From positions 1 to 25,953 of IMG/VR virus record IMGVR_UViG_3300028392_000264: DNA of 25,953 nt; one strand, written 5' to 3'. The translations under genes were made by a program, and so were the position numbers. The stretch comes from a virus. Numbering within the stretch: position 1 is the first letter of the stretch; every line of letters begins with the position of its first letter. Under the pieces are notes generated by a model. That model made no database searches, was not told where the DNA came from, and saw only the letters and a list, made by a program, of their open reading frames with translations. Shown here one piece after another: positions 1 to 25,953 of this stretch.

Positions 1-1
1 A

Positions 2-349
2 GGCAGCACACAGGGCAAAGCCATCAAAATTGCCGCAACTACTTCGGGAAGTGCTGGCACAACTATCCACGCAACAGGTACAGGCTCCACAGCTATTGAT
101 GAAGTTTGGCTTTATGCTTACAACTCAGCATCAACCGCAACAGCTTTAACTATTCAATGGGGCGGCGTGACAGCTGTTGATAATGAAATTAAAATCACTA
201 TTCCACCGACTACGGGTCTAACACTGGTTGTGCCAGGACTTATTTTGACAGGTTCAGGTGGCGGCTCACCAACTGCTTCCACAATCGCCGCTTATGCTGG
301 CACAACGAATGTGATTACAGTTTCAGGTTATGTCAACAGGATTTCCTAA
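2..349 (+). CDS. Virion structural protein, 5'-truncated (probable capsid-associated or decoration protein)
   Basis: The reading frame is open from base 2 to a TAA at 347-349, so the N-terminus lies before the window. The 115 visible residues are rich in Thr, Ser, Ala and Gly and predicted mostly beta, with a core like LTIQWGGVTAVDNEIKITIP followed by a hydrophobic VVPGLILTG strand and an end VISVSGYVNRI-like (VITVSGYVNR). Similar small beta proteins sit close to the major capsid gene in many siphoviruses, and here the head-tail connector lies downstream, so a head-decoration or head-associated role is inferred. The stop overlaps the next start (TAATG), which indicates translational coupling. 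A tail role cannot be excluded because upstream genes are not visible. Confidence 0.7.
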   Translation, partial: GSTQGKAIKIAATTSGSAGTTIHATGTGSTAIDEVWLYAYNSASTATALTIQWGGVTAVDNEIKITIPPTTGLTLVVPGLILTGSGGGSPTASTIAAYAGTTNVITVSGYVNRIS

Positions 350-1101
350 TGACAAACAAGTCTATAAGTCACGGTTGGCAAGGGAAACAGGTCACTGGGT
401 TTTCACAATCTCGCAAAGATAAAAAGCCTAAAACACCCAATATAAGTTACCAAAACTTATTTTTCTATTATGATTTTGGCAATGGTAACTCTTATAGTGG
501 TAGTGGAACAACTGTAAATGATTTGAGTGGCAATGGTTTTACGGCAACTTTGATAAATACTCCAACCTATTCAAATGTTTACGATGGGGTTGAAACTTTT
601 AACTCTACAAATACATCGGCAACATCAGTTGTGACAGGCGCCTCAAGATCTGCAATGACATTCATTGCCTTTATAAAAAGAAATGGTAATACAGCTTCTT
701 ATTCAACACCAATTATTTTGCGTGGAATACCTGCCGGTTCAATTTATGATATTGGTTTAGCATTTAAGGGAACCACAAATCAAATAAATTATGTGTGGGG
801 CACCAGTGCATTAAATTATGATTTTGTATCAGGCTTAACTCCACCACTAAATCAATGGTGTATGATTGCAGCAGCTATTGATTTAACAGGTGGCACTATT
901 TATTTGAACAATTTATCAATTAATAACACTAAAACCAACACAAGCACAACTAACGGTACTCAAATGTCATTCGGAAACGATAGCGGTTTAGCTCAGGGTG
1001 TAAATTCCGATATAGGGATAGTTATGTGTTACACAAGGAAATTAAGTCAAAGTGAAATTATGCAGATATTTGAAGCATATAGACCGAGGTATGGAATATG
1101 A
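349..1101 (+). CDS. LamG/concanavalin A-like lectin-fold virion protein
   Basis: A 250-residue protein. After a basic N-terminal tail (about residues 1-35, rich in Lys, Ser and Gln) comes a jelly-roll domain of the LamG type: YYDFGNG, VNDLSGNGFTATL, a central AMTFIAFIKRNG strand, WCMIAAAIDLTGGTIYLN, and the ending LSQSEIMQIFEAYRPRYG, which is typical of phage LamG proteins. In this family the domain binds carbohydrate or serves as a virion surface module. The gene sits between the presumed capsid genes and the head-tail connector, so it may decorate the capsid, although tail fibre genes also carry this fold. It starts at the ATG overlapping the previous stop and overlaps the next gene by 4 bases. 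The domain call is by pattern recognition only. Confidence 0.75.
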   Translation: MTNKSISHGWQGKQVTGFSQSRKDKKPKTPNISYQNLFFYYDFGNGNSYSGSGTTVNDLSGNGFTATLINTPTYSNVYDGVETFNSTNTSATSVVTGASRSAMTFIAFIKRNGNTASYSTPIILRGIPAGSIYDIGLAFKGTTNQINYVWGTSALNYDFVSGLTPPLNQWCMIAAAIDLTGGTIYLNNLSINNTKTNTSTTNGTQMSFGNDSGLAQGVNSDIGIVMCYTRKLSQSEIMQIFEAYRPRYGI

Positions 1102-1373
1102 GTTACATTTACGCGATCATTCCAACTGATCAGTTAGCAAAGGTTGATCTATCGCAAACCTGTATAACATCGTTAGAAACCCTGTCTTACTCTTTAGATG
1201 GATCTAAAACTTACATCGACTGGCTTGGTGATACACCCGACTTTATTGCATCTATTCAAGGCTTAGAAGGTTTTTACACAGACGATCAAATGCGTGAGAT
1301 CTTGGCAACCCCTGAATGGCAATCCAAGGAAACTTTGCCTTGGAATGAAACTGTCGAGCCAATAATTGAATAA
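1098..1373 (+). CDS. Small acidic hypothetical protein
   Basis: A 91-residue protein starting MSYIYAIIPTDQLAKVDLSQ, with a C-terminal half rich in acidic and aromatic residues (DWLGDTPDFI, FYTDDQMREIL, ending VEPIIE). No signal peptide, membrane segment or cysteine cluster is visible, and I do not recognise the family. Its ATG overlaps the stop of the LamG gene (ATGA), so it is probably translated with it and could be a chaperone or partner for that protein. This is inferred from position only. Confidence 0.7.
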   Translation: MSYIYAIIPTDQLAKVDLSQTCITSLETLSYSLDGSKTYIDWLGDTPDFIASIQGLEGFYTDDQMREILATPEWQSKETLPWNETVEPIIE

Positions 1374-1416
1374 TTGAAATTTGAGGAAATTGATTTAATA
1401 GTAGAAAGAAGCGTTG

Positions 1417-2493
1417 ATGGCAATCTATAATGAGAGCATTGCCTACAACGAAGCTGGCGTTGCTTACAATGCCGGATCAACAGCTACAACAGGCTCAGGT
1501 TCAATCAGCCTTGCAGGTTCGGCAACCGTTTCTCTTTCTTTTGCGACAACAGGCTCAGGCTCAATCAGCCTTGTAGGTTCAGCAGCTACATCTTTCCCTA
1601 CAACAGGCTCAGGCTCAATCAGCCTTGTAGGTTCAGCAGCTACATCTTTCCCTACAACAGGATCAGGCTCAATCAGCCTAGTTGGTTCAACAAGCGATTC
1701 ACTTACATTTGCGACAACAGGTTCAGGCTCAATCAGCCTTGTTGGTTCAGCAACCGATTCACTTACTTTCCCTGCAACAGGCTCAGGTTCAATTAGCCTG
1801 GTTGGTTCGGCAACCGATTCACTTACTTTCCCTGAAACAGGATCAGGCTCAATCAGCCTAGTAGGTTCAGCAACCGATTTGCTCAAATTTGCGACAACAG
1901 GCTCAGGCTCAATCAGCCTAGTAGGTTCAGCAACCGTTTCTCTTTCTTTTGCCACAACAGGATCAGGTTCAATTAGCCTGATAGGTACAGCAACTTCATC
2001 CTTTGTTGTAACAGGATCAGGCTCAATTAGCCTAGTAGCAACTGCAACTGATTCACTTACTTTTGCCACAACAGGATCAGGCTCAATTAGCCTAGTAGGT
2101 ACAGCAACTTCATCTTTTGCTTATCCAAGTTCCGGAACTGGGTCGATCAGCCTTGTTGCATCTGGAACTTTTTCAAAGATTAGTTACGCCACAACAGGAT
2201 CAGGCGCAATCAGTTTAATAGCAACTGCAACTGACAATCTCTACTTTGCCACATCAGCTTCGGGCTTGATTTCTTTTACTGCTTCGGGATATGGCTACAT
2301 CGGCAATGGCGCTTCGATGAGTAACCAGTACCGAACCGGTACATCCATTGTTGAAAGAATCAGAGTCGGGGCTACAATGAATCCGAATAAGAATTTAAGA
2401 GTTGGATCAACAATCATTTTAAGACCCCGAATCGGTTCGCTAATCAGCAATCGTGAACGCGCCACTTCTACCATCACAAGGAGATCTCGATGA
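1417..2493 (+). CDS. Repeat-built virion protein with TGSGSISLVG repeats
   Basis: A 358-residue protein. The N-terminus MAIYNESIAYNEAGVAYN resembles short leader segments seen in actinophage structural proteins. It is followed by about 14 tandem repeats of 18-20 residues (consensus TGSGSISLVGSATDSLTFA, about residues 24-290). A basic C-terminal domain with few acidic residues follows (IRVGATMNPNKNLRVGSTI, ending in RRSR). An in-frame TTG at 1414 also exists, but the ATG at 1417 fits better behind the purine-rich AGAAAGAAG. The repeats should form a fibrous or solenoid beta structure, so a surface fibre or decoration protein is inferred. The stop overlaps the connector gene by 4 bases. I know of no function for this architecture. 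Confidence 0.7.
   Translation: MAIYNESIAYNEAGVAYNAGSTATTGSGSISLAGSATVSLSFATTGSGSISLVGSAATSFPTTGSGSISLVGSAATSFPTTGSGSISLVGSTSDSLTFATTGSGSISLVGSATDSLTFPATGSGSISLVGSATDSLTFPETGSGSISLVGSATDLLKFATTGSGSISLVGSATVSLSFATTGSGSISLIGTATSSFVVTGSGSISLVATATDSLTFATTGSGSISLVGTATSSFAYPSSGTGSISLVASGTFSKISYATTGSGAISLIATATDNLYFATSASGLISFTASGYGYIGNGASMSNQYRTGTSIVERIRVGATMNPNKNLRVGSTIILRPRIGSLISNRERATSTITRRSR
1486..2289 (+). repeat. In-gene tandem repeat array (54/60 bp units)
   Basis: About 14 tandem units of 54 or 60 bp encode TGSGSISLVG-type repeats. The units at 1546-1599 and 1600-1653 are identical at the DNA level. Others differ mainly at silent positions and in the 8-10 residue linker (ATDSLTF, AATSFP, ATVSLSF). 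The identical neighbours point to recent unit duplication by slippage or recombination, so copy number may vary between related phages. Confidence 0.9.
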
Positions 2494-3332
2494 CTTATGA
2501 CTTAGGAGATGTCATTCCGCTTGGAATAACCATCACTGATTCAACTGGCGCAAATGCCAATGCTTCGGCGGTCACTTGCACAATTACCCTTCCAGACGGA
2601 ACCACCTCAACGGGTTCGGTAACAAATCCTTCAACTGGACTTTACAATTGCGACTTTTCCCCGACTCAAACAGGCCGCCATGCGGTTAGATGGCTTGCTA
2701 CGGGAACAAACGCCTCAGCTTATACCGATGAATTTACGGTTCGAGATTATGCCGACCTTGGCATTGTTGGACTTGATGAGGTTAAGGCTCACTTAAACAT
2801 TCCAACCACAGACACAACTTTGGATGAGGAATTGCGCCGATTCATTGATGCGGCAACCGACTTGGCTGAAACTTATGTCGGACAGGTTCTAGGTCGCAGA
2901 ACTTTCACCAGCGAACTTTATGACGGCGGCACTGAATTCATTCGCATTCGCAATCCAAAAGCAATTTCCGTTACTTCGGTTTATGAAAATGACGCTTTGG
3001 TATCGGCAAGCAATTATGTCCTTGACTACACAGGACAACGCCTCTATCGAATTGGCTCAGGCACACTTTATGCCACTAACTCTTATGGTTACTGGGTGCA
3101 GGGAATGAATAACATTTCCATTACCTATGTCGCTGGCTACGTCAATCCTCCAATGGCTGCTCGCCAAGGCGTTCTTGAGATTATCCGTCATCTATGGCAG
3201 ACACAGCGCGGTTCAATGAGCGTGATGGGTCGCTCACTTGGCGGCGATGAGCTTTACACAACACCGACTTATTCCTTGCCACGCAGAGCGATGGAACTTC
3301 TTGACCCAACTAGCTTCCCTGGCATCGCATGA
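2490..3332 (+). CDS. Head-tail connector protein (gp6-like) with N-terminal Ig-like domain
   Basis: A 280-residue protein with two parts. Residues 1-85 form an Ig-like beta domain (ITLPDGTTSTGSVTNPSTG, then TGRHAVRWLATG). Residues about 90-280 match the HK97 gp6-like/DNA-packaging connector pattern: VGLDEVKAHLNIP, TTLDEELRRFIDAATDLAETYVGQVLGRR, a beta hairpin region around PKAISVTSVYENDALV, and the helix MAARQGVLEIIRHLWQTQRG. Members form the ring joining portal to tail. The fused N-terminal domain is longer than the usual approximately 100-150 residue connector and may be exposed. It overlaps its neighbours on both sides by 4 bases, which is consistent with an ordered head-to-tail operon. 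Confidence 0.8.
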   Translation: MTYDLGDVIPLGITITDSTGANANASAVTCTITLPDGTTSTGSVTNPSTGLYNCDFSPTQTGRHAVRWLATGTNASAYTDEFTVRDYADLGIVGLDEVKAHLNIPTTDTTLDEELRRFIDAATDLAETYVGQVLGRRTFTSELYDGGTEFIRIRNPKAISVTSVYENDALVSASNYVLDYTGQRLYRIGSGTLYATNSYGYWVQGMNNISITYVAGYVNPPMAARQGVLEIIRHLWQTQRGSMSVMGRSLGGDELYTTPTYSLPRRAMELLDPTSFPGIA

Positions 3333-3790
3333 CAGTCTCAATGGCATTTCCAACGATGGTCAACAAGATCATCACAGCCCTTGGCGCTGCCTCATCCTTG
3401 ACCGGCATAAGAATCTTTGACGGCGCTGAAGTTGACTTTTCCTATCCAGGAGATGCAATCGCCATTGGCCATGATGGTTCATTTGGCGATTCTGAAATGC
3501 AGGTTGGCAATATCCAAGACACGCCATTTGCCTTCACAGACTTGCATGAGGAATCGGGAACGATTTCCTGTTCACTATGGTCGCAAGATGGAACAACTGA
3601 CATTGCATCTCGCAGAACTAGGGCATTTGCAGTTTTAAGCGCAATTGACACAGTTATTCGCTCAAATTCAACATTTGACGGAACTTGCCTTTACGCAATC
3701 CTTACCGCAAACACAGTCAACTATCGCCAAACTGATATGGGAGTCGCGGTTGTCCTTGACTTTACTATCAGCTACCAAGCCCAGTCATAA
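3329..3790 (+). CDS. Tail terminator / tail completion protein
   Basis: A 153-residue protein directly after the connector and before the tail tube genes, the usual place for the tail terminator. Visible pattern: an N-terminal helix (MVNKIITALGAASSLTGIRIFDG), then beta segments (DAIAIGHDGSF, GTISCSLWSQDG), a helix RRTRAFAVLSAIDTVIRS, and a final strand VAVVLDFTISYQAQ. This mixed alpha/beta order matches gpU/gp10-type terminator proteins that cap the tail tube and join it to the head. The start ATG overlaps the connector stop (ATGA). Assignment relies on position plus secondary-structure pattern, since sequence conservation in this family is weak. Confidence 0.65.
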   Translation: MTVSMAFPTMVNKIITALGAASSLTGIRIFDGAEVDFSYPGDAIAIGHDGSFGDSEMQVGNIQDTPFAFTDLHEESGTISCSLWSQDGTTDIASRRTRAFAVLSAIDTVIRSNSTFDGTCLYAILTANTVNYRQTDMGVAVVLDFTISYQAQS

Positions 3791-3800
3791 GGAGAAACAA

Positions 3801-4031
3801 ATGGCTTATACAATCATCAGCAATCGCCTTGACTGCAAGAAAGTTGAAGGCGATTCAATTACAGACAAAGAATTGCTTGAAATGGGTGCAAACATCGAAG
3901 CACTCATTGAAGGCGGTCACATCTTGGGGAATGCGACAAAAGCAAGTGAAACACAAACCTCAAAAGAAACTGCCGCGCCAGTGGTAGAATCAACATCAGC
4001 AATCTCTGAAGGAGCAACCATCAATGGCTAA
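3801..4031 (+). CDS. Small hypothetical protein between tail terminator and tail tube genes
   Basis: A 76-residue protein. The frame is open further upstream, but the ATG at 3801 follows a strong AAGGAG 7 bases upstream and directly follows the terminator gene stop, so I chose it. The first 45 residues (MAYTIISNRLDCKKVEGDSI, LLEMGANIEALIEGGHI) look folded. The rest is low-complexity Ser/Thr/Glu/Ala. The position before the major tail protein is common for short linker or accessory proteins in actinophages. Function is unknown. Confidence 0.75.
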   Translation: MAYTIISNRLDCKKVEGDSITDKELLEMGANIEALIEGGHILGNATKASETQTSKETAAPVVESTSAISEGATING

Positions 4032-4431
4032 AATAGTCCTAACAGATGCCAAGGTAACGATCAACTCAGTCAATCTTAGTGATCACATCAATAGCATCAC
4101 TCTTGAAACAAAAGACGATATTGTCGAAACCACTGCATTTGGATCAACAGCCAAGACTCGCGTTGCCGGACTTGTTGACAATTCAGTGACACTTGACTTT
4201 ATGCAAGACTTCGCAGCAGCAAATGTTGAAGCAACAATCTATCCGTTGATTGGAACAACGACCACAATTGTTGTTCAACCAACTTCATCTGCTGTCGGCG
4301 CAACAAATCCAACATACACATTCACCGCGCTCATCTCAGAGTGGTCACCTCTTAAGGGTGGAATTGGTCAGTTAGCAACCGCATCGGTTACTTGGCCAAT
4401 TAGCGGATCTATCACAAAGGCGGTTGCATAA
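4024..4431 (+). CDS. Major tail tube protein, copy A
   Basis: A 135-residue beta-rich protein: MAKIVLTDAKVTI, DDIVETTAFGSTAKTRVAGL, a central VTLDFMQDFA, and the end SEWSPLKGGIGQLATASVTW. The ETT.FG..AKT pattern and the SPxxGGxG.. ending are typical of siphovirus tail tube proteins. It lies between the tail terminator and the tail assembly chaperone, exactly where the tube protein is expected. Its monomers would form stacked hexameric rings around the tape measure protein. The stop overlaps the ATG of a paralogous copy (TAATG), so both are probably made from one message. Which of the two forms the bulk of the tube cannot be read from sequence. Confidence 0.8.
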   Translation: MAKIVLTDAKVTINSVNLSDHINSITLETKDDIVETTAFGSTAKTRVAGLVDNSVTLDFMQDFAAANVEATIYPLIGTTTTIVVQPTSSAVGATNPTYTFTALISEWSPLKGGIGQLATASVTWPISGSITKAVA

Positions 4432-4838
4432 TGGCAAAGCTAGTCCTCACAAACCCATCAATCACAATCGGTTCAACCGATCTTTCGTCATATATCACAA
4501 GCGTAACGCTTGACACAAAATATGACATTGTTGAGACCACATCATTTGGCTCAACAGCCAAGACTAGAGTTGCCGGACTTGCTGACAATTCCGTAACTTT
4601 GGACTTTATTCAGGACTTTGCGGCATCAGCTGTTGAAGCAACAATCTATCCGTTGCTTGGAACTAGCACCTCAATCGTCATCAAGCCAGTTGCAACAACA
4701 ACCACAACGACAAATCCTCAATACACCGTTTCAGCGATTGTTTCTGAATGGTCACCACTTAAGGGTGGAATTGGCCAGTTATCAACAGCATCAGTCACTT
4801 GGCCTGTTTCAGGCACAATTGCAAAAGCAACTTCATAA
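4431..4838 (+). CDS. Major tail tube protein, copy B (tandem paralogue)
   Basis: The same length (135 residues) as the preceding gene and alignable without gaps; by eye about two thirds of positions are identical. The conserved core includes DIVETT.FGSTAKTRVAGL, DNSVTLDF, QDFAA and SEWSPLKGGIGQL. Differences cluster in the N-terminal 25 residues and in the segment around residues 85-105, which probably forms an outer loop. The duplication could yield a mixed tube, a specialised first or last ring, or a redundant copy under drift. The frame is intact and the key motifs are kept, so it is not decaying. Confidence 0.8.
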   Translation: MAKLVLTNPSITIGSTDLSSYITSVTLDTKYDIVETTSFGSTAKTRVAGLADNSVTLDFIQDFAASAVEATIYPLLGTSTSIVIKPVATTTTTTNPQYTVSAIVSEWSPLKGGIGQLSTASVTWPVSGTIAKATS

Positions 4839-4863
4839 CAACTAAGAAAGCAGGGGTTAAAAC

Positions 4864-5142
4864 ATGGATGGATTATCCGTCAAAATCAATCTAGTTGAAG
4901 GAACTGAACACACCTTTTCCTTACGGCCAAGAGTAATAGTTGAATTTGAGCAAAAATTCAACAAAGGCTTGGGCAAGTTGATCGGAGATGAGCAGAAACT
5001 TGAACATCTCTACTATCTTGCCTGGGCATCGCTTAAAGCCAACGGAATCGTAGTTAAGCCATTTGGTGCAGACTTTCTTGACACTCTGAAATCAGTTGAG
5101 TTGGTCGTTGACCCTTCCTTAGAATCCACCGAGACAGCCTGA
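4864..5142 (+). CDS. Tail assembly chaperone, short form (gpG-like)
   Basis: A 92-residue protein between the tail tube and tape measure genes, the conserved location of tail assembly chaperones. It has an N-terminal beta part (INLVEGTEHTFSLRPRVIVEFEQKFN), a helical middle (LEHLYYLAWASLKANG) and an acidic C-terminus (VVDPSLESTETA). These proteins coat the tape measure protein during tail assembly and are absent from the mature virion. In most siphoviruses a fraction of ribosomes shift frame near the 3' end to make a longer gpGT-like form, and an open -1 frame is present here (see 5112-5270). SD-like GCAGGGG lies upstream of the ATG. Confidence 0.8.
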   Translation: MDGLSVKINLVEGTEHTFSLRPRVIVEFEQKFNKGLGKLIGDEQKLEHLYYLAWASLKANGIVVKPFGADFLDTLKSVELVVDPSLESTETA

Positions 5143-5270
5143 CCTATTCAATAGCAGCTCTCTCGGTGGAGACAGGAATTCCACCTAATGAATGGCTTGA
5201 TGCTCCAGACGGAATTCTGGAAGCAACTTACGCTTACTTGAACGAAAAGAACAGAAAGCGAGAACAGTGA
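5112..5270 (+). CDS. Tail assembly chaperone, frameshifted extension (gpT-like)
   Basis: The -1 frame relative to the short chaperone is open from 5112 (after a stop at 5109-5111) to the TGA at 5268-5270. It encodes SLTYSIAALSVETGIPPNEW followed by LDAPDGILEATYAYLNEKNRKRE. This is the characteristic C-terminal part of actinophage tail assembly chaperones, and it has no good start codon with a ribosome binding site. A -1 programmed frameshift between 5112 and 5142 would join it to the upstream gene. No canonical X XXY YYZ heptamer is visible; CCCTTCC at 5112-5118 is the closest. The exact shift point is therefore not established. The stop overlaps the next ATG (TGATG). Confidence 0.7.
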   Translation, partial: PFLRIHRDSLTYSIAALSVETGIPPNEWLDAPDGILEATYAYLNEKNRKREQ

Positions 5271-5842
5271 TGGCTCAAGAACGACTTGTCATCACTGGTC
5301 TCCATGAAACGCTTGCTGGCTTGAAAAAGTTTGACAAAGATAACTTGACAAAATTTAACGCAGTTATCAACAAAGAACTTCGTCAAGCCAAGCAAGCGGC
5401 TCAAGCCTTAGCAGTTGAATATGCCGCTTCTAATGATGCTCCATTGCGAAATTGGAAGGCTGGATCGCAATCTACTTCTAGCACATCCAACAAACACCCA
5501 TTTCCGCGTTGGGATACCGCCCAAGTTGTTCAAGGCATCAAAAGTTCAAAAGCTCAAGGCAAGGTTAGAAAAGGCGATTACACAACATCAGCTGGCGCAC
5601 TTCTTAATGAATCCGCAGCTGGCAGAATCTTTGAATTAGCCGGTCGAGGAAAACGAAAAGTAAGCACAGATCCACGAAGCATTGCTTTCAAGAAAAACTT
5701 GCACAGTCGTTTTGGCGAAACTTCTCGTTTGATTTACAGAATTGTTGATCGCGACAGAGTTAGAATTGAAATGGCTTTCTATTATGCCCTTGAACAGGCA
5801 AAAATAGATTTGCAAAAAGCCCTAGAATCCCAAAAGAGTTAA
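5270..5842 (+). CDS. HK97 gp10-like / minor structural protein
   Basis: A 190-residue protein starting at the ATG overlapping the chaperone-extension stop (an in-frame GTG sits one codon earlier). The N-terminal half is helical and basic (ITGLHETLAGLKKFDKDN, NKELRQAKQAAQALA). A middle part has GALLNESAAGRIFELAGRGK, and the C-terminus is helical (FYYALEQAKIDLQKALES). The pattern of an amphipathic helix followed by a GxxxNxSxAGxIFExAG motif and an FGETSRLIYRIVD segment resembles HK97-gp10-like neck/minor capsid proteins. In actinophages a similar unnamed gene is found between chaperone and tape measure. Role: probable tail or neck completion; moderate certainty. Confidence 0.6.
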   Translation: MAQERLVITGLHETLAGLKKFDKDNLTKFNAVINKELRQAKQAAQALAVEYAASNDAPLRNWKAGSQSTSSTSNKHPFPRWDTAQVVQGIKSSKAQGKVRKGDYTTSAGALLNESAAGRIFELAGRGKRKVSTDPRSIAFKKNLHSRFGETSRLIYRIVDRDRVRIEMAFYYALEQAKIDLQKALESQKS

Positions 5843-5853
5843 AGGAGAGTTAA

Positions 5854-7956
5854 ATGGCAAAAGGCGCGGTCATTGCTCGGATAATCTCCGAATACTCAGA
5901 CAAAGGCACAAAGGCAGCTACAAAAGATTTGCAAAACTTTTCCAAGCACAGCAACACCTTTGGAAAACAATTTGAGGAAATGGGCAAGAAACTTGCCAAA
6001 GCCTTTGCAGTTGTAGAAATTGTCAAATTTGGATTTGAATCAATCAAGGTTGCCGAAGCGGTAAATGGCGCATTTTCTAAGATGAATGTTGCTTTTGCCA
6101 ATACCGGTTCAACCTTAAATTCTACTAGCCCAGAAGTTCAAGACCTTGTTGAAAAAATGACTGGGCTTGCTTTTACTTCAGCAGAAACCGCAGATGCTCT
6201 TGCTCGTGGAGCAACAAGTTTCCACTCCGCTGCAACAGCAATGGAAAACATGAGTCTTGCCGCTAATGTTGCTCGCACAACAGGCATGACTTTGACAGAT
6301 GCAATGGTTGCGCTTGGAAAAGCCGCTTCAGGAAAAGTGCCAAAATCTCTTACCGCCCTTGGCGTGATAATGCCTAAAAATGGCACTGCTGCTGAAAAGT
6401 ATAAAATTATTACTGAGCAATTGACCAAAGCCTTAAATGGTCAAGCTGAGGCATACGCGCAAACTCATCCAATCGAAGCGATGAAGGCTAAATTTGAGGA
6501 ACTAACCAACTCGCTTGGTCAATTGCTTTTACCAGCATTTAGCGCAGTTGTTAAAGTAATCGATGACCATGTAATCCCTGTCATTGTAAAGATGTTCAAT
6601 TTCCTTCGCGAGAATCCAAAATATGTTCAACCAGTTGTTGATGCTTTTGCGCTCTTGGTTAACATATTGGCAAAGGTCGGCGTAAGCATCCTTCAAGAGG
6701 CTTCCTATTTCTTAAAGTTTGCCTCCGTTGTTTTGCAAGTTGTTCGCGCAGTTGCTTTCCTTGCCGGAAACAAAGACATGGAAAAATGGGCAAAGTCATC
6801 CGCAGATGGTCTTGGCAATACTTCCAAATCATTATCTGAAGCAGCCACAAAACTTGATAAGTTTCACATGACTGCAACTAAATTAAAAGCAACTTCTCCA
6901 ATCGTGGTAAAAAGTTTTTCTAGCATAACAACAGCAACCAACGCCGCCGCAAACGCAACAAAAAATTTGACTAAAGAACAGATTCAATCTGCCAAAGTTC
7001 TTGCCGAACTTAAAAAAATGGGCATTACTCCAACAACTGAAAAAGATCCAATTGAATTAGAAGCGGCTCGCCTTAATCTTTTGAAGCAGGGAACTATTGA
7101 GGAAAAGGCTCGCATTGATGCAATCATTGCCGCCACTGCTGCTCAATTAGCATCAAACGAGGCAACCGCCCGTTATGCCGACCTTCTTACAGCTCTTGCC
7201 GACAACAAGATTTCAACTGAGGAAATCTCAGTCCTTGCCTCTAAATGGGGAATCTCCACAATGGCAGTCGAGGAATATGTTGCCAAGATTTATGCGGCAA
7301 ATTCCACACCTGGCAACGATGATGCGATAATGAAACTTTATGAGGCTTGGGGTCTGACTAAAGAGGAAGCCTCTAAATATATCGACTTTGCGCGAGCATT
7401 AGCCGATGAGAAGTTATCCTCAGCTGAGATTGAAAACTTGATGGCCAAGTGGGGATTGACACGCGAGCAAGTTCTTGCCTATGCCAAGCAGGTTCAAGAT
7501 GGCATAGTATTTTCAAGCACTTTCGCCGATCCTGGCAATGCTGCAAAGCAATCTTGGGTTGATGCATTAGCGGCTCTTAATAATTTCTTTTCCGCTTATT
7601 TTGCTTATTCCAACACCAGCCCTAACGCAAGCACTGGCAGCAGCAATATAAGCGGCGGCACAAGCGGAAGTGCTGGCACTTTTGGCGGCAGCCTTCCTCA
7701 ATATGTTCTGGATCAGAATCCAGAATTAGCCGCAGCCGTTGGCGCAACCGCCAATCGCAGTATTGATATTGCCAATCTTGGCTCAACCGCAACATCTGGA
7801 ATGGGTGGCGGTGGCGGTTTAGCAACAACCAATGTCACTGTCAATGTTCAAGGTTCCGTTACTAGCGAATCTGATTTAATTTCAACAATTCGTCAGAGCT
7901 TACTCAATAGCCAATTGTCAGGTAAGCAAATCACAGCGTTAGCGTTGACTCTCTAA
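5854..7956 (+). CDS. Tape measure protein
   Basis: The longest gene of the window, 700 residues, immediately after the chaperone region. It is Ala/Lys-rich and mostly helical. It has an N-terminal GAVIARIISEYSDKGTKAA segment, a conserved phage tail tape measure core (about residues 60-230, including FTSAETADALARGATSFHSA and VALGKAASGKVPKSLTALG), and hydrophobic stretches around residues 255-310. Helical repeats with KWGI/KWGL motifs (ISVLASKWGIS, IENLMAKWGLT) follow, then a Gly/Ser-rich linker and a C-terminal NVTVNVQGSVTSESDLI strand domain. It sets tail length. With the rule of about 0.15 nm per residue, the tail would be near 105 nm. An SD (AAAGGAGAG) precedes the ATG. Confidence 0.93.
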   Translation: MAKGAVIARIISEYSDKGTKAATKDLQNFSKHSNTFGKQFEEMGKKLAKAFAVVEIVKFGFESIKVAEAVNGAFSKMNVAFANTGSTLNSTSPEVQDLVEKMTGLAFTSAETADALARGATSFHSAATAMENMSLAANVARTTGMTLTDAMVALGKAASGKVPKSLTALGVIMPKNGTAAEKYKIITEQLTKALNGQAEAYAQTHPIEAMKAKFEELTNSLGQLLLPAFSAVVKVIDDHVIPVIVKMFNFLRENPKYVQPVVDAFALLVNILAKVGVSILQEASYFLKFASVVLQVVRAVAFLAGNKDMEKWAKSSADGLGNTSKSLSEAATKLDKFHMTATKLKATSPIVVKSFSSITTATNAAANATKNLTKEQIQSAKVLAELKKMGITPTTEKDPIELEAARLNLLKQGTIEEKARIDAIIAATAAQLASNEATARYADLLTALADNKISTEEISVLASKWGISTMAVEEYVAKIYAANSTPGNDDAIMKLYEAWGLTKEEASKYIDFARALADEKLSSAEIENLMAKWGLTREQVLAYAKQVQDGIVFSSTFADPGNAAKQSWVDALAALNNFFSAYFAYSNTSPNASTGSSNISGGTSGSAGTFGGSLPQYVLDQNPELAAAVGATANRSIDIANLGSTATSGMGGGGGLATTNVTVNVQGSVTSESDLISTIRQSLLNSQLSGKQITALALTL

Positions 7957-9231
7957 ATGTCAGTTGCAGGAGTTCCTATATTCGGAGCAATAATTGACTT
8001 TACCGATGGTGCGGAATTTATCACTTCGGCGATGCAGTTGGATGATCCTGTCTATGGATTGCTTGGCACTGGACAATTAGCAAACGCAAATGACCGAGTT
8101 GACATCTCAGACATTGCGGTTTCAGGATCAATTCGCCGAGGTCGTAACCGTATCCTTGACAAGTTTGAGGCTGGAACTGCCACTATCGTTTTGCGCGATG
8201 ACAACGGCTATTTTAATCCTTCTAACACCTCAAGTCCTTACTACGGCAAACTTTTACCATTACGCAAGATCCAAATCTTTGCTGATTACAATGGCACTCG
8301 ATACCCACTTTTCTATGGTTTTGTCATGTCATTTACAACCAACTTCCAAGTTGGAATTGATGCTTACTCTAAGGTCACTTTGCAATGCGTTGACGGCTTT
8401 AGACTTCTCAATAACTTCCATTTCACTACTGTTCCAACTGCCACAGCAGGGGAAAGCACAGGATCAAGAATTGGCAAGTTGCTTGACCTAGCCTCATGGC
8501 CAACCGTTGCTCGCAAGATTGATACCGGCGATTCAACGGTTCAAGCTGATCCAGGCACAGCCAATCGAGGAATGCTTGATGAAGTTCAACTGGTTGGCGA
8601 TAAGACAGAATTCGGCGGTCTATTTTCCGACAATGAAGGCGATTTGCTTTTCTACTCTCGCACCAATTTGGCAAATCGAGCAGCTAATCCAACAACCATT
8701 TTTTCCGATAGTGGCTCAGATATTGGCTACCAAACAATTGAATTGATGCATGATGATGTTTTGATCGTGAACGATGTCACCGTTCAAAGGCTTGGCGGCT
8801 CGGCGCAGCAAGTTGTTGATTCAACTTCACAGACAACTTATTTTCCTCATGTTGGCGTTCGATCTGGTATCTACCTTCAAACCGATGCCGAGGCTCTAAG
8901 CCAAGCGCAAATGTTGCTGGCTACTCGTAAGGATGCAACCCTTCGCATTTCCTCACTTGGCTTGAACCTATTTGATCCATCAGATAGCGCGGCAACAAGA
9001 ATTCAGGCTGGCTTGAGTCTGGATATTTTCTCGCCAATTAAGGTGACAAAAACAATGCCAGGAAGCACTAGCATAACCAAGACATTGTTCGTTCAAGGCG
9101 TGAGCCATGATATGACCAAGCGCAGTTTTGACACAAAATTGATGACGGCTGAACCTGTCATCAAAGCATTTGTTTTGGACAACACTTCAGTCGGAGTGTT
9201 GGATGGAACAGACGGACTTCTAAGTTACTAA
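7957..9231 (+). CDS. Minor tail protein (distal tail/baseplate-type)
   Basis: A 424-residue protein whose ATG directly follows the tape measure stop (TAAATG), suggesting coupled translation. Features: IAVSGSIRRGRNRILDKFEAG, then ATIVLRDDNGYFNPSNTSSP, YYGKLLPLRKIQIFADYNG and LFYGFVMSFTTNF. This block is typical of the siphovirus tail protein that follows the tape measure and forms the tip hub. The C-terminal part holds VNDVTVQRLGGSAQQV and a VQGVSHDM segment also common to these hub proteins. It probably builds the ring that closes the tube and anchors receptor-binding proteins. No enzymatic motif is evident. Confidence 0.85.
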   Translation: MSVAGVPIFGAIIDFTDGAEFITSAMQLDDPVYGLLGTGQLANANDRVDISDIAVSGSIRRGRNRILDKFEAGTATIVLRDDNGYFNPSNTSSPYYGKLLPLRKIQIFADYNGTRYPLFYGFVMSFTTNFQVGIDAYSKVTLQCVDGFRLLNNFHFTTVPTATAGESTGSRIGKLLDLASWPTVARKIDTGDSTVQADPGTANRGMLDEVQLVGDKTEFGGLFSDNEGDLLFYSRTNLANRAANPTTIFSDSGSDIGYQTIELMHDDVLIVNDVTVQRLGGSAQQVVDSTSQTTYFPHVGVRSGIYLQTDAEALSQAQMLLATRKDATLRISSLGLNLFDPSDSAATRIQAGLSLDIFSPIKVTKTMPGSTSITKTLFVQGVSHDMTKRSFDTKLMTAEPVIKAFVLDNTSVGVLDGTDGLLSY

Positions 9232-9241
9232 GGAGCAATAA

Positions 9242-9937
9242 ATGGCCGGTGGATACAAGCTATTCAGCACAGGTGAAGTGCTAACAGCAGCAAATGTCAA
9301 TAACTATTTGATGAAGCAGACTGTCATGGTCTTTGCCGATGCTGCTACTCGCACAACGGCGCTTTCAGGCGTATTGATTGAAGGAATGCTTTCCTATCGT
9401 ACAGATGGTCATGTTCACGAATACTATGACGGGTCAGCCTGGGTTGCGACTGGAAATGTTAGCCTCACAGGTACTCAAACCCTTACCAATAAAACTTTAA
9501 CTTCGCCAACAATCAATGGCGGTTTCACAAGCAGCATAAATGAAAGCATTGTCAGAGGACTTGAGGAGGATGTCAATGTTGTTGCTTCGGCGGCAACAGG
9601 CACAATCAACTTTGATGTTTCAACCGCATCGGTTTGGTATTACACCTCAAATGCCACAGCCAATCACACGCTAAATTTCCGTTACAGCTCAGGGGCAACC
9701 TTGGCAAGCAAGTTAGCAGTAGGAGATGCAATTACTTTGGTTTGGCTAAATACCAACGGCTCAACTGCTTATTATCCAAGCGTGATTCAGATTGATGGCA
9801 CAACCGTAACTCCAAAGGTTCCTGCCACAATTTCAGCAGGTAACGCCAGCGCAATTGATTCCTACACTTTCACAATTATCAAGACAGCGGCAACGCCTAC
9901 TTACACAGTTTTTGAAACACAAACCAAATTCGCATAA
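9242..9937 (+). CDS. Minor tail / tail tip fibre protein
   Basis: A 231-residue protein. The N-terminal part (FSTGEVLTAANVNNYLMKQT, then VMVFADAATRTTALSG and LIEGMLSYRTDGHVHEYYDG) is a block frequently seen in phage tail proteins that attach to the baseplate. A TLTNKTLTSPTINGG motif follows, typical of fibre/collar linkers, and then a beta C-terminal domain (about residues 100-231, with YYTSNATANHTLNFRYSSG). It likely sits at the tail tip and may contribute to receptor binding. A good SD (AAGGAGCAA) lies in front of the ATG. Confidence 0.8.
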   Translation: MAGGYKLFSTGEVLTAANVNNYLMKQTVMVFADAATRTTALSGVLIEGMLSYRTDGHVHEYYDGSAWVATGNVSLTGTQTLTNKTLTSPTINGGFTSSINESIVRGLEEDVNVVASAATGTINFDVSTASVWYYTSNATANHTLNFRYSSGATLASKLAVGDAITLVWLNTNGSTAYYPSVIQIDGTTVTPKVPATISAGNASAIDSYTFTIIKTAATPTYTVFETQTKFA

Positions 9938-9946
9938 GGGGAAAAA

Positions 9947-10846
9947 ATGCCAATACTTTCAGCGTTAGCAAATTCATCTGCAAGTGGATATAGGTTTGGT
10001 GCGCTTGGAAAACCTGTTGTTACAGGTGGCACACTTACATCTGATGCAACTTATTATTATCGAACATTTACCGCCAATGGCACTCTTGGTGTTACAGGTT
10101 CAGCTTTAACTTACGATGCAATTGTTATTGCAGGTGGTGGATCGGGCGGTCATGGACAAGCAAGCACAAGCCCTCTTTTCAATGATTACAACGGAGGCGG
10201 CGGTGCTGGTGGTTTATTAGCTCTTACAAGTCAAAGCGGAAGCGGTAGCATTTCTATTGTTGTTGGTGCTGGCGGTTCAGCGCGAACTGGTGGCAGTCAA
10301 GTAGGTGCAAATGGAACAAATAGTTCTATTGCTTCAAATACCGCAACTGCTGGTGCTGGCGGCAGTAACGGAACAGGTGGTTCGGGCGGCGGCGGTTTAG
10401 GAACTTATCCAGACAATTTCTCAACTTCGGGCGGCGCAGGTACATCAGGTCAAGGAAATAACGGCGGCGCAGGTGCATCAACTACGGTATCGGCATCCTC
10501 AGGTGGTGGCGGTGGAGCAGGTGCAGTTGGAAGCAGCGCCGTTACCGGAAATGGTGGCGCAGGTGGCGCTGGCAGTTCAACTTATTCATCTTGGGGAAGT
10601 GTGACTGGCACAGGTCAAAATGTTAGCGGAACTTATTATTATGCTGGCGGTGGCGGTGGAACAGGCAGCAATTCGGCAGCCGCAGGTGGAAATGGTGGTG
10701 GAACTGCTGGCGTAAATACTAGCTCTGCTTCAAATGCCACAGCGAATACAGGTGGTGGCGGCGGTTCAACTTTCTCAGGATCATCATCAGGTGCTGGCGG
10801 TTCGGGTCTTGTCATCGTTCGCTATACGAAAGTGCAGGTGGACTAA
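9947..10846 (+). CDS. Glycine-rich tail tip protein
   Basis: A 299-residue protein. After a short beta N-terminus (GTLTSDATYYYRTFTANGTL, AIVIAGGGSGG) it is dominated by GGGG/GGAG/GGSG runs (about residues 63-285) and ends GSGLVIVRY, the classic closing motif of glycine-rich domains in phage and bacterial surface proteins. Polyglycine-II lattices of this type occur at receptor-binding tips, for example in the T4-like phage S16 adhesin. Here I infer an adhesin or tail tip role. It resembles mycobacterial PGRS only in composition. The stop overlaps the next ATG (TAATG). Confidence 0.75.
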   Translation: MPILSALANSSASGYRFGALGKPVVTGGTLTSDATYYYRTFTANGTLGVTGSALTYDAIVIAGGGSGGHGQASTSPLFNDYNGGGGAGGLLALTSQSGSGSISIVVGAGGSARTGGSQVGANGTNSSIASNTATAGAGGSNGTGGSGGGGLGTYPDNFSTSGGAGTSGQGNNGGAGASTTVSASSGGGGGAGAVGSSAVTGNGGAGGAGSSTYSSWGSVTGTGQNVSGTYYYAGGGGGTGSNSAAAGGNGGGTAGVNTSSASNATANTGGGGGSTFSGSSSGAGGSGLVIVRYTKVQVD

Positions 10847-11145
10847 TGAGCCATTGGGCAGAATTAGATCAAAACAACATTGTTCTCCGCGTAACCGTTG
10901 GAGATAACAATGAACCAGACGAAGGCTACCAATGGTTAATTGATAACCTTGGTGGTACTTGGATTCAGACCAGCTACAACGGCAAAATTAGAAACAAGTT
11001 TGCCGGCATTGGTGATTTCTATGATGTTGCGCGAGATGTTTTCTATGCGCCAAAGTGCCACGATGAAGCGGTGCTAGACGAAGCAACCTACGAATGGATT
11101 TGTACCAACGAAGCACACACAGTTCAACCAACAGATTCAAACTAA
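10846..11145 (+). CDS. Small tail-associated protein of the type found in T4-like cyanophages
   Basis: A 99-residue protein starting MSHWAELDQNNIVLRVTVGD. It contains DEGYQWLIDNLGGTWIQTSY, then NGKIRNKFAGIGDFYDVARD, and an end with aromatic residues (TYEWICTNE). I recognise the series WAxLDxNNxVxRVxVxDN, EGYQWLxDNLGGTWxQTSYN, FAGIG.xYD from proteins encoded near tail fibre genes of marine T4-like cyanophages and related metagenomic viruses. The role there is not established; fibre assembly or a fibre tip has been supposed. Here it is translationally coupled to the glycine-rich tip gene, so a partner function is inferred. Confidence 0.75.
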   Translation: MSHWAELDQNNIVLRVTVGDNNEPDEGYQWLIDNLGGTWIQTSYNGKIRNKFAGIGDFYDVARDVFYAPKCHDEAVLDEATYEWICTNEAHTVQPTDSN

Positions 11146-11179
11146 CCAAAACTTCAGGGGCTTACGCTAGGAGAGTCAA

Positions 11180-11431
11180 ATGGCGGTTTCATCTGCAAAC
11201 TACACAGTTACTACAACACCAACTCAAGTTTTTATTGGTAACGGTGCAACAAATGTCTATCTGCACAGTTCATCAGGAACTTGTTTCCTTGGCGGCTCTG
11301 ATGTCACTCCGACAACTGGCTACCAAATGGATTCAGGTGACAAGTTAGTTCTCTCAACTCACGAATCAGCAATTTATGCTTGCACTTCAGCCGGTTCAAC
11401 TGTTGTGAAAGTTTTGATTTTAAGCAAATGA
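11180..11431 (+). CDS. Small beta-rich virion-associated protein
   Basis: An 83-residue protein: MAVSSANYTVTTTPTQVFIG, NVYLHSSSGTCFLGG, VLSTHESAIYACTSAGS, with a hydrophobic last strand (VVKVLILSK). It looks like a compact beta sandwich. The pattern TPTQVFIG...NVYLHSSSGTCFLGGSDVT resembles short phage proteins that follow tail genes and may add receptor-contact or capsid-decoration modules. An SD (AGGAGAG) lies 6-7 bases before the ATG. The function is not known. Its stop overlaps the first lysis gene. Confidence 0.65.
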   Translation: MAVSSANYTVTTTPTQVFIGNGATNVYLHSSSGTCFLGGSDVTPTTGYQMDSGDKLVLSTHESAIYACTSAGSTVVKVLILSK

Positions 11432-11706
11432 GTTCAGATATCGCAACAATTATTTATTCTTACTTTTTCGTTGGTGCAGCTCTTATGGCTGGAATTGCCA
11501 TGATTGCTAGACACACAATTGCCAAATACACAGACGAACTCAAGGACAAGCTCTCTCGCATTGAATATGCCCTCTATAACGATGGACAGACTGGCTTAAT
11601 CAATAAAGTTGATCAACTCATTGAGAATCAAAATTTGATCAAGATTGATGTTGAAGTTATGAAGGCAAAAGCCGAAAGCAAGCCTAGAGCCAGGAAAGCC
11701 GAATGA
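11428..11706 (+). CDS. Single-span membrane protein with coiled coil, holin-like
   Basis: A 92-residue protein starting at the ATG overlapping the previous stop; a longer upstream frame exists but lies inside the preceding gene. There is one strong membrane segment (about residues 5-25, IIYSYFFVGAALMAGIAMIA). A charged helical region with coiled-coil character (YTDELKDKLSRIEYAL, LINKVDQLIENQNLIKID) and a basic tail (KPRARKAE) follow. This N-out single-span plus cytoplasmic coiled-coil design is common for actinophage holin or holin-partner proteins, and the gene abuts the endolysin gene. Either a holin or an antiholin is plausible. Confidence 0.65.
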   Translation: MSSDIATIIYSYFFVGAALMAGIAMIARHTIAKYTDELKDKLSRIEYALYNDGQTGLINKVDQLIENQNLIKIDVEVMKAKAESKPRARKAE

Positions 11707-12158
11707 AGTCGCAGAATGGCTGGCCAGCAAGCGCCGATCCCAACGCGATTGGCATCAAGGCATTTCCTGTCGCTGGCACTGCCATCAAATTGCGATGCGC
11801 TTCGGGGGTTGGCTTAATTCTTGCCTCATTCGCTGCCGAATTCCACGCCAGCGTTGAACCTATTGACAAAGGCACTTTAGATGACTGGGGCTACGCCTAC
11901 CGCCCAGTTCGAGGTCAGACAACAGAGTTGTCCAACCATTCATCCGGCACAGCCATTGACATCAACGCCGCCCATCATATTCTTGGCAAGGAAGGCACTT
12001 TTACAGTTGAGAAGGTTGCAGTTATCCATGCCTTGATCAAGAAGTATGGATTGCGTTGGGGTGGCGATTACAAAGGCCGCAAAGATGAAATGCACTACGA
12101 AATCATTGAAACACCTGAGCAAGTTAAAGCTCGGATTGCCAAGTTAAACCTCAAATAA
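11703..12158 (+). CDS. Endolysin, M15-family peptidase (D-Ala-D-Ala carboxypeptidase/L-Ala-D-Glu type)
   Basis: A 151-residue single-domain enzyme of the VanY/peptidase M15 type. The zinc-binding pattern is visible: SNHSSGTAIDIN (His79, Asp86) and DEMHYE (Asp128, His131, Glu133). It is preceded by the family segment WGYAYRPVRG and followed by a short helix. It would cut peptide bonds in peptidoglycan stem peptides at the end of infection. No separate wall-binding domain or signal peptide is present, so export would depend on a holin. It overlaps the upstream membrane protein by 4 bases and is followed by a second small membrane protein, forming a lysis cassette. Confidence 0.87.
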   Translation: MKSQNGWPASADPNAIGIKAFPVAGTAIKLRCASGVGLILASFAAEFHASVEPIDKGTLDDWGYAYRPVRGQTTELSNHSSGTAIDINAAHHILGKEGTFTVEKVAVIHALIKKYGLRWGGDYKGRKDEMHYEIIETPEQVKARIAKLNLK

Positions 12159-12175
12159 ATCAACTAGGAGATCAA

Positions 12176-12424
12176 ATGAAAATAGATGCCAAGAAGGTTC
12201 AATCGTTAGTTTTAACTTATGGAACTGTTACCTTGCCAATTGCAATCACTGCTCTGGCAATGAATGCATCAACAACAGTGAAAATTCTTTCATTCTGCTC
12301 AGGTTTGCTTGCTCTTGTTATCCGACAAGGCAATCCAAAAGATCCATTTACAATGAATTTGCTAAAGATTGCCGAACAGGAAGTCAATGTTGAATTAGAA
12401 AAAAAGACCAAGAAAAAGGTTTAA
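12176..12424 (+). CDS. Holin-like small membrane protein
   Basis: An 82-residue protein with two hydrophobic helices (about residues 13-31 and 34-50). It has a short loop, an RQGNPKDPF motif after the second helix, and a highly charged basic C-terminus (ELEKKTKKKV). Two-span small proteins with a lysine-rich tail next to an endolysin gene are typical class II holins. Start: ATG with AGGAG 6 bases upstream. With the single-span protein at 11428-11706, this phage would encode two candidate lysis membrane proteins flanking its peptidase. Confidence 0.7.
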   Translation: MKIDAKKVQSLVLTYGTVTLPIAITALAMNASTTVKILSFCSGLLALVIRQGNPKDPFTMNLLKIAEQEVNVELEKKTKKKV

Positions 12425-12454
12425 TCTAACAACGCAGGGGAAACGGTTTATCCT

Positions 12455-13192
12455 ATGAAATCCATTGTTGTCATTTCAGATTTGCAAAGTCCTTACCATG
12501 ATGTCGCAGCTACCAAGGCAGTTGCCAAATTCATCAAGCACTATCGCCCAAGCAGCGTGGTATCAGTCGGAGATGAAATTGATCTCCCACAGATTTCGCG
12601 TTGGGAGGAAGGCGGCGAAGGCGAATGGCAGCGAGACTTAGGCAGACATCGCGACATTACCGTTGACCTACTTGCCGAATTACAAGTTGACCATATTGTC
12701 CGAAGCAATCACTCTGATCGACTTTACAACAAGATCAAGTCCAAGGCTCCAGGCTTTCTCGGATTGCCAGAGCTTGAGATTGAGAAGTTTCTCAAACTAG
12801 ACAGCCTTGGCATCACCTATCACCATGAGCCTTATGAACTGGCTCCTAACTGGCTGTTGATGCATGGCGATGAAGGCAATGTTCAGCCAACCGCCGGTGC
12901 TACCGCGTTGGGCTTAGCAAAACGCTCAGGCATGAGCGTTGTTTGCGGCCACACGCATCGCATGGGCTTGACTCATCACACTCAAGGTTGGGCTGGCAAG
13001 ACAAAAACCATTTGGGGAATGGAAGTCGGAAATCTCATGGATTACAAATTTGCTCGCTATATTAAGGCAGGGTTATTTACTTGGAACAAAGGCTTTGGCT
13101 TGCTTCATGTTGACGGAACAACCGTCATGCCTCAGTTAGTTCCAATTGTCAATAACTCATTTACCGTTGATGGCAAAGTTTGGAAGTGGTAG
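12455..13192 (+). CDS. Calcineurin-like metallophosphoesterase
   Basis: A 245-residue protein with the metallophosphoesterase signature: ISDLQSPYHD (Asp9, His15), SVGDEID (Gly39-Asp40-x2-Asp43), RSNHSD (Asn-His), LMHGDEG and CGHTHRMG. The first motif reads D-L-Q instead of the common D-x-H; a similar D-L-Q form occurs in other phage members. Phage members of this superfamily have been linked to nucleotide or nucleic-acid phosphodiester cleavage, but the substrate here cannot be read. It lies after the lysis genes, with a modest SD (CAGGGGAAA) about 12 bases upstream, and opens a group of metabolic-type genes. Confidence 0.85.
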   Translation: MKSIVVISDLQSPYHDVAATKAVAKFIKHYRPSSVVSVGDEIDLPQISRWEEGGEGEWQRDLGRHRDITVDLLAELQVDHIVRSNHSDRLYNKIKSKAPGFLGLPELEIEKFLKLDSLGITYHHEPYELAPNWLLMHGDEGNVQPTAGATALGLAKRSGMSVVCGHTHRMGLTHHTQGWAGKTKTIWGMEVGNLMDYKFARYIKAGLFTWNKGFGLLHVDGTTVMPQLVPIVNNSFTVDGKVWKW

Positions 13193-13196
13193 CAAG

Positions 13197-13499
13197 ATGG
13201 ACAGGGATGAAATACTTAAAGAGGCAATTCGCCTGACAATGGGTGATCGCAATGATCAAAATGGAGATCCATTTGAGAATCATTTGCGAATCGCAAAGAT
13301 TTGGTCAGTTGTCCTTCACCAAGAGATTGAGCCGTATCAGGTCGCTCTTTGCATGGCAGGTTTGAAACTTGCTAGATTGGCTTACAACCCACTTGATGAT
13401 TCCTTCATTGATGGGGCTGCTTATTTAGCAATTGCAGGGGAAATCGTTAACAAAGGGGAAAACATTGAGAAATCTAGTTGTTCTTGTTCCAAGCCGTAA
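13197..13499 (+). CDS. DUF6378-like protein
   Basis: A 100-residue protein from the ATG at 13197, 4 bases after the preceding stop; a longer frame would run into the upstream gene. The motif series LKEAIRLTMGDRNDQNGDP, NHLRIAKIWSVVL, YQVALCMAGLKLARLAYNP, DSFIDGAAYLAIAGEI matches a helical family common in actinophages, which I identify as DUF6378. Conserved GDR, H, K and D positions suggest a nucleotide-binding or pyrophosphohydrolase-like helical bundle, but no activity is established. It overlaps the start of the glycosyltransferase gene by 35 bases. Confidence 0.75.
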   Translation: MDRDEILKEAIRLTMGDRNDQNGDPFENHLRIAKIWSVVLHQEIEPYQVALCMAGLKLARLAYNPLDDSFIDGAAYLAIAGEIVNKGENIEKSSCSCSKP

Positions 13500-14133
13500 T
13501 CGGCCACAAAACATCGCCGAGCTGATCAAGTCATTTGACGAAACGGAAACCGAGTCGGACTTGATTGTCATAGTCGATGACGATGAACCGCAGATGGATG
13601 CCTACTTAGCCCTTGGTTGCGATGTCATGGTTGTTGAAAAGAATGGCAAAGGCATGGCCAAGCCATTAAACTTTGCCGCCCGACACTTTGCCCATAAGTA
13701 TCGCCATTTCGCATTCCTTGGCGATGATCACAGACCGCGCACAAAGAATTGGGATGTTCATTTCATCAACGCTTTAGACGAATTAGGCACTGGCATTGTC
13801 TATGGCAATGACTTGTTTCAAGGCGAGGCGTTGCCGACTGCCGTTGCTATGAGTGGCGATATTGTCAACGCCCTTGGCGGCATGGTTCCACAAGGAATGA
13901 TCCACTTGTATCTGGACAATTTCTGGATGAAACTTGGCAAAGACTTGGGAACCTTTAGTTACCTTTCGGAAGTAGTCATTGAACATCTCCACCCAGTTGC
14001 CGGCAAAGCGCAATGGGATGAAGGTTACAGAGATGTCAATGCTGAGGAAGTTTATTCAGCTGACAAGAAGGCATTTGACGAATACATCGCCAGTGATGCT
14101 TATCGATCACTTGTCGAGAAGCTACTGGCATGA
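13465..14133 (+). CDS. GT-A fold glycosyltransferase
   Basis: A 222-residue protein if translation starts at the TTG at 13465 (MRNLVVLVPSRNRP), which has GGGGAAAA 4-11 bases upstream. The frame is open to an ATG at 13432, but that start adds a non-homologous lead and has no such site. GT-A features: a first strand LVVLVPSRNRPQNI, the metal-binding DDD of VIVDDDEP, a second acidic motif LGDDHRP, and a C-terminal helix-rich part. The acceptor is unknown. It is coupled to an epimerase gene, so both probably act on one sugar pathway, decorating a virion protein, phage DNA or host surface. Confidence 0.8.
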   Translation: MRNLVVLVPSRNRPQNIAELIKSFDETETESDLIVIVDDDEPQMDAYLALGCDVMVVEKNGKGMAKPLNFAARHFAHKYRHFAFLGDDHRPRTKNWDVHFINALDELGTGIVYGNDLFQGEALPTAVAMSGDIVNALGGMVPQGMIHLYLDNFWMKLGKDLGTFSYLSEVVIEHLHPVAGKAQWDEGYRDVNAEEVYSADKKAFDEYIASDAYRSLVEKLLA

Positions 14134-15008
14134 AAGTCTTAATTACCGGTAACGCTGGTTTTGTAGGCCGACATTTTGAGAAGCGATTCAAAGCACTTGG
14201 TTGGCAAGTTGTTGGCATTGACATTGCTAATTCCTTGCCGATGGATGCTCGCGATTTTTTTCGCAAGGACAACACCTACTTTGACAAAGTGATTCATTTG
14301 GCAGCTGTTGTCGGAGGTCGCAAGTTGATCGAAGGCGAGCCGCTATCGCTGGCAGTTGATCTTTCAATTGATGCCGAGATGTTCTCATGGGCAATGCGTA
14401 CCGAGCCAGGTTGCATCACTTACTTCTCATCCTCTGCTGCTTATCCGATTGAACTTCAAGCCAATGATTTTGGCGCTTACAATCTAAAAGAGTCCGACAT
14501 CAACCTTGACTCAATTGCCACCCCTGACATGACCTATGGTTGGGCGAAATTGACTGGCGAAATGTTGGCAACTCACGCAAGGCGAGCAGGATTGACTGTC
14601 CATATCTATCGCCCATTTTCAGGCTATGGCACTGATCAGGCTTTGGATTACCCATTCCCTAGCTTCATCAAACGGGGCTTAGATAAGGCTGACCCTTTTG
14701 AGATTTGGGGCAATGGCGAGCAGGTGCGCGACTTCATCCACATCGCAGATGTTGTTGAAGGCGCTGAGGCTGGCTGCCTTGCCGGTATCGAAACCGCCAA
14801 CCTTTGCACAGGAATTCCCACCTCATTCAACGACTTAGCCGAGATCGTGGCAAGTTTTGCTGGCTACCAGCCAACGATCAAGCACCTGCCCTCAGAGCCC
14901 ACAGGAGTCCATTACAGGGTAGGAAACCCGACCCTAATGGAAACCTTCTACACTCCAAAGATCAGCCTCTACGAAGGCATCCAACGCGCTTTTGCTGGCT
15001 TGAGCTGA
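14130..15008 (+). CDS. NAD-dependent sugar epimerase/dehydratase (extended SDR)
   Basis: A 292-residue protein of the extended short-chain dehydrogenase family. The Rossmann GxxGxxG is at residues 7-13 (GNAGFVG), followed by an Asp at the end of the second strand (GIDIAN), HLAAVVGG, the catalytic Ser region YFSSSAAYP and YxxxK as YGWAK. The RPFSGYGTDQ and VRDFIHIADVVEGAEAG motifs match UDP/GDP-sugar epimerases and reductases of the GalE/Gmer type. It would make an activated sugar for the adjacent transferase. The exact substrate cannot be read. Its start overlaps the transferase stop by 4 bases, and a strong terminator follows 27 bases after its stop. Confidence 0.88.
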   Translation: MKVLITGNAGFVGRHFEKRFKALGWQVVGIDIANSLPMDARDFFRKDNTYFDKVIHLAAVVGGRKLIEGEPLSLAVDLSIDAEMFSWAMRTEPGCITYFSSSAAYPIELQANDFGAYNLKESDINLDSIATPDMTYGWAKLTGEMLATHARRAGLTVHIYRPFSGYGTDQALDYPFPSFIKRGLDKADPFEIWGNGEQVRDFIHIADVVEGAEAGCLAGIETANLCTGIPTSFNDLAEIVASFAGYQPTIKHLPSEPTGVHYRVGNPTLMETFYTPKISLYEGIQRAFAGLS

Positions 15009-15035
15009 AACTCGCCTTAGCTCGCCAGCAAAATA

Positions 15036-15073
15036 GAAAAGACCCCTACTGCTTCGGCGGTGGGGGTCTTTTC
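15036..15073. terminator. Intrinsic terminator with UUCG tetraloop
   Basis: An inverted repeat of GAAAAGACCCC (15036-15046) with GGGGTCTTTTC (15063-15073). It is extended inward by U-G, A-U, C-G, U-G, G-C and C-G pairs to a TTCG loop (15053-15056) closed by C-G. The stem is flanked by A-run and T-run, so it can stop transcription in both directions. It ends the glycosylation unit and separates it from the next unit. Confidence 0.92.
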
Positions 15074-15126
15074 GCTATTGTGAGGAACGACACGCCGAAA
15101 ATGAAACGGTTGCAATGGTTCCCAAT

Positions 15127-15154
15127 TTGACTTGTCGGGTGTAGTATTTATACC
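15127..15154 (+). promoter_or_regulatory. Candidate promoter of the second transcription unit
   Basis: TTGACT (15127-15132) is followed after 16 bases by TATACC (15149-15154), an acceptable sigma-70-type pair with a weak -10. It lies just after the terminator and before a run of closely packed genes. A 10-bp palindrome AAGGATCCTT (15167-15176) stands shortly downstream and could be an operator. No other promoter-like pair was evident in the gap. Assignment is by position and consensus only. Confidence 0.4.
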
Positions 15155-15197
15155 AAGAGAAGGAACAAGGATCCTTCACCAAGGCGAGGAATACAAA

Positions 15198-15350
15198 ATG
15201 ACAACAGCAACAACAAAAACAATCGTTAGCAACATGATCAACAAATATGTTGAAGTTTATGCTCGTGCAATTGCTGCCGGTTATAGCGAAAAAGAATCGC
15301 ATGAAATTACAGCTCAATTTTTTGCAACTGGATTCAAGGCGGTTGCATAA
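15198..15350 (+). CDS. Small Ala/Thr-rich helical protein
   Basis: A 50-residue protein from the ATG at 15198, preceded by AAGGCGAGGA, a good ribosome binding site; a longer open frame upstream lacks one. The sequence starts MTTATTKTIVSNMINKYVEV and continues through YARAIAAGYSEKESHEI as amphipathic helices, without Cys or a membrane segment. It is the first gene after the probable promoter, typical of small early accessory proteins in actinophages. The stop overlaps the next ATG (TAATG). Function is unknown. Confidence 0.7.
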   Translation: MTTATTKTIVSNMINKYVEVYARAIAAGYSEKESHEITAQFFATGFKAVA

Positions 15351-15628
15351 TGCCAACTTCATTAGAAATCATTATTGAGGATCTTTCATTCCTTTACACA
15401 GTCAGCATGAAATGGGATGCAGAATTTGCGACTCAGATTGACCGCTTTGAAACTGTCAAAGGTGGAGAAGTCAATCACAATTTCGTCAATGCTTATTGGC
15501 TACCTGATTGGATAACCGCAATGGTTTTTCGCACTTATCTCACTTCAGTTGATGCACCATTTCAAATCCTCATTGACAACGCAGATTCAATGGATCCTTA
15601 TATCGTGCTTTGCGATTTGGAGTTCTAA
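15350..15628 (+). CDS. Hypothetical protein
   Basis: A 92-residue acidic protein (MPTSLEIIIEDLSFLYTVSM, WLPDWITAMVFRTYL, ending DPYIVLCDLEF). It has mixed alpha/beta character, two short aromatic-rich stretches and one Cys near the end. I do not recognise the family. It is coupled to both neighbours by 1-base stop/start overlaps, placing it in the same early-type operon. Confidence 0.7.
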   Translation: MPTSLEIIIEDLSFLYTVSMKWDAEFATQIDRFETVKGGEVNHNFVNAYWLPDWITAMVFRTYLTSVDAPFQILIDNADSMDPYIVLCDLEF

Positions 15629-15768
15629 TGAACATTCTCATTGGCGTTGCAATGATTGTTGGCGTTCTAGTCGCAATCCTTTGGCTAGATAGCGAATTGA
15701 ACAAGAATGATGATTTTCAAGAAGTTAAAGATTGGCACAATTTCCAAACCAAAATGGGGAGAAAATAG
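15628..15768 (+). CDS. Very small single-span membrane protein
   Basis: A 46-residue protein starting at the ATG that overlaps the preceding TAA. The first 20 residues form a membrane helix (MNILIGVAMIVGVLVAILWL); the rest is a charged tail (DSELNKNDDFQEVKDWHNF, ending MGRK). Its size, its overlap with the previous gene and the following GGGGAGAAAATAGAG ribosome-binding region for the next gene all support translation. It could act at the host membrane, for example in exclusion, but there is no direct evidence. Confidence 0.65.
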   Translation: MNILIGVAMIVGVLVAILWLDSELNKNDDFQEVKDWHNFQTKMGRK

Positions 15769-15770
15769 AG

Positions 15771-15995
15771 ATGGGATTTGATATGGAACCAACAACATTT
15801 GCTTGGCTTCTCGCAGCTGGAAGCGTTGCGATTTTCAGTTATCTAATTGGTGGTTTCGTTTATTGGAACCAAGGTCAAGACGAGATTAAGCAACTTAAAG
15901 CTGATTTGAAAATTGCTTTTCAAGAAGCCGAGCATTTGCGATCAGTTATATCTTGCGATTGCCGATCCAATCGCAATCCTTCTGCTGGTAAGTAA
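15771..15995 (+). CDS. Small membrane protein with coiled-coil tail
   Basis: A 74-residue protein from the ATG at 15771 (MGFDMEPTTFAW), behind GGGGAGAAAATAGAG; an ATG at 15783 is an alternative. One membrane segment (about residues 9-27, AWLLAAGSVAIFSYLIGGFV) is followed by a helix (QDEIKQLKADLKIAFQEAEH) and a C-terminal CDC motif. It is the second small membrane protein in a row, with opposite charge distribution to the first, so the pair may form one complex. Function is unknown. The stop overlaps the resolvase start. Confidence 0.68.
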   Translation: MGFDMEPTTFAWLLAAGSVAIFSYLIGGFVYWNQGQDEIKQLKADLKIAFQEAEHLRSVISCDCRSNRNPSAGK

Positions 15996-16354
15996 TGAGT
16001 AAAGCCAAGCAAAAGGGAACCGCGGCCGAGTCGGCGCTCGTCAAATTTCTGTTGGGGCAGGGTTTTCCTGGGGCAGAAAGACGGGCGCTGACTGGTTCGA
16101 ATGATCAAGGTGACATCACTGGCATTCCAGCACTTTGCATGGAAGTCAAAAATCATGCCACCTATAAGATCCCTGCTTGGTTGAAGGAAACTGAGATTGA
16201 ACGCAAGAATGCCAAAGCTGATTTCGGCATCCTAGTTGTCAAACCTAATGGCGTGGGCATGACCCCTGACAAAGTTGGTCAATGGTGGGGCATTATGCCA
16301 ATGGCAATGATGATGGATCTGCTTCGCGATGCCGGATACGGAGATCCACGATGA
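15995..16354 (+). CDS. Holliday junction resolvase-like nuclease (Hjc/PD-(D/E)XK)
   Basis: A 119-residue protein. The PD-(D/E)XK catalytic set is visible: KGTAAE (Glu12), GDITG (Asp40) and EVK (Glu50, Lys52). The order and spacing (KGxxxExxxxxxL, R..GSNDQGDI, ..EVKNH) match Hjc-like resolvases encoded by many actinophages in place of RuvC or endonuclease VII. It would cleave branched DNA during replication and recombination before packaging. The stop overlaps the WhiB-like gene (ATGA). Confidence is high for the fold and moderate for the substrate. Confidence 0.83.
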   Translation: MSKAKQKGTAAESALVKFLLGQGFPGAERRALTGSNDQGDITGIPALCMEVKNHATYKIPAWLKETEIERKNAKADFGILVVKPNGVGMTPDKVGQWWGIMPMAMMMDLLRDAGYGDPR

Positions 16355-16746
16355 CACTGCTGGCGCTTATGACCGCGCCTTCATTTCCAGAGGCAAAGTG
16401 CGTGGACAAGGACAACCTAGACTTTTTCTTTCCTGATTCTCAGGTAGAATTGACTCAGCGCCTTCCGCGTTTATTAGAGCTTTGCAACAGTTGCATTCAT
16501 ATAACTGCTTGCCGGACATTTGCCATCGAAAATCAAGAGACAGAAGGTTTCTGGGGTGGAACAACTCCAGAGCAAAGAAAACCACTTATGAAACCAAAGG
16601 AGGTTGGAACTAAGAGGTTCAGGGAGATTCAGGAATACCTATCGAGAGGCTTGACCAAAGAGGAAATCGCTATCAAGTTGAGAGTGCAAGTTGCCTCAAT
16701 TGATCGCAATTTGGAAAGAGCCAAAAGGAAAGGATTTACTCAATGA
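16351..16746 (+). CDS. WhiB-family iron-sulphur regulator fused to a C-terminal HTH
   Basis: A 131-residue protein starting at the ATG overlapping the resolvase stop. The WhiB domain is complete: Cys17, then Cys45-x2-Cys48-x5-Cys54 for a 4Fe-4S cluster, and the GFWGG turn (residues 66-70). WhiB proteins bind the principal sigma factor region 4 and occur only in Actinobacteria and their phages. After a basic linker, residues about 90-125 form an HTH-like segment (YLSRGLTKEEIAIKLRV, VASIDRNLERAKRKG) similar to sigma region 4 or LuxR helices. Phage WhiB proteins such as that of TM4 repress host WhiB genes. The added HTH could give its own DNA specificity. Confidence 0.88.
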   Translation: MTLLALMTAPSFPEAKCVDKDNLDFFFPDSQVELTQRLPRLLELCNSCIHITACRTFAIENQETEGFWGGTTPEQRKPLMKPKEVGTKRFREIQEYLSRGLTKEEIAIKLRVQVASIDRNLERAKRKGFTQ

Positions 16747-17174
16747 GTCGTGAAGTTTCATTGTCACTGATTGGTGTCGCTCTTTTGGCACTGATTGTCA
16801 GCATCACAAACGGATTCTCACCAAAAGTCGAGAAGCCAGCACTAAGGGTTGAGATAGTTAAAAGTCAGCCTGTCCTATCAGATAAACAAAAGGTCACTAA
16901 GTTCGTCAATGAGCTAATGATCAAACGCCAAGCCAATTGCTTGTTATGGGTCTTTGAAAAAGAGAGTCATATCAATTCCAAATCAGCCAACAGCAGATCA
17001 TCTGCCAAAGGCGTTGGGCAGTTGCTTGAGTCAACCTATCGCACGATTGGATTGAAGCACTCAGCCGATCCACTCGCCCAGGTAGTCGCATCGATTGCCT
17101 ATATCTCTCGCCATTACGGTTCTGACGGTGCTTGCGCCGCCAAAGCCTTCTGGCAAAAGCACTCTTACTACTAA
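16743..17174 (+). CDS. Membrane-anchored lytic transglycosylase-like protein (SLT/lysozyme fold)
   Basis: A 143-residue protein. An N-terminal hydrophobic segment (residues 5-22) acts as signal anchor. The domain from about residue 60 has the SLT/lysozyme pattern: CLLWVFEKESHINSKSANS with Glu74 as probable catalytic acid, AKGVGQ (residues 88-93), ADPLAQVVASIAYISRHYGS, and the ending FWQKHSYY, like the W..HxxY ending of actinobacterial transglycosylase/Rpf-like domains. It would cut glycan strands outside the membrane. It is separate from the lysis cassette and sits next to WhiB. A role in wall remodelling during infection, or in tail or superinfection functions, is possible. Confidence 0.75.
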   Translation: MSREVSLSLIGVALLALIVSITNGFSPKVEKPALRVEIVKSQPVLSDKQKVTKFVNELMIKRQANCLLWVFEKESHINSKSANSRSSAKGVGQLLESTYRTIGLKHSADPLAQVVASIAYISRHYGSDGACAAKAFWQKHSYY

Positions 17175-17191
17175 GAAAGGAAACAGGGGAA

Positions 17192-17506
17192 ATGTCAACA
17201 CAAATCAATCAAGCAATGGTGGACTTAGATCCAACAGCATCAGCGTTCTTGTCTGCCTATATTGAAGCCAAGATCAAGATGAAGGAATGGCAAGAGAAGG
17301 CAGACATCGCTGCCGAGCAGGTCAAGGCAGCTCTAGGGGATGCCGAGATTGGCTTGGTCAATGGTCGCGAATCGGTTCGCTGGACAACAGTTGAAACCAC
17401 TCGCATTGATGCCAAGAAGTGCCGCGAACTATTGCCGGCAGACATCGTTGCAAGAATTGAATCGGTATCAGTAAGCCGCCGATTCTCAATCATTGATGAG
17501 GAATAA
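17192..17506 (+). CDS. YqaJ C-terminal-like protein, partner of downstream nuclease
   Basis: A 104-residue protein from the ATG at 17192, with AACAGGGGAA just upstream; the frame continues into the preceding gene but without a good start. It has a helical first half (FLSAYIEAKIKMKEWQEKAD). A beta second half then reads ALGDAEIGLVNGRESVRWTT, ETTRIDAKKCRELLPADI and VSRRFSI. This pattern matches the region that follows the catalytic domain in YqaJ-type phage exonucleases. Here it is a separate gene overlapping a Cas4-like nuclease by one base. It probably assists that nuclease in recombination. Confidence 0.65.
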   Translation: MSTQINQAMVDLDPTASAFLSAYIEAKIKMKEWQEKADIAAEQVKAALGDAEIGLVNGRESVRWTTVETTRIDAKKCRELLPADIVARIESVSVSRRFSIIDEE

Positions 17507-18264
17507 TGTTCATAGCGCCAGGGGATGAAGCAAGTCATCTTGCTGAACGCATCAAGAATGTTGTCAACCATCGCTCAGCCAATGCGCCACGCTCACAGCA
17601 AAAGCGCATTGGTTTGAGTGAGGTTGGCGAAATGTGCGTGAGAAAAACTTCTTACAAATTACTTGATTGGAAAAAGACCAATCCATCCACCGATCCTTGG
17701 GCGAGTATCAGTGGAACCGCAATCCACGCTTGGTTGGCCGATGCCTTTAATGATGCCTATGACGGGGAGGAAAACAAGCTCTATCTAGTCGAGCATCCTG
17801 TCCGAGTTACCGCAGAACTTGCCGGCACAGCTGATCTCTTTGACATTGAAAATAAGATGGTCATTGACCACAAATGCGTTGGCGCAACTGCCATGAAATC
17901 TCGCAAGCAGGGTGGAATGACTCATCAACAACGGGTGCAAATCAACCTTTACGCGCTTGGAATTGAACGGGAGTTTGGCGTTGGCTCAGTCGAGAAAGTG
18001 GCGCTGGCCTTCTATCCGCTAGGCGGCAGACTTGATGGACTCTACACAATTGTTGAAAATTTCAATCGCAAACTGGCTCTTGATTCAATTCAACGCCTAG
18101 AGGACACTCAAGTTTTACTTTGGCAATTGGATCCAGAAGCTAATCCTAACCATTGGAAATTGATTCCAAGTGCGCCAAATCAAACTTGCAGTTATTGCCC
18201 TTGGTATTTGCCATCTAGCAAGGACATCTCAATCGGTTGTCCTGGACAGGAGAATGCAGCATGA
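17506..18264 (+). CDS. Cas4/RecB-like PD-(D/E)XK exonuclease
   Basis: A 252-residue protein. Catalytic residues are visible: GTAIHAWLA (His74), GTADLFD (Asp110) and VIDHK (Asp121, Lys123), followed by a QINLYALG motif (conserved Gln-x5-Tyr type region). Four cysteines (Cys44, Cys228, Cys231, Cys245) are placed as in Cas4 and AddB-type nucleases that hold a 4Fe-4S cluster. No CRISPR genes are present, so a recombination/exonuclease function with the neighbouring YqaJ-like and SSB-like proteins is inferred. It starts at the ATG overlapping the TAA of the partner gene. Confidence 0.85.
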   Translation: MFIAPGDEASHLAERIKNVVNHRSANAPRSQQKRIGLSEVGEMCVRKTSYKLLDWKKTNPSTDPWASISGTAIHAWLADAFNDAYDGEENKLYLVEHPVRVTAELAGTADLFDIENKMVIDHKCVGATAMKSRKQGGMTHQQRVQINLYALGIEREFGVGSVEKVALAFYPLGGRLDGLYTIVENFNRKLALDSIQRLEDTQVLLWQLDPEANPNHWKLIPSAPNQTCSYCPWYLPSSKDISIGCPGQENAA

Positions 18265-18482
18265 CACACGATAAATTGATAAAAAAGATTTGGGATGTCG
18301 ATGGAGATTCAGATGCCTATTTGAATTCTCTCTTGGCAATTGTTCAACTTCACAGACCAGTTGACAATGAAATCGAACTGACATATCCGGATACTTATTT
18401 CAACTTTGATTTTTGTTTTTCTTGCAGGATAACACCTTATCCCTGTCCTACCATTCAAGCCATTGAGAAGGAATTGGCATGA
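18261..18482 (+). CDS. Small Cys-containing hypothetical protein (CxxC...PCPT motif)
   Basis: A 73-residue protein from the ATG overlapping the nuclease stop (ATGA); an earlier in-frame GTG... region lies inside the nuclease gene. The C-terminus has CFSCRITPYPCPTIQAI, a C-x2-C plus PCPT motif that recurs in small actinobacterial and actinophage proteins. It may bind a metal. The rest is acidic. The function is not known. It overlaps the next gene by 4 bases. Confidence 0.7.
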   Translation: MTHDKLIKKIWDVDGDSDAYLNSLLAIVQLHRPVDNEIELTYPDTYFNFDFCFSCRITPYPCPTIQAIEKELA

Positions 18483-18664
18483 CTCCAGTTTATGAATTTA
18501 GATGCCCACGCTGTTCAGCAACGATTGAGCAAACACGCGCCATTGATGAGGACACGCCGTTGCCAGTGTGCGGAGATTGCTGTCAGTCAATGGAACGAGT
18601 ATGGTCAGCAACCCCGATCCACTTCAAAGGTTCGGGCTTCTACAAGACAGATTTGGGGCGATGA
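18479..18664 (+). CDS. FmdB-like zinc ribbon protein
   Basis: A 61-residue protein: YEFRCPRCSATIEQTRAID, then LPVCGDCCQSMERVWSATP and FKGSGFYKTD. The CxxC...CxxC zinc ribbon, the beginning PVYEFRCPRC and the ending KGSGFYKTD are diagnostic of the FmdB regulatory/zinc ribbon family (PF09723-type). Family members are small and poorly characterised; transcriptional or protein-interaction roles are proposed. It is coupled by overlap to both flanking small genes. Confidence 0.85.
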   Translation: MTPVYEFRCPRCSATIEQTRAIDEDTPLPVCGDCCQSMERVWSATPIHFKGSGFYKTDLGR

Positions 18665-18783
18665 TGGCTTTCAAATGGGAAACAGAATGTTATTTATGCA
18701 AAGCCATAAAGCCAATTCAGAACATCATTGGGAAAGAACCTTATTGCGATGAATGCTACGGAAAAGTTGTAAAGAAAAAATAG
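18661..18783 (+). CDS. Very small zinc-finger-like protein
   Basis: A 40-residue protein (MMAFKWETECYLCKAIKPI, then PYCDECYGKVVKKK) with two CxxC pairs 17 residues apart, typical of a zinc knuckle or ribbon. It starts at the ATG overlapping the FmdB-like stop; a second ATG follows at 18664. A basic tail could contact nucleic acid. It continues the run of three small Cys-rich proteins in one overlapping cluster. Confidence 0.65.
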   Translation: MMAFKWETECYLCKAIKPIQNIIGKEPYCDECYGKVVKKK

Positions 18784-18787
18784 ATTT

Positions 18788-18803
18788 CTCATCAACCGAT
18801 GAG
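18788..18803 (+). other. Short hairpin before the SSB-like gene
   Basis: A perfect 6-bp stem CTCATC/GATGAG with AACC loop lies in the 57-base gap between two genes. No T-run follows, so it is not a standard terminator; it may affect RNA processing or translation of the gene that starts at 18841. Evidence is the inverted repeat alone. Confidence 0.35.
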
Positions 18804-18840
18804 GATGCTTCACCCCTAACACCAACAGAAAGCGAATGAA

Positions 18841-19314
18841 ATGACTAATCCATTTACAGCGCCGGCAACAGCTGGCGAATCAGTTAAACCAGCAGATTTG
18901 CAAGGCCATCTGCTAATCATCAAGCCAGTTGAATACAAGACTGGCATTCAAACATCACTAGGCGAGGCAGAGGCAATCGAGGTCAACCTTGTTGATCTTG
19001 ACACCAACACCGAACACAACTCAGTTTTATTTTTCAACATCGCACTTCGATCAGCACTCAAGCCAAACATCGGCAAGTCAGTCTTAGCTCGCATTGGACA
19101 AGGCGTTGCCAAGCCAGGCAAATCCGCACCTTGGATCTTGGTCAATGCCACCGATTCTCAGGCCGACATTAACAAGGCAACCGCCTATCTCGCTGGCTCA
19201 GTTGTACCGCCAGCAGCGGCAGTGCCTAATGCAGGAGCGCCTGGCAGTGGCGCACTCTCGCCAGAGCAGTTGGCGCTTCTAGCAAAGCTAGGGGCAACGC
19301 CAGCGCCGTTCTAA
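18841..19314 (+). CDS. Probable single-stranded DNA-binding protein (OB-fold type of actinophages)
   Basis: A 157-residue protein. The first 115 residues are beta-rich (LQGHLLIIKPVEYKTGIQTS, AIEVNLVDLDTN, SVLFFNIALRSALKPNIGKS, VLARIGQGVAKPGKSAPWIL). A proline/glycine/alanine-rich linker and a short C-terminal tail follow. This layout and the GHLL...VxxxxTxxG...LFF..L...L motif series match a set of actinophage proteins that I consider SSB-like. Placed with Cas4-like, YqaJ-like and resolvase genes it would support recombination and replication. The tail lacks the acidic tip of bacterial SSB. AGAAAGCGA serves as a weak SD. Confidence 0.65.
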   Translation: MTNPFTAPATAGESVKPADLQGHLLIIKPVEYKTGIQTSLGEAEAIEVNLVDLDTNTEHNSVLFFNIALRSALKPNIGKSVLARIGQGVAKPGKSAPWILVNATDSQADINKATAYLAGSVVPPAAAVPNAGAPGSGALSPEQLALLAKLGATPAPF

Positions 19315-19325
19315 GCGCATAACGA

Positions 19326-19387
19326 TTTGCCGATGTTCGAGTGAGGTGACAGGGAAATCACTTCTGACGATACCCATCATCGGCAAA
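19326..19387 (+). ncRNA. Structured RNA element: long stem with internal hairpin
   Basis: An outer perfect 10-bp stem TTTGCCGATG (19326-19335)/CATCGGCAAA (19378-19387) encloses a second hairpin, GAGGTGA (19343-19349)/TCACTTC (19358-19364), with one G-U pair and loop CAGGGAAA. It lies in an approximately 160-base gap after the SSB-like gene and only one base before a tRNA-like cloverleaf. No T-run follows, so it is not a simple terminator. It could be part of a small RNA, an mRNA leader or a processing site. Read on + strand because genes on both sides are +. Confidence 0.6.
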
Positions 19388-19388
19388 A

Positions 19389-19445
19389 CCATTGGCAGGT
19401 TTGCATTGACGGGGAAGGCAATCTCGGTTCGATTCCGAGCAATGG
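19389..19445 (+). ncRNA. Miniature tRNA-like cloverleaf (57 nt)
   Basis: Four helices meet with no unpaired junction base. The acceptor-like stem is CCATTG (19389-19394)/CAATGG (19440-19445). The D-like arm is GCA-GGTT-TGC (19395-19404). The anticodon-like arm is ATTG (19405-19408)/CAAT (19419-19422) with a 10-base loop ACGGGGAAGG. The T-arm is CTCGG-TTCGATT-CCGAG (19423-19439), a canonical 5-bp stem with TTCGANT loop. It is too short for a decoding tRNA (usually above 70 nt), the anticodon loop lacks U33, and no CCA follows (ACAAG). It may be a tRNA mimic, a processing signal or a degenerate attachment-site remnant. Confidence 0.6.
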
Positions 19446-19477
19446 ACAAGGCTAGGCAAAATTATTAGGGGGAATGA

Positions 19478-19615
19478 ATGTCTGAAATTCCAAAAGCAAT
19501 GCACACTTGTTATTGCGGTTATTCACTTGCATCGGCTTACAAATTTTTAACTCAAGAGGAATTGAGTCGAATGATGTTGAACCATATTAAAACAATGCAC
19601 GGGAAAGTCAACTAA
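19478..19615 (+). CDS. 45-residue zinc-finger-like protein
   Basis: ATG at 19478 after TTAGGGGGAATGA, a strong SD; stop TAA 19613-19615 overlaps the next ATG. The protein contains HTCYCGYSLAS and MMLNHIKTMHGK, i.e. Cys-x-Cys followed 24 residues later by His-x4-His, similar to a compact C2H2-type finger (here CxC rather than CxxC). It likely binds zinc and perhaps nucleic acid. It follows directly after the structured RNA elements, so its leader includes or adjoins them. Confidence 0.7.
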   Translation: MSEIPKAMHTCYCGYSLASAYKFLTQEELSRMMLNHIKTMHGKVN

Positions 19616-19827
19616 TGGCAACCATGCGAACACGATTCAAGCGCACAACGCCGTTTCAGAAAGAATGCGGTTTCGTAGCTGACAATGGCTACGGTGAATT
19701 TGAGCAGTGCGAAGCCGATGCCGACTTCGGGGTTTATTTTGGCGATGACACTTCAACAAAAATGGTGAGTTGGTGCATCTATCACACGATTTGGATGGAA
19801 AGTCTATGGCGAGGGGAACGGCAATGA
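19615..19827 (+). CDS. Small Cys/His-containing hypothetical protein
   Basis: A 70-residue protein with a basic start (MATMRTRFKRTTPFQKECGF) followed by an acidic stretch (EFEQCEADADFGVYFGDD) and CIYHTIWMESLWRGERQ. Cys18, Cys32, Cys54 and His57 could form one zinc site. The family is not recognised. Overlaps of 1 and 4 bases with its neighbours show it is part of the operon. Confidence 0.65.
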   Translation: MATMRTRFKRTTPFQKECGFVADNGYGEFEQCEADADFGVYFGDDTSTKMVSWCIYHTIWMESLWRGERQ

Positions 19828-19991
19828 ATGAGGCTGAGATTGGGCTAATGCTGGCGCGAGTGTTATGGAAACAGTTTGAGTTTGAATTGCCAGATACACC
19901 GGCAAGAGTGGTGAAAGTTATTTTCAAAGAGCTAGAGAAAAACAATTACAAAATCGTCAAGGGGGAAGCAAATGCAACTGATCAACAATGA
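19824..19991 (+). CDS. Small helical hypothetical protein
   Basis: A 55-residue protein from the ATG at 19824 that overlaps the previous TGA. It is helical and mixed-charge (MNEAEIGLMLARVLWKQFEF, VVKVIFKELEKNNYKIVKG), with no motif recognised. Its last 20 bases overlap the start of the methyltransferase gene, whose SD (AAGGGGGAAG) lies inside this frame. Translation is supported by the tight packing; function is unknown. Confidence 0.6.
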   Translation: MNEAEIGLMLARVLWKQFEFELPDTPARVVKVIFKELEKNNYKIVKGEANATDQQ

Positions 19992-21267
19992 CTGCATCGC
20001 AGCAATGAAGGCAATGCCCGATGCTTCAGTGGATTCCATTGTCACTGACCCACCGTATGAACTTGGATTTATGGGCAAGAGTTGGGATTCATCAGGGGTT
20101 GCTTTCAATGTCGAAGTCTGGCAAGAGGCGTTGCGCGTTCTAAAGCCAGGCGGTCACTTGATTGCCTTTTCAGGTTCGCGCACTTATCACCGAATGGCAG
20201 TTGCGATTGAGGATGCCGGCTTTGAAATTCGTGATCAGATTATGTGGGTTTATGGGTCGGGATTTCCTAAGTCGCACAACATTTCAAAGTCATTAGATAA
20301 AAATGCAGGTGCAGAGCGCAACAGAGATTTGAAATGGGTTGCTATCGCATCGGGCAGTGGAAATTATGGCGGCGGTGCAAAAGGTGGAGAAATGGCGATG
20401 GTTGCAGATGATGTTGCAATCACCGCCGCCGCGAAGCAATGGCAAGGCTGGGGCACTGCACTCAAGCCAGCTCACGAACCAATGGTGTTGGCGCGTAAGC
20501 CGTTAATCGGCACTGTTGCCAACAATGTGCTGACCTATGGCGTTGGTGGGTTGAACATTGACGGGAGCAGGGTTGTTGCAGATGGTGAGAACTTTGACAA
20601 TCTTAAATCACGCCCGATTGGAAAACTTAACACTCGCCGCAATGATGAGACAGATGATGAATTTGATGCTCGCGTGGGTGAGTCACCTGAACAACTTGCA
20701 GCACTTGCAAAACTCAAAGAATTAGGCCGCTTCCCCGCCAACTTCATTCACGATGGCAGCGATGAGGTTGTGGCGTTGTTTCCTGATACGAAATCGGGGG
20801 CGCATAAGGCTGGCCAACCAAGAAATGCCACATCAAAAACAAGTTTTGTATTAGCAAACACAACAACATTTTCAGATGAAGGAAGTTCAGGCAGCGCCGC
20901 CCGATTCTTTTACTGCGCGAAGGCAAGCAAGCGTGACAGGAATGAGGGGCTTGATGGGTTTGAGGAAGTACGAACTGGCGCAATGCAAGCAACGGCAAAT
21001 GGCTCAATGCTTACGGGTTCAGGAAATGAACGCACAACAACTCGCGCCAATCACCACCCAACAGTAAAACCAACATTGCTGATGCAATACCTAGTGCGCT
21101 TGGTGACACCGCCAAATGGCATTGTGCTTGACCCTTTTATGGGTAGCGGTTCAACTGGCAAGGCTTGCGCCTATGAAGGTTTTGATTTCATTGGCATTGA
21201 ACAAAGCGCGGAATATGTCGCAATTGCTCAGGCGCGGATTGACTTTGCGCTAGGGGATAAGGAATGA
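19972..21267 (+). CDS. Site-specific DNA methyltransferase (N6-adenine/N4-cytosine, beta class)
   Basis: A 431-residue enzyme. The catalytic motif IV DPPY is at residues 26-29 and the SAM-binding motif LDPFMGSGSTGKAC starts near residue 387, so the order catalytic-then-cofactor is that of the beta class. The central 230 residues hold the variable target-recognition region, including an EPMVLARKPL segment typical of phage-encoded members. HHPTVKPTLLMQYLVRLVTP before the cofactor motif is also diagnostic. No restriction enzyme is adjacent, so it is a solitary methylase, probably protecting phage DNA or altering expression. It overlaps the primase gene by 4 bases. Confidence 0.92.
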   Translation: MQLINNDCIAAMKAMPDASVDSIVTDPPYELGFMGKSWDSSGVAFNVEVWQEALRVLKPGGHLIAFSGSRTYHRMAVAIEDAGFEIRDQIMWVYGSGFPKSHNISKSLDKNAGAERNRDLKWVAIASGSGNYGGGAKGGEMAMVADDVAITAAAKQWQGWGTALKPAHEPMVLARKPLIGTVANNVLTYGVGGLNIDGSRVVADGENFDNLKSRPIGKLNTRRNDETDDEFDARVGESPEQLAALAKLKELGRFPANFIHDGSDEVVALFPDTKSGAHKAGQPRNATSKTSFVLANTTTFSDEGSSGSAARFFYCAKASKRDRNEGLDGFEEVRTGAMQATANGSMLTGSGNERTTTRANHHPTVKPTLLMQYLVRLVTPPNGIVLDPFMGSGSTGKACAYEGFDFIGIEQSAEYVAIAQARIDFALGDKE

Positions 21268-23363
21268 ATCCAGTCCTTCAAGCAGCTCTTGATTTCTACG
21301 ATGCTGGCATTTCGGTAGTTCCTGTCAATAACAATGGCAGCAAATCACCGATTGGCTCATGGAAGCAATATCAAGTCAGCCGAGCCGAGCCTGAGCAATT
21401 AGGCGATTGGTTTGGCACAGGTCACCCTGGCATTGGCATAATCACTGGCGCGGTCAGTGGCAACTTGGAGATGCTCGAACTAGAAGGTCGAGCAATCCAC
21501 GCTGGCCTATTTGACGAAGCCAAAGAGATCGCCATCAACTCTGGCCTTGAGGAACTCTGGCGATTGTTGACAACTGGCTACGCCGAGATGACACCATCAG
21601 GGGGCTTGCATTTCCTATATCGAATCGCCGATGAGCCAGTGCCAGGAAGCACAAAGATTGCTCGCCGACCAGGGGAGAATGACACCGTTGAGGTATTGGT
21701 TGAGACAAGAGGCGAAGGCGGTTTCGTAGTCACCGCACCGTCAAATGGCGAGGTTCACCGAAGCCATCAACCTTGGGTGCTATTGACAGGATCGCCAAAC
21801 ACGATCCCAATGTTCTCAATGGAGGAGCGCGAGGCGTTACATTCAATTTTCAAGGCGCTTGACTCCATGCCGGTCAAGGAGTCAATTGCCACAGCACTAC
21901 TACCAAAGTCAGAATCAACAGGAGAGAAGCCAGGCGATGATTTCAACGCAAAAGCAAAATGGAGCGACATCCTTATTGGATGGAAACAAATCTACACTTC
22001 AGGCGGTGTCACTTATTGGTGCAGACCTGGCAAAGATACTGGGATTTCAGCTACCACAGGTCGCAACGATGGAGATAATCTCTTTGTATTTACAACATCA
22101 ACAACATTCGAAGCGGAAAAGCCTTACTCCAAGTTTGCAGCATTCGCGCACCTCAATCACAGTGGGGATTTCTCAAGTGCGGCAAAGGCACTCAGGGCGT
22201 TAGGTTACGGCGCACAGAATTCCTTGCTTAGTCTGACCCAACTGCAAGAGTTAGCCAAGCCGACTCTGACTATTGTGCCTGATATTGACTCAGATCATGT
22301 CGAGCAGGTGCGAGAACGCTCCAGTTGGTATCCAAAACCGTTAGACCTTGAAGGTGAGATTGAACAGCCCGAACCTGAATTCTTAGCTCGCAATGACGGT
22401 CATCGCCTGTTCTATCGAGGCAAGATCAACGCTTTACTTGGTGAGTCGGAGTCGGGAAAGACTTGGGTTGCGCTACTAGCTGTTAAACAGGCACTTGAAA
22501 TCCAGCAAAAGGTGATCTACCTAGATTTTGAGGATTCGGGCAAAGGTATTCTGAGCCGACTTCGCTCACTTGGCCTTGAGAATCGTCATTTTGCAAATTT
22601 CACCTACGCCAATCCCGACCAGAACTTGACCCTGAACGAGCGAATGGACTTGGTTGATGCGCTGACCGAGATTGTGCCTGAATTGATCATCCTTGACGGT
22701 GTCAATGCCGCCATGACCTTGCTGGCCTTAGATTTGACCAGCAATCGCGATGCCACCTTTTTCAGCCAGCAGCTCTTAAAGCCGTTGGCGCTGTCGGGCG
22801 CGTGTGTCATAACCATTGACCATGTTCCTAAGTCAAAGGACAATCGCGGCAACTATGCCATCGGCGCTCAAGCAAAACGGGCAGACATCAACGGCTGCGC
22901 GATTGCCGTTGAAGTGACGCTGCCATTTGGCAAGGGCATGAATGGCGAGTTGAATCTGAAGGTGACAAAAGACCGCCCTGGCGCTGTCAGAGAACACTCT
23001 AAAGAGGCAAAGTTCGCCGGCACAGTGGAGTTGCGGTCAACAGCTGAAGGAATGGTCACAATGACGATCATCAGCCCTCAAATGGTCGCTGGAGATCGTA
23101 CAAGGCCAACGCATTTGATGGAGCAGGTCAGCAAGACATTAGAAGCGGCGAATATGCCGTTGTCAAAATCTGCCGTCATTAAGGAAGTCAAGGGCAAGAC
23201 AGAATGGGTGCTAGTTGCCATTCAAAATCTTATTGACGAGAAATTCATTGTTATTGAGAATGGTTCTCGCAATTCCTTGAATCTAAAGTTGCTAAAACCG
23301 TATAGAGAAGCTGATGATAGTTCTGCTGGAATTCAGCCATTTGATGAGGCAAAAAATGCATAA
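21264..23363 (+). CDS. Bifunctional PrimPol primase-polymerase / RepA-like helicase
   Basis: A 699-residue replication protein. The N-terminal PrimPol (AEP) domain (residues about 1-210) shows ISVVPVNNNGSKSPIGSWK, the acidic pair in LEMLELEG and SGGLHFLYRI (Gly-Gly-x-His). After a linker domain, a RecA-like helicase core has Walker A GESESGKT at residues 393-400, Walker B VPELIILDGVNA, and IDHVPKSKDNRGNYAIGAQA, typical of RepA/AAA_25 hexameric helicases. The C-terminal about 80 residues form a winged-helix-like part (MPLSKSAVIKEVKGKTEWVL). It would unwind and prime at the origin; the adjacent repeat array at 23363-23616 is the likely site. Confidence 0.9.
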   Translation: MNPVLQAALDFYDAGISVVPVNNNGSKSPIGSWKQYQVSRAEPEQLGDWFGTGHPGIGIITGAVSGNLEMLELEGRAIHAGLFDEAKEIAINSGLEELWRLLTTGYAEMTPSGGLHFLYRIADEPVPGSTKIARRPGENDTVEVLVETRGEGGFVVTAPSNGEVHRSHQPWVLLTGSPNTIPMFSMEEREALHSIFKALDSMPVKESIATALLPKSESTGEKPGDDFNAKAKWSDILIGWKQIYTSGGVTYWCRPGKDTGISATTGRNDGDNLFVFTTSTTFEAEKPYSKFAAFAHLNHSGDFSSAAKALRALGYGAQNSLLSLTQLQELAKPTLTIVPDIDSDHVEQVRERSSWYPKPLDLEGEIEQPEPEFLARNDGHRLFYRGKINALLGESESGKTWVALLAVKQALEIQQKVIYLDFEDSGKGILSRLRSLGLENRHFANFTYANPDQNLTLNERMDLVDALTEIVPELIILDGVNAAMTLLALDLTSNRDATFFSQQLLKPLALSGACVITIDHVPKSKDNRGNYAIGAQAKRADINGCAIAVEVTLPFGKGMNGELNLKVTKDRPGAVREHSKEAKFAGTVELRSTAEGMVTMTIISPQMVAGDRTRPTHLMEQVSKTLEAANMPLSKSAVIKEVKGKTEWVLVAIQNLIDEKFIVIENGSRNSLNLKLLKPYREADDSSAGIQPFDEAKNA

Positions 23364-23616
23364 TCACGCTCAAATGACCCTTTCCCACCCTTTCCCACGA
23401 TATTTTGAAAATTTGAGCGTAAATGTTGACCCTTTCCCGACCCTTTCCCAAGAAAATCAGCAGATTTCAAACGACCCTTTCCCACCCTTTCCCGAAAATC
23501 ACGCTCATTTTGACCCTTTCCCACCCTTTCCCAAACTCGGGAAAGGGTCAAACATAAAAATTTCCCATGACCATTTCCCACTCTCCCCCCTGTGTAACAG
23601 GGGGAGAGGGAAAGGG
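23363..23616. repeat. Iteron-like array, candidate replication origin
   Basis: Eight direct copies of CCCTTTCCC start at 23378, 23388, 23430, 23441, 23475, 23485, 23514 and 23524, in four pairs whose members start 10-11 bases apart, i.e. one helical turn. Inverted copies GGGAAAGGG are at 23539 and 23608. The copy at 23524 and the inverted copy at 23539 form a 9-bp inverted repeat with a 6-base spacer. A GC-rich hairpin (23581-23608, CTCTCCCCC.../...GGGGGAGAG) and a second short repeat (ACGCTCAAAT at 23366, its exact inverse at 23411, ACGCTCATTT near 23501) are interspersed. Position directly after the primase-helicase supports an origin. Confidence 0.65.
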
Positions 23617-23631
23617 TGGGCGGTTTAGAGA

Positions 23632-23973
23632 ATGATTGAATCATTCCTATCCTCATTCCCGACCCTAACCCTTTGCGACAGGTGTCAGGGTTGGATTTTG
23701 GAATGTTATGTCAATGGTTTCCTGACAAGGGTTGAGCCGAATCCACTCAACTTTGCCGAGGAGTTAATTGCTAGGGCAAAGGGCTTGAGGATTTACCAGA
23801 CTTTCGGAACTTCACAGGTTTGCCTAGTTCGGCGCAAACTTTGGCATATTGAAAAAGCCGATCCAAGGGCTAAAGTTCTGGCAACTCACAGTTGCCAATC
23901 TCCGACATACTTTGAACCTTCCCCGTTATTTGAAAAGCCAGCCATCTCTAAGAGCGAAGGAATCCCATTCTAA
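23632..23973 (+). CDS. Hypothetical Cys-containing protein
   Basis: A 113-residue protein starting just after the repeat array. It shows LCDRCQGWILECYVNGFLTR (CxxC plus Cys), a helical middle (NFAEELIARAKGLRIYQ), CLVRRKLWHIEKADPR and a Cys near residue 87 (THSCQSP). The CxxC...C arrangement may bind zinc. The first residues look like the ends of small actinophage zinc proteins found behind primase genes, but I do not recognise a named family. The following gene starts directly after its stop (TAAATG). Confidence 0.65.
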   Translation: MIESFLSSFPTLTLCDRCQGWILECYVNGFLTRVEPNPLNFAEELIARAKGLRIYQTFGTSQVCLVRRKLWHIEKADPRAKVLATHSCQSPTYFEPSPLFEKPAISKSEGIPF

Positions 23974-24741
23974 ATGACCGACTCACTCTGCCCTCTTTGC
24001 CGCCGAATGGTGACATCGGCTGGATTATGCAATCGCTGTCAAAGCCGACTTCATTCACAGCTTGACGATCTCATGGAATTTTGGATTGGCGCTCACGATG
24101 AACTGCTTCCTGGCAAGAGTGGAAATGGCGGCAGATCCAGTGAGCGAACCATTGGCTTGAATGTCGCGGCTCTGTCCTTCATTGCCGGTCACGACATTCT
24201 CGGCTTCCTGCATGAGTGGGAGAAGTTGATCCGAGATGAGCGAGAGTTGACAAGGCCAGCGATGATCGCCAAGCCAGCAACGCTTCAAGGCGAGATCGCC
24301 GATGCCATTAAATTCTCGCAGACTCATTTGGCGTGGTCAGGGTTGCAAGATTGGATTGATGACTTTGCCGATGAGCTTGCGAGCATTCATGCTCAAGGCA
24401 TGGCTGCTGCTCGCCGATTCGTTGAAAAGACTCGCCGCATTCCATGTCCAGCTGAAACAGGCGAAGGCAGTTGCGGAACCCTACTTAAGATCAACCCCGA
24501 TGATCCGCTGGAGATATTCCAATGTCGCGGTTGCCAAAGCCAGTGGACAACCCTTCGCCTGATCGCAGTGGCAATGAGCGATAAGCGTTCAGTCTGGCTC
24601 GATGCCGAGGCGATTGCTGCTTACTTCGGCATGACTTACAAAAATGTCCATGAGTTTGCTCGCCGTCACAAGGTAAATCGCAGGGGAGAATTGTTTGACC
24701 TTCAGCAAATGGTTTCACTGCGTAAAACAGACTTAATTTGA
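23974..24741 (+). CDS. Zinc-ribbon and helix-turn-helix DNA-binding protein
   Basis: A 255-residue protein with three parts. A zinc knuckle (CPLCRRMVTSAGLCNRC) is at residues 6-22. A helical middle (FLHEWEKLIRDERELTRP, FSQTHLAWSGLQDWIDDFAD) follows. A second zinc ribbon (IPCPAETGEGSCGTLLKI with FQCRGCQSQW) precedes a C-terminal HTH (VWLDAEAIAAYFGMTYKN, VHEFARRHKVNRRGELF), which looks like the MerR/excisionase-type DNA-binding module. It occurs in many actinophages next to replication genes. It may bind the repeats upstream or the palindrome that begins near its stop codon. That is inference from location. Confidence 0.75.
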   Translation: MTDSLCPLCRRMVTSAGLCNRCQSRLHSQLDDLMEFWIGAHDELLPGKSGNGGRSSERTIGLNVAALSFIAGHDILGFLHEWEKLIRDERELTRPAMIAKPATLQGEIADAIKFSQTHLAWSGLQDWIDDFADELASIHAQGMAAARRFVEKTRRIPCPAETGEGSCGTLLKINPDDPLEIFQCRGCQSQWTTLRLIAVAMSDKRSVWLDAEAIAAYFGMTYKNVHEFARRHKVNRRGELFDLQQMVSLRKTDLI

Positions 24742-24777
24742 CAAAATCGTGGATTGTATGCGCTATGCTTAGCGCAT
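24738..24777 (+). promoter_or_regulatory. Candidate promoter with perfect 20-bp palindromic operator
   Basis: TTGACA at 24738-24743 (overlapping the upstream stop) is a consensus -35; a -10-like TATGCT starts at 24764, with a long 20-base spacer. The sequence ATGCGCTA-TGCT-TAGCGCAT (24758-24777) is a perfect inverted repeat with 8-bp arms and covers the proposed -10. A TATAAA at 24789 is an alternative -10. About 90 bases before the next gene have no coding role, supporting a regulatory site. Confidence 0.5.
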
Positions 24778-24834
24778 TGCGTAATAAGTATAAAAAGACA
24801 TCGGCTGTCTCTGGGCATGGCTATCCTTACAATT

Positions 24835-24987
24835 ATGAACATCCAAGATGAATCGCTTGAGGAAATCAACGAGGCGTTAAGCCATATCGCTGAAGTGCTT
24901 CACAAAACTCGCGACTCACAAAAGAAACATTTATGGGCATTGGTTGATGAATTATTAGATGCCAAGATCGCGATGGAAAACAAATGA
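24835..24987 (+). CDS. Small acidic helical protein
   Basis: A 50-residue protein from the ATG at 24835 (MNIQDESLEEINEALSHIAE); an in-frame ATG at 24817 would add six residues. No clear SD precedes either. The protein is one long charged helix pair (VLHKTRDSQKKHLWALVDEL). It is placed after the palindromic operator and overlaps the HslV-like gene by 4 bases (ATGA), so the two are translated together. It could be an adaptor or inhibitor of the peptidase, judged only by this coupling. Confidence 0.6.
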   Translation: MNIQDESLEEINEALSHIAEVLHKTRDSQKKHLWALVDELLDAKIAMENK

Positions 24988-25556
24988 CAACACTCGCAGC
25001 TATACAAGGCGATGGATGGATTGTCATGGGTGGTGATTCACAATCATCAGATCAAAACGGATTTAAGGTCAACATTCCTGGCGGCAAGATATTTGAGAAC
25101 AATGGCATCGTCATTGGTGGTGCAGGTGATGTTCGAGGAATAAACATTCTCCAACACAAATGGATTGCACCTAAGACAGGGCGATCTAATCCTGACAGAT
25201 TCATAACACGAACATTGATCCCATCAATACGCAAAGCATTTTTAGATTCTGGCTATGAAACAAAGAATGATAACTCAGCAGTAACGCATGGCAACATCTT
25301 TCTTGTTGTCATTGACTGCAACCTCTATCGCATTGAGGATGATTACTCATGGGAACGATGCGAGGAAAATGTTTATGTTGCCGGCAGTGGAGAAGCATTA
25401 GCACTAGGTGCTATGACTTACGCATTGAAAGATGTGGGCTTTAAGATTCACGATCCTAAGTTGGCAGAGACAATCATTCGCGATGCGATAAGTGTTGCTG
25501 CTAAGTGGGATGCATACACTGGTGGCAAGATCACAACGATAACCAAAGAGCAGTAA
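24984..25556 (+). CDS. HslV/proteasome-like Ntn-hydrolase peptidase
   Basis: A 190-residue protein of the 20S-proteasome/HslV superfamily. After removal of Met, Thr1 would be the nucleophile (TTLAAIQGDGWIVMGGDSQ, comparable to TTIVSVRRNGHVVIAGDGQ of HslV). Asp17 (GGDSQ), Lys34 (IPGGKIF) and a Ser in VAGSGEALALGAM match the catalytic Asp17, Lys33 and Ser125 of HslV. Length (about 175 residues in bacterial HslV) is similar. No HslU-like unfoldase gene is seen nearby; it may use a host ATPase or act alone on small or unfolded proteins. Location near the HNH gene suggests a late-gene or early-host-takeover function, which cannot be told apart here. Confidence 0.83.
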   Translation: MTTLAAIQGDGWIVMGGDSQSSDQNGFKVNIPGGKIFENNGIVIGGAGDVRGINILQHKWIAPKTGRSNPDRFITRTLIPSIRKAFLDSGYETKNDNSAVTHGNIFLVVIDCNLYRIEDDYSWERCEENVYVAGSGEALALGAMTYALKDVGFKIHDPKLAETIIRDAISVAAKWDAYTGGKITTITKEQ

Positions 25557-25559
25557 CAC

Positions 25560-25883
25560 TTGGCTCCGAAGCTGTCATGTCTGATGTGTGGCATACCAAC
25601 AGCAAGATCATGGTGTGACTCTTGTTTGATTATCAAGAAGGCAAGCGAACCAAAGCGTGAGCGATTGTCATCAACACTTCGCGGTTACAATGCTGAGTGG
25701 CAGAGAGTGCGTGTGCAAGTGTTAAGGCGTGACGGTTGGGTATGTTGCAGATGCAACAAGAAACTTATTGGATCAGATGCGACAGTTGACCATAGAGTTC
25801 CGCTCTCCAAGGGTGGTGATCACTCAATGGCCAACCTTCAAGCCATGTGCCGCAGTTGTAACTCATCAAAGAAAGATAAATAA
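25560..25883 (+). CDS. HNH endonuclease
   Basis: A 107-residue protein starting at a TTG (25560), 3 bases after the previous stop. An N-terminal zinc knuckle (CLMCGIPTARSWCDSC) is followed by the HNH core: WVCCRCNKKLIGSDATVDH, then VPLSKGGDHSMANLQAMC and RSCNSSKKDK. The DH, N and H positions plus two CxxC pairs are intact. In many siphoviruses this type of HNH protein is encoded just before the small terminase and stimulates DNA packaging. The window ends 70 bases later, so the terminase may follow outside. Confidence 0.9.
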   Translation: MAPKLSCLMCGIPTARSWCDSCLIIKKASEPKRERLSSTLRGYNAEWQRVRVQVLRRDGWVCCRCNKKLIGSDATVDHRVPLSKGGDHSMANLQAMCRSCNSSKKDK

Positions 25884-25953
25884 ACATTACAAAACACGCG
25901 CACAATCAATGCCGCGCCATATATTCGGTTTTTTCTGACACGCACAGATAAAC
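25884..25953. other. Non-coding end of the window
   Basis: Seventy bases after the HNH gene, AT-rich, with a T-run at 25930-25935 (GGTTTTTTCTGAC) preceded by only a short CCG/CGG inverted repeat, too weak to call a terminator. No open reading frame of convincing length, SD or promoter is visible. The next gene, probably a terminase subunit, may begin beyond the window. Confidence 0.5.

Follow-up and report, generated by a model that had tools for sequence, protein, structure and literature searches.

The freshwater phage recorded as IMGVR_UViG_3300028392_000264 in IMG/VR contains, in the gap between two genes, a miniature tRNA of 57 nt on the plus strand (19389 to 19445; unprefixed positions are those of the window, the whole 25,953-nt stretch of DNA that was analyzed). 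The structure of this mini-tRNA is real and under selection. We propose, with a probability of roughly 0.55, that it is a cis-acting processing signal, a form of tRNA punctuation by a mimic, at which host RNase P and a tRNA 3' nuclease would cut, while an adjacent hairpin would protect the new 3' end of the upstream mRNA. The features concerned are listed in Table 1.

Table 1. Features of the gap containing the mini-tRNA and of the flanking genes (window positions)
Feature	Position	Strand	Remarks
SSB-like gene, 157 aa, PHROG 870 (function unknown)	18841-19314	+	AlphaFold model with weak OB-fold/ssDNA-binding matches
Long hairpin, outer stem TTTGCCGATG/CATCGGCAAA (19326-19335 with 19378-19387)	19326-19387	+	Ends 1 nt before the mini-tRNA
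Acceptor stem, 5' strand CCATTG	19389-19394	+	Covaries with 19440-19445
D-like arm GC-AGGTTT-GC, GG in loop	19395-19404	+	Near-invariant in 40 sequences
Anticodon-like arm ATTG[ACGGGGAAGG]CAAT	19405-19422	+	Length varies among relatives
T-arm CTCGG[TTCGATT]CCGAG, canonical T-loop	19423-19439	+	3 of 5 pairs covary
Acceptor stem, 3' strand CAATGG	19440-19445	+	Covaries with 5' strand
Discriminator-like R (A) and invariant C	19446-19447	+	R in 34/34, C in 34/34; proposed 3' processing point
Next small frame, ~45 aa, ribosome site AGGGGG upstream	19478-19615	+	Read from sequence

The initial annotation had described a cloverleaf in this gap, and its coordinates and helices were found as described, with no unpaired base at any junction. 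The helix lengths that it gave (6, 3, 4, and 5 bp) hold in the window, where the D-like arm can be read as GCA[GGTT]TGC. Among relatives this arm is usually GC-AGGTTY-GC, and the third D-stem pair, A-T in the window, is A-C in about half of them; the conserved D stem is therefore 2 bp (GC/GC) with the loop AGGTTY. The element shares with canonical tRNA (RF00005) the acceptor and T-arm, the T-loop TTCRAYT, and the GG of the D-like loop. Unlike canonical tRNA, it is only 57 nt long, has an 11-bp acceptor/T stack and a 2-bp D stem, and carries a purine-rich anticodon-like loop of 10 nt in place of a 7-nt loop with U33; A-C-A directly follows the 6-bp acceptor, with no CCA end. ARAGORN found no tRNA in the window or in the mini-tRNA of the 40 relatives scanned (two calls, in L037 and L068, were unrelated and lay elsewhere), and an Rfam search of the window gave no match at its thresholds, no tRNA-like match below them, and no RF00005. 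The lack of a U33 loop and of CCA, the short acceptor, and the absence of ARAGORN and Rfam matches bear out the earlier view that this is not a decoding tRNA. No second copy was found when the window was scanned, and covariance model R1 likewise gives a single one. Elsewhere in the window (1414-2493), a 359-aa frame is built of repeated TGSGSISLVGSA units.

The folding energy of the mini-tRNA alone is not beyond chance (MFE of −15.0 kcal/mol, z = −0.57), and the MFE structure of the 57 nt differs from the cloverleaf, which has −12.3 kcal/mol. Single-sequence folding was set aside because covariation is decisive. In 80 viral contigs that carry a gene related to the upstream one, we read the gap behind this gene, and nearly all 80 gaps contain the same element with a different sequence. 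More elements came from a pattern scan that made no use of the neighbor gene. In a set of 40 distinct elements (A1), chosen with a full acceptor, 99.6% of cells are in standard pairs, compared to 73.5% after shuffling and 33 to 46% when the partner strand was slid. Two-sided changes occupy 129 cells (34 ± 5 in the control), and the covariation score is 0.687 versus 0.163 ± 0.016. Double changes occur at five of the six acceptor pairs, with the outermost pair being GC in 21 elements, CG in 16, and UA in 3.

Because A1 had been chosen with a full acceptor, the acceptor was also checked in 52 elements found by the D-/T-arm motif alone. All six pairs were present in 44 of these, and their 22 distinct acceptors have a mean of 5.27 pairs versus 3.46 ± 0.21 when permuted. 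Pairing of the T stem was required in the search, so its percentage arises by selection, while its double changes do not. The anticodon-like stem, which was never used for selection, has a mean of 5.0 bp compared to 2.4 ± 0.2 on permuted halves. Compensating changes thus preserve the acceptor and T-arm helices, as expected of a tRNA-like structured RNA. The covariation check on homologous gaps that the initial annotation had proposed came out in its favor: acceptor and T stems covary, the anticodon-like stem is kept, and the D arm is near-invariant. Its argument that compensating pairing of the acceptor strands speaks against chance was upheld in the relatives. In related viral loci, the element lies behind the SSB-like gene on the coding strand in 81 of 86, a count that includes many near-duplicates and some second-clade acceptors with 5/6 pairs, possibly in the wrong register. 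The same search found it in 0/86 loci on the reverse strand and in 1/86 shuffled gaps, which excludes chance as its origin. BLAST of the gap against cultured phages returned short matches only, mostly to the T-arm.

These data also bear on an origin from a tRNA gene. The T-arm and 3' acceptor strand are often contained in attP cores, as would fit an attachment site with a tRNA 3' end, and a remnant of tRNA capture had been suggested earlier. Either is highly improbable, since covariation of both acceptor strands and of the anticodon-like stem already contradicts them and selection strongly maintains the pairing of the stems in many phages. Furthermore, the element is found at the same place in dozens of contigs, and no integrase was noticed among the part of the window proteins tested.

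Among the relatives, the motifs of a tRNA elbow are constant, with the T-loop TTCRAYT in 34/34 and GG in every D-like loop. Read from the sequences, the acceptor and T stack is 11 bp throughout, as 6+5 in the group of the window and 5+6 in some other groups, and the 12th stack position lacks a Watson-Crick pair in 33/34 (two of these are U-G). The discriminator-like R is A in 28 and G in 6. The anticodon-like arm is free to vary in length and letters, which makes a synthetase, one of the partners suggested earlier, an unlikely target. Its loop is G-rich in most relatives (GGGGAA, GGAGAAG) and not in L014, L019, and L027. Other clades (L057, L060) have the T-loop TGCAAAT and other D-arms. In two IMG/VR contigs, L105 and L114, we observed versions of 45 and 44 nt without an anticodon arm, made up of the acceptor, GGCAGGTTTGC, a short linker, and the T-arm. 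G-rich, Shine-Dalgarno-like loops are usual in both the upstream hairpin and the anticodon-like arm (19350-19360 and 19410-19418 in the window, and in relatives). In the second clade, a kissing contact between the hairpin loop (CTTCCGT) and the anticodon-like loop (ACGGGG) was seen as complementarity by eye, with no clear covariation.

The upstream gene is called SSB-like here on the basis of its predicted structure. The AlphaFold model (pLDDT of 75) is mostly beta, its best Foldseek matches are weak (E values of 0.05 to 0.1) and include the ssDNA-binding PrgE and PRD1 P12, and exonuclease and recombination genes upstream help to make such a function probable. Most loci were found by way of the neighbor genes, and the fixed place of the element is therefore partly a matter of selection. 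When whole virus records were searched with R1, 40 of 47 gave a match; strong matches (E < 1e−7) number one per record and lie at this place, with weaker second matches in a few records.

Between the stop codon of the SSB-like gene and the ATG at 19478, the gap contains the long hairpin and, one base later, the mini-tRNA. The region of the hairpin folds stably (−22.7 kcal/mol, z = −2.9). Like an intrinsic terminator, the hairpin stands behind a gene, and relatives have a terminator-type hairpin in the same gap; unlike an intrinsic terminator, it is followed by ACCATTGG with no U run and then by the mini-tRNA. A helix of at least seven pairs ends no more than 6 nt from the acceptor in 37 of 41 relatives, mostly at 0 to 2 nt (26% of shuffles reach seven). 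At five loci (L038, L039, L040, L067, and L079), the mini-tRNA is missing and one strong hairpin occupies the gap, with T runs at three of the five. Homologues of the SSB-like gene in cultured phages are found only in phages of Actinobacteria, and the nine that were inspected have a strong terminator-type hairpin in the gap after the gene or in the next gap, with no mini-tRNA seen in these gaps. Together, these gaps indicate that the hairpin and mini-tRNA occupy the place of a terminator.

The region downstream raises the alternative that the mini-tRNA has a translational or regulatory function as part of the next gene's leader; the G-rich loop would then resemble a ribosome site, or the elbow would bind the ribosome or a regulator. 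In agreement with this, most anticodon-like arms have a purine loop that resembles a Shine-Dalgarno sequence. In L018, L021, L028, and L030, the next ATG stands directly behind A-C, 2 nt past the acceptor, and any ribosome site would have to lie within the folded RNA; the gene that begins there is by its start a homologue of window 19615-19827. In Mycobacterium abscessus prophages, copies lie ~40 nt before the first gene. Against this explanation, the downstream genes of different loci are not related to one another and mostly carry their own AGGGG site, and the exceptions with a loop that is not G-rich were noted above, so that we regard it as quite unlikely. Under the processing reading, a cut behind A-C in the same four loci would yield a leaderless message. 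Leaderless messages are common in mycobacteria.

Mini-tRNAs of other shapes were found in other genomes. An unrelated phage contig, L127 (IMGVR_UViG_3300011339_001202, 69 kb), has 13 T-arm motifs, all on the same strand, in a 4.5-kb stretch (L127:2472-6990, or 58.7 to 63.2 kb of the record), with the mini-tRNAs in successive gene gaps. Twelve of them lie 20 to 33 nt after a stop codon; for the first, the distance to the listed frame ahead of it is greater. Most are 44 to 65 nt ahead of the ATG of the next gene. In the ten that the parser resolved, the acceptor and T helices add up to exactly 13 bp, only the first has an anticodon arm, and a short GG-containing segment is kept; CCA follows in eight, usually with a 4- to 5-bp hairpin and then TAAACCAATN..ATG behind it. 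The array apparently resembles tRNA punctuation of a whole gene array. Rfam gave no match for the L127 elements, and a small protein of L127 used as a query matched only its own contig. A search with its primase found two contigs with a 68% identical primase and three or four such elements; they may be one phage because their matches are identical. In this related phage (L332, reverse strand), the mini-tRNAs lie at 2921, about 4450, 5272, and 6407, three or four in all, one with the T-loop TCCGACT and each followed by a hairpin such as TACGCAATAATGCGTA.

The M. abscessus prophages, such as prophiGD24-3 (L159:3001-3078), contain an unannotated 61-nt mini-tRNA after a long leader, upstream of a variable first gene. 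Two mini-tRNAs 9 kb apart were observed in Nocardia ninae (L230:1894-1949 and G076:C9:106796-106841), neither called by ARAGORN or Rfam, and the first has a 7-bp acceptor, a 9-bp middle stem, and an encoded CCA. Patescibacteria (Peregrinibacteria, Peribacteria, and others; L212, L215, L216, L221, L226, L235, L236, L224, and L238) have one or two tRNA-like genes per genome with the D-arm GGCAGGTTYGC, a 9-bp anticodon stem, and a 7-nt loop with GCG, ACG, GAG, GAT, or GTC. CCA is often encoded, some of the genes are divergent from ordinary tRNA, and they may be tRNAs with one long anticodon stem instead of the D/anticodon stack.

If the mini-tRNA is excised, it could itself be the product, a trans-acting small RNA that serves, for example, as a decoy for host enzymes that handle or cut tRNA. 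The detailed conservation of the tRNA-like core, the single strong match per record, and an anticodon-like arm that is kept as a stem though cutting enzymes would not need it all favor such a role. A product acting in trans would not explain why its place is bound to a gene end and exchanged with terminators or why the L127 arrays consist of many different copies, and the loop is not conserved, which rules out a decoy for anticodon nucleases. We consider this explanation unlikely. The place, the strand, the abutting hairpin, the exchange with terminators, and the L127 array instead favor action in cis; the hairpin on the 5' side, the place behind the SSB-like gene, the terminator exchange, and the arrays were beyond the view of the initial annotation and point to a role in mRNA end formation.

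In the proposed mechanism, the SSB-like gene and the genes that follow would be cotranscribed, and the element would fold into a tRNA-like elbow, with the GG of the D-like loop against the T-loop and an 11-bp acceptor/T stack. Host RNase P would cut at 19388/19389, just behind the long hairpin, which would then shield the new 3' end of the SSB mRNA. A cut by the host tRNA 3' nuclease at R-C (19446-19447) would free the new 5' end of the downstream message. The element would serve the upstream gene like a terminator without stopping transcription. In the window, in the related loci, and in the L127 array alike, the elements lie between genes on the coding strand, as punctuation demands. A different arrangement, in which the SSB mRNA ends behind an attached element by transcription end or a 3' cut, like a plant viral RNA and possibly with CCA added, would suit the invariant R-C and the CCA encoded in L127. 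Normally, all RNA on the 5' side of such an element would be lost to RNase P, and the strong hairpin stands exactly at that point, which leaves a 3'-terminal cap improbable. The tRNA-like structures of plant RNA viruses are similar in their non-decoding mimicry and T-arm-like end; they are pseudoknotted and sit at the 3' end of RNA genomes, whereas the mini-tRNA is internal to a DNA phage transcript and is a plain cloverleaf with D-like and T-arms.

RNase P had been named earlier among the candidate partners; we agree that it is a candidate and favor it, and we infer the cutting. Its usual substrate has a 12-bp acceptor/T stack and RCCA, and the enzyme has no need of an anticodon-like hairpin. 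The window family has neither the 12-bp stack nor RCCA, with 11 bp and R-C only, and L127 has 13 bp and mostly CCA. Our confidence is moderate mainly because of the 11-bp stack, the missing CCA in the window family, and the unexplained retention of the anticodon-like arm. Bacterial RNase P cuts minihelices of acceptor and T-arm, and its reported substrates include phage M3 RNA, the C4 antisense RNA of P1/P7, and T4 gene 32 mRNA (PMC11143913). The mini-tRNA is like these RNAs in being a phage RNA proposed as a substrate, and gene 32 of T4 codes for an SSB, which makes that substrate a suggestive parallel. To our knowledge, M3 RNA, C4 RNA, and gene 32 mRNA are not conserved intergenic cloverleaf miniatures. 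In mitochondrial tRNA punctuation, tRNA-shaped elements also lie between the genes of one transcription unit, a likeness that is striking for L127; here the elements are non-decoding miniatures in a DNA phage, at one site in the phage of the window, and presumably cut.

Structures that resemble tRNA are known, as are phage RNAs cut by RNase P. A family of covarying miniature tRNA mimics located between the genes of DNA phages was not found in Rfam or in the literature searched, in which subscription papers were thinly covered and a prior description is possible. The mini-tRNAs are a strongly covarying RNA family outside Rfam, missed by the tRNA finder, in dozens of uncultured freshwater phage contigs. 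Mycobacterial prophages contain differently shaped versions, as does a phage contig that has roughly one for each gap between genes. If the mini-tRNAs are cutting signals, these phages shape their mRNAs with the host tRNA maturation machinery, and the elements would serve as naturally occurring minimal substrates of RNase P and of tRNA 3' enzymes and would provide phage operons with an alternative to terminators that can be tested. Tentatively, and at slightly less than even odds, we suggest that unrelated phages each adopted shrunken, non-decoding tRNAs as punctuation, with which host RNase P and tRNA 3' enzymes cut operons into messages with hairpin-protected ends. If this is true, bacterial viruses would have a counterpart of mitochondrial tRNA punctuation.
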